The translations under genes were made by a program, and so were the position numbers. Positions 1 through 64,000 of a stretch of DNA of 64,000 nucleotides are shown piece by piece (position 1 is the stretch's first letter; each line of letters opens with the position of its first letter). This DNA is from Pseudomonas viridiflava (GTDB lineage Bacteria > Pseudomonadota > Gammaproteobacteria > Pseudomonadales > Pseudomonadaceae). The DNA lies in contig NZ_UPSE01000161.1 in assembly GCF_900573885.1 (NCBI RefSeq), positions 124,001-188,000 of the forward strand, given 5' to 3'. The notes beneath the pieces are model-generated. The model saw nothing but the letters and a program-made list of their open reading frames with translations. It had not been told where the DNA came from and made no database searches.

Positions 1-172
1 CAGCGGCAGGCGTCACGCGCAGCACGGAACAGGAAACGGGACCATGGACGGCGACGTCGGTCTTGCTCCCGGGCAGAACAGCCGGATAGGGCGTCGAAGT
101 GGCGGGCGCGGCGTGGGCGGCAACGGCTAATACACAGGGAGCCAGCGCGAGTAGACAGCGGTACGGTTTCAT
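1..172 (-). CDS. Secreted protein of unknown function, 3' part outside the window
   Basis: A leftward reading frame opens with ATG at 172 and runs off the window edge after 57 codons. It begins MKPYRCLLALAPCVLAV and continues through AAHAAPA, which reads as a signal peptide (basic start, hydrophobic core, small residues before a likely cut after AHA near residue 21). The mature start is rich in Pro, Thr and Ser. It lies 119 bases downstream of cobK on the same strand, so it may be read from the cobalamin arm or from its own promoter. I do not recognise the family; a periplasmic protein linked to metal or cobalamin handling is only a guess from position. Confidence 0.6.
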   Translation of the reverse strand, partial: MKPYRCLLALAPCVLAVAAHAAPATSTPYPAVLPGSKTDVAVHGPVSCSVLRVTPAA

Positions 173-291
173 CAATGAAGCCCTTTTGCAGAAAAATAGG
201 GCTTCGGACTATATGGCGCTAACCCGTGACCGTTACGTGGATAGAAAAATCCAGACTGGTCTTACTGGGCATGCCTACTGCCGCTGATTGG

Positions 292-1023
292 TCAGTAAGA
301 CGACGGATCCGTGAGCGCGGAAATGAGCGAATTTCCATCAGAAAATTCGCGGTCGACGTCGGGCAGCGTTGGCCGCCGCAGCACCAGCACCGGCAACCCC
401 AGCTCCCGCGCCACCTGCAATTTCGGCTCGGTGCTCTGGCTGCCGCTGTTTTTGCTGATCAACACGTCGCAGCGCAACTGTGCAAACAGTTCACGCTCGC
501 TTTCCAGCGAAAACGGCCCGCGCGCACCGATGATGTCGGCGCCTGCGGTCGGCGCCTGGCTGTGCAGGCAGCGCACGGTCCAGTGTTGGTGAGGAGGAAT
601 GTCGTCGAGGTGTTCCAGCGGCTCGCGGCCGAGGGTAAACAGCGGACGCTTGAAAGGGGCGAGGCTGTGGACAAGGTCGTTCCAGTCGGCCACTTCGCGC
701 CAGTCGTCCGCGGCCCCGGCTTGCCAACCGGGACGACGCAGCGCCCAGCACGCAATGCCGGCCAGCCGCGCGGCGCAGGCGGCGTTGGCGCTGATTTGTG
801 CGGCGTACGGGTGCGTGGCATCGATCAGCAAACCGATGCCGTTGTCGGTGAGGAACTGCGCCAGCCCTTCGGCGCCGCCATAGCCGCCGACACGCACGTT
901 GCAGGGCAAATCATCCGGCACACGGCCAAGACCTGCGAGGCTGTAAATGTCATTGGCGTTCAACTGCCGAGCCAGCGCCAGCGCCTCGGCCACGCCGCCG
1001 AGCAGCAGCACCTTCGGCCTCAT
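292..1023 (-). CDS. cobK: Precorrin-6A reductase
   Basis: This 243-residue cytoplasmic enzyme uses NADPH to reduce precorrin-6A to precorrin-6B in the oxygen-dependent cobalamin pathway. The start [10 protein letters not shown] is a nucleotide-binding strand-turn, and the family motif DATHPYA lies at residues 68-74. The length is normal for the family. I chose the ATG at 1023 rather than an upstream one because it opens exactly at the family N-terminus and overlaps the cbiD stop by 4 bases (ATGA), a sign of translational coupling. It is the last gene of the leftward cobL-cbiD-cobK arm. Confidence 0.95.
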
Positions 1024-2117
1024 TGCCCGGCGCCCGCGTAACCGACGACGCCGCCCTGGCGGTCGATGGCGAACACTTCCACCTGCACCGTGGCCGGCAC
1101 AATGCTTTGCGCGAATTTCAGCGCATGGGCGCACACCGCATTGCCCAGTTCGATGCCTTCGGCACTGGCGAGCGCCAGGGCTTGCTGGCTGGTGTTGCTG
1201 GAGAGGATTGCGTGCTGCAGCTCGGCGCTGGCGCCAATGGCAGCAGCCCACTTCGCCAGCTGCGGCAGGTCGATGCTGGAGTGGCGGCTGTGCAGGTCCA
1301 TATGCCCGGCGGCCAATTTGCTGATTTTGCCGAAGCCACCGCACAGGCTCAGTTTGTCGACGGGCGCGATGCGCAAATGCTTGAGCACGGCGCCAACGAA
1401 GTCGCCCATTTCCACCAGTGCCGTGTCGTCGAGTTGGTAGTGCTGACGCATGCGATCTTCGCTGGCGTTGCCGGTGCAGGCGGCCAGGTGGGTGAAGCCG
1501 TTGGCGCGGGCGACATCAATGCCTTGGTGAATGGAGGCGATATACGCCGCGCAGGAAAACGGCCGCACGATGCCACTGGTACCCAGAATCGACAGCCCGC
1601 CCAGAATGCCCAGGCGCGGGTTCATGGTTTTCAGCGCCAGCGCTTCGCCGTTTTCCACGCAGGCCGTCACTTCAAAACCGCCGCCGTAACCGTGTTCGAT
1701 GGCCAGGCTGAACAGGTGGCTGGTAATCATCTGCCGGGGCACCGGGTTGATCGCCGGTTCGCCCACGGCCAGGGTCAAGCCCGGTTTGGTCACCGTGCCG
1801 ACGCCGGGGCCGGCGAAAAACGCCACGCCGGGTTCAGCGCGCAGACGCACCCGGGCAAACACCAGAGCGCCGTGGGTAACGTCGGGGTCATCGCCCGCAT
1901 CTTTGAGCGTGCCGGCTTCGGCGCCGTCTTCAAAGGCTCGGCAGAATTCCAGGCGCATCAGCACTTCCCGGCCTTTGGGCAGCACGATTTCCACGGCATC
2001 ACTCACCGTACCCGCGAGCAACAAGCGCGCCGCCGCCAAGCTGGTTGCGGTGACGCAACTGCCGGTGGTGTAGCCGCTTCGCAGCGGCGCAGGTTGTTCG
2101 GGGGTTTCGTCGCGCAT
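1020..2117 (-). CDS. cbiD: Cobalt-precorrin-5B (C1)-methyltransferase type protein (CbiD)
   Basis: A 365-residue SAM-dependent enzyme that methylates C-1 with loss of the two-carbon fragment during corrin synthesis. The typical CbiD N-terminus RSGYTTGSC is seen at residues 13-21, followed by a Gly-rich body. CbiD is best known from the anaerobic route; here it sits among CobG, CobK and CobL of the aerobic route and would replace CobF, which I do not find in the cluster. The gene starts 3 bases after the cobL stop and overlaps cobK by 4 bases, so the three are surely co-transcribed. Confidence 0.95.
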
Positions 2118-2120
2118 GGC

Positions 2121-3323
2121 TCAGGGCTTCACGGCATGCAACAGGGTGATGGGCAGCGCGGCGCGCCAGGTGTCGAAGTCGCCCAAGGGCAGCGCCTGGG
2201 CCACGGTGATGCGGGTCAGCTCGCCGCCGTGTTGCTCGCGCCAGGCCACCAGTGCTGCCTCGCTTTGCAGGGTGACGGCGTTGGCAACCAGCCGACCGCC
2301 GGGGCGCACGTGGGCCCAACAGTGCTCCAGCACGCCGGGAAGGGTGACGCCGCCGCCAATAAAAATGGCGTCGGCTTGCGGCAAGCCTTGCAGCGCCTCG
2401 GGTGCATGACCGGCGACCAATTGCAGACTCGGCACACCAAGGGCGTCGCGGTTGTGTGCGATCAAGCCCTGGCGTTCGCCGTTGGCTTCCACGGCAATGG
2501 CGCGGCAGCTGGGATGGGCGCGCATCCATTCGATGCCGATGGAACCGCAGCCGGCGCCGACATCCCACAGCAGTTCGCCGGGCATGGGCGCCAGCCGGGC
2601 CAGGGTGATCGCGCGCACATCGCGCTTGGTCAGTTGGCCATCGTGGGCGAAGGCGCTGTCAGGCAAACCCGGCGTCAGTGGCAGCAAGCGGGCATCGGCA
2701 TCAGCGATGCAGTCGATGGCCAGCACATTCAGCGCGGCGACTTCCGGCAAGACCCACGCGCTGGCAATGCCGTCTATGGCGCGCTGCAACGGGCCGCCCA
2801 GATGCTCCATCACGCGCAACCGGCTGCCGCCAAAACCGCGCTGCACCAGCAGCTGAGCGATGGTTGCCGGACTGCTGCCGTCGTTACTGAGCACCAGCAA
2901 ACGCTGGCCGGGGTGGATATGGGCATTCAAGGCAGCAACGGGGCGAGCCACCACAGACAGGCACGTGACCTCTTGCAACGCCCAGCCCAACTGCGCGGCC
3001 GCCAGAGAGAACGACGACGGCGCCGGGTACACCTGCATTTCAGCAGCCGGCACCTGGCGCGCCAGGCTGGCGCCGACGCCGAACAGCATTGGGTCGCCGC
3101 TGGCCAGCACGCACACCGGCGTGCCCTGCGCCGCGAGCACCGGGCCGAGGCTGAACGGACTCGGCCAACCCTGACGTTCGGCGTTCAGGCAGTGCGGCAG
3201 CAGCTCCAGCTGACGCGGGCTGCCGATGATCAGGCGCGCCTCCAGCAAGGCCCGGCGCGCAGGCTTGCCCAGACCGCTGTAGCCGTCTTCGCCAATTCCC
3301 ACCACTGTCAGCCACGCCGCCAT
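2121..3323 (-). CDS. cobL: Precorrin-6Y C5,15-methyltransferase (decarboxylating), CbiE-CbiT fusion
   Basis: A 400-residue two-domain enzyme. Residues 1 to about 200 are a tetrapyrrole methylase domain ([12 protein letters not shown] at 7-18, ASGDPMLFG near 74-82) adding the C-5 methyl; residues about 230-400 are a CbiT-like domain with the SAM motif [11 protein letters not shown] at 253-263, which methylates C-15 and decarboxylates the C-12 acetate. The frame stays open upstream to 3725, but that stretch is the antisense of cobG, and ATG 3323 opens directly at the family start. First gene of the leftward arm, divergent from cobG. Confidence 0.95.
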
Positions 3324-3436
3324 GGGCACTCCTTTTAAACCGCCGACAAGCAGGCTTTTCCTGGGGTCGGGCAAAGCGGGCATAATAGCGCGTTCGTCGG
3401 CACCCACAGCCAGCCACAGCGAACCAGTGAGCCTTT
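3324..3436. promoter_or_regulatory. Divergent promoter region between cobL and cobG
   Basis: This 113-base gap must hold the promoters of both arms of the cobalamin cluster. A possible rightward -10 element CATAAT is seen near 3382-3387, but no good -35 stands at the right distance. I see no cobalamin riboswitch (B12-box) in the gap; it is also rather short for one. Confidence 0.35.
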
Positions 3437-4765
3437 TTGAATAACGTCCAGCCCATGCCCAACGCGCCCCTGCCACGCCACACTGCGTGCCCGGGTTTGC
3501 TGCGCATTGTGCAGGCGCGTGACGGCGGCATTTGCCGGGTGAAACTGCCGGGCGGGCGGCTGAGCGTGGCCCAGGCCTTGGCGATAAGCGCCGCCGCCGA
3601 GGCCCATGCCAGCGGCGTGCTGGAGATAACCAACCGCGCCAACCTGCAGATTCGCGGCGTGCGTGCCGGTGAAGAGCAGACGCTGATCGGGAAACTGCTG
3701 GCGGCTGAGCTGGGCGCGCGCACATCGGGCGCTGACGACGTGCGCAACCTCATGCTGAGCCCGGCCGCGGGTGTCGATGCGCGGCAACTGCTCGATGTGC
3801 GCCCCCTCGCCGACCAGTTACTGACTCTGTTGGAAACCGAAGAGTCGCTGCATCAACTGTCGGCCAAATTCGCCCTGCAGCTGGACGGCGGTGAAGCCAT
3901 GGCGATGCTCGAGCATCACCACGACCTGTGGCTGAGCGCGCTGGCTGATGGCCGTTTGGTCTTCGGCCTGGCCGGCAAACCCGAGCACCCGCTCGCAGCC
4001 GTGAACGCCGATCAGGTGCCGGCGCTGGTTCTGGCCTGTCTCGAACTGTTCCTGCAACGCGCCAGCGCCGAGCACACGCGGATGCGCCATCTCTTGGCGG
4101 CGTGGCCGACGTCGGCCTTTATCGCCGAGCTGCAACAGCGGTTGCCGTTCGCCTTGCAGCTAGACGCCGCCGTCAGCAACTGGCGTCGCGCCCCCGCTGA
4201 GGCATGGGCGCATCTGGGTATTCGCCCGCAGCGGCAAGCGGGCCTGGTGATGGTGGGCGCAGCGCCGGTGCTGGGTCGACTCTCGGCGCACCAACTCGCC
4301 GCCGTTGCCGCGCTGGCCAGCGATTCGCTGTACCTCACGCCGTGGCAAAGCCTGCTGCTGCGTGATGTAAATCAGGACGAAGCGCCAAGCCTGACCCGCC
4401 AGTTGAACGCACTCGGCCTGCTCACCGACAGCGCCGCACCGTTGGCCCGCCTGGTGGCCTGCAGCGGTTCCACCGATTGCAGCAAAGGCCTGGCCGACAG
4501 CAAAGGCGACGCCCTGCTGCTGGCCGACGCCCTCGCCCAGCGCAACGTGGCCGTTGAGCAGGTGCACCTCAGCGCGTGCAGCCGCTCATGCGCTGCCGCC
4601 CACACGGCGCCGCACACCCTGCTGGCCGTTGCGCCCGGTCGCTATGACCTCTTTCAACGCGCCAGTGGCACTGCCGGTTTCGGCCGACTGCTGGCCCGCA
4701 ACCTGACTATTCTTGAAGCCGCCGACACACTGGCCGCGCTGCCCGACCCCATGGAAACCCTTTGA
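3437..4765 (+). CDS. cobG: Precorrin-3B synthase (monooxygenase)
   Basis: A 442-residue relative of sulfite/nitrite reductases that uses O2 to hydroxylate precorrin-3A at C-20 and form the gamma-lactone; it marks the aerobic cobalamin pathway. Two Cys pairs that would bind a [4Fe-4S]/siroheme-type centre are visible in the C-terminal half: [11 protein letters not shown] and SACSRSC. An N-terminal ferredoxin-like half-domain contains the [12 protein letters not shown] strand typical of the family. The start is uncertain: TTG at 3437 follows a weak GTGAG ribosome site, while ATG at 3455 has none. The stop overlaps the cobH start by one base (TGATG). Confidence 0.93.
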
Positions 4766-5391
4766 TGCTTGAATACATCCGCGATGGCCAGGAAATTTAC
4801 CGCCACTCGTTTTCCATCATCCGCGCCGAAGCCGACCTGAGCGGCATTCCAGCCGACCTCGAAAAACTCGCCGTGCGCGTGATTCACGCCTGCGGCATGG
4901 TCGATGTGGTGCAAGACCTGCGCTTCTCCCCAGGCGCCGGTACCGCCGGGCGCAACGCCCTGGCCGCTGGCGCGCCGATTCTGTGTGATGCACGCATGGT
5001 TTCCGAAGGCGTGACGCGCACTCGTCTGCCGGCCAACAACCCGGTCATCTGCACGCTCAATAACGAAGGCGTGCATGACCTCGCCCGCGAGCTGGGCAAC
5101 ACTCGGTCGGCCGTGGCGCTCGAACATTGGCGCGAACACATGGAAGGCGCCGTGGTGGTCATCGGCAATGCGCCGACCGCGCTGTTCTATCTGCTGGAAA
5201 TGCTCGACGCTGGCGCGCCAAAGCCGGCGCTGATTCTTGGCTTCCCCGTAGGCTTTGTTGGTGCCGCCGAATCGAAAGACCTGCTCGCCGCCGACAGCCG
5301 TGGCGTGCCGTACGTGATTGTGCGAGGCCGCCGGGGCGGCAGCGCCATGGCCGCCGCCGCCGTCAACGCCCTGGCCACGGAGGTGGAGTGA
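4765..5391 (+). CDS. cobH: Precorrin-8X methylmutase
   Basis: A 208-residue enzyme moving the methyl group from C-11 to C-12 to give hydrogenobyrinate. The segment [11 protein letters not shown] at residues 38-47 carries the catalytic His (H41 here; His43 in the studied enzyme). A stretch FSPGAG followed by GRNAL and ILCDARMV matches the family core. ATG at 4765 overlaps the cobG stop, and the cobH stop overlaps the cobI start by one base, so translation is coupled through cobG-cobH-cobI. Confidence 0.96.
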
Positions 5392-6137
5392 TGCACGGGA
5401 AAGGTCGCCTGCTGGGCATTGGCGTTGGACCGGGTGACCCGGAGCTGATCACCTTGAAAGCCTTGCGCTTGTTGCAAGCCGCCCCGGTGATTGGCTACTT
5501 CGTGGCGAAAGCCAAAGTTGCCGCCGGCCAGCATGGCAACGCCTTCGGCATCATCGCCGGGCACCTGACCGAGGCGCAGCAGCGCCTGCCGATGGTCTAT
5601 CCGGTAACCACCGAAAAGCTCGCCCCGCCCCTGAGCTACGAAGACATCATCAGCGACTTCTACGACACCTGCGCCGAGCAGATTGCCGAGCACCTGGAAG
5701 CCGGCCGCGACGTAGCGGTAATCTGCGAAGGTGACCCGTTCTTCTACGGTTCCTACATGTACCTGCACGACCGCCTGGCCAGCCGCTACCCTGCCGAAGT
5801 GGTGCCGGGCGTGTGTTCCATGTTGGGCGGCGCCTCGGTGCTGGGCATTCCCCTGGTGTATCGCAACCAGAGCCTGGCCGTGCTCAGCGGCGTGCTGCCG
5901 GCCGAGGAACTGAAACAACGCCTGGCCGCCACCGATGCCGCCGTGGTGATGAAGCTGGGGCGCAACTTCGACAAAGTGCGCAGCGTGCTGGACGAGTTGG
6001 GCCTGGCCGCCCGCGCAAAATACGTAGAGCGGGCGACCATGGAGAACCAGCGCATTGTGCCGCTCGATGAAGTGGAGCCGATGGCCTCGCCGTATTTTTC
6101 GTTGATCATCGTGCCAGGGGAGAAGTGGCAGGCGTGA
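5391..6137 (+). CDS. cobI: Precorrin-2 C20-methyltransferase
   Basis: A 248-residue tetrapyrrole methylase that turns precorrin-2 into precorrin-3A, committing uroporphyrin-derived material to cobalamin rather than siroheme. The N-terminal SAM motif [17 protein letters not shown] is at residues 9-25, with the second motif [11 protein letters not shown] near 112-122 and the VVPGVCSM loop after it. The open frame extends upstream to 5127 within cobH, but the ATG at 5391, coupled to the cobH stop, gives the normal length. Confidence 0.96.
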
Positions 6138-6156
6138 GGTAAGGGTTTTCGCCGCT

Positions 6157-6287
6157 GCCCTCTCCCCCAGCCCCTCTCCCGCCAGCGGGCGAGGGGAGCT
6201 AATCGGTGACTGGTTTGGAACCGCGTTCGCAGACCCACCACAATTCAGTCCCCTCGCCCCTCGGGGAGAGGGTTAGGGAGAGGGGGC
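6157..6287. repeat. C/G-rich inverted-repeat doublet between cobI and cobJ
   Basis: The left arm begins GCCCTCTCCCCCAGCCCC and the right arm ends GGGTTAGGGAGAGGGGG, near inverse complements; an inner part reads GGGAGCTAATCGGTG at 6194-6208. The same arms and the same 15-base inner string occur at 56475-56590. It is a mobile-looking extragenic palindrome family, longer than and different from the GTAGGAGC-type REPs elsewhere in the window. It separates cobJ from cobI but carries no clear T-run terminator. Confidence 0.8.
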
Positions 6288-6325
6288 GCACAAACGCCAC
6301 CCGCCCGCCGACCACCGGAGCCCCA

Positions 6326-7981
6326 ATGTCCCCCGCCATCATCATCCTCGGCACCGGCGCCCTGACCACCGCGCGGCGCATTCAAGCGCTTTACCCGGGC
6401 GCGCAGGTATACGGCCTGAACGACCGCGTAAGCGCCGATATCGGCTACAGCGACTTCGGCAGCCAACTCCGTGAGCTGTACCAAAGCAACAGCCCGATCA
6501 TCGCCCTGTGTGCTGCCGGCATCGTCATCCGCTGCCTCGCGCCCTTGCTGCAAACCAAAGGCGCCGAACCGCCTGTGCTCGCGGTTGCCGAAGACGGCAG
6601 CGCCGTGGTGCCGCTGCTCGGCGGCCTCGCTGGAGTGAACACGCTGGCTCGGGAAATTGCCGCTGAGCTGGCCGTGGCCCCGGCCATCACCACCAGCGGC
6701 GAGCTGCGCTTCGACACGTGCGTGCTCAACCCGCCAAGTGGCTATGTGCTGGGCGATATCGAGCAGGGCAAACGTTTTGTTTCGTCATTGCTCGGCGGTG
6801 AACACGTGCGCATCGAAGGCGCGGCGCCCTGGCTGGAACAGGCCCGCCTGCCGCTGGCCGACGACGCCCAGCTGCGCATTCGCATCAGCACCGATGCCAT
6901 CAGCAGCGCCGACGAATTACTCATCCATCCGCGCAGCGTAGTGGCGCTCAACCCGCCAGCCGATGTGCAAGCCATCGAACACAGCCTGAGCGCCGCCGGC
7001 ATCAGCGCCCATGCCCTCGCCTGCCTGCTCTGCACCCGCGAACGAATGACCGACGGCGCCCTGCACGCCACCGCCGAACAGCTCGGCGTGCCGCTGCGGT
7101 TCAGTGACGAACTGGCCTTGAGCGACGCGCACCGTCTGTTGGAAAGCGAAGGCCTGACGCTGGCGATCGCCGAGCAACCCGTGGTTATCCACAGCCTCGG
7201 CCAGCCCCGTGGCCGGCTGACCGTCGTGGGTCTTGGCCCCGGCGATGCCGCCTTCACTGCGCCGGCCGTAAAGCGTGCGCTGGCCGAAGCCGAAGACGTG
7301 CTCGGCTACGAAACCTACGTCACCATGGCCGGGCCGTTCCGCCCGGATCAGGTGCTACACAACAGCGACAACCGCGAAGAACTGGCGCGCTCCCGCCATG
7401 CTTTCGAATTGGCAGCGAGCGGCCGGCGCGTGGTGGTGGTGTCGTCCGGCGACCCCGGCGTATTTGCCATGGCCGCGGCGGTGCTGGAAGCGCTGGAGGC
7501 GAGCAGCGATGCGCACTGGCATGCTGTGGAATTGCAGGTACTGCCCGGCGTGTCTGCCTCGCTGGCCACCGCGGCAAAAGCCGGCGCGCCGCTGGGCCAC
7601 GACTTCTGCATGATCTCGCTTTCCGACAACCTCAAGCCATGGGACGTGATCGAGTTGCGCTTGAAACACGCCACCCTCGCTGACCTGGCGCTGGCCTTCT
7701 ACAACCCGATTTCTCGCGCACGCCCGTGGCAGCTGGGCCGTGCGCTGGATGTGGTGCGCGAACAACGCAGCCCCGAAACGGTGGTGGTGCTCGGCCGCGA
7801 CATCGGCCGCCCCGCCGAAGCGCTGACCGTGACCACACTCGGCGAGCTGCGCCCGGAGATGGTCGACATGCGCACCATGGTGATCATCGGCTCCAGCACC
7901 ACCCGCCGCTTCGCCAAGGCGGGCAGTGAAGTGGATTGGGTGTATACGCCGAGGTCGTATCCGGCTACTCGCTCTTCTTGA
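6326..7981 (+). CDS. cobJ: CbiG-CobJ fusion: precorrin-3B C17-methyltransferase
   Basis: A 551-residue fusion. Residues 1 to about 285 resemble cobalamin protein CbiG (CAAGIVIR and EDGSAVVPLLGGLAGVN are CbiG N-terminal signatures; the part around 210-280 resembles the CbiG C-terminal/CobE domain). From about residue 293 a tetrapyrrole methylase domain starts with GRLTVVGLGPGD and continues with SSGDPGVFAMA and LPGVSAS; it contracts the ring and methylates C-17. ATG at 6326 is preferred over the upstream open frame because upstream is repeat DNA. The last 17 bases overlap the convergent gene at 7965. A perfect DnaA box lies inside at 7185-7193. Confidence 0.94.
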   Translation: MSPAIIILGTGALTTARRIQALYPGAQVYGLNDRVSADIGYSDFGSQLRELYQSNSPIIALCAAGIVIRCLAPLLQTKGAEPPVLAVAEDGSAVVPLLGGLAGVNTLAREIAAELAVAPAITTSGELRFDTCVLNPPSGYVLGDIEQGKRFVSSLLGGEHVRIEGAAPWLEQARLPLADDAQLRIRISTDAISSADELLIHPRSVVALNPPADVQAIEHSLSAAGISAHALACLLCTRERMTDGALHATAEQLGVPLRFSDELALSDAHRLLESEGLTLAIAEQPVVIHSLGQPRGRLTVVGLGPGDAAFTAPAVKRALAEAEDVLGYETYVTMAGPFRPDQVLHNSDNREELARSRHAFELAASGRRVVVVSSGDPGVFAMAAAVLEALEASSDAHWHAVELQVLPGVSASLATAAKAGAPLGHDFCMISLSDNLKPWDVIELRLKHATLADLALAFYNPISRARPWQLGRALDVVREQRSPETVVVLGRDIGRPAEALTVTTLGELRPEMVDMRTMVIIGSSTTRRFAKAGSEVDWVYTPRSYPATRSS

Positions 7982-8870
7982 ACCGATAGAACAGGTTCGG
8001 CTCGCTCACCAGAAACAGATCGCCATTGCTGCCCATGGCCATGCCTTCGGCCTGCGGAATGTCGGCTTTCAGGCCCTGATTGCCGGCACGCAGGTTGAGG
8101 CTGCTGAGTGGCTCACCTTTCTGGTCAAGCTCGACAACCATTTTCGACTCGTCCGAAAGCGCCCACAGGTGCTGAGTTTCGGCGTCGTAGTAGAGACTGG
8201 AAAGGTCGGTGAGGAACAAGCGTTTGTCGCGCTCGGGGTCGGTACGCACTTGCAGGCGCAGGGGGCCAGGGCCGTGCTGCATAAAGCCGCTGACCTCGAA
8301 AATACGCATGGGGTCGCGTTCTTTAGCGATGAAAAGGCGCTGATTGGCCGAGTCGAATGCCAGGCCTTCGAAGCCTTTGTTTTCTTCGCCGACGCTGCTC
8401 AGGTCGAGCTGATGGGCATTGATAGGGTCGTTGATGTCGATGACGGTGGTGGCATCGTTGATGTGCACTTCGGTAAGCCGGCGGCGACGTTCTTCGACGA
8501 TCACATACACGCCAGGGCGCACGTATTCGATGGCTTCCGGATCTTTGAAACCTTCCAGGGGAATGCGCCGCAGCACATCGCCCTCAAGCGACAGTTCGAG
8601 AAAGTGCGGACGCTGGTTGGTCACGCTGACCAGGGTGTTTCGCTCGGGGTCGTACGACAGCGCCGACACATTGGTTTCATCGCCAATGGCGCGACCTTCT
8701 ATATCGACGTAGTAACCCGGCAGCCGTTGCGCGCTGGCAGGGTTGTCCGCTTGCTCAAGCTGAAACCAGACGCGCTCGAAGTAGCGGTTGTGCTGGGCCA
8801 TTGCCGCAGTGCTGACCAGCGCCAGGGCCAGACAGCCTTGCACCGCTCTGGAAGCAAACAGGCCTTTCAT
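7965..8870 (-). CDS. SdiA-regulated (YjiK-type) exported beta-propeller-like protein
   Basis: A 301-residue protein with a signal peptide (residues 1 to about 25, ending in STAAMAQ). The mature part has repeated strands of the form LSYDPERNTLVSVTNQRP, LAFDSANQRLFIAKERDP and LYYDAETQHLWALSDES, a repeated-blade pattern of the SdiA-regulated family, which is expected to sit in the periplasm or envelope. Its job is not known. It is convergent with cobJ and overlaps its last 17 bases, so the two 3' ends could form antisense RNA. The gene is alone between cobJ and glmS. Confidence 0.8.
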   Translation of the reverse strand: MKGLFASRAVQGCLALALVSTAAMAQHNRYFERVWFQLEQADNPASAQRLPGYYVDIEGRAIGDETNVSALSYDPERNTLVSVTNQRPHFLELSLEGDVLRRIPLEGFKDPEAIEYVRPGVYVIVEERRRRLTEVHINDATTVIDINDPINAHQLDLSSVGEENKGFEGLAFDSANQRLFIAKERDPMRIFEVSGFMQHGPGPLRLQVRTDPERDKRLFLTDLSSLYYDAETQHLWALSDESKMVVELDQKGEPLSSLNLRAGNQGLKADIPQAEGMAMGSNGDLFLVSEPNLFYRFKKSE

Positions 8871-8996
8871 TTAACGCTCCACGCTTACTGAGTGCCGCCG
8901 ATTATGGCGTACGGCTATTACAGAATGAGTTGTAATAGTTGACCGCAGGTTTCAGAGGCGAAGCGGGGCAATTAGTTCGTTGTGTAAGACAGAAAG

Positions 8997-9025
8997 CAGG
9001 TGTGGATAACTGTTATCCACACCTG
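8997..9025. terminator. Perfect 14-bp palindrome after glmS made of two facing DnaA boxes; likely glmS terminator
   Basis: Positions 8997-9010 and 9012-9025 are perfect inverse complements around a single central base, so the transcript of glmS would fold into a 14-bp stem. The arms contain perfect DnaA boxes, TGTGGATAA at 9001-9009 and TTATCCACA at 9013-9021. On the minus strand the stem is followed by CTTTCTGTCTT, a weak T-rich tail. The hairpin starts 8 bases after the glmS stop. Termination is inferred from position; DnaA binding is inferred from the match to the 9-mer. Confidence 0.75.
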
Positions 9026-9070
9026 CCTGTGGTTATTCCACCGTTACGCTTTTCGCCAGGTTGCGCGGCT
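9000..9070 (-). other. attTn7 (vacant Tn7 attachment site)
   Basis: The end of glmS encodes [11 protein letters not shown], the conserved sequence whose DNA is recognised by TnsD. Tn7 and its relatives are known to insert about 25 bases past the glmS stop in Pseudomonas, which here is about 9008, inside the DnaA-box palindrome. There is no transposon end or extra DNA, so the site is empty. Confidence 0.8.
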
Positions 9071-10883
9071 GGTCGACGTCTGTACCGCGCAGTACGGCGA
9101 CGTAGTACGAGAGCAATTGCAGCGGCACGGTGTAGAGAATCGGCGCCAGCGCGTCGCTGATGTGCGGCATGTTCACCACGTGAGTGCCTTCGCCATTGCT
9201 CATGCCGGCCTGGCCGTCGGCAAACACGATCAGCTCACCGCCACGGGCGCGCACTTCCTGCAGGTTGGATTTGAGCTTTTCCAGTAGCTCGTTGTTTGGC
9301 GCCACGGTGACCACAGGCATGTCGCTGTCCACCAGCGCCAGCGGCCCGTGTTTCAGTTCGCCGGCGGGGTAAGCCTCAGCGTGGATGTACGAAATTTCCT
9401 TGAGCTTGAGCGCGCCTTCCATCGCCACCGGGTACTGGGCGCCGCGGCCGAGGAACAGGGCGTGGTGCTTTTCAGCGAACAGTTCGGCGATTTTCTCGAC
9501 CGTGGCATCCATGGCCAACGCTTCACCTAAGCGCGTGGGCAGGCGGCGCAGTTCGTCTACCAGGCCGGCTTCCACGCCGGCTGCCAAGGTGCCGCGGACT
9601 TGCCCAAGGGACAGGGTGAGCAGCATCAACGCCACCAGCTGAGTGGTGAACGCCTTGGTGGAGGCGACGCCGATTTCCGGGCCGGCTTGGGTGAGCAGGG
9701 TCAGGTCGGACTCACGCACCAGCGAGCTGATGCCAACGTTGCAGATCGCCAGGCTCGCCAGGTAACCGCCGGCGCCGGCAGGCTTGGCTTTGCCGTTGCG
9801 CAAGGCGGCCAAGGTGTCGGCGGTTTCACCGGACTGCGAGATGCTGACGAACAGCGTGCCCGGTTGAACCACCACTTTGCGGTAGCGGAATTCGCTGGCG
9901 ACTTCGACCTGGCAAGGGATGCCGGCAAACTCTTCGAGCCAGTAACGGGCAACCATACCGGCGTGGAAGCTGGTGCCGCAGGCGACGATCTGCACGTTCT
10001 GCACCTTGGCAAACAGCTCGGCAGCTTGCGGGCCAAACGCCTGAACGAGGACGTGGTCGGCACCGAGGCGGCCTTCCAGAGTGCGTTGTACCACCACCGG
10101 TTGCTCGTGAATTTCCTTGAGCATGAAGTGGCGGTAAGCACCTTTGTCGGCCGCCTCGGCGCCCTCGTGGTACTGCACGCTTTCACGCACCACCGGCTCG
10201 CCGGCGACGTTCCAGATCTGCACGCTGTCGCGGTGGATCTCAGCGATGTCGCCTTCTTCCAGGTACATGAAACGGTCGGTGACCTGGCGCAGGGCCAACT
10301 GGTCGGAGGCGAGGAAGTTTTCACCCAGGCCCAAACCAATCACCAGCGGGCTGCCGCTGCGGGCGGCGAGCAGGCGGTCGGGTTGTTTGGCGCTGATCAC
10401 CGCCAGGCCATAGGCACCGTGCAGTTCCTTGACGGTGGCTTTGAGTGCCACAGTAAGGTCGCCGAGCGCTTTCAGCTTGTGGTCGAGCAGGTGGACGATC
10501 ACTTCGGTGTCGGTGTCCGAAGTGAACACATAACCAAGCGCTTGCAGCTGTTTGCGTAGCGCTTCGTGGTTTTCGATGATGCCGTTGTGCACAACGGCCA
10601 GATCGCTGCCGGAAAAATGCGGGTGGGCGTTGCGCTCGCTCGGCGCGCCATGGGTGGCCCAGCGGGTGTGGGCAATACCGAGGCGGCCGGCCAGCGGTTC
10701 AGCGGCCAGAGCCTGTTCCAGCTCGCTGACTTTACCCACACGGCGGCGGCGCTCGAGCACATTGTCATTGCTGAACACGGCCAGCCCGGCGCTGTCGTAG
10801 CCGCGGTATTCGAGACGTTTCAGACCTTCCACCAGAATGGCGGTGATGTTGCGTTCAGCCACTGCGCCGACGATGCCACACAT
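9033..10883 (-). CDS. glmS: Glutamine--fructose-6-phosphate aminotransferase (isomerizing)
   Basis: A 616-residue cytoplasmic enzyme making glucosamine-6-phosphate, first step to UDP-GlcNAc for peptidoglycan and LPS. It starts MCGIVGAV, so Cys2 is the N-terminal nucleophile of the glutaminase domain (about 1-240). Two SIS sugar-isomerase domains follow, with [11 protein letters not shown] and the late segment [17 protein letters not shown], and the conserved tail ends SVTVE. The length is a few residues above the usual 609-611. It lies 10 bases after glmR, so the two form one unit; no glmS ribozyme can fit in that gap. Confidence 0.98.
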
Positions 10884-10893
10884 AACGTTCTCC

Positions 10894-11664
10894 TTAAGCT
10901 TGCAGCGCCGCGCAGATCACATTGACCCCACGCGCGCTGATGGATGCGCGCGTCTCGACGTCGAGGCGGTCATCGGTGATGAGGGTATGGACGCTGCTCC
11001 AGGGCAGTTCCAGGTTGGGAATCTTGCGGCCGATTTTGTCGGACTCGACCATAACGATGACTTCGCGGGCCACGTCGGCCATTACGCGGCTCAGGCCCAG
11101 CAGCTCGTTGAACGTGGTGGTGCCGCGCGCGAGGTCGATGCCATCGGCGCCGATAAACAGCTGATCGAAATCGTAGGAGCGCAGCACTTGTTCCGCGACC
11201 TGGCCCTGGAAGGATTCGGAGTGCGGGTCCCAAGTGCCGCCGGTCATAAGCAGCACAGGTTCGTGCTCGAGCTCACTGAGGGCACGGGCGACGTTCAAGG
11301 AATTGGTCATCACGACAAGGCCGGGTTTATGGCCGAGCTGGGGAATCATCGCGGCGGTGGTGGTGCCGCTGTCGATGATGATGCGCGCGTGCTCTTTGAT
11401 ACAGGCGACGCCCGCGCGAGCGATGGCGTGTTTGTACTGGGAAATCGGCTGCGCACTGTCGGCAATCAACTCTTGCGGCATGGAGATCGCGCCACCGTAA
11501 CGGCGCAGCAGCAGGCCGTTGCTTTCCAGAGCAGCGAGGTCTTTGCGAATGGTCACTTCCGACGTGCCGAACGCTTTCGACAACTCATCCACACTCACTT
11601 CGCCATGCTCGGAAAGCAGGGCAAGAATGGTATGGCGTCGTTGCGGTGTGTTGCGTTTAGACAT
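10894..11664 (-). CDS. glmR: DeoR-family regulator of glmS (GlmR)
   Basis: A 256-residue DeoR-type repressor. The N-terminal winged helix-turn-helix covers about residues 5-60 ([20 protein letters not shown], then [13 protein letters not shown]). The C-terminal sugar-phosphate sensing domain shows [12 protein letters not shown] and [15 protein letters not shown], motifs that bind phosphosugars in this family. It sits directly before glmS, as in other pseudomonads, and probably responds to an amino-sugar phosphate. A TTTCGA-T-TCGAAA palindrome 9 bases upstream of its start is a likely self-operator. Confidence 0.9.
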
Positions 11665-11672
11665 TCGCTAAG

Positions 11673-11685
11673 TTTCGATTCGAAA
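11673..11685. promoter_or_regulatory. Candidate GlmR operator
   Basis: A perfect palindrome TTTCGA-T-TCGAAA stands just upstream of the glmR start codon (11664). DeoR-family regulators commonly bind short repeats with TTTCG or CTTTC near their own promoters, and blocking here would control glmR-glmS together. Assignment is by position and symmetry only. Confidence 0.45.
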
Positions 11686-11745
11686 GATAAGTGCGCGAAT
11701 CAAAACAAAACGAAGGTTTAGCGTCAAGCAGGGAGTTTCGGTTTT

Positions 11746-11826
11746 TGTAGGAGCGAGCTTGCTCGCGAAGCGATTCCTGCCACGAACGGCAACATCAAAA
11801 GCTTCGCGAGCAAGCTCGCTCCTACG
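11746..11826. repeat. REP doublet (REPIN) between glmU and glmR
   Basis: Two facing copies of a REP element, TGTAGGAGCGAGCTTGCTCG at 11746-11765 and its inverse complement ending at 11825, separated by about 40 bases. Each arm also has its own small palindrome GCGAGCTTGCTCGC. This is the well-known Pseudomonas GTAGGAGC REP class, spread by RAYT transposases, none of which is in the window. It lies between the glmR promoter region and the end of glmU. Confidence 0.9.
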
Positions 11827-11842
11827 CGCCTACCTCAAGCTG

Positions 11843-13201
11843 CTATTTCTTGACGGGACGCTTCCAGCCTTCGATGTTGCGCTGTTTGGCGCGGCCGACG
11901 CCGAGGGTTTCGGCAGGAATGTCGGCGGTGATCACGGAGCCGGCGCCTGTGGTGGCGCCGTCGCCGAGGGTGACCGGCGCTACCAGTGCGCTGTTGGAGC
12001 CGATAAAGACGTCGGCGCCCAACACGGTGCGGTGCTTGTTGGCGCCGTCGTAGTTGCAGGTGATGGTGCCGGCACCGATGTTGGTGCGGGCGCCGATTTG
12101 GGCGTCACCCAGGTAACTCAGATGCCCGGCCTTGGCGCCTTCGCCCAGTACCGCATTTTTAAGCTCAACAAAGTTACCCACATGGGCCCTGGCGCCCAGA
12201 ACCGAGCCGGGACGCAGCCGCGCAAACGGGCCACAGTCGGCGCCTTCGCCCAGTTCGGCGCCTTCCAGATGGCTGTTGGCTTTGACGATGGCGCCGTTGC
12301 GCAGCGTGGTGTTCTTGATCACGCAGTTGGGGCCGATCTGCACGTTGTCTTCAATGACCACGCGGCCTTCGAGGATCACGTTGATATCGACGAGCACATC
12401 ACGGCCGACCGTTACTTCACCGCGCACATCGAAACGGGCAGGGTCGATCAGCGTCACGCCCTGGGCCATCAGTCGGCGGGCGGCGCGGTATTGGAAGTGG
12501 CGCTCGAGCTGAGCCAGCTGGATGCGGTCGTTGGCGCCGAGCACTTCCATCTCGTCATTGGCTTGCTCGGTGGCCACGACCAGCCCATCGGCGACGGCCA
12601 TGGCAATCACGTCGGTGAGGTAGTACTCGCCCTGGGCGTTGCTGTTGGACAGGCGACCCAGCCACTCGGCCAGACGCTTACCGGGCACGGCGAGAATGCC
12701 GGTGTTGCCTTCGCGAATGGCGCGCTGGGCATCGTTAGCGTCTTTGTGTTCGACGATGGCCTGCACGCTGCCCTGCGCGTTGCGCACGATACGACCGTAG
12801 CCGGTCGGGTCAGCGAGCTCGACAGTGAGCAGACCCAGTTGTTGGTCGCTGACCAGCGCCAGAAGGCGCTGCAGGGTCTGCTCTTCAATCAGCGGTACGT
12901 CGCCGTAGAGAATCAGCACTTTCTCAGCGCTCAGTTTCGGCAACGCCTGGGCCACGGCATGGCCGGTGCCGAGTTGTTCGGCTTGCAGCACGAAAGACAG
13001 GTCGGCGGCGGCCAACTGCTCGCGAACCTTGTCGGCGCCATGGCCAATCACCACTTGAAGGCTGCTGGGCTGCAGCTGGCGGGCGGTGTCGATAACGTGT
13101 CCGAGCATGGATTTACCGGCAATAGGGTGCAGCACTTTCGGCAATGCCGAACGCATGCGGGTGCCTTGGCCGGCGGCGAGGATAACGATATCGAGAGACA
13201 T
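11843..13201 (-). CDS. glmU: Bifunctional GlcNAc-1-phosphate uridyltransferase / glucosamine-1-phosphate acetyltransferase
   Basis: A 452-residue enzyme giving UDP-GlcNAc in two steps. The N-terminal uridyltransferase (about 1-228) shows [20 protein letters not shown] at residues 8-27, the nucleotide-binding signature. The C-terminal half has the isoleucine-patch hexapeptide repeats of a left-handed beta helix ([16 protein letters not shown] and later), which forms the acetyltransferase trimer, ending in [10 protein letters not shown]. It is separated from atpC by a strong hairpin terminator, so it has its own promoter in 13202-13327, and from glmR by a REP doublet. Confidence 0.98.
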
Positions 13202-13327
13202 GGGGCGGGGTCCTGAGCAGGTTGAAAATGGGTTCGGTGAACGGGATGTTCAGCGAGAAATGCGCAAGAACTATCTGTAGTGATGAGCGTGCCCGGTGGG
13301 GCCAAAACCCTGATTCCAGAAAAAGAA

Positions 13328-13353
13328 AAAGGGTAGCCAAGGCTACCCTTTTA
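13328..13353. terminator. Terminator of the atp operon
   Basis: AAAAGGGTAGCC and GGCTACCCTTTT form a 12-bp perfect stem with a two-base loop, with A and T runs on the two sides, so it can stop transcription in both directions. It lies 27 bases after the atpC stop and closes the leftward atp operon. Confidence 0.9.
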
Positions 13354-13379
13354 CTCGATCGCGATGAAGCGCTGCGGGG

Positions 13380-13805
13380 TTAGCCGCCGAACTTCTTGCG
13401 AATTTGCTGAACGGTGCGCAGCTGAGCTGCAGCCTCGGCCAGACGGGCAGCGGCGGAACCGTAGTCGAACTCCGCGCCTTTCTCATGCAACGCTTTCTCA
13501 GCGGCTTTAACAGCCTCTTGAGCGGAAGCTTCATCCAGGTCGTCTGCACGTTGCACGGTGTCGGCCAAAACCTTAACCATGTTCGGTTGCACTTCCAGGA
13601 AACCACCGGAGATGTAGAACACCTCGGTGTCGCCGCCTTGCTTGATCAGGCGAATCGGGCCTGGCTTCAAAGCAGTGATCAGCGGGGCGTGACCCATGGC
13701 GATACCAAGATCACCCAAGAGACCGCTCGCAACCACCATCTCCACCAGACCGGAGAAGATTTCGCCTTCTGCGCTGACGATATCGCAATGGACTGTCATA
13801 GCCAT
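13380..13805 (-). CDS. atpC: F1 ATP synthase subunit epsilon
   Basis: A 141-residue central-stalk subunit that links the gamma shaft to the c-ring and can inhibit ATP hydrolysis. The N-terminal beta-sandwich runs about residues 1-87 ([33 protein letters not shown]); the C-terminal two-helix part (about 90-141) is Ala/Glu/Lys rich. ATG at 13805 encodes MAMTV; the second ATG, two codons on, is an alternative start. It is the last gene of the operon, followed by a strong terminator. Confidence 0.98.
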
Positions 13806-13849
13806 TTGCTTGCCTCAACCTGATTAGCGCCCGTTTCCGGGCGCTGGGA

Positions 13850-15256
<1,407 letters not shown>

Positions 15257-16117
15257 TCAAACCGCGGCAGCGCCGCCAACGATTTCCGAGATCTCTTGGG
15301 TGATCGCCGCCTGACGTGCCTTGTTGTAGATCAGCTGCAAATCGCTGATCAGATCACCGGCGTTGTCAGTCGCATTCTTCATCGCGATCATCCGGGCCGC
15401 TTGTTCAGCAGCGTTGTTCTCGACCACCGCCTGGTAAACCTGCGACTCCACGTAGCGCACCATCAGGCCGTCAAGCAGCTCTTTGGCGTCGGGTTCGTAG
15501 AGGTAGTCCCAGTGATGCTTGAGATCTTGATCCGGATCGGCTTCCAGCGGAATCAACTGCTCCACTGTCGGCTTCTGCGTCATCGTGTTGACGAACTTGT
15601 TGGAAACCACGGACAGGCGATCAATACGGCCATCCAGGTAGGCATCCAGCATCACCTTGACGCTGCCGATCAGATCATTGATCGACGGCTCTTCGCCCAG
15701 GTGGCTGATTGCAGCGACGACGTTACCGCCGAAGTTGCGGAAAAACGCCGCACCCTTGCTGCCTACTACGCAGATATCGATCTCTACGCCGTTTTCGCGG
15801 TTTACCGCCATGTCCTTGACCAAGGCCTTGAACAGGTTGGTATTCAAGCCACCGCACAGACCACGGTCACTGCTCACTACGACATAACCGACGCGTTTGA
15901 CTTCGCGGTCGATCATGAACGGGTGGCGGTATTCCGGGTTAGCGTTGGCCAGATGACCAATCACCTGGCGGATACGCTCCGCGTAAGGACGGCTGGCAGC
16001 CATGCGCATTTGTGCTTTGCGCATCTTGCTGACAGCGACCTTTTCCATGGCGCTGGTGATCTTTTGCGTGCTTTTGATGCTCGCAATCTTGCTGCGAATC
16101 TCTTTTGCGCCTGCCAT
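15257..16117 (-). CDS. atpG: F1 ATP synthase subunit gamma
   Basis: The 286-residue rotating shaft. It starts [21 protein letters not shown], the conserved N-terminal coiled coil, and ends with the C-terminal helix [17 protein letters not shown]. The mid motif [10 protein letters not shown] is typical. The frame extends seven codons upstream, but ATG at 16117 opens exactly at the family N-terminus. Confidence 0.99.
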
Positions 16118-16178
16118 GCAACACCTATATAGGTACACCTATCGGCTAGCAGGATGGGGGCCGCAGCCCCCATCGCAC

Positions 16179-17723
16179 TTACCAGGTTTGGGTGGCTTTG
16201 AACTTCTCGATACCGGCTTTCATGCCCGCGTCGATTTCGTCGTTGAAGTCACCCTTCACGTTGATCCTGGCCATCAGATCGGCCAAGTCGCGGTTGAAGT
16301 AAGCAATCAGAGCCTGTTCAAAGCTGCCGATTTTCGCGATCTCGACGTCGACCAGGTAACCACGTTCAGCGGCATACAGGGACAACGCCATGTCGGCGGT
16401 GGACATCGGCGCGTATTGCTTCTGCTTCATCAGCTCGGTAACACGCTGACCATGCTCAAGCTGCTTACGGGTGGCTTCGTCGAGGTCAGAAGCGAACTGG
16501 GCAAAAGCTGCCAATTCACGGTACTGAGCCAGAGCGGTACGGATACCACCGGAGAGCTTCTTGATGATCTTGGTCTGAGCAGCACCACCAACACGCGATA
16601 CCGATACACCGGCGTTCACTGCCGGACGGATGCCGGAGTTGAACATCGCCGATTCCAGGAAGATCTGACCGTCGGTGATGGAAATCACGTTGGTCGGAAC
16701 GAACGCGGAAACGTCGCCAGCCTGGGTTTCGATGATCGGCAGAGCGGTCAGGGAACCGGTTTTGCCGGTTACCGCGCCGTTGGTGAACTTCTCTACGTAC
16801 TCTTCGGATACGCGGGATGCGCGCTCCAGCAGACGGCTGTGGAGATAGAACACGTCACCTGGGTAGGCTTCGCGGCCTGGCGGACGGCGCAGCAGCAGGG
16901 AGATCTGGCGATACGCCACAGCCTGCTTGGACAGATCGTCATAAACGATCAGCGCGTCTTCACCGCGGTCACGGAAGTATTCGCCCATGGTGCAGCCGGC
17001 GTACGGTGCAATGAATTGCAGCGCAGCGGATTCGGAAGCACTGGCGGCGACGATGATGGTGTTAGCCAACGCGCCGTTTTCTTCCAGTTTGCGAACCACG
17101 TTGGCGATGGTCGATTGTTTCTGACCGATCGCTACGTATACGCAACGGATGCCGCTGTTTTTCTGGTTGATGATGGCGTCGATGGCCAGAGCGGTTTTAC
17201 CGATCTGACGGTCACCGATGATCAGCTCACGCTGACCGCGACCAACCGGGATCATGGCGTCGACGGCCTTGTAGCCAGTTTGCACTGGCTGGTCGACCGA
17301 TTTACGCCAGATCACGCCCGGTGCAACCTTTTCAACCGCGTCGGTGGCGACGTTGTTCAGCGGGCCTTTACCGTCGACAGGATTACCCAGGGCATCGACT
17401 ACGCGACCCAGCAGTTCCGGACCAACCGGAACTTCGAGGATGCGGCCGGTGCACTTGGCGCTCATGCCTTCTGCCAGCGACTGGTATGCACCCAGAACCA
17501 CGGCGCCGACGGAGTCGCGCTCAAGGTTCATGGCCATGCCATAGACGCCGCCCGGGAACTCGATCATTTCACCGTACATAGCGTCGGCGAGACCGTGAAT
17601 ACGCACGATACCGTCGGAAACGCTGACGATGGTGCCTTCGTTGCGGGCTTGGGAGGCCACATCGAGCTTGTCGATGCGACCCTTGATGATTTCACTAATT
17701 TCGGAAGGATTGAGTTGCTGCAT
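16179..17723 (-). CDS. atpA: F1 ATP synthase subunit alpha
   Basis: A 514-residue non-catalytic nucleotide-binding subunit. The Walker A motif GDRQIGKT is near residues 170-177 and the conserved signature [14 protein letters not shown] near 366-379. It begins [17 protein letters not shown], the delta-binding N-terminal helix. It sits between atpH and atpG in the usual order. Confidence 0.99.
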
Positions 17724-17744
17724 TGCTCTGCTGCCCCTTCAAAC

Positions 17745-18281
17745 TCAAAGTTTCAATGCTTCGGCTAGTTTCGCGATTTTGCCGCGAACTGAGCCATCGA
17801 TAACCAGGTCGCCGGCGCGGATTACGACGCCACCAATAAGGCTGGCATCCTCCGCAGCGTGCAGGCGCACTTCCCGGCCGAGCCGTGCACTGAGAACCTT
17901 GGCGAGTTTGTCTTGCTGTTCGTCGTTCAATGCAAAAGCACTGACTACATCCACATCGACCGATTTTTCCTGCTCGGCTTTCAACAGCTCGAACAATTCG
18001 GCGATTTGCGGCAGCAGCGCGAGACGGTTGTTCTCGGCTAATACCTGGATGAAGTTCTGTACCTTGGCATCGAACTTGTCACCACACACCTCGATGAAGG
18101 CGGTGGCCTTGTCTGTACTCGTCAAACGCGGGGCCGTGAGCACGCGCTGTACGGTGGCGTCTTGCGACACCTCCGCAGCCAGGCCGAGCATGGCTGACCA
18201 ATTGGCCAGTTGCTGGTGGGCCTGAGCGTACTCAAAAGCTGCCTTGGCGTAAGGTCGGGCCAACGTGGTCAGTTCTGCCAT
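17745..18281 (-). CDS. atpH: F1 ATP synthase subunit delta
   Basis: A 178-residue peripheral-stalk subunit that joins F1 alpha to the b subunits. The N-terminal helical bundle starts [18 protein letters not shown], and the C-terminal signature [18 protein letters not shown] is at the end. Gaps of 21 and 14 bases to atpA and atpF show operon membership. Confidence 0.98.
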
Positions 18282-18295
18282 GATCGCGCCCTCGC

Positions 18296-18766
18296 TTAAA
18301 TTTCGGCTGCCAGTTTGGAAACCAGCTCCGCATGCGCGTTTTGGTCGATAGTGGCGCCCAGAATCTTCTCAGCACCGCTGATCGCCAGGCCACCCAGTTG
18401 GGCACGCAAGGCGTCTTTGACGCTGTTCAGTTCCTGTTCGATCTCGGCCTGAGCCTGAGCCTTCAGGCGCTCACCTTCGACACGGGCCTGATCGCGAGCT
18501 TCGTCGACGATCTGGGTAGCGCGCTTTTTGGCTTGCTCAATGATTTCAGCTGCCTGGGTTTTGGCTTCGCGCAGTTGCTGACCCACTTTCTCGTGGGCGA
18601 GCTCCAAATCGCGAGCCGCACGGCTTGCAGCGTCCAGTCCATCAGCAATCTTCTTTTGACGCTCTTGCAAAGCCGCGATGACCGGAGGCCACACGTACTT
18701 CATGCAGAAGAGCACAAAGATGAAGAAGGCAACGGACTGGCCAATCAGGGTTGCATTAATGTTCAC
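18296..18766 (-). CDS. atpF: F0 ATP synthase subunit b
   Basis: A 156-residue stator subunit. It has one N-terminal membrane helix (about residues 5-27, [23 protein letters not shown]), then a long charged coiled coil rich in Ala, Glu, Lys and Gln, forming the dimeric arm that holds F1 still. Length and plan are standard. Confidence 0.98.
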
Positions 18767-18820
18767 GCCAACACCTCGCTCGTTCGTTGTCCGTCAAACC
18801 AATCACTCAAAAATGAGTGA

Positions 18821-19108
<288 letters not shown>

Positions 19109-19145
19109 TTAGTTTTTAAGGTAAAGCGGTAAAGCAAACTTGCTC

Positions 19146-20496
<1,351 letters not shown>

Positions 20497-20580
20497 CAAC
20501 TTTCTCCGGCTTTCGGCTTCTGGTGTCAGTCGCTGTAAATCAACGACTTGGCATAGTTTGTGCCGACAAAATGCGCGCAG

Positions 20581-20609
20581 AGTATAGGGGGCGTTCCCCC
20601 CCTATTCAA
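20581..20609 (-). promoter_or_regulatory. Sigma-70 promoter of the atp operon
   Basis: On the minus strand, -35 TTGAAT (20604-20609), a 17-base spacer and -10 TATACT (20581-20586), matching consensus at 4 of 6 and 5 of 6 bases. Transcription would start near 20574, about 78 bases before atpI. The spacer is unusually G/C-only and forms an inverted repeat ATAGGGGG/CCCCCTAT (20584-20605). Confidence 0.7.
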
Positions 20610-20666
20610 CTGCCCGGTAGTGATTTCCGACTACGCGCTACATGACTAATTATGTCGGGGAAGGAT

Positions 20667-21539
20667 TCACTTGATGTGGGCGAGCACACCTTGTAGCTCA
20701 TCAAGCGAGTTGTAGCGGATGACCAGCTGCCCTTTGCCCTTCTGCCCATGCTTAATCTGCACGGGAGAGCCCAGCCGCTCTGCGAGGCGCTGTTCAAGCC
20801 GGCTAATGTCAGGGTCTGCCTTGGGCGCTGTAGCCGGCTTCTCTTTTGTGCTCATCCATTGACGAACCATTGCCTCGGTTTGGCGCACGGTCAGTGCTCG
20901 TGCGACAACGTGTCGCGCCCCTTCGACCTGTTGTTCCGCCGGTAAACCGAGCAGCGCACGGGCGTGGCCCATTTCCAGATCGCCGTGGGAAAGCAGGGTT
21001 TTGATTTCTTCGGGAAGGGCGATCAGGCGCAGCAAATTGGTGATGGTGACGCGCGACTTGCCGACCGCTTCAGCGACTTGCTGTTGGGTGAGCTGGAATT
21101 CCTGCTGCAGACGCTGCAGGGCAACCGCTTCTTCGATCGGGTTGAGGTCTTCGCGCTGGATGTTTTCGATCAGCGCCATGGCAATGGCCGCTTCATCAGG
21201 CACTTCGCGAACCATGGCCGGAATCTTGTCCAGCCCGGCTTGCTGGCTGGCACGCCAGCGGCGTTCGCCCGCGATGATTTCAAACCGGCCGTTGCCGATC
21301 GGGCGCACCACAATCGGCTGCATCACGCCCTGGGCGCGAATGGACTGGGCCAACTCTTCCAGGGCAGTGGCGTCCATGTCTCGGCGCGGTTGGTATTTGC
21401 CGCGCTGAATCAGATCCAGGGGCACATATTGCAGCTCACGGGTATCGACTTGTGCGGCTTCTTCTTGCAAAGCATTAACGCTGGTACCGCCCAGCAGGGC
21501 GTCCAGTCCGCGTCCGAGACCTCGTTTTTTGCTGGCCAT
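20667..21539 (-). CDS. parB: Chromosome partitioning protein ParB
   Basis: A 290-residue CTP-dependent DNA clamp. It starts KKRGLGRGLDALLGG, a conserved N-terminus that contacts ParA. The ParB/Srx CTPase domain (about 35-130) contains QPRRD and the GERRWRA nucleotide motif near residue 93. A helix-turn-helix that reads parS follows (LTQQQVAEAVGKSRVTITN near 150-168), and the C-terminal part is the dimer domain. It is the last gene of mnmG-rsmG-parA-parB, and its target parS sites are in recF about 12 kb away. Confidence 0.98.
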   Translation of the reverse strand: MASKKRGLGRGLDALLGGTSVNALQEEAAQVDTRELQYVPLDLIQRGKYQPRRDMDATALEELAQSIRAQGVMQPIVVRPIGNGRFEIIAGERRWRASQQAGLDKIPAMVREVPDEAAIAMALIENIQREDLNPIEEAVALQRLQQEFQLTQQQVAEAVGKSRVTITNLLRLIALPEEIKTLLSHGDLEMGHARALLGLPAEQQVEGARHVVARALTVRQTEAMVRQWMSTKEKPATAPKADPDISRLEQRLAERLGSPVQIKHGQKGKGQLVIRYNSLDELQGVLAHIK

Positions 21540-21548
21540 GGATAATCC

Positions 21549-22337
21549 TTATGCTTTTGCGGTTCGGGTGGCGCTGCGCTGACGCCGGGACAATTCACCG
21601 GCCAGTGCCAGGTAGGCGAGGGCGCCACGGGATTGCTTGTCGTACGCCAGGGCCGGCATGCCAAAACTTGGCGCCTCGGCCAGGCGGACGTTACGGGGAA
21701 TAACGGTGTCGTACAGCTGATCGCCGAAGTGCGCTTTCAACTGGGCGGACACGTCGTTGGTGAGGCTGATACGCGGGTCGTACATGGTGCGCAGCAGGCC
21801 TTCGATTTTCAGCGAAGGGTTGAGCAGCTTGCCGATGCGCTGGATCGAGTTGACCAGGTCGGTCAGCCCTTCCAGTGCGTAATACTCGCATTGCATCGGA
21901 ATGATCACGCCGTCGGCCGCCACCAGCGCATTCACCGTCAGCATGGACAGCGAAGGCGGGCAATCGATGAGGATGTAATCGTAATTTTCCCGGATTGGCG
22001 CCAACGCCTCGCGCAGACGGTTTTCCTTGGCGGGCATATCCAGCAATGCCACTTCGGCGGCGGTCAGGTCGCGGTTCGCGGGCAGCAGTTGATAACCACC
22101 GTGCTCGGAAAACTGCATGGCCTGCGCCAGGTCGCATTCGCCGATCAGCACGTCGTACACCGAGTGCTCCAAGGCCAACTTATCCACACCGCTGCCGGTA
22201 GTGGCGTTGCCTTGGGGATCCAGATCGATCAGCAAGACACGGCGCTTGGTTGCCACCAGCGATGCAGCGAGGTTGATGCACGTAGTGGTCTTGGCCACAC
22301 CGCCTTTCTGGTTGGCGATGGCGATTACTTTAGCCAT
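21549..22337 (-). CDS. parA: Chromosome partitioning ATPase ParA (Soj type)
   Basis: A 262-residue ATPase that binds DNA nonspecifically and moves ParB-parS complexes so that new origins separate. The deviant Walker A motif KGGVAKTT is at residues 11-18, with LLIDLDPQGNAT (residues 36-47) and ILIDCPPSLS as further nucleotide motifs. The gap to parB is 9 bases. A perfect DnaA box occurs inside the coding sequence at 22180-22188. Confidence 0.98.
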   Translation of the reverse strand: MAKVIAIANQKGGVAKTTTCINLAASLVATKRRVLLIDLDPQGNATTGSGVDKLALEHSVYDVLIGECDLAQAMQFSEHGGYQLLPANRDLTAAEVALLDMPAKENRLREALAPIRENYDYILIDCPPSLSMLTVNALVAADGVIIPMQCEYYALEGLTDLVNSIQRIGKLLNPSLKIEGLLRTMYDPRISLTNDVSAQLKAHFGDQLYDTVIPRNVRLAEAPSFGMPALAYDKQSRGALAYLALAGELSRRQRSATRTAKA

Positions 22338-22355
22338 GGTCAGCGTCGGTCCCGA

Positions 22356-23003
22356 TCATATGATGCGGCGCAGTATCAACAGATGCCGTTGACCTTGGCA
22401 ACCGGGAACCTTGAGCACGTGTGTTGCAGCCAATTCAAAGTCGGCAGGCAGCGCTTGCAGCTCGTCGTCGGGGTGCACGCCTTTCATGGCCAGCCAACGG
22501 GTATCCGTGTCGCCAAGGTGCCGGGTCCACTCGGAAAAATCCTGCAGTGAGCTGAAGGCGCGGGAGCAGATGCCGGCAAACGGCAGGGCGGGCGTAAATC
22601 CTTCGACGCGGCTGTGGATAACTTCCAGGTTCGGGAGTTTGAGCTCGAGCTTCACCTGCGTCAGAAATCGCGTTTTCTTGCCGTTGGAATCGAGCAAGGT
22701 GAAGTGGCGGTCGGGAAACATGATCGCCAACGGAATGCCGGGCATGCCACCGCCGCTGCCAACGTCCAGCCAGGTCGCGCCGCCTTCGGCAACGTGAGGA
22801 ACCACGCTCAGGCTGTCGAGCAGATGGCGCGAAACCATCTCGTCCGGGTCACGCACAGCGGTCAGGTTGTAGGCCTTGTTCCACTTGATCAGCAACGCGA
22901 GGTAGCCCAACAGATGGGTGTGTTGCTGTCCGGTCAGGGCAACGTCCAGCTCGGCGGCGCCACGGGACAATTCTTCAGCATGTTGTGCGCTAACCAGAGA
23001 CAT
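22356..23003 (-). CDS. rsmG: 16S rRNA (guanine527-N7)-methyltransferase
   Basis: A 215-residue SAM enzyme that methylates G527 of 16S rRNA; its loss gives low-level streptomycin resistance in other bacteria. The SAM motif is [16 protein letters not shown] near residues 79-94, preceded by [15 protein letters not shown]. The start overlaps the mnmG stop by one base (TGATG), so it is translationally coupled to it. A perfect DnaA box lies at 22613-22621. Confidence 0.97.
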
Positions 23004-24898
23004 CAGGCGCTTTGCTCCAGCTCACGACCGGCACTGCGTTTTTTCAGGTTGATCATCAACAAGGAAATGGCAGCCGGCGTTACACCCGGAATTCGCGAGG
23101 CCTGACCCAGCGTTTCCGGGCGGCTTTGGCTGAGCTTGCTCTGAATTTCCTTGGAAAGACCGGCAATGGCGGTGTAGTCGATGTCCGCTGGCAGCTTGGT
23201 GTTTTCGCTGGCACGCAGGCGGGCAATTTCGTCTTGCTGGCGGTCAATGTAGCCGGCGTACTTGGTTTTGATTTCGACCTGCTCGGACACCTGCGGATCG
23301 TCATGGCCCGGGCCAGTCACTCCAATCAAGCCGGCGTAGTCCACTTCAGGACGGGTCAGCAGGCTCATCAGGTTGTATTCGTGCGTCAGCGGCGTACCGA
23401 AGCGCGCGGAAATGGCATCACCTTCAGGCGTATTCGGGCGCACCCAGGTGCTCTTCAGCCGTTGTTCTTCACGCTCGATGCCTTCGCGTTTGGCACAGAA
23501 GGCCGCCCAGCGACGGTCGTCGACCAGTCCCAGCTCGCGACCTTTTTCGGTCAGGCGCAGATCGGCGTTGTCTTCACGCAAGATCAGGCGGTACTCGGCT
23601 CGGGAAGTGAACATTCGGTACGGCTCTTGGGTGCCGAGGGTGATCAGGTCATCAACGAGGACGCCGATATACGCTTCGTCGCGACGTGGACACCAGCTGT
23701 CTTTGCCCTGAGCTCGCAACGCGGCATTGGCACCAGCCAACAGCCCCTGAGCGCCGGCTTCTTCGTAACCGGTGGTGCCGTTGATCTGGCCGGCAAAGAA
23801 CAGCCCGGCAATAACCTTGGTTTCGAGGCTGTATTTGAGATCGCGCGGGTCGAAGTAGTCGTATTCGATGGCGTAACCCGGACGAACGATGTGGGCGTTT
23901 TCCATGCCGCGGATCGAACGAACCAGTTCCAGTTGCACATCAAAAGGCAGTGAGGTCGAGATGCCGTTCGGATACAGCTCGTGGGTGTTCAAGCCTTCGG
24001 GCTCGATAAACACCTGGTGGCTGTCCTTGTCGGCGAAGCGGTGAATCTTGTCTTCGATCGACGGGCAGTAGCGTGGGCCAATGCCTTCGATCACACCGGA
24101 ATACATCGGCGAGCGGTTGAGATTCGCCGCAATGATTTCGTGGGTGCGTGCGTTGGTATGGGTGATCCAACAGCTCACCTGACGTGGATGCTGTTCTTTG
24201 TTGCCAAGGAACGACATGACAGGAATGGGCGTATCACCCGGCTGTTCGGTCATCACCGAAAAATCTACCGAGCGACCGTCGATGCGTGGCGGAGTACCCG
24301 TTTTCAGGCGACCGACCCGCAGCGGATGCTCGCGAAGACGTTGAGCCAAGGCAATGGAAGGCGGATCGCCCGCGCGGCCACCGGAATGGTTCTGCAAACC
24401 GATGTGGATAAGGCCGCCGAGGAAGGTGCCCGTGGTCAGAACCACGGATTCGGCGAAAAACCTCAGACCCATTTGTGTAACTACACCGCGAACCTGGTCG
24501 TGTTCAACGATCAGGTCGTCGCACGATTGCTGGAATATCCACAGGTTGGGCTGGTTCTCCAGCGTTTCACGGATCGCCGCTTTGTACAGCATGCGGTCAG
24601 CCTGGGCACGGGTTGCACGTACAGCGGGGCCTTTGCGGCTGTTAAGCACACGAAACTGAATGCCGCCCTTGTCGGTGGCTTCAGCCATGGCGCCGCCGAG
24701 CGCGTCGATTTCCTTCACTAGATGGCTCTTGCCGATGCCACCAATCGCCGGGTTGCAGCTCATGTGTCCGAGCGTGTCGACGTTGTGGCTGAGCAGCAAG
24801 GTTTTGACGCCCATCCGTGCAGCAGCAAGCGCTGCTTCAGTGCCGGCATGGCCGCCGCCGATAACGATGACATCAAAACGGGAAGGGAAATCCACCAC
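23003..24898 (-). CDS. mnmG: tRNA uridine-5-carboxymethylaminomethyl modification enzyme MnmG (GidA)
   Basis: A 631-residue FAD enzyme that, with MnmE, modifies the wobble U34 of several tRNAs. The FAD fingerprint [10 protein letters not shown] is at residues 14-23, and the MnmG signatures CNPAIGG (near 48) and [16 protein letters not shown] (near 374) are clear; the C-terminal helical domain that binds MnmE is complete. It begins with tandem GTG codons, of which I took the first (24898). First gene of the mnmG-rsmG-parA-parB unit, next to the origin-like DNA upstream. A perfect DnaA box is inside at 24403-24411. Confidence 0.97.
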
Positions 24899-25049
24899 GC
24901 ACCTCGTGCCTGTTGAGAATTGGGGAGGCTTTTAACTGACCCGAAAAGGGGAAAAGCGGAAAGCCGGCAAGTATAGGGATTTACCCGAACCGAAAGAAGC
25001 CTTTTGAGCAAAAAATAGCCAACCGACTGAACGGGCCGTGGCGGCTAGA

Positions 25050-25330
25050 CAGAGGGCTGTTAATAAATAAAAAGAAGAGAGAATTTTTTTAAAGCTTTGT
25101 TTTTATGTTTATTACTTATGGGCTGGTTTTCTGTGGATACAGCGCTGGGCTCTTAGTGCTGCAACGTGTGGGGAATTGTATAAGGCTGTGCTCAGATGAG
25201 CAGGAGGGTTCTGGATAACGCCCTTGAACCTGTGGATGAAACGGCGACTTGTGCACAGGGCGATTCATCCCCAGCTTTGCCCCCTGCTTATCGACTGGGC
25301 TCAAGGCCGGTTATGCACAGGGTTTAAAAC
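25050..25330. other. Origin-like region between mnmG and mnmE
   Basis: This covers the core of the 512-base gap 24899-25410. An A+T-only-like stretch at 25059-25118 is followed by DnaA-box-like 9-mers: TGTGGATAC 25132-25140, TCTGGATAA 25210-25218, TGTGGATGA 25231-25239, TTGTGCACA about 25249-25257 and TTATGCACA about 25312-25320. Each is near but not equal to TTATCCACA. The segment 25125-25145 matches 29606-29626 of the dnaA-side region at 20 of 21 bases, and the A+T-rich parts align too, in the same orientation. It is either a second origin module or a duplicate that has drifted. Positions 24899-25049 hold the mnmG leader and nothing else that I recognise. Confidence 0.7.
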
Positions 25331-25355
25331 AGGGTTGTGGTTAACCTTCCAGGCA

Positions 25356-25392
25356 TAAAAAAGCCCTGTCGACGTCGGTACGCGGACAGGGC
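25356..25392 (-). terminator. Terminator after mnmE
   Basis: On the minus strand GCCCTGTC and GACAGGGC (25385-25392 and 25363-25370) form an 8-bp stem with a 14-base loop, followed by TTTTTT. It lies just past the mnmE stop and shields the origin-like DNA from mnmE transcription. Confidence 0.88.
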
Positions 25393-25410
25393 CTGGTACA
25401 GCTGTCTGGT

Positions 25411-26778
25411 TTACTTGCCGATGCAGAAGCTGGAAAAGATCCGCCCCAGCAAGTCGTCCGAGCTGAAGGCGCCGGTGATTTCGCCTAATGCCTGTTGAGC
25501 AATACGCAGGTCTTCGGCCAGCAACTCGCCGGCGCCAGCCAGGGTCAATTGCGCGTAACCATGCTCCAGTGACCGGCTGGCGTGCTCAAGGGCTTGAAGG
25601 TGGCGGCGCCGGGCGCTGAAGCTGCTCTCTGCGGTTTGCTCGTAGCCCATGCAGGCCTTCAAATGGTCTCGCAGCAGCTCCAGACCCTCTGCGGAACGAG
25701 CAGACAGGTTGATGGTGACATGCCCGTCATCACTCACCTCGAGTCCCACCGCATCGCCCGACAGGTCGGTCTTGTTGCGGATCAGCGTAACGTTCGCGGG
25801 ATCAGGCCGTTCGCTGAGAAATTCCGGCCAGAGCGCAAACGGATCTGTAGCCTCCAACGAGGTTGCATCCACCACCAACAACACGCGGTCGGCCTCGCCA
25901 ATGGCTTTGAGCGCTCGCTCAACGCCAATCTTCTCCACCTGGTCGTCGGTATCGCGCAGGCCTGCCGTATCGACGACATGCAGCGGCATACCGTCGATAT
26001 GGATATGTTCGCGCAGCACATCGCGCGTGGTGCCGGCTATTTCCGTGACGATTGCCGCCTCGCGACCCGCCAGTGCATTGAGCAGGCTGGATTTGCCGGC
26101 ATTGGGTCGCCCGGCAATCACTACCGTCATGCCATCGCGCAACAGCGCGCCCTGGTTTGCTTCGCGCTGGACGGCGGTCAGGTCGCTACGTACCTCGTTC
26201 AGCATGCTCAATACATGGCCGTCGGCGAGAAAGTCGATTTCCTCTTCCGGGAAGTCGATCGCTGCTTCCACGTAAATTCGCAGTGCGATCAGCCGCTCGG
26301 TCAGGCCATGAACGCGACGGGAAAACTCACCTTGTAGCGAACGCAGGGCGTTGCGCGCCGCTTGTTCGGAACTGGCTTCGATCAGGTCGGCAATGGCTTC
26401 TGCCTGGGCCAGATCGAGCTTGTCGTTGAGAAAGGCGCGCTCGCTGAATTCGCCGGGCCTTGCCAGCCGGGCGCCTAGCTGAAGGCAGCGGCGCAGGAGC
26501 AGATCAAGCACCACGGGTCCGCCATGGCCTTGCAGTTCGAGTACATCTTCGCCGGTAAAGGAGTTTGGCCCGGGGAAGTACAAGGCCAGGCCTTCATCGA
26601 GTACGTGATCCTGTTCACCATGAAATGGCCCGTAATGGGCATAGCGTGGTTTGAGGGTGCGCTGCGCAATGGCTTCGGCAATGGCCTGGGCATGTGGACC
26701 GGAAACGCGGACGATTCCCACGCCGGCGCGGCCCTGGGCAGTGGCGACAGCGGCGATGGTTTCTCGGGCAGTGTTCAT
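25411..26778 (-). CDS. mnmE: tRNA uridine-5-carboxymethylaminomethyl modification GTPase MnmE (TrmE)
   Basis: A 455-residue GTPase, partner of MnmG. The N-terminal tetrahydrofolate-binding domain covers about 1-118, then a helical domain with a G domain inserted: [14 protein letters not shown] near 223-236, DTAGLRDT near 270-277 and NKTD. The C-terminus is FCIGK, with the catalytic Cys four residues from the end. It follows yidC by about 100 bases, across a terminator, so it may have a promoter in 26779-26817 or depend on readthrough. Confidence 0.98.
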
Positions 26779-26817
26779 GGCGCGGTTCTCATGATTGAGC
26801 CCTCATGGCCGGAGGGC

Positions 26818-26858
26818 AAAAAGCAAAACGCCCCGCCACGTATTGCTCGGGCGGGGCG
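26818..26858 (-). terminator. Terminator after yidC
   Basis: On the minus strand, CGCCCCGCC and GGCGGGGCG (26829-26837 and 26850-26858) form a 9-bp GC stem with a 12-base loop, followed by TTTTGCTTTTT. It marks the end of the rpmH-rnpA-yidD-yidC unit. Confidence 0.87.
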
Positions 26859-26882
26859 CTGGTTCAGCTTAGCAAGCCAGGC

Positions 26883-28625
26883 TTATGCGTTCGCAGCCTT
26901 GGCAGCCGCTTCGATCTTGCGGGTGATGTACCACTGCTGCGCGATCGACAAGCAGTTGTTGACGACCCAGTACAGCACCAGACCAGCCGGGAACCACAGG
27001 AAGAAGAAGGTGAAGATGATCGGCATCATTTTCATCACCTTGGCCTGCATCGGATCTGGCGGCGCGGGGTTCAGCTGCTGCTGGATGAACATGGTGGCGC
27101 CCATGATCAACGGCAGAATGAAGAACGGGTCTTTGATCGACAGGTCGGTAATCCAGAACATCCAGGGCGCCTGACGCATCTCGACGCTTTCCAGAAGAAC
27201 CCAGTACAAGGCAAGGAAGACCGGCATCTGCACCAGAATCGGCAGGCAACCGCCCAGAGGGTTGATCTTCTCTTTCTTGTACAGCTCCATCATGGCTTGC
27301 GACATTTTCTGCCGGTCATCGCCATGCTGCTCTTTCAAGGCAGCCAGTTTCGGTGCTACGGCGCGCATGCGGGCCATCGACTTGTAGCTGGCAGCGGAAA
27401 GCGGGAAGAACAGGCCTTTGATCAGCATCGTCAGCACGATGATCGACCAGCCCCAGTTACCCAGAATGCTGTGGATATGTTGCAGCAGCCAGAAAATTGG
27501 CTGGGCAATGAACCACAAGATGCCGTAATCGACGGTCAGCTCCAGACCCGGAGCGAGCGAGCCAAGGTGCTTCTGGATTTTCGGACCGGCATAGAGGATT
27601 GCCGACACTTCACCCTTGCTGCCCGGCGCTACGCTGACGCTTGGGGTGGTAAAACCAACAATGTAGCGACCTTGCGAGTCTTTACGGGTTTGCACACTGT
27701 TGTCGTTGTCCTGGCTTGGAATCCAGGCAGTCACGAAATAGTGCTGCAACCAGGCAACCCAGCCGCCTTTTACGGTTTCTTTGGCAGGCGCTTTGTCGAT
27801 ATCGCTCATCGACACTTTCTTGTAGGCCGAATCGTGCGTGGCCATAGCCGCGCCGAGGTAGGTCGCGGTGCTGGTGGCAGCAGTTTTCGACGGGTCGTCA
27901 CTGTTGTCGCGCTTGAGCTGGGCGTACATGTTGCCGGCCCAGGCTTCAGCGCTCTGGTTGTCGATCAGGTAACGCACATCTACCTGGTAGGACGACGGAT
28001 CGATACAGCCCGGTTTTTTCAGCTCTTGTTCTTTAGCCGAGCACTCGGGGTTAAGACCGCGGGTGAAGGTGAAGCGCTTGACGTAATTCACGCCGCCCTG
28101 GCTGTGGGTCAGATCGACAACCAGGCTGTTCTGGCCGTCGGCCAGTTGGTAGCTCTTCTGAGCGCTCTGCCAAACCGCACGACCGTTTGCCGAATCCGGC
28201 GCATTGGTTCCGATCAGGCCGCTTTGGGCCAGGTAGGTGCGCTCGTTGCCGTTGTCGAACAACTGGAACGGTACATCCGGACGGTCTTGACGACGCGGGT
28301 ACTGCGGCAGCGTGAGCTGAACGATGTCGCCGCCACTTGGATCGATGGCCAGCTCGAGAACGTCAGTCTTTACGCGGATCAGGTCTTTGCTTGCTTGTGG
28401 CGCAGCGGCAACGGCTTCCGGTTGAGCGTTAGGTGCACTCGGAACGTCGCTGTTGGCTGTGTTGTTGGCAGCAGGAACGTCGGGAAGCGCAGCAGTGTTG
28501 CCTGTCGCAGCGGCGGTGTTCGCAGTCGGCAAGGACGTCTGTCCATAGTCTTCGTTCCACTTGAGAACCATGACGTAGGACACGATTGCGAGCGCGGCGA
28601 TCAGGATCGAGCGTTTAATATCCAT
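26883..28625 (-). CDS. yidC: Membrane protein insertase YidC
   Basis: A 580-residue inner-membrane insertase that works alone or with Sec; F0 subunits c and a are known clients. Residues about 5-22 form the first membrane helix (SILIAALAIVSYVMVL), a long low-complexity linker and periplasmic domain follow (about 50-340), and the C-terminal part carries the conserved helices (FPLSAASYKSMARMR, LGGCLPILVQMPVFLALYWVLLESVE, FFFLWFPAGLVLYWVVNN). ATG 28625 opens MDIKRSI; the longer frame is upstream DNA. The gap to yidD is two bases. Confidence 0.98.
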   Translation of the reverse strand: MDIKRSILIAALAIVSYVMVLKWNEDYGQTSLPTANTAAATGNTAALPDVPAANNTANSDVPSAPNAQPEAVAAAPQASKDLIRVKTDVLELAIDPSGGDIVQLTLPQYPRRQDRPDVPFQLFDNGNERTYLAQSGLIGTNAPDSANGRAVWQSAQKSYQLADGQNSLVVDLTHSQGGVNYVKRFTFTRGLNPECSAKEQELKKPGCIDPSSYQVDVRYLIDNQSAEAWAGNMYAQLKRDNSDDPSKTAATSTATYLGAAMATHDSAYKKVSMSDIDKAPAKETVKGGWVAWLQHYFVTAWIPSQDNDNSVQTRKDSQGRYIVGFTTPSVSVAPGSKGEVSAILYAGPKIQKHLGSLAPGLELTVDYGILWFIAQPIFWLLQHIHSILGNWGWSIIVLTMLIKGLFFPLSAASYKSMARMRAVAPKLAALKEQHGDDRQKMSQAMMELYKKEKINPLGGCLPILVQMPVFLALYWVLLESVEMRQAPWMFWITDLSIKDPFFILPLIMGATMFIQQQLNPAPPDPMQAKVMKMMPIIFTFFFLWFPAGLVLYWVVNNCLSIAQQWYITRKIEAAAKAANA

Positions 28626-28627
28626 GA

Positions 28628-28873
28628 TTACTCGGCCATCGAAGGGGGTCGGGAAATGGGAGCGCCTGGAACCGGATCGTAACCGCCGGGATTCCACGGG
28701 TGACAGCGGCCAAGCCGACGCAGGGTCAGCCAGCCACCGCGCATGAAACCATGGTGTTCAATGGCTTCATACGCGTAGCAGGAACAGCTGGGGTAGAAAC
28801 GACAGTGACTGGCCATCAAAGGGCTGATGGCGTAGCGATAAACCTGAATGGACGCGAGGGCCAGTTTACGCAT
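28628..28873 (-). CDS. yidD: Membrane protein insertion efficiency factor YidD
   Basis: An 81-residue basic, Cys-containing protein with the family core [31 protein letters not shown] (three Cys). It is peripheral to the inner membrane and helps YidC-dependent insertion. ATG 28873 overlaps the end of rnpA by 8 bases; the frame open further upstream is antisense or shadow of rnpA and was not used. Confidence 0.94.
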
Positions 28874-29270
28874 GGGGACTGTCGGTAACCCCTGATTGCG
28901 GGACGGCTTCCGGGCTCGGCTTGCTGCGTGCCAAGCGTTTCCAGAGTTTGCCGAACTGGTTTGCCAATTCAGTGTTCTCCAGATCACCTAGGCCTTTTCG
29001 CGCAACAACCACGATATCCCAGCCAACCAGGTTGTCCTGGTTAAGGCGGAATGAATCGCGGATGACGCGCTTGAGGCGGTTGCGTTCAACAGAGAGCTTT
29101 ACGCTCTTCTTACCGATGACCAGACCCAGGCGGGGATGATCGAGATCGTTGTTGCGCGCTAGAAGCAGGACGTTTTTGCCCGGAACCTTACCGCTGGGGG
29201 AGTCGAAGACTGTCTTGAATTGTCGAGGGGTTAGCAGGCGCTTTTCCCGACTGAAGTCTTGACTCACCAC
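28866..29270 (-). CDS. rnpA: Ribonuclease P protein component
   Basis: A 134-residue basic protein that binds the RNase P RNA for tRNA 5' processing. The RNR signature is seen in [16 protein letters not shown]. The start is GTG at 29270 ([13 protein letters not shown]), the usual Pseudomonas N-terminus; the longer frame up to 29363 is rpmH read in another frame. The stop overlaps the yidD start. The gap to rpmH is 13 bases. Confidence 0.96.
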
Positions 29271-29283
29271 CGATGCCGAATTA

Positions 29284-29418
29284 TCAGACGGCCAGACGCT
29301 TACGGCCTTTGGCACGACGACGGGACAGAACAGCGCGGCCGTTCTTGGTAGCCATACGGGCACGGAAACCGTGGGTGCGAGCGCGCTTGATAGTGCTGGG
29401 TTGGAAAGTGCGTTTCAT
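29284..29418 (-). CDS. rpmH: 50S ribosomal protein L34
   Basis: A 44-residue highly basic protein, [18 protein letters not shown] at the start and [11 protein letters not shown] at the end, identical in plan to bacterial L34. It is transcribed from a clear promoter 60 bases upstream and leads the rpmH-rnpA-yidD-yidC unit. Confidence 0.98.
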
Positions 29419-29478
29419 GGTGCGTTACCTGGGTGGTCGACAACGGGCCGGAATGGCCCCCGTTTTAAGAGACCGGCG

Positions 29479-29507
29479 ATTCTAGAGAAACCGCGCGGTC
29501 AGGTCAA
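29479..29507 (-). promoter_or_regulatory. Sigma-70 promoter of rpmH
   Basis: On the minus strand: -35 TTGACC (29502-29507), a 17-base spacer, and -10 TAGAAT (29479-29484). Both elements match consensus at 5 of 6 positions with ideal spacing, so it is a strong promoter for L34 and the genes after it. Confidence 0.85.
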
Positions 29508-29519
29508 TTTCCAACCAGC

Positions 29520-29890
29520 ATTCTCTGATGGATAACGGGTAAATAAAGAATATTAAGAAAGAGAGATTTAAATCTTTCTTGAAATGTTAACTACTTTTAG
29601 CGATCGGTTTTCTGTGGATAAAGCGCCAAAAGCGTTACAGCGCTAGGCCTGGCGCCGATGATAACCCTGTCCAGAAAGGGTGAGTAGCCTGTACCGGAGC
29701 TGCGCATAAGCTGGGGATCGAACGCGTTTTTATCCACAGGCGAATTATTCACCTGTTTTTCCAGTGGCTTGTCCCACGAGCCCAAGGTTAGTTATCCACA
29801 GGGTTTCGCGGTGGGGCGTTTTAACCGGAGAAAATGAATAACACATTGATTTTACGCGTCGAAAAACGATCGTCTCATGTGGATAAGTGC
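29520..29890. other. Chromosomal replication origin oriC (rpmH-dnaA intergenic)
   Basis: This 536-base gap between rpmH and dnaA holds four perfect DnaA boxes: TGTGGATAA 29613-29621, TTATCCACA 29730-29738, TTATCCACA 29792-29800 and TGTGGATAA 29878-29886; a weaker TTATTCACC is at 29745-29753. An A+T-rich stretch at about 29535-29600 is the likely unwinding element. The place and content match the origin known for Pseudomonas. The rest of the gap holds the rpmH promoter on the left and the dnaA promoter and leader on the right. Confidence 0.93.
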
Positions 29891-29948
29891 GCCGGGGTGC
29901 GGGTACAATGCCTGCTGTTTTGGGCGTTGCAGCCTATTTGGCTAGGGG
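29878..29948 (+). promoter_or_regulatory. dnaA promoter and ribosome site, overlapped by a DnaA box
   Basis: TACAAT at 29904-29909 is a good -10; the -35 position at about 29881-29886 falls within the DnaA box TGTGGATAA, so DnaA bound there would block its own promoter. AGGGGA at 29944-29949 stands 5 bases before GTG 29955. Confidence 0.65.
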
Positions 29949-29954
29949 ATGTTT

Positions 29955-31430
29955 GTGTCGGTGGAACTTTGGCAGCAATGTGTAGAACTTCTACGCGATG
30001 AGCTGCCGGCCCAGCAATTCAATACATGGATTCGTCCGCTGCAGGTTGAAGCCTCCAGCGATGAGTTGCGTGTGTTCGCACCCAACCGCTTTGTGCTCGA
30101 TTGGGTCAACGAGAAATACATGGGCCGTCTGTTGGAGCTGCTGAATGAGCGCAGTGAAGGCATGGCGCCGGCAATCTCCCTATTAATAGGCAGCAAACGC
30201 GCCGCCGTTCCACGTACGCCTATGCCAGCCCCTGCCCCTGCGCAACCTGTCAGCGCGACTGTCGCGACGCCGGTGCGTGAAGAGTCCATGGCAACGGTTG
30301 TGAACAGCGAGCCGTCTCGCGCCAGTTTTGATCCCATGGCAGGTGCCAGTTCGCAAACGGCTCCGGTGCGCAATGAGCGATCAGTGCAGGTTGAAGGTGC
30401 GCTCAAGCACACCAGTTATCTCAACCGCACCTTTACCTTCGAAAATTTCGTTGAGGGTAAATCCAACCAGCTTGCGCGCGCCGCAGCCTGGCAGGTTGCA
30501 GACAACCCGAAGCATGGATACAACCCGCTGTTTTTGTACGGTGGCGTTGGTCTGGGTAAAACCCACTTGATGCATGCGGTGGGCAACCACCTGTTAAAGA
30601 AGAACCCGAACGCCAAGGTCGTGTATCTGCATTCCGAGCGCTTTGTAGCCGACATGGTGAAAGCGCTGCAGCTGAACGCCATCAATGAATTCAAGCGGTT
30701 CTACCGTTCCGTTGACGCGCTGCTGATCGACGACATTCAATTCTTCGCTAAAAAAGAACGCTCTCAGGAAGAATTCTTCCACACCTTCAACGCACTTCTC
30801 GAAGGCGGTCAGCAGGTAATTCTCACCAGCGACCGTTACCCGAAGGAAATCGAAGGCCTGGAAGAGCGCTTGAAGTCGCGGTTTGGCTGGGGCTTGACCG
30901 TCGCGGTCGAACCGCCGGAGCTGGAGACGCGGGTCGCGATTCTTATGAAAAAGGCAGACCAGGCGAAAGTGGATCTGCCACACGACGCTGCCTTCTTTAT
31001 TGCCCAGCGCATTCGCTCCAACGTACGTGAGCTCGAAGGCGCGTTGAAACGTGTGATTGCCCATGCGCACTTCATGGGCCGCGATATCACCATCGAGCTG
31101 ATCCGTGAATCGCTGAAAGACCTGTTGGCGCTGCAAGACAAACTCGTCAGCGTTGATAACATTCAGCGCACCGTCGCCGAGTACTACAAGATCAAGATTT
31201 CCGACCTGCTTTCCAAGCGGCGCTCACGTTCCGTAGCGCGGCCGCGGCAGGTGGCTATGGCCTTGTCCAAAGAGTTGACCAACCACAGCCTGCCGGAGAT
31301 TGGCGATGCGTTCGGCGGTCGTGATCACACCACGGTATTGCATGCTTGCCGTAAGATTGCTGAACTTAGGGAATCCGACGCGGACATCCGCGAGGACTAC
31401 AAGAATCTGCTGCGCACGCTGACCACCTGA
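29955..31430 (+). CDS. dnaA: Chromosomal replication initiator DnaA
   Basis: A 491-residue AAA+ initiator. Domain I (about 1-85, [20 protein letters not shown]) mediates oligomers and helicase loading; a Pro/Ala-rich domain II linker follows (about 88-150); domain III holds Walker [10 protein letters not shown] near 193 and Walker [10 protein letters not shown]; domain IV ends with [14 protein letters not shown], the DnaA-box-reading signature. GTG 29955 gives the standard MSVELWQQ start; an in-frame ATG at 29949 overlaps the ribosome site and is less likely. Confidence 0.98.
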
Positions 31431-31466
31431 CCTATTACGCAGCCCACGAGGCAAAGGGACTAGACC

Positions 31467-32570
31467 ATGCATTTCACTATTCAACGCGAAGCCCTGTTGA
31501 AACCGTTGCAACTGGTCGCTGGCGTGGTTGAACGCCGGCAGACATTGCCGGTGCTGTCTAACGTGTTGCTGGTTGTTGAAGGCCAGCAGCTGTCGCTGAC
31601 CGGTACGGATCTTGAAGTCGAGCTGGTCGGCCGTGTGAATCTGGAAGAGCCGGCCGAGTCTGGCGAAATCACCGTTCCGGCGCGCAAGCTGATGGATATC
31701 TGCAAAAGCTTGCCGAACGATGCCTTGATCGACATTCGCGTTGACGAAACCAAACTGGTGGTCAAAGCCGGTCGCAGTCGCTTCACCCTTTCCACGCTGC
31801 CTGCCAATGACTTCCCGACGGTGGAAGAAGGCCCAGGCTCGTTCACCTTTACCCTCATTCAAAGCAAGCTGCGTCGCCTGATTGAGCGCACCAGTTTCGC
31901 CATGGCCCAGCAGGACGTTCGTTACTACCTGAACGGCATGTTGATCGAAGTGCAGACCGGCGTGCTGCGTGCGGTTGCAACTGATGGTCACCGTCTGGCG
32001 ATGTGCTCGATGGAAGCCGGTATCGAACAAGCGGACCGTCATCAGGTGATCGTGCCGCGTAAAGGCATTCTGGAATTGGCGCGTCTGCTCACCGAGCAAG
32101 ACGGCACCGTGGATATCGTGCTGGGTCAGCACCACATTCGTGCGACCACTGGCGAGTTCACGTTCACCTCCAAGCTGGTCGACGGCAAATTCCCGGACTA
32201 TGAGCGCGTTCTGCCTAAAGGCGGCGACAAGCTGGTATTGGGCGATCGCCAGGCGCTGCGTGAAGCGTTCAGCCGTACCGCGATTCTGTCTAACGAGAAG
32301 TACCGCGGCATTCGATTGCAGCTGGCTAACGGCCTGTTGAAAATTCAGGCCAACAACCCTGAGCAGGAAGAAGCGGAAGAAGAAGTGGCCGTTGATTACA
32401 ACGGTGGTTCGCTGGAGATTGGTTTCAACGTGAGCTACCTGCTCGACGTGTTGGGTGTGATGACGACCGAACAGGTTCGCCTGATTCTGTCGGACTCCAA
32501 CAGCAGTGCTCTGGTGCAGGAATCTGACAACGACGATTCGGCCTATGTCGTCATGCCGATGCGCCTCTGA
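31467..32570 (+). CDS. dnaN: DNA polymerase III sliding clamp (beta subunit)
   Basis: A 367-residue three-domain clamp that tethers Pol III to DNA as a dimeric ring. It begins MHFTIQREALLKPLQ and ends with the standard YVVMPMRL, the C-terminal strand near the peptide-binding pocket. The gap of 36 bases from dnaA contains CAAAGGGA as ribosome site and no clear terminator, so dnaA-dnaN-recF-gyrB are likely co-transcribed, with possible internal promoters. Confidence 0.98.
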   Translation: MHFTIQREALLKPLQLVAGVVERRQTLPVLSNVLLVVEGQQLSLTGTDLEVELVGRVNLEEPAESGEITVPARKLMDICKSLPNDALIDIRVDETKLVVKAGRSRFTLSTLPANDFPTVEEGPGSFTFTLIQSKLRRLIERTSFAMAQQDVRYYLNGMLIEVQTGVLRAVATDGHRLAMCSMEAGIEQADRHQVIVPRKGILELARLLTEQDGTVDIVLGQHHIRATTGEFTFTSKLVDGKFPDYERVLPKGGDKLVLGDRQALREAFSRTAILSNEKYRGIRLQLANGLLKIQANNPEQEEAEEEVAVDYNGGSLEIGFNVSYLLDVLGVMTTEQVRLILSDSNSSALVQESDNDDSAYVVMPMRL

Positions 32571-32586
32571 CCTGAATCGAGTCTAG

Positions 32587-36112
<3,526 letters not shown>

Positions 36113-36135
36113 GCCCGGTTTTACGCAAGACAAAC

Positions 36136-36163
36136 AAAAACCCCAGCCTAGGCTGGGGTTTTT
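36136..36163. terminator. Bidirectional terminator between gyrB and phoA
   Basis: AAAAACCCCAGCC and GGCTGGGGTTTTT form a perfect 13-bp stem with a TA loop, with A and T runs on the two sides. It ends the rightward dnaA-gyrB unit and the leftward phosphatase gene. Confidence 0.93.
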
Positions 36164-36215
36164 GTTTTAAGGCGCATCTACGGGCCTTCCATGGCGGTCG
36201 AATGGCCGTGTGGCG

Positions 36216-37655
36216 TTACTTCAAACCCAATGCGTTGCGCATGGTGAAGTACAGGTCCGTCTGGTCGGTAAGGCCGGTAATGTTGGCGGCATGCGGGCCG
36301 TAGGCAGCGACGCGCAGCTGCGAGCCGGTGTGTTCCTGCGAGCTGCCTTCCGAGTTGCCATAGCTGACCGCCATGACGGCGCCGTCTTTGGTATTCAGCG
36401 CTTGGGTAAGCCCAGGCGCGGAGGTGTCCAGCGCAACAATCTGGCTGGAGTGCGCGTGGTCGGCCGTGACGATAACCAACGTGTTGCCGTCGGCTTTGGC
36501 GAACGCCAGGGCCATTTGCACCGCTTCGTCCAGGTCGACGGTTTCGCCGATCTGACCGCACGGGTTGGCGGCGTGGTCCTGCTTGTCGATGGAGGCGCCT
36601 TCCACTTGCAGGAAGAAACCGTTGCGGTTGTCTTTGAGCAGGTCGATGGCCTTGACGGTCATCTCAGCCAATGTCGGCGTGCTGGCAGTGCGTGCAGCGT
36701 TTGGCTGACAGGTGACGGGCGCCTGGGTCAGGTTGCCGTGGTAGGTGGCGGTCGGGCCGATCCAGCGAGTGGGCATATTGCCCGGCGAGAACAGGCCGAT
36801 CACGGGCTGTTTCTGGTTGGCCGCCCGAATCTTTTTCAGCTCGGCTGCGTTGCTCACAAGCACAAAACCACGAGCCGCTGCTTGTTCGCGCAAGGTCTTG
36901 CCTGACCATTTACCGGCCTTCGCCACTTCGGCAAAGGTCGCCGCGCCGCCGCCGAGGGTGACGTCGGGACGTACGTTGAGCAGTTGTTCCGTGATCGAAC
37001 CCGCACCGCCCTTCTCCAGCGCGTTGCTTGGGCACTGGGCCGACGTGGCGACCGGGCCGTAGCATTTGCGGCCGGTTACATGGGAAAACAAGGCGGCCGG
37101 CGTGGCGTCTTGCAGTTCGGCTGTGGACACGTTGCCGGTGGCCATGCCACGCAATTTGGCCAGTTCGAGAATGGTCTGGTGGGGTTTTTCGTGGATGTCC
37201 ACGCTCAACGCGCCGTTGTAGGTTTTAACGCCGGTGGACCACGCAGTGGCAGAGGCGGCCGAGTCGGTTACGTAGTCTGGCTTGCCGGTATCTTTGTGCA
37301 GCGCGTAGTGGGTGTACTGGCCGGTCAACGGCAATGCGTCGATGCCTTTGAAATAACCGCCCGCACCTTCGGCGTAGTTACGCGCCAGGGTGATCTCAGA
37401 ATCGCCCATGCCATCGCCAATGAGCAGGATCACGTTTTTGGCTTTGCGGTCGGAGAGCGAGGCTTTGATCGAGTCGGTCAGATCCCGGCCCACACGACGA
37501 GCGCCGGCGTACTCGGTGATATCGCCTCGGGCCTCACGGTTGTAGAGGCTCTTGCTCACCTTGCCGTCCTGATCGTGGGCGGCACTGGTGCTGGAGAAAG
37601 ACATGAGGGCAGCGGAAACGGCGAGAGACAACGCCAAGGGAAAAGCAGTAGTCAT
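36216..37655 (-). CDS. phoA: Alkaline phosphatase, PhoA family, periplasmic
   Basis: A 479-residue phosphomonoesterase that frees phosphate in the periplasm. A signal peptide (residues 1 to about 26, ending SSTSAAHD) comes first. The metal motif [10 protein letters not shown] and the nucleophile motif DSAASATAW (Ser attacked by phosphate) are clear; HAHSSQIV and EHTGSQL supply zinc ligands. It sits between gyrB and plsC, which are neighbours in PAO1, so it is an insertion or a lost gene relative to that strain. A weak Pho-box-like sequence lies upstream. Confidence 0.93.
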
Positions 37656-37762
37656 CTGGGTAAATCCTTATGCAGATGGGCAACAGAGGATGTGTTTCTC
37701 GCGACTACTGCCAGGACGCTGGACCGACGAGAATTTCAAGCAAACCGAGAGTAGGGATGCAT

Positions 37763-37781
37763 GATTAACATCTCGTTACAG
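37763..37781 (-). promoter_or_regulatory. Candidate Pho box upstream of phoA
   Basis: The minus strand reads CTGTAACGAGATGTTAATC. The first half matches the PhoB half-site CTGTCAT at 5 of 7; the second half is weaker (TGTTA). It is about 108 bases before the start codon. The gene type makes PhoB control expected; the site itself is marginal. Confidence 0.35.
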
Positions 37782-37795
37782 AGCGGCCCTTAACG

Positions 37796-37826
37796 AAAAA
37801 ACCCCGGCGCAATGGCCGGGGTTTTT
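37796..37826. terminator. Terminator after plsC
   Basis: AAAAAACCCCGGC and GCCGGGGTTTTT form a 12-bp stem with a 6-base loop. It ends the leftward glyQ-glyS-gmhB-plsC unit; the A run on the left gives the needed U tract for that direction. Confidence 0.92.
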
Positions 37827-37845
37827 GATTGGAAACTGCGCTCCG

Positions 37846-38619
37846 TCAGAGCTGAACGGGCGTTTCCACGACGGGATGATCGCCATACAGTGCGCCCATA
37901 TCGCGCTGGGCCTGTTCAACCCAGGCAAACGCACGCTCATTCAATGCGGCGATCGCGCGAGGGCCGGTGCCTTCTGCATGCATCACCGGGCCAATGACCA
38001 CCTGAATGGTGCCAGGCGTTTTGCCCCAGCCTTGCTTCGGCCAGAACTCGCCCGCGTTATGGGCAATAGGCAGAACCGGCAGGTTGGCGTTTACGGCAAG
38101 AGCGGTACCGCCACGGGAAAACTTGCCAATCTGCCCCGCCGGTACGCGCGTGCCTTCGGGGAAAATCAGCACCCAAATGTTTTGCTGCAACCGTTCGTGG
38201 CCCTGTTTGGCCAGTTCTTTAAGCGCTGCTTTCGGGTTGTTACGGTCGATAGCGATAGGCTTGAGCATGGCCATCGCCCAGCCGAAGAACGGTACGTACA
38301 GAAGCTCGCGCTTGAGCACCTGGCTGAGCGGCGAGAAATAGCACGACAGGAAAAACGTCTCCCATGTGCTCTGGTGTTTGGAAAGAATCACGCAGGGCTG
38401 CGTGGGGACGTTTTCAGCGCCATGCACTTCGTAACGAATGCCCAGCATCACCTCGGTGAGCTTTACGGCGAAGCGGCACCAATTAACGTTGATAAAGCGA
38501 TAGCGGGCTTCGAACGACTGGAACGGGGCAACGAAAAAACTCAGGGTGCACCAGAGCAAGGCGCTGCCGCCGAGGAGGATATAGAAGAGGAAAATTCTGA
38601 TGGCCAGCACGATCGACAT
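37846..38619 (-). CDS. plsC: 1-acyl-sn-glycerol-3-phosphate acyltransferase
   Basis: A 257-residue membrane-bound acyltransferase making phosphatidate. An N-terminal hydrophobic helix (about 5-30) is followed by the catalytic motif SKHQSTWE near residues 79-86, a His-X4-Glu form of the usual His-X4-Asp, and the acceptor motif FPEGTRVP. The same position in PAO1 (PA0005) carries a studied lysophosphatidate acyltransferase, so the Glu variant is likely normal for this subfamily. Co-oriented with gmhB 30 bases upstream. Confidence 0.93.
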   Translation of the reverse strand: MSIVLAIRIFLFYILLGGSALLWCTLSFFVAPFQSFEARYRFINVNWCRFAVKLTEVMLGIRYEVHGAENVPTQPCVILSKHQSTWETFFLSCYFSPLSQVLKRELLYVPFFGWAMAMLKPIAIDRNNPKAALKELAKQGHERLQQNIWVLIFPEGTRVPAGQIGKFSRGGTALAVNANLPVLPIAHNAGEFWPKQGWGKTPGTIQVVIGPVMHAEGTGPRAIAALNERAFAWVEQAQRDMGALYGDHPVVETPVQL

Positions 38620-38649
38620 TTATCGTTATCCGTCGCGGGCAATCCCCGC

Positions 38650-39186
38650 CTATTGGGTGTGGAGTAACTGCGCGGCAACCGCCGCCAAATCATCAAATAT
38701 CAGCGTCCCTTTCGGCAGTTCCTTGCCCAGGGTTCTTTCGCCTTTGCCGGTCTTCACCAGAACAGGCTGACAATCGACGGCCAGCGCGGCGTCCAGGTCA
38801 CCTCGACTGTCGCCGACAAACCATACGCCTGCAAGATCTGTGTGGTAATGCGCAGCGATAGTACGCAGCATGCCGGGTTTCGGTTTGCGGCAGTCACAGC
38901 CGTCATCCGGCCCATGTGGACAGTGCACCACCAACCCCAGTTCACCGCCCTGCTCGGCCACCAACTCGCGCAAACGAGCGTGCATGGAATCCAGTACCGC
39001 TTCCGGGTAATAACCGCGCGCCAGGCCCGACTGGTTAGTGGCAACCGCCACGGTCCAGCCGGCCTTGCTCAATTGCGCGATAGCCTCGACGGCGCCGGGG
39101 AGCGGAATCCACTCCTCCAGCGTTTTGACGTAGGCGTCGGAGTCGTAATTGATCACCCCATCGCGGTCGAGTATCAGCAGCTTCAC
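38650..39186 (-). CDS. gmhB: D-glycero-beta-D-manno-heptose-1,7-bisphosphate 7-phosphatase
   Basis: A 178-residue HAD phosphatase for the LPS inner-core heptose pathway. The nucleophile motif LDRDGVIN is at residues 6-13, the second motif is ATNQSG near 49-54, and the loop CPHGPDDGCDCRKPKPGM has the Cys/His ligands of the structural zinc seen in this family, with GDSRGDLDAA as the metal-binding last motif. It begins 3 bases past the glyS stop. Confidence 0.96.
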   Translation of the reverse strand: MKLLILDRDGVINYDSDAYVKTLEEWIPLPGAVEAIAQLSKAGWTVAVATNQSGLARGYYPEAVLDSMHARLRELVAEQGGELGLVVHCPHGPDDGCDCRKPKPGMLRTIAAHYHTDLAGVWFVGDSRGDLDAALAVDCQPVLVKTGKGERTLGKELPKGTLIFDDLAAVAAQLLHTQ

Positions 39187-39189
39187 GGC

Positions 39190-41244
39190 TTACCCCAGCA
39201 ACGAAATGTCGGCTACGCCCAGAAACAGGCTGCGCAATTTCGCCAACAGTGCGTACCGGTTGGCACGTACGGACGGGTCTTCAGCGTTCACCATAACGGC
39301 CGCAAAGAAGGCGTCTACCGGGTCGCGCAAGGCGGCCAGTTGCGCCAGCGCCTCGCTGTACAAACGGGCCTGCGCCAGTGGCTGCACAGCATGGTCGGCT
39401 TGCTGAATCGCAGCGTTCAGGGAGAACTCGCTGGGGGAATCGAAGTAATGGGCTTCGATGCCGGCGGCGATATTGCCTTCCGCTTTGCTCAGCAAGTTCG
39501 ACACACGCTTGTTCGCGGCTGCCAGCGCTTCGGCTTCCGGCAATTTGCGGAAAGCTTGCACCGCTTGCACGCGCTGGTCGAAGTCCAGCGGCGAGACCGG
39601 GGCCACAGCACGCACGGCCTGGTACACGGCCACTTCCACGCCTTCGTCTTCGTAACGCGCGCGCAGGCGGTCGAAGATGAAGTCTTGCACCTGAGCCGCA
39701 AGGCCAGCAGGTTTCACCTTGGCGCCGAATTGCTCGATGGCGAAGCTGATGGTGGCGACCAGATCGAGGTCGAGTTTCTTCTCTATCAGGATGCGCAGAA
39801 TGCCCAGCGCGGCGCGGCGCAATGCGTAGGGGTCTTTGCTGCCGGTGGGCAACATGCCGATGCCGAAAATACCGACCAGGGTGTCGAGCTTGTCGGCGAT
39901 GGCAACCGCTGCGCCGGTTAGCGTAGTGGGCAACTCCGCGCCAGCACCGCGCGGCATGTATTGCTCGTTCAACGCCAGCGCGACGTCTTGCGGCTCGCCA
40001 TCGTTAAGCGCGTAGTAGTAGCCGGCGATGCCCTGCATTTCCGGGAACTCGCCGACCATTTCGGTCGCCAGGTCGCATTTGCTCAGCAAACCGGCGCGGG
40101 CAGCCCAGCGGCTATCGCCACCGATGCGGGCGGCAATAAAGGCAGCCAGCAGGGAAACGCGCTCGGCTTTGTCGAACACTGAACCCAGCTGCGCCTGGAA
40201 CACCACGTTGGCCAGGCGAGCGTTGAAGGTGTCGAGCTTCTGCTTCTTGTCTTGCTTGAAGAAAAACTCGGCGTCGGTAAGGCGCGGGCGAACCACTTTC
40301 TCGTTGCCGGAAATGATCTGCGCCGGGTCTTTGCTCTCCACGTTGGCCACGGTAATAAAACGCGGCAACAACCGACCGTTGGCGTCCAGCAGGCAGAAGT
40401 ATTTCTGGTTGTCCTGCATGGTGGTAATCAACGCTTCTTGCGGCACGGCGAGGAAAGGCTCCTCAAACGAGCACACCAGCGGCACGGGCCACTCGACCAA
40501 GGCTGTCACTTCATCCAGAAGCGCAGGCGGCACGATGGCGGTGCCCTGCTGCTCCGTTGCCAGCGTGTCGACGCGTTTGCTGATCAGGCTGCGACGCTCG
40601 GCAAAGTCAGCCAACACGTGGGCGCTGCGCAGGTCTTCCAGATAACTGGCGGCGGAGCCGATGCGCACGCTTTCCGGATGATGGAAGCGGTGACCACGCG
40701 ATTCACGGCCGGCTTTCTGCGCAAGAATTTCGCAGTCCACCACTTGATCACCAAACAGCATCACGAGCCATTGGGTTGGGCGAACGAACTCTTCTTTGCG
40801 TGCGCCCCAACGCATGCGCTTGGGAATTGGCAGCTCGTTCAGCGAGGCGCTGACGATGCCAGCGAGCAGGCCCACGGCGGGTTGGCCGGGAATGCTTTGG
40901 CTGAACTTGAGTTTCGGACCGCTGCGATCAATGGCGGAGATGTCCACGCCACATTTCTTTGCGAAACCAAGGGCTGCCTGGGTCGGGTTGCCGTCGGCGT
41001 CGAAGGCGGCCTGCACGGGCGGGCCGTCCATGTTCACGCTGCGATCCGGCTGCTGCACGGCGAGTTGGTCGATGATCACGGCCAGACGACGTGGCGCCGC
41101 GTACACGCGGCTGCCGCTGTAGCTCAGGCCCGCACTTTTCAGGCCTTTTTCGATGCCGGCCAGAAAGGCGTCACCGAGGGTTTTCAGGGCTTTGGGTGGC
41201 AGCTCTTCGGTGCCAAGTTCTACCAGGAAATCTTGCGCACTCAT
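39190..41244 (-). CDS. glyS: Glycyl-tRNA synthetase beta subunit
   Basis: A 684-residue subunit of the alpha2beta2 type GlyRS, responsible for tRNA-Gly recognition. The start [19 protein letters not shown] is the family signature; the HD-type domain and C-terminal anticodon-binding region (DALR-like, from about residue 570) follow. ATG 41244 overlaps the glyQ stop by 4 bases. Confidence 0.98.
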
Positions 41245-42188
41245 TCTGCTGCCTCCAGCTTGGCCAATACTTCATCGCGCAGATCGGGCGCCGCCATCGG
41301 GAAGCCGAGACGGGCACGCGCTTGCAGGTAGCTCTGCGCTACCGAACGGGCCAGGGCCCGAACACGGAGGATGTATTGCTGACGGGCAGTTACCGAAATC
41401 GCGCGACGGGCATCCAGCAGGTTGAACGTGTGCGAGGCCTTGAGCACCATTTCGTAGGTCGGCAGCGGCAGTTGCAGCTCGATCAGACGGTTGGCTTCGC
41501 TCTCGTAGAAGTCGAACAGCTCGAACAGTTTGTCGACGTTGGCGTGTTCGAAGTTGTAGGTGGACTGTTCCACCTCGTTTTGATGGAACACGTCGCCGTA
41601 GGTCACCTTGCCGAACGGGCCGTCGGTCCACACCAGGTCGTAGACCGAATCCACACCCTGCAGGTACATGGCCAGACGCTCGAGACCGTAGGTGATCTCG
41701 CCGGTTACCGGGTAGCACTCGATGCCGCCTACTTGCTGGAAGTAGGTGAACTGGGTGACTTCCATGCCGTTGAGCCAGATTTCCCAGCCCAGACCCCAGG
41801 CGCCGAGGGTAGGCGATTCCCAGTTGTCTTCTACGAAACGGATGTCGTGCACCAGTGGGTCGAGCCCGATGCGTTTGAGCGAGCCCAGGTACAGCTCCTG
41901 GAAGTTGTCCGGGTTGGGTTTGAGCACTACCTGGAACTGGTAGTAGTGCTGCAAGCGGTTGGGGTTTTCGCCGTAGCGGCCGTCACCGGGACGGCGGCTG
42001 GGTTGAACGTAGGCGGCGTTCCAGGTTTCCGGGCCGACGGCGCGCAGAAACGTGGCGGTGTGGAAGGTGCCGGCGCCGACTTCCATATCGTAAGGCTGAA
42101 GCACCACACAACCTTGCTCGGCCCAATACTGTTGAAGGGCGAGGATCAAGTCTTGGAAGGTGCGCACGGCAGGCGTAGGCTGGCTCAC
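41241..42188 (-). CDS. glyQ: Glycyl-tRNA synthetase alpha subunit
   Basis: A 315-residue class II catalytic subunit that makes Gly-AMP. It starts at GTG 42188 ([19 protein letters not shown]), 9-10 bases after an AGG-type site; the longer frame is intergenic. The active-site strand [26 protein letters not shown] carries the class II motif-2 Arg. Coupled to glyS by a 4-base overlap; divergent from tag. Confidence 0.97.
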
Positions 42189-42276
42189 TAATTTCACCTG
42201 TACTGAGGGCGACAGAAAGGGCGGGAGTATACCCGATTCACCCCGCAAACCACCCTCACCCTCCCCTAGGAGCCCT

Positions 42277-42837
42277 ATGCCACGCTGCTTCTGGTGCAAT
42301 GACGACCCGCTTTACATCACCTACCACGACCAGGAATGGGGCGTACCGCAACGCGACGCGCAGCAGCTGTTCGAGATGTTGCTGCTTGAAGGCTTTCAAG
42401 CGGGGCTGTCGTGGATCACCGTATTAAAGAAGCGCGAACGCTATCGCCAGGTGCTGTTTGGTTTCGACGCCCGGCGCCTGGCGCAGTTGAGCGACGCCGA
42501 GATCGAGGTGCTGATGCAAGACCCCGGCGTCATCCGCAATCGGCTCAAGCTCAAAGCGGCTCGCCAGAATGCAGCGGCCTGGTTGCGGTTGCCTGATCCG
42601 GTTGGGCTGCTGTGGTCATTTGTTGGCGGCGTGCCCAAGGTCAATCACTTCCCGGGGCGCAGCGATGTGCCTGCCGTTACGCCCGAAGCCGAAGCCATGA
42701 GCAAAGCGCTGAAAAAGGCTGGCTTCACATTCGTTGGCCCGACCATTTGCTACGCCTTCATGCAGGCCACCGGCATGGTCATGGACCACACCCAGGATTG
42801 CGACCGCTACGCCGAACTCACCGCACACCCTCTGTAG
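42277..42837 (+). CDS. tag: DNA-3-methyladenine glycosylase I
   Basis: A 186-residue base-excision enzyme removing 3-methyladenine. The zinc ligands Cys4, His17, His171 and Cys175 of the Tag family are all present (MPRCFWC, YHDQEWG, DHTQDC), and the helix-hairpin-helix region with the catalytic Glu lies in [12 protein letters not shown] 42277 follows TAGGAG. The stop codon TAG lies inside a REP element that begins at 42833. Confidence 0.97.
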
Positions 42838-42908
42838 GAGCCAGCTTGCTGGCGAACCGTGCAACGCAGGTCTCCGAGGTTCGCAGGGTTCGCCAGCAAG
42901 CTCCTACA
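42833..42908. repeat. REP doublet overlapping the tag stop codon
   Basis: TGTAGGAGCCAGCTTGCTGG at 42833-42852 faces CCAGCAAGCTCCTACA ending at 42908. It is a GTAGGAGC-class REP pair with the GCCAGC variant arm (the pair at 11746 has GCGAGC). The first REP supplies the TAG stop of tag (42835-42837). It also lies 78 bases before the htrB-like start. Confidence 0.88.
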
Positions 42909-42986
42909 GATGGGGAATTGCCGGCCATAACCGAAGCGACTCAAGCTGGTTACAATGCGCGCCTGTTCGAATTCGTGGAGCGTAAG

Positions 42987-43874
42987 GTGGAGAAGTTCAA
43001 AGGTGCGTTGATCGTGGGCTTTTTGCGCCTGTTCGCCCTGTTGCCGTGGCGAGCGGTGCAAGCCCTGGGCAATTTGATCGGCTGGTGCATGTGGCGCTTC
43101 CCCACTCGCTCGCGCGCGGTGGCAGACATCAACCTGCGCAAATGCTTTCCCGAGCTGGACGCTGCTGCCCATGACCGCCTGCTGCGCAAGGCGCTGATGG
43201 ACATCGGCAAAACCCTTACCGAAAGCGCCTGCGCCTGGGTCTGGCCGGCGGAAAAATCGCTCAAGCTGGTACGTGAAGTCGAAGGCCTGCATGTGCTGGA
43301 AGCGGCACTGGCGTCGGGCAAAGGCGTTGTCGGAATCACCAGCCACCTCGGCAACTGGGAAGTGCTCAATCACTTCTACTGCAACCAGTGCAAACCCATC
43401 ATCTTCTACCGTCCGCCGAAGCTGAAAGCAGTCGACGATTTGCTGCGCAAGCAGCGCGTACAGCTGGGCAACCGCGTGGCGCCGTCGACCAAAGAAGGCA
43501 TTCTCAGCGTCATCAAAGAAGTGCGCCGAGGCGGCGCGGTAGGCATTCCGGCCGATCCCGAGCCGAGTCTGTCCGCTGGCTTGTTTGTGCCGTTTTGCGC
43601 CATTGAAGCGCTGACCAGCAAGTTCGTTCCCGGCATGCTCGCCGGCGGCAAGGCTGTCGGCGTGTTCTTGCATGCGCTGCGCCTGGAAGACGGTTCGGGC
43701 TACAAAGTCATTCTCGAAGCTGCACCCGAAGGCATGTACAGCGAAGACACCCGCGAGGCGGTGGCTGCCATGAGCCAGGTGGTGGAGCGGTACGTGCGCG
43801 CCTACCCGAGCCAGTACATGTGGACGATGAAGCGCTTCAAGAAACGTCCCGAAGGCGAAGCCCGCTGGTACTAA
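42987..43874 (+). CDS. htrB: Lipid A biosynthesis lauroyl acyltransferase (HtrB/LpxL family)
   Basis: A 295-residue inner-membrane acyltransferase adding a secondary acyl chain to lipid A. An N-terminal membrane anchor (ALIVGFLRLFALLPWRAVQAL) is followed by the catalytic His-X4-Glu motif in GITSHLGNWEVLNHF near residue 119. GTG 42987 is chosen because GGAG stands 6 bases before it and it matches the usual length. The ortholog by position is PA0011, one of two HtrB-type enzymes in that species; the exact acyl chain cannot be read from sequence. Confidence 0.9.
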   Translation: MEKFKGALIVGFLRLFALLPWRAVQALGNLIGWCMWRFPTRSRAVADINLRKCFPELDAAAHDRLLRKALMDIGKTLTESACAWVWPAEKSLKLVREVEGLHVLEAALASGKGVVGITSHLGNWEVLNHFYCNQCKPIIFYRPPKLKAVDDLLRKQRVQLGNRVAPSTKEGILSVIKEVRRGGAVGIPADPEPSLSAGLFVPFCAIEALTSKFVPGMLAGGKAVGVFLHALRLEDGSGYKVILEAAPEGMYSEDTREAVAAMSQVVERYVRAYPSQYMWTMKRFKKRPEGEARWY

Positions 43875-43967
43875 CCGGTCGATTGCGCGCAGAGACGCCT
43901 CGCTGCACTAGGCGAGCGAGATAATTTGCGTTATTAACAGGGACCGTTGACCAGGAAGCCGGGCCCT

Positions 43968-44234
43968 ATGTCCAACCAGCGACAATCGCCACGCACCTCA
44001 TTGAAGTGCCGGATCAAAATCAGCCACCCAAGCTTTGGTGAGCTGCTCGCCCAGACCCGCGATCTTTCCGATGGCGGGGTCTTCGTCAAACACGACGAAC
44101 TGACCAGCCTCGTGCTCGGTGACATCGTCACCGGGCAGGTGCAAGACCTGCCTATCGAAGCGCCTGTGTTGCAGATGGAAGTGATGCGGGTGAATGGCGA
44201 TGGGGTGGGACTGCGGTTTATTCGCGAAGACTGA
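43968..44234 (+). CDS. PilZ-domain protein
   Basis: An 88-residue single PilZ domain. The c-di-GMP-binding motifs are present: RQSPR (RxxxR) at residues 5-9 and DLSDGG (DxSxxG) near residues 32-37. It is likely a small cytoplasmic c-di-GMP effector that acts through a partner. ATG 43968 is preferred; a TTG at 43947 in frame would add seven residues. PAO1 has a PilZ gene (PA0012) in this place. Confidence 0.9.
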   Translation: MSNQRQSPRTSLKCRIKISHPSFGELLAQTRDLSDGGVFVKHDELTSLVLGDIVTGQVQDLPIEAPVLQMEVMRVNGDGVGLRFIRED

Positions 44235-44249
44235 TTCGAATGCAAACGG

Positions 44250-44358
44250 TACGTTGGGTCGGTCTGCGTTTGGTGGGCAACGCTAAGCCCAACGTTTCGC
44301 CGAATCGGCGCAATTCCCGGTGTAGTTGGGCTTCGCCTTCGGCTCAACCCAACCTACG
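44250..44358. repeat. TTGGG/CCCAA inverted repeats between the PilZ gene and the TPR gene
   Basis: ACGTTGGG at 44251-44258 pairs with CCCAACGT at 44288-44295, and a second unit TAGTTGGGCTTCGCC at 44323-44337 pairs partly with GGCTCAACCCAACCTACG at 44341-44358. This is an extragenic palindromic class separate from the GTAGGAGC one. The TPR gene stop (44344-44346) lies within it. Confidence 0.6.
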
Positions 44359-44646
44359 TAAAAATACCGTCATTTCCTTTTCTGCCTGCTTGTCGCCGTG
44401 CGCTTGTGCGGCGGTGATGCCCTGCTGCCACGCCGCCCGCGCTGCCGCCCTGTCGCCCACGCCCGCATGGGCCTTGCCCAATAGTTTCCACGCGGCTGAA
44501 TAGTTCGGGTCGAACTCGACGCAACGTTGCAGGTGTTCGGCAGCTTTGGCGTTGTCGTTGAGGTCCAGATAACCCTTGCCGAGGCCAAAGCGCAGCAAGG
44601 CGTTGTCGATGCCTTTACCGAGCATTTTTTCGAGAGATTCGAGCAC
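44344..44646 (-). CDS. Small tetratricopeptide-repeat protein
   Basis: A 100-residue protein with two to three TPR helix pairs (ALLRFGLGKGYLDLNDNAKAAEHLQRCVEFDP and YSAAWKLLGKAHAGVGDRAAARAAWQQGI). It is a cytoplasmic scaffold of unknown partner. It follows trkA on the same strand (29-base gap), as in PAO1 (PA0015). Its last residues RRLG and the stop are encoded by repeat DNA. Confidence 0.85.
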   Translation of the reverse strand: MLESLEKMLGKGIDNALLRFGLGKGYLDLNDNAKAAEHLQRCVEFDPNYSAAWKLLGKAHAGVGDRAAARAAWQQGITAAQAHGDKQAEKEMTVFLRRLG

Positions 44647-44675
44647 GCGGGCCTCGGCTTGTTGGGAGTCAGGTA

Positions 44676-46049
44676 TCAGAAAAACGTCAGCCCGACCTGG
44701 AACAGCCGCTCGACGTCGCGAATGTATTTCTTGTCCACCAAAAACAGAATCACATGGTCGCCCGACTCGATCACCGTCGCGTCGTGGGCGATCAGCACTT
44801 CTTCGTCGCGCACCAGGGCGCCGATGGTGGTGCCCGGAGGCAGGTCGATGTCGCGAATGGCCTTGCCAATCACCTTGCTCGACTTTGCGTCGCCGTGGGC
44901 GATGGCTTCAATGGCTTCTGCGGCACCGCGGCGCAGCGAGTGCACGCTGACGATATCGCCACGGCGCACATGCGCCAGCAAGGTGCCGATGGTGGCGAGC
45001 TGCGGGCTGATGGCGATATCGATTTCGCCGCCCTGCACCAGGTCGACATACGCCGGGTTGTTAATCAGCGTCATCACCTTGCGCGCGCCCAGGCGCTTGG
45101 CCAACAGCGAGGACATGATGTTGGCTTCGTCGTCGTTGGTCAGCGACAGGAAAATGTCCGCATCGCTGATGTTTTCCTCCACCAGCAAATCGCGGTCCGA
45201 CGCACTGCCCTGCAGCACGATGGTGCTGTCCAGCGTCTCGGACAGGTAGCGGCAGCGCGCCGGGTTCATTTCAATGATTTTGACCTGGTAGCGACTCTCG
45301 ATTGCCTCCGCCAGACGTTCGCCGATGTGGCCGCCGCCAGCAATCACGATGCGTTTGTTGTTGTCTTCGAGCCGGCGCATCTCGCTCATTACCGCGCGGA
45401 TGTGGGCTTTGGCGGCAATGAAAAACACTTCGTCATCGGCTTCGATCACCGTGTCGCCGCGCGGCAGAATCGGGCGGTCGCGGCGGAAAATCGCGGCGAC
45501 GCGGGTGTCGACAGTGGGCATGTGCTCGCGCAACTGGCGCAGTTGCTGACCCACCAGTGGTCCGCCGTAGTACGCCTTCACCGCTACCAGCTGCGCTTTG
45601 CCTTCGGCGAAGTCGATGACTTGCAGGGCGCCTGGATGCTCGATCAGACGCTTGATGTAGTTCGTCACCACCTGTTCGGGGCTGATCAATACGTCGACCG
45701 GAATGGCGTCGTTATCGAACAGGCCGGAGCGGGTGAGGTATGCCGCTTCGCGCACGCGGGCAATTTTGGTGGGGGTGTGAAACAGCGTGTACGCGACCTG
45801 GCAGGCGACCATGTTTACTTCGTCGCTGTTGGTCACGGCTACCAGCATGTCGGCATCGTCGGCGCCGGCCTGGCGCAATACGGTGGGGAATGAACCTTTG
45901 CCCTGAATGGTGCGGATATCCAGACGGTCACCGAGGTCGCGCAAGCGGTCGCCGTCGGTGTCGATCACAGTGATGTCGTTGTGTTCGCTGGCCAGGTGTT
46001 CAGCCAGCGTGCCGCCCACCTGACCGGCGCCGAGAATAATGATCTTCAT
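44676..46049 (-). CDS. trkA: Trk system potassium uptake regulator TrkA
   Basis: A 457-residue cytoplasmic NAD(H)-binding gate of the Trk K+ transporter. It has two RCK units in tandem: [13 protein letters not shown] at residues 7-19 and [13 protein letters not shown] near 240, each followed by a TrkA-C domain (the second near 370-450). The membrane partner TrkH/TrkG is not in the window. Upstream, 84 bases from rsmB, is a hairpin just after the rsmB stop. Confidence 0.97.
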
Positions 46050-46113
46050 CCGTGTGCGTTCCTAAAGCGGCAATGAGCAAGGCGAAAACGGCCTCGAAAA
46101 TAACAGACCTGCG

Positions 46114-46133
46114 CCGCGCCTGCACAGGCGCGG
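46114..46133 (-). terminator. Hairpin right after the rsmB stop
   Basis: CCGCGCCTG and CAGGCGCGG form a 9-bp stem with a 2-base loop directly beyond the stop codon (46134-46136). The minus strand continues GCGCAGGTCTGTTATTTTC, only partly T-rich, so it is a weak terminator or an RNA-stabilising 3' stem between rsmB and trkA. Confidence 0.5.
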
Positions 46134-47462
46134 CTAGGCGCGTGGCGCTGCGGTAATCTTGATCAGTTTGGCGTAGTAGAAGCCGTCGTGACCGCCCTCT
46201 TGCGCCAGTAGCTGCCGGCCGTGGGGCTGCTTCAAGCCGGGCGGCGGATTGCCGAGCTGACCGGCGATGTCGAGCTCACGGGCACCGGGCGTACGCGCCA
46301 GAAAGGCATCTACGACTTCGGTATTTTCCGTGGGCAACGTCGAACAGGTGGCATAGACAAGTACGCCGCCCACCTCCAGCGTTGGCCACAAGGCATCCAG
46401 CAGCTCGCCTTGCAGCGTTGCCAACGCGGGAATGTCGTCGGCCTGGCGCGTCAGCTTGATATCCGGGTGGCGACGAATAACGCCGGTGGCCGAGCACGGT
46501 GCGTCGAGCAGAATGCGCTGGAAAGGTTTGCCGTCCCACCAGGCTTCGGTATGTCGCGCATCGGCGGCGATCAGCTCGGCGCTCAGGCCGAGACGCGCAA
46601 GGTTTTCCTTCACTCGCACCAGGCGCTTGGCCTCGAGATCAATGGCCACTACCCCGGCCAACGCGGGCTCGGCTTCCAGCAGATGGCAGGTTTTGCCGCC
46701 CGGTGCACAACAGGCATCGAGCACGCGCTGGCCGGGCGCCAGGTCGAGCAGGTCGGCGGCCAGTTGTGCGGCTTCGTCTTGCACGCTGACACGACCTTCA
46801 GCGAAGCCCGGCAGCGTGGTGACGTCGCACGCTTCGGCCAGCACCACGCCGTCGCGGCTGAACAGGCAGGCGCTGGCCTCGAAGCCCATGCGATTCAGCT
46901 CGGCAAGGTATTCATCGCGACTGCCATGGCGGCGATTCACCCGCAGAATCAGAGGCGGATGCGCGTTATTGGCGGCGCAGATGGCCTCCCAGTGCTCGGG
47001 CCAGAACGCTTTCAACGCTTTTTGCAGCCAGCGCGGGTGGGCGGTGCGGGCCATGGGATCGTGGTCAAGCTCTGGCAACAGCGCTTCGGCTTCGCGCTGA
47101 GCGCGGCGAAGCACGGCGTTGAGCAAGCCTTTGGCCCACGGTTTTTTCAATTTCTCGGCGGCGCCGACGGTTTCGCCGATGGCCGCGTGTGCAGGGATGC
47201 GCGTGTACAGCAGCTGATACAGGCCAACCAGGAGCAGCGCCTCCACATCCCGGTCGGCAGATTTGAACGGCTTCTCCAGCAGGCGTTCAGCCAGTGCGCT
47301 GAGGCGTGGCTGCCAGCGGGCGGTGCCGAAAGCCAGGTCTTGCGTCAGACCTTTATCGCGCGCCTCAACCTTGTCCAACTGTTTGGGCAGCGAGCTGTTC
47401 AGCGATGCTTTGCCAGACAACACGGTCGCCAGCGCATTGGCTGCCGCCAGACGCGGGTTCAT
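46134..47462 (-). CDS. rsmB: 16S rRNA (cytosine967-C5)-methyltransferase
   Basis: A 442-residue enzyme with an N-terminal NusB-like RNA-binding domain (about 1-130, [21 protein letters not shown]) and a C-terminal SAM domain: [17 protein letters not shown] near 254, [17 protein letters not shown] near 330 and the catalytic Cys in [15 protein letters not shown] near 382. It overlaps fmt by 4 bases. Confidence 0.97.
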
Positions 47463-48409
47463 GCAGTCGCCCCCAACACGGTGCCCACGGCAAATTGCTC
47501 GCGGCGGCTGTTAAACAGGTCGGAGAAATTCAGCGCTTTGCCGCCGGGCAATTGCAGGCGTGTCAGCCGAAGTGCACCGGTGCCACACGCGACGACCAGA
47601 CCCTCGCGGCTGGCCTCGAGGATTTCTCCGGGCGCGCCGTGGCCTTCTGCCGGTTGTGCGGCCAGCACCTTCAACATTTCGCCATTAAGCGTGCTGTGGC
47701 AGATCGGCCAGGGATTAAACGCGCGCACCAGACGCTCCAATTCGTCGGCCGGGCGAGTCCAGTCCACGCGGGCTTCGTCTTTATTGAGCTTGTGGGCGTA
47801 GGTGGCCAGCTCATCGTTCTGGATTTCGCCTTGGAGGGTTCCGGCAGCCAATCCGGAAATCGCCTGCAAAACGGCCGGTGGTCCCATTTCGGCGAGGCGG
47901 TCATGCAGGCTGCCTCCGGTGTCGTCGGCACTGATGGCGGTGGCCACTTTGAGCAGCATGGGGCCGGTGTCCAGGCCCGCTTCCATCTGCATGACGGTGA
48001 CGCCACTTTCGGCATCGCCAGCCTGCACGGCGCGCTGAATGGGCGCGGCACCCCGCCAGCGCGGCAACAACGAGGCGTGACTATTGATGCAGCCCAGACG
48101 CGGTGTATCGAGCACCACTTGCGGCAGGATCAGGCCATAGGCGACCACCACCATGAGGTCGGCATTCAGTGCGGCCAGCTCGGCCTGGGCAGCGGCGTCG
48201 CGCAGCGTTGGTGGCTGCATTACGGGAATATTGTGTTCCAGGGCCAACTGCTTGACCGGGCTGGGCATCAGTTTCTGACCACGGCCGGCCGGGCGATCCG
48301 GCTGGGTGTAAACCGCCACAACCTGGTGCGGGCTGGCGAGCAGGGCTTTGAGGTGTTCGACGGCGAATTCGGGCGTGCCGGCGAAGACGAGGCGCAGTGC
48401 TTGGCTCAT
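47459..48409 (-). CDS. fmt: Methionyl-tRNA formyltransferase
   Basis: A 316-residue enzyme formylating initiator Met-tRNA. The start [15 protein letters not shown] opens the Rossmann fold, and [16 protein letters not shown] (near 110) has the 10-formyl-THF site; the C-terminal barrel domain begins about residue 210. The gene is separated from def by a hairpin terminator. It is coupled to rsmB by a 4-base overlap. Confidence 0.98.
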
Positions 48410-48431
48410 GGGGGCTCACTTCAAAACGTGG

Positions 48432-48462
48432 AAAAGAAAAAGGCTTGCCGGAGCAAGCCTTT
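48432..48462 (-). terminator. Terminator or attenuator between def and fmt
   Basis: On the minus strand AAAGGCTTGC and GCAAGCCTTT (48453-48462 and 48439-48448) form a 10-bp perfect stem with a 4-base loop, followed by TTCTTTTC. It begins 11 bases past the def stop and lies inside a gene block usually regarded as a def-fmt-rsmB operon. Confidence 0.8.
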
Positions 48463-48472
48463 GATCGGCGTT

Positions 48473-48979
48473 TCAAGCCTGCTGGCGGTGCTGCTTTTCC
48501 AGCTTCTTCTTGATCCGGTCGCGCTTGAGCGTAGACAGGTAATCAACGAAGAGCTTGCCGTTGAGGTGGTCGCATTCGTGCTGAATGCACACGGCGAGCA
48601 GGCCTTCGGCGATCAGTTCAAAGGGCTGACCATCGCGGTCCAGCGCCTTGATTTTGACCTTCTGCGGGCGGTCGACGTTTTCGTAGAAACCCGGCACCGA
48701 GAGGCAGCCTTCCTGGTACTGGTCCATTTCTTCAGTCAGCGATTCGAACTCCGGATTAATGAAAACCCGAGGCTCGTTTTTCTCTTCGCTGAGGTCCATG
48801 ACCACTACGCGTTTATGCACGTTGACCTGCGTGGCGGCCAAACCAATACCCGGCGCGTCGTACATGGTCTCAAACATGTCGTCGATCAACTGACGCAAGG
48901 CGTCGTCAACCACGTCTACGGGCTTGGCGATGGTTCGCAGGCGCGGGTCTGGAAACTCGAGGATGTTTAGGATTGCCAT
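48473..48979 (-). CDS. def: Peptide deformylase
   Basis: A 168-residue iron metallopeptidase removing the N-formyl group from new proteins. All three motifs are seen: GIGLAATQV near 46-54, EGCLSVPG near 90-97 with the metal Cys, and QHECDHLNG near 132-140 (HExxH). ATG 48979 opens [13 protein letters not shown]; six upstream codons in frame are ignored. Divergent from the LysM gene at 49133. Confidence 0.98.
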
Positions 48980-49132
48980 ATGCGTTGTGTGATGCACTTG
49001 TGGAATAAAGTCAAAATCCGCTGCTAATATGCTGAGCAGCTTTGAAAAACGGCTTCAGGCCGCGGCTTCCGAGGGTTTCGGAGCAGCCCTTGGGCGTTCT
49101 ACGTGAAGACACATAATAAAGGGATTCACCGC

Positions 49133-50158
49133 ATGAGGAAATCACTACTCGCCCTGCTACTCCTAGCCGCCTCTGGCTTGGCTCAGGCCGAAGTGCAGCT
49201 CAAGGAAGGTCATCCGGACCGCTACACCGTGGTTCAGGGCGATACCCTCTGGGATATTTCCGGGAAGTTCCTTAGTGAACCGTGGAAGTGGCCAGAAATC
49301 TGGCACGCCAACCCACAAGTTGAAAACCCCCATCTGATCTATCCAGGCGATCAACTCAGCCTGACGTACGTTGACGGCCAGCCGCGTCTGACTCTCAACC
49401 GCGGCGCCTCGCGTGGCACCATCAAGCTGTCGCCGCAAATTCGCAGTACGCCGATGGCGCAGGCCATTCCGACCATTCCGCTTGAGGCCATCAACAGCTT
49501 TCTGCTGAAGAACCGCATCGTCAACAGCGACGAAGATTTCACCAAAGCCAACTACGTGGTTGCCGGCACGGCCGAGCGCGTAGTCAGCGGCGCCGGTGAC
49601 CGTATTTATGCGCGCGGCATCTTCGACGAGCAGCACCCGGTCTACGGCATTTTCCGCCAGGGCCGCACCTACACCGACCCGGACACCAAAGAGTTCCTCG
49701 GCATCAACGCCGACGACATCGGCGCGGGCCAGGTGATTGCCGAGGAAGACGGCGTTGCTACGCTGACCCTCAGCCGCACCACTCAGGAAGTGCGCAACGG
49801 CGATCGCCTGTTCCCCACCGAAGAGCGTCCGGTCAATTCCACCTTTATGCCTAGCGCGCCCACCAACGAGATTCGCGGTCTGATTCTCGATGTTCCACGT
49901 GGCGTGTCGCAGATCGGTCAGTTCGACGTGGTTACGCTGAACAAGGGCAAGCGCGACGGTCTGGTTGAAGGCAACGTGTTGGCTGTGTACAAAACCAGCG
50001 AAACCGTGCGCGACCGTGTAACCGGCGAACAGGTGAAAATTCCGGACGAGCGCGCTGGCCTGCTGATGGTGTTCCACACCTACGACAAGCTCAGCTACGG
50101 CCTGGTGCTACAAGCCACAAGGCAGCTTGAAACGATGGATAAAATACGAAATCCGTAA
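49133..50158 (+). CDS. LysM-domain periplasmic protein (TsaP-like, PA0020 ortholog)
   Basis: A 341-residue exported protein. The signal peptide spans residues 1 to about 19 (SLLALLLLAASGLAQA), then one LysM peptidoglycan-binding domain at about residues 30-80 (YTVVQGDTLWDISGKF to YPGDQLSL), with a C-terminal beta-rich region. In pseudomonads this gene type is associated with type IV pilus secretins (TsaP), whereas here it neighbours dprA. A parS-like half-site lies at 49891-49902. Confidence 0.85.
   Translation: MRKSLLALLLLAASGLAQAEVQLKEGHPDRYTVVQGDTLWDISGKFLSEPWKWPEIWHANPQVENPHLIYPGDQLSLTYVDGQPRLTLNRGASRGTIKLSPQIRSTPMAQAIPTIPLEAINSFLLKNRIVNSDEDFTKANYVVAGTAERVVSGAGDRIYARGIFDEQHPVYGIFRQGRTYTDPDTKEFLGINADDIGAGQVIAEEDGVATLTLSRTTQEVRNGDRLFPTEERPVNSTFMPSAPTNEIRGLILDVPRGVSQIGQFDVVTLNKGKRDGLVEGNVLAVYKTSETVRDRVTGEQVKIPDERAGLLMVFHTYDKLSYGLVLQATRQLETMDKIRNP
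49891..49902. other. Degenerate parS-like site in the LysM gene
   Basis: TGTTCCACGTGG matches the left 12 bases of parS exactly, but the right flank is CGTG instead of AACA, so only about three quarters of the palindrome is kept. It is probably a weak ParB contact or chance. Confidence 0.25.
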
Positions 50159-50167
50159 TGCCAGAGA

Positions 50168-50190
50168 CCCCCGCGAAAGCGGGGGTTTTT
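50168..50190 (+). terminator. Terminator after the LysM gene
   Basis: CCCCCGC-GAAA-GCGGGGG, a 7-bp stem with a GAAA tetraloop, followed by TTTTTG. It starts 10 bases after the stop and separates the LysM gene from dprA. Confidence 0.9.
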
Positions 50191-50253
50191 GTTTCTGGGG
50201 TCTTGTAGGAAATGGCCCGTAAATAACGCTCTTCTCGATCAAGGATGATCCGC

Positions 50254-51345
50254 ATGTCACACAGCATCTCCCCCGCCGAACTGGAAGCCCGCATTCGCTT
50301 GCACTGCCTGCCCGATCTGGGCGGCAAACGCTTGCGTACGCTCATTGATGCCTTTGGAAATGCCTCGTCGGCACTCAGCGCGCCGGCGTCTGCCTGGCGT
50401 GCGCTCAAACTGCCAAACACCTGCGCCGAAGCCCGGCGCGACGATTCGGTTCGCCAACGCGTAACCGCCACGCTGCACTGGCTCGAACGCGCTAACCAGC
50501 AGCTGATGATGTGGGATGACCCCGATTACCCCGCCCTGCTGGCCGAGCTGCCGGACGCGCCGCCGCTGCTGTTTGTGGCCGGCGACATCGACCTGCTCCA
50601 GCAACCGCAGCTCGCCATTGTGGGTAGCCGCCGGGCCTCGAAGCCGGGCATGGACACCGCCAACGCCTTTGCACGCAGCCTGGCTGGCGGAGGGTTTGTG
50701 GTTACCAGTGGCATGGCCCTGGGCATCGATGGCGCGGCGCATCAGGGCGCGTTGGCAGTGGGCGGCAAGACGGTGGCGGTGCTGGGCACAGGACTCAACC
50801 AGCTGTATCCGCCGCGGCATAAAAGCCTGGCGGCGGACATCGCCCGTGAAGGTGCGCTGGTGTCGGAGTTGCCGCTGGACAGCCCGCCGATTCCGGCGAA
50901 TTTTCCGCTGCGTAATCGTCTTATCAGCGGCCTCTCCCTTGGCGTTCTGGTGGTCGAAGCCAGCCCTTCCAGTGGCTCGCTGATTACCGCACGCCTGGCG
51001 CTGGAACAGGGCCGCGAGGTGTATGCGATACCCGGCTCCATTCACCATCCGGGTGCGCGCGGCTGCCATCAGTTGATCCGCGATGGCGCGGCGCTGGTTG
51101 AATCGGTCGAGCACATTCTTGAAGGCCTGCGCGGTTGGCAGAACGTGGCGCCCGCGCCGAAAGCGCGGCGCAAACCCGCAGCAGCCAGACACCCGATTCT
51201 GAAGTTGCTGCATGCCGCCCCCCAGAGCAGCGAGGCCCTTGCCGTCGCCAGTGGCTGGCCGCTGCCGCGCGTGCTGGCGGCGCTGACCGACCTGGAGCTC
51301 GAAGGCAAGGTCGCCAGTGAGGGCGGCGTCTGGGTGGGCCGCTAG
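50254..51345 (+). CDS. dprA: DNA-processing protein DprA (Smf)
   Basis: A 363-residue protein that protects incoming single-stranded DNA in natural transformation and loads RecA. The Rossmann-like DprA domain has [10 protein letters not shown] (near 130) and the phosphate-binding motif [16 protein letters not shown] (near 158-173). A C-terminal winged-helix-like part follows ([28 protein letters not shown]). ATG 50254 is preferred over ATG 50245 because AAGGA is 8 bases before it. Confidence 0.95.
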
Positions 51346-51395
51346 ACGGCGGTTGGGTACACTGCGCGCAGTTCGATATACAGCGAGGATTGGCC

Positions 51396-51953
51396 ATGAG
51401 CAGCAGTTGGCGTGTGAAACAGGCGGCACGTGTAGTGCGCAATGGCGGCGTCATCGCCTATCCCACCGAAGCGGTGTGGGGCCTGGGCTGCGACCCGTGG
51501 GATGCGCTGGCCGTCGAGCGTTTGTTGGCGCTCAAACAGCGGCCAGTGGAGAAAGGCCTGATTCTGGTGGCCGACACCATGAGCCGGTTCGACTTCCTGT
51601 TTGAAGACTTCCCCGAACTGTGGCTCGACCGTCTCGCCAGCACCTGGCCCGGCCCGAATACCTGGCTCGTGCCGCACCAGAATCTGCTCCCGGCGTGGAT
51701 TACCGGCGCCCACGACACCGTGGCGTTGCGCGTGTCCGACCATCCGCTGGTGCGCGACCTGTGCGCCATGGTCGGTCCGCTGGTGTCCACTTCGGCCAAC
51801 CCCGCCGGCAAGCCGCCTGCACGCAATAGCCTGCGCATTCAGCAGTACTTCCCCGATCAGCTCGATGCCGTAGTGACCGGCGCGCTGGGCGGTCGCAAGA
51901 ATCCCAGCGTGATTCGCGACCTGGCCACCGGCAACGTGCTGCGCGCCAGCTAG
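51396..51953 (+). CDS. tsaC: Threonylcarbamoyl-AMP synthase (Sua5/YrdC/YwlC family)
   Basis: A 185-residue enzyme that makes threonylcarbamoyl-AMP for the t6A37 tRNA modification. Visible motifs: [17 protein letters not shown] near 18-34 (KxR family Thr/ATP region with LLALKQRP) and [14 protein letters not shown] near 131-144. ATG 51396 follows GAGGA by 6 bases; TTG 51390 is an alternative. It is the single-domain TsaC type, lacking the Sua5 tail. Confidence 0.95.
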
Positions 51954-51956
51954 GCG

Positions 51957-52934
51957 TTACGGCAGCAGAACGGTCGAGCCGCTGGTTTGCCGGCCAGAGA
52001 GCGCAATGTGCGCCTGGGCGGCATCTTTCAAGGCGAAGCGCTGGTTGATGTCCACCTTGATCTGGCCATTGGCGAGCATGGCGAACAGTTCATCGGCCAT
52101 GGCTTGCAGGCTGGCCGGTGAGTCGGCGTAGCTGCCCAGCGTCGGGCGCGTGACGTACAGCGAGCCTTTCTGCGCCAGCACACCGAGGTTCACACCGCTG
52201 ACCGGGCCGGATGAATTGCCGAAACTCACCAGCAACCCGCGCGGCGCCAAGCAATTCAGCGAAACGTCCCAGGTGTCTTTCCCGATGGAGTCGTACACCA
52301 CCGGGCATTTCTTGCCGTCTGTGAGTTCCAGCACGCGGGCGGCCACGTCTTCATGGCTGTAGTCGATGGTCGCCCAGGCGCCCAAGGCTTTAGCGCGCTC
52401 GGCTTTGGCGGCGGAGCCAACGGTGCCGATCAGCTTCACGTCCAGCGCCTTCGCCCATTGGCAGGCGATGCTGCCCACACCGCCGGCTGCGGCGTGAAAC
52501 AAGATGGTCTCGCCGCCTTTCAGCGGATAGGTCTGGCGCAGCAGATACTGCACGGTGAGGCCCTTGAGCATGACGCTCGCGCCCAGCTCGAAGCTGATGC
52601 TGTCGGGAAGCTTCACCACATGGGCGGCGGGCAGCACATGCAACTCGCTGTAGGCGCCGAGCGGCCCGGTGCCATACGCCACGCGGTCGCCGACCTTGAC
52701 GTTGGTGACCGCCTTGCCCACGGCGTCGACCACGCCGGCCCCTTCGCCGCCCAGGCCCGAGGGCAAAGAGGCCGGGCTGTATAGGCCGCTGCGGTAGTAG
52801 GTGTCGATAAAATTGAGACCGATCGCGTGGTTGGCCACGCGCACGTCGTGGTCGCCCAGTTCGGCGGGTTGGAAGTCAACGTACTCGAGCACGTCGGGGC
52901 CGCCGTGGCTGGCGAATTGGATACGCTTGGGCAT
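51957..52934 (-). CDS. qor: NADPH:quinone oxidoreductase, MDR superfamily
   Basis: A 325-residue zeta-crystallin-type reductase. The catalytic-domain GroES-like fold starts near residue 30, the nucleotide motif AAAGGVGSIACQWAK is near 148-162, and there are no structural-zinc Cys residues, as in Qor. It likely reduces quinones or small electrophiles in the cytoplasm. Convergent with tsaC (3-base gap) and divergent from hemF. Confidence 0.92.
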   Translation of the reverse strand: MPKRIQFASHGGPDVLEYVDFQPAELGDHDVRVANHAIGLNFIDTYYRSGLYSPASLPSGLGGEGAGVVDAVGKAVTNVKVGDRVAYGTGPLGAYSELHVLPAAHVVKLPDSISFELGASVMLKGLTVQYLLRQTYPLKGGETILFHAAAGGVGSIACQWAKALDVKLIGTVGSAAKAERAKALGAWATIDYSHEDVAARVLELTDGKKCPVVYDSIGKDTWDVSLNCLAPRGLLVSFGNSSGPVSGVNLGVLAQKGSLYVTRPTLGSYADSPASLQAMADELFAMLANGQIKVDINQRFALKDAAQAHIALSGRQTSGSTVLLP

Positions 52935-53051
52935 GGAACACTCCTGTGGCTGCGCGAACGAAAGGGCTCTATCCAACGCCCCGCGCCGATGGGCGTCAAC
53001 AGCGAATCTGCCGATGGCGGTGGTATGCTTGCGCCCCTGTTCGGGCTATGA

Positions 53052-54034
<983 letters not shown>

Positions 54035-54035
<1 letters not shown>

Positions 54036-54853
54036 TGGACCGCTATGGTGTGTTCGGCAATCCCATTGGCCATAGCAAATCGCCGCAGATTCATCGTCTG
54101 TTCGCCGAGCAAACCGGCCAGGCGCTTACCTACGAAGCCTTGCTCGCGCCGCTGGACGGCTTTACCGCCTTTGCCCGCGCGTTCTTTTCCAGCGGCCGGG
54201 GCGGCAATGTCACCGTGCCGTTTAAAGAGCAGGCCTGGCAATTGGCTGACAGCCTGACGCCACGGGCGCAGCGTGCCGGCGCGGTCAATACCCTGATCAA
54301 ACAGGACGACGGTGGCCTGCTCGGCGACAACACCGACGGCGCCGGTCTGGTTCGGGACCTGACGGTAAACGCCGGTCTGAACCTTCAGGGCAAACGTATC
54401 GTGCTGCTGGGCGCCGGCGGCGCTGTGCGTGGTGTGCTGGCGCCCCTGCTGGCCGAGCATCCCCATTCTTTGGTGATCGCCAATCGCACCGTGGAAAAAG
54501 CCGAGGCGCTGGCCAAGGCATTTGCCGACCTCGGCCCGGTTGCCGCCTGCGGGTTCGACTGGATGGAAGTGCCGGTGGACCTGATCATCAACGGCACGTC
54601 CGCCAGCCTTGGCGGCGCCTTGCCGGCGATTTCGCCAACGTTGATCAAACCGGGCCATACCGTGTGCTACGACATGATGTATGGCAAAGGCCTGACGCCC
54701 TTCAACCAGTGGGCCAGCGACCACGGCGCCGCGCGCACCCTGGACGGTTTGGGCATGCTGGTGGAGCAGGCGGCGGAAGCGTTTTTCCTCTGGCGCGACG
54801 TGCGCCCGGATAGCGCCAGGGTGCTGACCGAACTGCGCAGCCAGCTAGGTTAA
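54035..54853 (+). CDS. aroE: Shikimate dehydrogenase
   Basis: A 272-residue enzyme reducing 3-dehydroshikimate to shikimate with NADPH. The N-terminal substrate motif [17 protein letters not shown] is at 9-25, the catalytic Lys is in NVTVPFKEQ near 62-70, GDNTDGAGL near 101, and the NADP motif [12 protein letters not shown] near 127-138. Coupled to hemF by TGATG. It overlaps the convergent SulP gene by 4 bases. Confidence 0.97.
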
Positions 54854-56424
54854 GGCGCCGGCTCGAACTCGATGGGGCACGCCGCTTCACCCTCCAGCTT
54901 GAGCAATTCCTCCACCACCTGCGCCTTGGCCCGGCGCAGGCACAGAGTGCGGCCCTGCGCCCGCAGGCGATGGGCTTCCTGGTGGAGCATGGTGACGCCG
55001 GCGTAATCGATGAAGTTGATCTGCTGCGCCTCTATTACCACCCGCTGGCCCTTGCTGCGCTGCAAGCGCAATTGCAGGAAATGGCAGGCGCCGAAAAAGA
55101 TCGAGCCTTCCACCCGCAGAATTTCCTCGTCGCCTTCAAACCATTGCTGCACCCGAGGTTGCGAAGTGCGCTTGAGGTAGAAGAACAGCGACGCCAGCAC
55201 ACCGGCATAAATGGCCGTTTGCAGCTCCATCAACAGCGTGGCGGCCAGGGTCAGCAGCATCACCACGAACTCCGAGCGACTGACGCGGTACAGCGCGCGA
55301 ATGCCGGCGAAATCAATCAAGCCCCAGCAAATCAGCAGAATGCTGGCAGCCATGCTGGGCAGCGGAATGTGTGCGATCAGCCGCGCACCAAACAGCGCAA
55401 ATGCGGCCACGCACAGCGCCGAAAAAACCCCGGCGAACGGCGAACTGGCGCCGCCTTGCAGGTTGAGCCCGGAGCGGGTGAACGAGCCGGCCGAGAGATA
55501 GCCCGAGAACCAGGCGCCGACCATATTCGACAAGCCCTGCGCGCGGACCTCCTGATTGGCGTTGAGCATCTGCTGGGAACGGCTGGCCAGGGTGCGCGCA
55601 ATCGACAGGCTGGTAACCAGCCCGAGCATGCCGCACGCCACGGCGGTGGGCAGCAACCTGAGCACGGTGGCCGGGTCGAGGCTTAGCGGGCTGAACGGTG
55701 GCAACGAGCCGGCGAACGCGGGCACCAAGGGCACGGCTGCAAAAAATGCTGGCAGCGCGGCTACCACGAGGCTACCCAACGCGATGCCCACCAATAGCGC
55801 CGGGGCTCTGGGCCATAGGCGACGTACGATCAGACTGCTGATCAGACTCACCAGCGCGACCGCCACACAGGCCAGGTCGGAGCTGGGTAACCGCTCAATC
55901 AAATGGATCAGGCTGTCGTAGCCGGTGGCCTGGCTGGGTAGGTCGATGCCCAGTAAATACGGCAACTGTCCGAGGGCAATGACCAAGGCCGCGCCGGCGC
56001 TGAAACCGACCACCACCGAGTGCGAGACGAAATTCACCAGCGAGCCGAAGCGCAGAAGCCCCAGCAGCCACTGGAACAATCCGGCAAGAAAGGTCAGCAG
56101 CAACACCAACTGCACGTAGTCGGCGCTACCCGGTATCGCCAGCGGGCTGACGCTGGTGAACAACACGACGGAAATGGCGGCCGTTGGCCCACAAATCAGG
56201 TGCCACGACGAACCCCATAAACAGGCGATAACCACCGGCACTACGGCGGCGTACAAACCATATTCGGCCGGCAGACCGGCGATCAGGGCGTAGGCGATGG
56301 ACTGCGGAAGGGCAAGTACGGCGCCGCTAAGGCCGACGAGGAAGTCGCGGCGAAGCGAACGACCCGTTTGGAGTGGCAGCCAGGCGAGAAAGGGAAAAAG
56401 CATCAAGCGATTGGGCCAGCGCAT
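54850..56424 (-). CDS. SulP-family anion (sulfate) transporter
   Basis: A 524-residue inner-membrane permease with 10-12 hydrophobic segments (SulP core with [20 protein letters not shown] near 38-57 and [20 protein letters not shown]) and a C-terminal cytoplasmic STAS domain (about 400-510, with [19 protein letters not shown]). Neighbouring betC hydrolyses a sulfate ester, so this transporter may take up sulfate or the ester, or export released sulfate; PAO1 carries a similar gene (PA0029) at this place. Substrate not proven. Confidence 0.85.
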
Positions 56425-56474
56425 CTACATCTCGGTAAGAGGGTTTGGCGAAAGGGTAGCAGCCGAAAGCGTAA

Positions 56475-56590
56475 GCCCTCTCCCCAACCCTCTCCCGCAC
56501 GCGGGCAGAGGGAGCTAATCGGTGTTCGCGTGAGCATCGCCTTTTAGCTCCCCTCGCCCGCTTGCGGGAGAGGGGCTGGGGGAGAGGGCG
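56475..56590. repeat. C/G-rich inverted-repeat doublet (second copy of the 6157 family)
   Basis: The left arm starts GCCCTCTCCCCAACCC and the right arm ends GGCTGGGGGAGAGGGC, the inverse of the first arm of the copy at 6157. Both copies also share GGGAGCTAATCGGTG (here 56510-56524). The T-run at 56591-56596 on the + strand would suit a transcript coming from the left, not the leftward choX. Confidence 0.8.
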
Positions 56591-56595
56591 GTTTT

Positions 56596-57534
56596 TTAAA
56601 GCTTGGCTTTCACCGCCGCCAGCGCATCACCGCCGTCTTTGGTTTTCACCCCGTCCAGCCAGCTGTTCAGCACGTCCGGATGGGCGCTGATCCAGGCCTT
56701 GGCCGCCTCGGCATTGCTGCCTTTTTTATCGGCCACCTGGGCCATGATGCTGTTCTCCATTTCCTGGGTGAACGTCAGGTTGGTGAGCAGCTTGGCGACG
56801 TTAGGGCACGCCTGTGCATAACCTTTTCGCGTAAGGGTATAAACGCTGCCGCTGGCGCCGAAGTATTTCTCGCCGCCGGTAAGGTATTTCATCTTGAATT
56901 GCACGTTCATGGGGTGCGGCGTCCAGCCCAGGAAGGTAATGAAGCGCTCGCGTTTCACGGCCCGCGCGACCTCCGACAGCATGGCCTGTTCGCTGCTCTC
57001 CACCAGTTTCCATTTACCCAAGTCGAACTCGTTTTTGCTGATGATTTCCTGCAGCGACTGGTTAGCCGGGGCGCCTGCGCCGATGCCGTAAATCTTCTGG
57101 TCGAACTTGTCGGCAAACTTGGCCAGGTCGGCGTAGTCATGCACCCCTGCGGCGTACACATAATCGGGTACAGCCAGCGTGAACTCTGTGCCTTCAAGAT
57201 TTTTCGCGAGCTGCACCACGTCGCCCGGTTTGATGAATTTGTCGTAGTGCGCCTGCTGCGCCGGCATCCAGTTGCCCATGAATACGTCCACCAAACCGTC
57301 CTTCATGCCGCCGTAAATAATCGGCACCGCCAGCGTGTCGATTTTGGCTTTGTAGCCCATGCCGTCGAGCAAAAAGCCGGTCACGGCGTTGGTCACGGCG
57401 ATGTCGCTCCAACCCGGATCGGCCATGCGCACGGTGTCGCACGACTCGGCCGCTTGCGCATGGCCAATCGTCAGCGCCAGCGCGCCGGCGGCTGTGAGCA
57501 AGGCTGTGGATAACTTGGTGGATAAAATGTTCAT
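56596..57534 (-). CDS. choX: ChoX-like choline-binding periplasmic protein
   Basis: A 312-residue ABC-type solute-binding protein. A signal peptide (1 to about 28, GHAQAAESC) precedes the mature form; motifs such as ADPGWSDIAVTNAVTGFLLDGMGY, MGNWMPAQQAHYDKFI and FLGWTPHPMNVQFKMKYL are typical of choline/betaine-type binding proteins (aromatic-rich pockets). No permease or ATPase subunit is next to it, so it would serve a transporter encoded elsewhere. It lies 15 bases after betC. A perfect DnaA box is inside the signal-peptide codons at 57505-57513. Confidence 0.85.
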   Translation of the reverse strand: MNILSTKLSTALLTAAGALALTIGHAQAAESCDTVRMADPGWSDIAVTNAVTGFLLDGMGYKAKIDTLAVPIIYGGMKDGLVDVFMGNWMPAQQAHYDKFIKPGDVVQLAKNLEGTEFTLAVPDYVYAAGVHDYADLAKFADKFDQKIYGIGAGAPANQSLQEIISKNEFDLGKWKLVESSEQAMLSEVARAVKRERFITFLGWTPHPMNVQFKMKYLTGGEKYFGASGSVYTLTRKGYAQACPNVAKLLTNLTFTQEMENSIMAQVADKKGSNAEAAKAWISAHPDVLNSWLDGVKTKDGGDALAAVKAKL

Positions 57535-57549
57535 GGCGTCCCCTTGGAT

Positions 57550-59076
57550 TTAGTTTTTAGTGTGGGCAGGTGGTTGCGGAAAACGGGCTTTGCGCTCCAG
57601 GTCGTCGAGGTCGATGTGGTTGCGCATGTATTGCTGACTGGCGTCGGTAAACGGCTGGTGATCCCAGCTCTTGAGTGTGCCCATGCTCAGTGCGCCGGCC
57701 ACGAAGCGACGACGGCGCTGACTGGCCAATACCTGATGGTGAATGGCGGGAATGTTCCACTTGTTACGCGCCTCCTCGAGAAACGCCTCGAACAGGCTCA
57801 GGTGCTCAGCTGAGCCGCTCAACTCTTCAAGCTCGAAGGGATCTTGCTTGGTGTTGTAGAGCAGACAGGGGTCCTGTTCGGAGTACATGAATTTGTACGG
57901 GCCGCGACGGATCATCATCAGCGGGCTGTTGGTGCCCTCGGCCATGTATTCGCCAAACACCTCGTCGTGGCCGCCAGTGCCGAGCAAGTGCGGCATCAGC
58001 GAGCGGCCGTCCAGCGGCAACTCGTCACGCAACTGCCCGCCCGCCAGTTCCACGAAGGTCGGCAACAAATCGGCAGTGGAAATGGAAGCGCTCACCCGGC
58101 CGGCGGCAAATTGTGCTGGCGCGTGAATCACCATAGGCACGCGGGCGGCCATCTCGAACCAGTGCATTTTGTACCAGAGCCCTCGCTCGCCGAGCATGTC
58201 GCCGTGGTCGCCCGAGAACACGATCACGGTGTTGTCCGCCAGGCCGGTGGCTTCCAGGGTTTCCAGCAGCTTGCCGATGTTGCTGTCGATGTAGCTGCAG
58301 GCGCCGAAGTAGGCACGGCGAGCGTCGCGAATTTTGTCTTCCGGCATGGGTTTGTCCCACAGGTCGATGACTTTCATCAGCCGCTGCGAATGCGGGTCTT
58401 GTTCGCTTTGGGCGCGGGGGTGGCGCGGCAGCGGAATTTCCTGATCGTCGTACAGGTCCCAGAATTTTTTCGGGATGGTGTACGGGTCGTGGGGGTGGGT
58501 CATCGACACCGTCAGGCAAAACGGCTGCTCCGGCGCTTCGCGCACGTGGTCGAACAGGTATTGCTGCGCCTTGAACACCACCTCTTCGTCGAAATCCAGT
58601 TGGTTGGTGCGCACGCACGGGCCGGCTTGCAGCACCGAGGACATGTTGTGGTACCAGCTTGGGCGCACGTCCGGTTCGTCCCAGTTCACCGCCCAGCCGT
58701 AATCGGCCGGGTAGATGTCGCTGGTCAGGCGTTGTTCGTAACCGTGCAACTGGTCAGGCCCGCAGAAGTGCATTTTTCCGGACAACGCGGTTTTGTAGCC
58801 CAGGCGGCGCAAGTAATGCGCATAGGTCGGCACGTCGGCGGGGAAGTCGGCAGCGTTGTCATAGGCACCGATTTTCGACGGCAACTGACCGCTTACCAGC
58901 GTGAAGCGTGAGGGCGCACACAGTGGGCTATTGCAGTAGGCGGAATCGAACACTACCCCTTCGCTGGCCAGTCGGCTGAGGTGGGGCATTTGAATCGGCG
59001 ATGCCGGGTCGTGCAAAGGCAAAAGAGGCGCGGCCATCTGATCGGCCATGATGAAAAGGATGTTCGGGCGGTTCAT
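57550..59076 (-). CDS. betC: Choline sulfatase
   Basis: A 508-residue sulfatase hydrolysing choline-O-sulfate to choline and sulfate, giving osmoprotectant and sulfur. The sulfatase signature CAPSRFTLVSG near residues 52-62 holds the Cys that becomes formylglycine; NILFIMADQMA and SGDHGDMLGERG are the metal-binding motifs. It lacks a signal peptide, so it acts in the cytoplasm. Divergent from its likely regulator at 59205 and 15 bases before choX. Confidence 0.93.
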   Translation of the reverse strand: MNRPNILFIMADQMAAPLLPLHDPASPIQMPHLSRLASEGVVFDSAYCNSPLCAPSRFTLVSGQLPSKIGAYDNAADFPADVPTYAHYLRRLGYKTALSGKMHFCGPDQLHGYEQRLTSDIYPADYGWAVNWDEPDVRPSWYHNMSSVLQAGPCVRTNQLDFDEEVVFKAQQYLFDHVREAPEQPFCLTVSMTHPHDPYTIPKKFWDLYDDQEIPLPRHPRAQSEQDPHSQRLMKVIDLWDKPMPEDKIRDARRAYFGACSYIDSNIGKLLETLEATGLADNTVIVFSGDHGDMLGERGLWYKMHWFEMAARVPMVIHAPAQFAAGRVSASISTADLLPTFVELAGGQLRDELPLDGRSLMPHLLGTGGHDEVFGEYMAEGTNSPLMMIRRGPYKFMYSEQDPCLLYNTKQDPFELEELSGSAEHLSLFEAFLEEARNKWNIPAIHHQVLASQRRRRFVAGALSMGTLKSWDHQPFTDASQQYMRNHIDLDDLERKARFPQPPAHTKN

Positions 59077-59204
59077 GTGGCAGGCTTATCCTATGCGGAT
59101 CGGTTATGCGATAGTGATGGCCAGATCTTCTGCCTCACGCATTCAGGGGTAAAGCGCATGGCCACGCATGTTTCGGATAACCACTGCTTATGTGAGCGCG
59201 CAGC
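59077..59204. promoter_or_regulatory. Divergent betC/LysR promoter region
   Basis: This 128-base gap must contain both promoters. Two near-identical units, TATGCGGAT (59092-59100) and TATGCGAT (59105-59112), lie 12-13 bases apart just before betC; TATGC is also framed by ATCC/GGAT. They are candidate LysR-type contacts, but no perfect T-N11-A dyad is clear. Confidence 0.35.
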
Positions 59205-60098
59205 GTGAGCTTGCCACTGGATTTACTGCGCGTGTTCGAAGCCGCGGCCCGCTCCCTGAGTTTCACCAGCGCGGCTGCCGAGTTGGGCACCACGCAACCG
59301 GCGGTGAGCCAGCAGATAAAGCGTCTGGAAAAAGAGCTGGCGGTGCGTTTGTTCAACCGCATTCACCGCGGCATCACCCTGACCGACGCCGGGCAGGTGC
59401 TGCTCTTGCACGTGCAGCAGGGCCTGGAAACCATCGACGCCGGCGTTGCCGCCATCACCGCGCAGAACCAGCATGAGGTGTTGCAGGTTTCCACCGACTT
59501 CGCCTTCGCCGCCTATTGGTTGATGCCGCGTTTGCCGCGCTTTCGCCAGGCCAATCCGCACCTGGACGTCAGCCTGATCACCAGCGACCGCAGCATGACC
59601 AGCCTGCGCAGCGACATCGATATCGCCATCACCTTTGGCGACGGCCGCTTCAAACACACCGAAGCCAGCCGCCTGTTCAGCGAAGAGGTGTTCCCGATAT
59701 GCAGCCCGCGCTTGCTGGAAGGACGCACCTTGCCGCTGGCCAGGGAACAGCTCGCCAGCTTGCCGCTGCTGCACCTGAAGCCGGACATGAGCAGCCGCTG
59801 GTTTGACTGGAACGGGCTGTTCCAGGCCTTGGGCATTAATCAGCCGGTGGGGCCCGCAGCGCTGAGTTTCGACAACTACACGCTGTTGATCCAGGCGGCG
59901 ATCGCCGGCCAAGGCGTGGCGATTGGCTGGAGCCATCTGGTCGATGAGCTGCTCGACCAGGGCGTGCTGTGCAAGGTTATCGACGGCCAGGCGCAATCGC
60001 GCTTTGGCTATTACGCCGTGCTTTCCGAGCGCAAACGTCGGGCGCGTTTGCTGCAGCCGTTTGTGGATTGGTTGCAGGCCGAACTGAAAGGTCAGTAG
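59205..60098 (+). CDS. LysR-family regulator next to betC
   Basis: A 297-residue activator. The N-terminal helix-turn-helix (about 1-62: DLLRVFEAAARSLSFTSAAAELGTTQPAVSQQIKRLE) is followed by a substrate-binding domain (about 90-290). It is adjacent to and divergent from betC, and by analogy would activate betC-choX in response to choline-O-sulfate or choline. The start is GTG 59205 (MSLPLDLL), with a weak ribosome site. Confidence 0.9.
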   Translation: MSLPLDLLRVFEAAARSLSFTSAAAELGTTQPAVSQQIKRLEKELAVRLFNRIHRGITLTDAGQVLLLHVQQGLETIDAGVAAITAQNQHEVLQVSTDFAFAAYWLMPRLPRFRQANPHLDVSLITSDRSMTSLRSDIDIAITFGDGRFKHTEASRLFSEEVFPICSPRLLEGRTLPLAREQLASLPLLHLKPDMSSRWFDWNGLFQALGINQPVGPAALSFDNYTLLIQAAIAGQGVAIGWSHLVDELLDQGVLCKVIDGQAQSRFGYYAVLSERKRRARLLQPFVDWLQAELKGQ

Positions 60099-60212
60099 TA
60101 AGAATTTTCTGACTGCATTTGATGAACTGCATCACAGCGCATTCCATACCGCACCGGCCTTTCCTATACTGCGCGGGCCGGCAAGGACTGCCCTGGCTCC
60201 ATTTCATCTGCC

Positions 60213-61160
60213 ATGTGGACTGTCCTTGTGAATATTCGCCCCGCCCTCGCCCGCGTGTTGTTCTGCACCCTTTTTGCCCTTGGCAGCGTTTGTGTGGCGG
60301 CGGAGAAACTGCCCGCCAAACCGACTGGCAAACCTGCGGTGAAGGTTCAGGAGCTGGCATCCGGCAGCGCCCTGCTGGTGGACCTGAAAACCAACGAAGT
60401 GCTGTATTCCAGCAACCCCGACAAAGTGGTGCCGATCGCCTCGGTAACCAAGTTGATGACCGCCATGGTCACGCTGGATGCCAAGCTGCCGATGGACGAA
60501 GTGCTGCCGGTGAAAATTCAGGACGTTGCCGAAATGCGCGGCGTGTTTTCGCGGGTCAAGGTGGGCAGTCTCGCCACGCGCCGCGAGATGTTGCTGCTGG
60601 CGCTGATGTCATCGGAAAACCGTATGGCGGCCAGCCTGGCGCATCACTATCCGGGTGGCGTCACCGGCTTCGTCAATGCCATGAACGCCAAGGCGCGGGC
60701 GCTGGGCATGAGCCATACCCGCTACACCGAGCCGACCGGGTTGTCGGAGCGCAACGTGTCCAGCGCCAACGACCTGGTCAAGCTGCTCAAGGCCAGCCAG
60801 CAATACCCGCTGCTGGGGCAGATGAGCACTACACCGGAAACCACCGCCGCCTTCAAAAAGCCCAACTACACCCTGGGTTTTCGCAACACCAATCACCTGA
60901 TCTACAAAGCCAACTGGAGCATTCAGTTGACCAAGACCGGCTTTACCGATGAGGCCGGTCACTGCCTGGTGATGCGCACCATGATGAACAACCGGCCGGT
61001 GGCGTTCGTGGTACTCGATGCCTTTGGCAAATACACCCACATCGCCGATGCCGGGCGTTTGAAAACCTGGGTTGAAACCGGCCGCGTGTCGCCGGTATCT
61101 GCCGCCGCGATGGCCTACAAGCGCTCCAAGCAGAGCGCGCATCAACTGGCGGCGGACTAA
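60213..61160 (+). CDS. pbpG: D-alanyl-D-alanine endopeptidase, PBP7 type
   Basis: A 315-residue penicillin-binding protein that cuts peptidoglycan cross-links in the periplasm. Three active-site motifs appear: SVTK near residue 76 (SxxK), SEN near 133 and KTG near 246, with a signal peptide ending CVAAE. The start is uncertain: ATG 60213 or the in-frame GTG 60228 (MNIRPAL); the latter gives a cleaner signal peptide of about 26 residues. Confidence 0.92.
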
Positions 61161-61167
61161 CCGCCGC

Positions 61168-61830
61168 TCAGGAAACGCCCATGTAGCGGTCGGCTCGGTG
61201 GTTGATGGCGAGCACCAGATTCAGCGCCAGAGCACCGAGCACCGACAGCGCGACTTTTTCCGGGGCGATGACAAACAGCGAGGTCAGCACGATCACCGCG
61301 TCCACGCCCATTTGCACCAGCCCCGCGCGCACGCCGAAGCGTTCCTGCAAGAACAGCGCGAGAATGTTGACCCCGCCCAGGCTGGCGCGATGACGGAAGA
61401 GCATCAACAGCCCCAAGCCCATCGCCAGACCGCCAAATACCGCTGCATACAGCGGGCTCAGGTGCTCGAACGACACCCAGTGCGGTGTCATTTCCGCCAG
61501 CACCGAAACCATCGCCACTGCACAGCCGGTGCGCAGCGTGAAGCTCCAGCCCATACGCCAGATGCCCAGCAGGTAAAACGGCAGATTGAGCAGAAAGAAC
61601 ATCAAGCCGAACGCAACGCCCAGTTGGTACTTGAGCAGAAAGGCCAGGCCCACCATACCTCCGGTCAGCAAGCCGGCATGGGCGTAAAAGGCGATGCCCA
61701 GCGCCACCATGGCGGTGCCGGAAATCATGGCGAGGCCGTCCTCCCAGAGCGGGTGACGGACAAAAACCTTGGCCACGGTTTCGACTTCGGCCGGGTCGAT
61801 GTCGACGGAGCCGGACGGGTTGTCTTGCAT
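61168..61830 (-). CDS. YitT-family integral membrane protein
   Basis: A 220-residue protein with five to six membrane helices (MISGTAMVALGIAFYAHAGL, GGMVGLAFLLKYQLGVAFGLMFFLLNLPFYLLGI, and further). The segment FRHRASLGGVNILALFLQERFGVRAG near 145-170 is the family signature. The function is unknown. It is convergent with pbpG (7-base gap) and co-oriented with folA. Confidence 0.8.
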   Translation of the reverse strand: MQDNPSGSVDIDPAEVETVAKVFVRHPLWEDGLAMISGTAMVALGIAFYAHAGLLTGGMVGLAFLLKYQLGVAFGLMFFLLNLPFYLLGIWRMGWSFTLRTGCAVAMVSVLAEMTPHWVSFEHLSPLYAAVFGGLAMGLGLLMLFRHRASLGGVNILALFLQERFGVRAGLVQMGVDAVIVLTSLFVIAPEKVALSVLGALALNLVLAINHRADRYMGVS

Positions 61831-61911
61831 GGGAAACCCTCGGAAATAGCAGCGCGCCGCCTCAGACGAGGCAGCGTTAATAAGCGTAGTCAGTGGAGCA
61901 GGCGGTGCGGG

Positions 61912-62424
61912 CTAGCGTTTGTCCCACACTTCAAAGCTGTAGGCCGGCGTTTCGCCGCTGCCTTCGTGCTCAATGCTGGAGGCCAGGTGCCAGGCGGCCT
62001 GGTCGAAAACGGGAAACCAGGCGTCGCCCTCCGGGCTCAGGGCCACGCGGGTCAGGTACAGGCGTTGTGCCAATGCCAGGCCTTGTTCATAGAGCTGGGC
62101 GCCGCCGATCAGCATCAGCTCATCGGCATCCTCGTGGCTGGCCCACTCTTCGGCGCGAGCGATGGCGGCTTCCAGCGAGGCAAATACCTCGGCGCCTTCG
62201 AGGGTCAAGCCAGCCTGGCGGCTGACCACCAGATTCAGCCGACCCGGCAATGGCCGGCCGAGGGAGTCCCAGGTTTTGCGACCCATGATGATCGGCTTGC
62301 CGAGGGTCATGGCTTTGAAGTGTTTGAGGTCCGCTGGCAGGTGCCAGGGCAATTGGTTGTCGCGGCCAATCACACGGTTGTCGGCGAGGGCGGCGATCAG
62401 GCAGAGGGGACGGGTCGTATTCAT
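61912..62424 (-). CDS. folA: Dihydrofolate reductase
   Basis: A 170-residue enzyme reducing dihydrofolate to tetrahydrofolate, the trimethoprim target. The active-site region DNRVIGRDNQLPWHLPADLKHFK has the conserved acidic residue (Asp of ADLKHFK), with GRKTWDSLGRPLPGR and IGGAQLYEQ following, all standard. ATG 62424 starts the frame; divergent from the DUF2868 gene. Confidence 0.98.
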   Translation of the reverse strand: MNTTRPLCLIAALADNRVIGRDNQLPWHLPADLKHFKAMTLGKPIIMGRKTWDSLGRPLPGRLNLVVSRQAGLTLEGAEVFASLEAAIARAEEWASHEDADELMLIGGAQLYEQGLALAQRLYLTRVALSPEGDAWFPVFDQAAWHLASSIEHEGSGETPAYSFEVWDKR

Positions 62425-62536
62425 GGCGGCGAGGATAACGGCTCGCCTGCCGGAAAAAAAGCAAACGGATGATGGGGCGCGCCTGAGCGGTTATCCTCAA
62501 ACCCGGCGGCCCCATGGGGCGGCTACATTCTTAGCC

Positions 62537-63949
62537 ATGAGTTTATGCATGACCGCATCGAAATCCCCGCTCCCTTCCCTGCCGCCACTGCAGCGTCTGT
62601 GGCTCACCGAGGCCGTGCGGCTGCGCGAAGAACAGGCGGGACCGCTGGAAGACCGCGAAGCGAATCGCCAGGCCGTCGCCACAGGCGGTTCGCTTGAACA
62701 ACGCATCGAAAGCCGCGCGCTGTGGCTGGCACAACGCGACGGCATGCTGGGGGCTCTGTTGCACTGGCGGCAGGGCGCGGTGTTGGCGGTCTGGCTGCTG
62801 GCGGCGCTGGCTGTGCTCAGCGGTGCGGGTTTAGGCTTCGCCGCGCTGGGGGACGGGCAACGGCCGGTAAATTTGTTCTGGGCCCTGGGCAGTTTGCTCG
62901 GCCTGCATCTAATAACCCTGGTCGGCTGGGCCGTGGGGCTGCTGTTTGCCGGCAGCGGCGGCGCCAGCCTTGGCCGCTTGTGGTTATGGCTGAGCGAAAA
63001 ACTCGCCCGCGACGCACAAGCGGTGCACCTGGCGCCGGCATTGCTGGTGCTGCTGCAGCGCCAGCGCTTGAACCGCTGGGTGCTGGGCTTGTGCGTGCAT
63101 GGGTTGTGGTTGCTGTTGCTGCTCAGCGCCTTGGGCAGCCTGCTGGCGCTGCTGGCGACGCGACGTTACGGCTTTGTGTGGGAAACCACGCTGCTGGGCA
63201 GCGACACGTTTGTGACGGTGATTCAGGCCCTTGGCAGCGCCGCTCAGTGGCTGGGTTTCAGCACGCCGTCGGTAGAGGTGATCCGCGCCAGCGGCGCCGA
63301 TGCCATCGCCGAAGAAAGCGCCCGACAGGCCTGGGCCGTCTGGCTGCTGGGTATGTTGATCTGCTACGGCGTACTGCCCCGCGCGGTACTGGCTTCGTTT
63401 TGCGCGTGGCGCTGGCGGCAAGGCCGCGCGCGCTTGGGTCTGGACCTCGATTTGCCGGGCTACAGCCTGCTGCGCGAGCGGCTGCAACCGGGCAGTGAAC
63501 GGCTGGGCGTGACCGATGCGGCGCCGCAGCAGATGCCCTCGGTGCAGACCGGCACGGCGGTATCCAGCAGCTCGGGTGCGGTGTTGGTCGCGGTTGAACT
63601 CGACCCCCGTCGCGCCTGGCCGCCGACCGTGCCCAAAGGCGTGGCCGATGCTGGCGTGATCGACAGCCGCGAGCAACGACAGCACCTGCTCGACCAATTG
63701 AGCCGTTTTCCGCCGTCGCGCCTGGCGATCGCCTGCGACCCGCGCCGCTCGCCGGACCGCGGCACGCTGGCGCTGCTGGCCGAGCTGGCGCGCAATGCCG
63801 GCGAAACCCGAATCTGGCTGCTGGCCGCCGAGCCAGGCGAGGCGCTCGACAGCCAGCGTCTTGAAGACTGGCACGTTGCCCTCGATGGGTTGCAGTTGAA
63901 CTGGCGCCAGGGCGCGCCGTTGCAGTGGCTGGAGCATGCCCATGAATGA
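62537..63949 (+). CDS. DUF2868-type membrane protein
   Basis: A 470-residue protein with several hydrophobic segments in residues about 75-270 (AVLAVWLLAALAVLSGAGLGFAALG, LLGLHLITLVGWAVGLLFAG, WVLGLCVHGLWLLLLLSALGSLLALLA, AVWLLGMLICYGVLPRAVL) and a hydrophilic C-terminal part. It is followed, with an 8-base overlap, by a gene starting as a P-loop GTPase, a pairing known for DUF2868/DUF3482. The function is unknown. ATG 62537 follows no strong ribosome site; ATG 62549 in the same frame is possible. Confidence 0.75.
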   Translation: MSLCMTASKSPLPSLPPLQRLWLTEAVRLREEQAGPLEDREANRQAVATGGSLEQRIESRALWLAQRDGMLGALLHWRQGAVLAVWLLAALAVLSGAGLGFAALGDGQRPVNLFWALGSLLGLHLITLVGWAVGLLFAGSGGASLGRLWLWLSEKLARDAQAVHLAPALLVLLQRQRLNRWVLGLCVHGLWLLLLLSALGSLLALLATRRYGFVWETTLLGSDTFVTVIQALGSAAQWLGFSTPSVEVIRASGADAIAEESARQAWAVWLLGMLICYGVLPRAVLASFCAWRWRQGRARLGLDLDLPGYSLLRERLQPGSERLGVTDAAPQQMPSVQTGTAVSSSSGAVLVAVELDPRRAWPPTVPKGVADAGVIDSREQRQHLLDQLSRFPPSRLAIACDPRRSPDRGTLALLAELARNAGETRIWLLAAEPGEALDSQRLEDWHVALDGLQLNWRQGAPLQWLEHAHE

Positions 63950-64000
63950 AGTCAGCCGTTCGCCGCTCAAGTTGGCCGTGGTGGGCCACACCAACGTCGG
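63942..64000 (+). CDS. DUF3482-type GTPase, 5' part only
   Basis: ATG 63942 opens MNEVSRSPLKLAVVGHTNVG, the start of a P-loop (GHTNVGK would be the usual G1 motif) cut off by the window edge after 19 codons and two bases. It overlaps the preceding gene by 8 bases and is surely coupled to it. The DUF3482 label rests on the pairing with DUF2868. Confidence 0.65.
   Translation, partial: MNEVSRSPLKLAVVGHTNV

Follow-up and report, generated by a model that had tools for sequence, protein, structure and literature searches.

In the window, by which we mean the whole 64-kb stretch of DNA that was analysed, the gene glmS is followed by a perfect palindrome that carries two exact copies of the consensus DnaA box (TTATCCACA). 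The features of this locus are as follows.

7965-8870, minus strand: SdiA-regulated family gene (PF06977), next downstream of glmS and in the same direction
8996-9026: perfect 31-base palindrome with 15-bp arms and centre base 9011, forming a hairpin in the glmS transcript
9001-9009, minus strand: DnaA box TTATCCACA, the exact consensus 9-mer
9013-9021, plus strand: DnaA box TTATCCACA, also exact, the divergent partner of the 9001-9009 box across a 3-base gap
9033-10883, minus strand: glmS, with its stop codon at 9033-9035

The gap between glmS and the SdiA-regulated family gene is 162 bases long, and six bases separate the glmS stop codon from the palindrome. The glmS protein is up to 89% identical to those of the nearest named Pseudomonas relatives, among which the closest records may be missing. 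The initial annotation of this sequence reported a pair of DnaA boxes within a hairpin just past glmS, and this pair is real, since two exact copies of TTATCCACA lie 3 bases apart. The palindrome is perfect, as had been described, but it extends over 31 bases and not 29. The two boxes had also been said to face each other, which is incorrect: they are divergent, with the 5′ TT ends abutting and the 3′ CACA ends pointing outward. An exact pair with a 3-base gap occurs once in the window and in none of 100 dinucleotide-preserving shuffles, and the window contains 11 copies of the single 9-mer where 0.12 would be expected. The estimate of about 21 kb between the pair and oriC agrees with the measured distance of approximately 20.7 kb, the oriC boxes being at 29613-29886. 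Tn7 inserts about 25 bp past the glmS stop. The earlier arithmetic that placed this point inside the palindrome is right, with the insertion falling near 9008 within one of the boxes, but we regard the placement as incidental.

The inverted pair in related genomes

Our comparison was based on 149 glmS 3′ ends, which were the first by similarity among the 295 of 298 genus genomes that matched (L128 was left out). The inverted pair was found after glmS in three of these ends, namely those of the window genome and of two relatives, G120 and G229, and in none of 41 glmS ends from named Pseudomonas or Stutzerimonas species. The inverted pair after glmS thus belongs to a small lineage. G120 and G229 are the two best similarity matches to the window, and both matches run through the palindrome and keep both boxes. 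Across the three genomes the boxes are identical and the gap between them is 3, 3 and 1 bases. Five of the seven pairs of the outer stem differ: two are changed on both sides, one is changed on a single side and two are broken in G229, while the remaining two are constant. None of the nine stem pairs inside the boxes differs, and this constancy is partly by construction because the three genomes were counted by their exact boxes. A comparison across Pseudomonas had been proposed to establish whether the boxes are kept while the flanks vary; its outcome leans towards the boxes being kept, but for the pair itself, with three genomes, it is weak.

We considered the inverted pair as a general design and rejected it. 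An exact pair with a gap of 0-12 bases is present in 17 of 149 genomes (18 pairs; G229 is outside this sample, and the 18th pair, in G107, is not among the loci read). A recognisable glmS end was present at 2 of the 17 loci read, and several of the others lie in long open frames. A similarity search for the pair lineage matched 3 of 398 genomes; the match in G229 is to another site, approximately 17 kb away from the pair of that genome, and because diverged pairs are missed in this way, the search sets no bound on the frequency of the pair. In a separate search for relatives, G120 was the sole match among 57. Other close inverted box pairs were seen several kb upstream of the glmS end (L007, G041:C1:4914221; and G185:C1:4488430).

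Single boxes at the stop codons of glmS and glmU

A pattern that places an exact box one base after the glmS stop codon (position +2) matched 89 of 296 genus genomes, and the reversed-pattern control matched none. When the 149 ends were read directly, the exact +2 box was present in 43, and one further end carries the box two bases after the stop. Mismatches to the box at position +2 are distributed sharply (43 ends are exact, a single end has one mismatch, two or three mismatches do not occur, and the other 105 ends have at least four), and the distribution is similar when a shift of a few bases is allowed (44 exact, one with one mismatch, none with two, and six with three). The box at the glmS stop is therefore exact or absent. 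Among the 44 box-bearing ends, a single change is seen across positions +2 to +10, whereas the positions from +12 onward mostly show an entropy of 1.3-2.0 bits, and mostly more than 1.7 bits from +16. Thus, the single exact box at the glmS stop is kept while its downstream flank varies. In the named Pseudomonas and Stutzerimonas set, which may share species with the 149 ends, the +2 box occurs in 14 of 41 ends and a box directly after the stop in two. No box was found in the first 110 bases after glmS in 33 readable ends from other genera (six more were unreadable).

Two short motifs are commoner in the box-bearing glmS ends. ACT is present in 17 of the 43 box-bearing ends and in 14 of the 106 others, and GAATAA in 38 of 43 and 31 of 106, respectively; counted among the 106 are the three genomes with the pair, an end whose box is shifted by one base and an end whose box is at +53. 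We asked whether the +2 box and the glmS end might together form a quasi-palindromic hairpin, and this candidate was set aside as unproven. The box is one T short of a perfect partner, the perfect partner of the glmS end (TTATTCCACA) is present at that position in none of the 149 ends, glmU carries a +2 box without a matching end, and ancestry confounds the ACT and GAATAA counts.

At the usual insertion distance of Tn7, the +2 box precedes the insertion point. By a simple motif, at least two Tn7-like repeats are present in 30 of the 149 glmS ends, and nine of these 30 carry the +2 box. Repeats resembling those of Tn7-type elements start approximately 25-40 bases past the glmS stop at L025, L037, L114, L119, L120, L126, L156 and other loci. 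At a further locus (L310, G274:C8:129000-141000), a complete glmS is followed by approximately 7 kb with genes of the YcaO, TfuA, ThiF and MFS families, and beyond these the last 30 codons of glmS are found again, in a copy that is 77% identical and has a +2 box of its own, as though a duplicate of the glmS end had travelled with an element.

The second recurring place is the stop codon of glmU, which in the window is the following gene.

11843-13201, minus strand: glmU, named from sequence and place

The window glmU, unlike that of other genus genomes, is without an exact box one base after its stop. The corresponding pattern matched 133 of 296 genus genomes and its control none, and the pattern misses other cases because it demands a Lys-Lys end. 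In 18 glmU ends read directly, which include the window and five chosen for having the glmS box, the box lies one base after the stop in seven and a base further on in one more. Both patterns were matched by 63 of the 296 genomes, the glmS pattern only by 26, the glmU pattern only by 70 and neither by 137. In 62 of the 63 genomes with both, the two places are 2.5-3.1 kb apart on one strand, as glmU and glmS should be; the gene identity behind the patterns was checked in part, by this spacing and strand. Because 101 of the 149 glmS ends have no box in either orientation in their first 110 bases, and because 137 genomes match neither pattern, no single site is essential.

Exact boxes around oriC

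The remaining exact boxes of the window, together with the origin region, are listed below.

7185-7193, plus strand: exact box inside a coding frame
22180-22188, plus strand: exact box approximately 7.77 kb from the start of dnaA; a box on that strand and at a similar offset is present in other genus genomes
22613-22621, minus strand: exact box approximately 7.34 kb from the start of dnaA; other genomes have one at a similar offset
24403-24411, minus strand: exact box approximately 5.55 kb from the dnaA start, in the mnmG frame, at about the same offset elsewhere
29613-29886: oriC boxes, four exact copies of TTATCCACA in the gap before dnaA
29949-31430, plus strand: dnaA, named from sequence
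57505-57513, minus strand: exact box on the far side of oriC

Ten complete genomes of the genus were chosen for starting at oriC; five of them carry the glmS box and five do not. Within 40 kb on each side of oriC they contain 16-37 exact boxes each, a total of 290 in 800 kb, and control stretches (two of 20 kb per genome, 400 kb in all ten) contain none. Permuted 9-mers average 0.08-0.24 per 80 kb around oriC. When oriC itself is excluded, the box ranks first in enrichment among 9-mers with at least 60 copies (243 vs. 0), and several of its one-base variants rise alongside it near oriC. Seven further genomes, including G120 and G229, carry 8-20 exact boxes in 40-60 kb of sequence placed by the distance from glmS.

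One complete genome has 156 boxes over 6.3 Mb, of which eight lie in the 3.3 Mb opposite oriC. In G248, 25 of 56 boxes are found within 66 kb on one side of oriC before the contig end (C1, 5127377-5192767), and the distribution is lopsided, since the other side has no box within 58 kb; the interval from 1.5 to 3.5 Mb is also empty. Of the 18 boxes on the contig that carries the window, 14 lie within 50 kb of oriC. The window genome, with 48 exact boxes compared with 16 for the control, is not among the richest. Across the order, 11 of 56 genomes, the window's included, have at least three times as many copies of the 9-mer as of its reversed control; these are counts and not positions, and they indicate that genomes outside the genus can share the excess.

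Of 389 origin-region boxes in 18 sequences, 203 fall in called coding frames and 186 outside them, according to gene calls made by a rough GC-based heuristic that covers 0.803 of the sequence. Fifty-nine of the 186 non-coding boxes lie within 60 bases after a stop codon.

Discussion

The palindrome had been suggested to act as a DnaA-titration site. The suggestion is partly supported: the comparison of genomes favours a putative DnaA site, and because exact boxes crowd the origin region, the looser reading of the palindrome as a titration site fits our observations. We believe that it is probably a lineage-specific double version of an origin-proximal site at which DnaA would be titrated. Exact boxes are concentrated around oriC in the genus, and the glmU and glmS ends are two places where they recur. 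DnaA would bind the origin-proximal boxes and be held there. Boxes close to oriC would be copied soon after the start of replication, so that the sink for DnaA would double early, and this early doubling would help to keep initiation from happening again. The lineage of the window would have converted the site into an inverted pair, which also gives a hairpin at the 3′ end of glmS, and this hairpin may help to end or protect the transcript. What we observe directly are the boxes, their density near oriC, the all-or-none box at the glmS stop and an outer stem with partial compensation; the binding of DnaA, its titration, the effect on initiation and the role of the hairpin in RNA are what we infer. 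Two properties of the data bear on the counts: the genomes are related, and therefore the genome counts do not represent independent events, and exact-match patterns miss variant boxes.

The alternative that survives best is a purely intrinsic terminator of glmS, the stem of which spells DnaA boxes by accident. The hairpin is indeed strong, as had been predicted. The palindrome would give a 16-pair hairpin in the glmS transcript, and the RNA region folds at −29.8 kcal/mol with a z-score of −5.56. The window copy passes a simple terminator scan for a G+C-rich stem followed by a U-tract, and the window and G120, which differ at three of the seven outer stem pairs, both form all seven. Moreover, some perfect stem of at least nine pairs is present within the first 70 bases in 46 of the 149 glmS ends. 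However, the hairpins of G120 and G229 fail the same scan, and two outer pairs are broken in G229. Boxes occur in only 3 of the 46 strong stems, those of the window genome, G120 and G229; a stem whose boxes had decayed was not seen among the 46, and the glmS-end stems flagged for box-like cores are three ordinary terminators. Many glmS ends carry a single box but no such stem, and a terminator-like site is present in the first 110 bases of 19 of the 43 ends with the +2 box compared with 30 of the 106 others. The claim that the palindrome terminates glmS transcription therefore holds for the presence of the hairpin, but the scan is passed by the window copy and not by those of G120 and G229. 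Because only the window copy passes, the explanation as a mere terminator is weak, and we consider it unlikely. A role of the hairpin in ending or protecting the glmS transcript is possible.

By analogy with known cases, DnaA bound at the end of glmS or glmU might instead act as a roadblock that stops RNA polymerase and links transcription to the level of DnaA. Roadblock termination by DnaA is described as known in PMC11317965, and the +2 boxes at glmS and glmU all point in the same direction, which the patterns used to find them required. Nevertheless, exact boxes are also frequent inside coding frames, and a block after glmU would probably starve the genes glmR and glmS that follow it. Boxes after other genes occur in both orientations according to the rough gene calls, and an orientation-dependent roadblock was accordingly rejected as a general rule. 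We find the roadblock explanation distinctly improbable. It is very unlikely that the boxes are functionless products of shared ancestry and base composition near oriC, for although all the compared genomes are related and GAATAA is common to the box-bearing glmS ends, permuted 9-mers are rare in the same regions, the control stretches have no boxes, and the flanks have diverged while the 9-mer has not.

The titration reading can be carried further. In its strongest form, the steep origin-centred gradient of exact boxes would largely time the replication of Pseudomonas, the glmU and glmS ends would be protected docking sites, and the palindrome of the window would be a dual device, a DnaA-binding hairpin that also marks where the glmS transcript ends. 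We put this form forward tentatively, as a possibility that is rather doubtful at present.

An origin bias of DnaA boxes is already known in E. coli; the strength of the bias seen here and the placement at stop codons were not met with in our searches of CC-licensed literature. In the titles and opening abstracts listed there, neither a DnaA box at glmS nor an origin gradient of boxes in Pseudomonas is described, and fuller texts may differ. It has long been asked how bacteria avoid a second start of replication. Titration is hard to test in E. coli, where the chromosomal DnaA boxes are many and loosely defined. In a genus with sharp, exact boxes, some of them at fixed non-coding places (the stops of glmU and glmS, for example), titration could be tested directly by the removal of defined sites. 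Pseudomonas is not known to have sequestration of the SeqA type, and if it lacks it, origin-proximal titration would matter more there.

Comparison with known systems

The sites datA and DARS of E. coli are DnaA-box sites outside oriC that lower or restore the level of active DnaA; datA is a cluster of about five boxes with an IHF site, and DARS has a three-box core with IHF or Fis sites. The palindrome resembles them in being a DnaA-box site outside oriC. However, the initial annotation's proposal of a datA or DARS analogue does not agree with its anatomy, which consists of two inverted exact boxes and no box cluster, with no exact IHF consensus within 8801-9200.

A datA-like candidate was noticed at another locus. 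A 1.3-kb intergenic stretch (G000:C299:54845-55973; L309, 4846-5974) contains six exact boxes in the same orientation and one TTATGCACA, together with a repeated CCACAG...TTGGGG motif. It adjoins a gene of the ornithine cyclodeaminase family and ABC-transporter genes of the liv type, named from sequence. Matching loci have six boxes in G120 and in G229 and two in G093. Pieces of the cluster are matched in 140 of 249 genomes, mostly as short, weak hits, and in G203, G237, G214 and G108 the matches are situated some 0.5-0.6 Mb from the end of the contig. A spaced three-box pattern is common to the eight loci L337-L344, which show no match to the genes neighbouring L309.

Bacillus subtilis has clusters of DnaA boxes near oriC. 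The Pseudomonas arrangement is similar in having several origin-proximal box sites outside oriC, but here they are mostly single boxes, some of which stand at gene ends.

In E. coli, ChIP-seq indicates that DnaA prefers pairs of boxes 2-3 bp apart, modelled in tandem (PMC11317965). Because the pair described here is inverted, with gaps of 3, 3 and 1, this preference does not carry over directly. That paper also mentions a DnaA roadblock at asnC of E. coli. The palindrome is comparable to it in that a DnaA box lies past a gene, within transcribed sequence; it differs in adding a hairpin and in being known from sequence alone.

The closest parallel to our reading is offered by the origin-proximal boxes of E. 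coli and the initiator-titration model. According to PMC12371093, DnaA boxes are over-represented near oriC in E. coli, and titration has been argued from the tracking of single DnaA molecules. The over-representation near oriC is shared with Pseudomonas. In contrast to E. coli K-12, which has two exact boxes in 80 kb, the exact 9-mer alone reaches 16-37 per 80 kb in the ten genomes, a comparison that is not like for like with the E. coli study, in which a wider motif set was counted (PMC12371093). Set against the origin-proximal boxes of E. coli, the recurring box sites at the glmU and glmS stops are a feature of the genomes described here.
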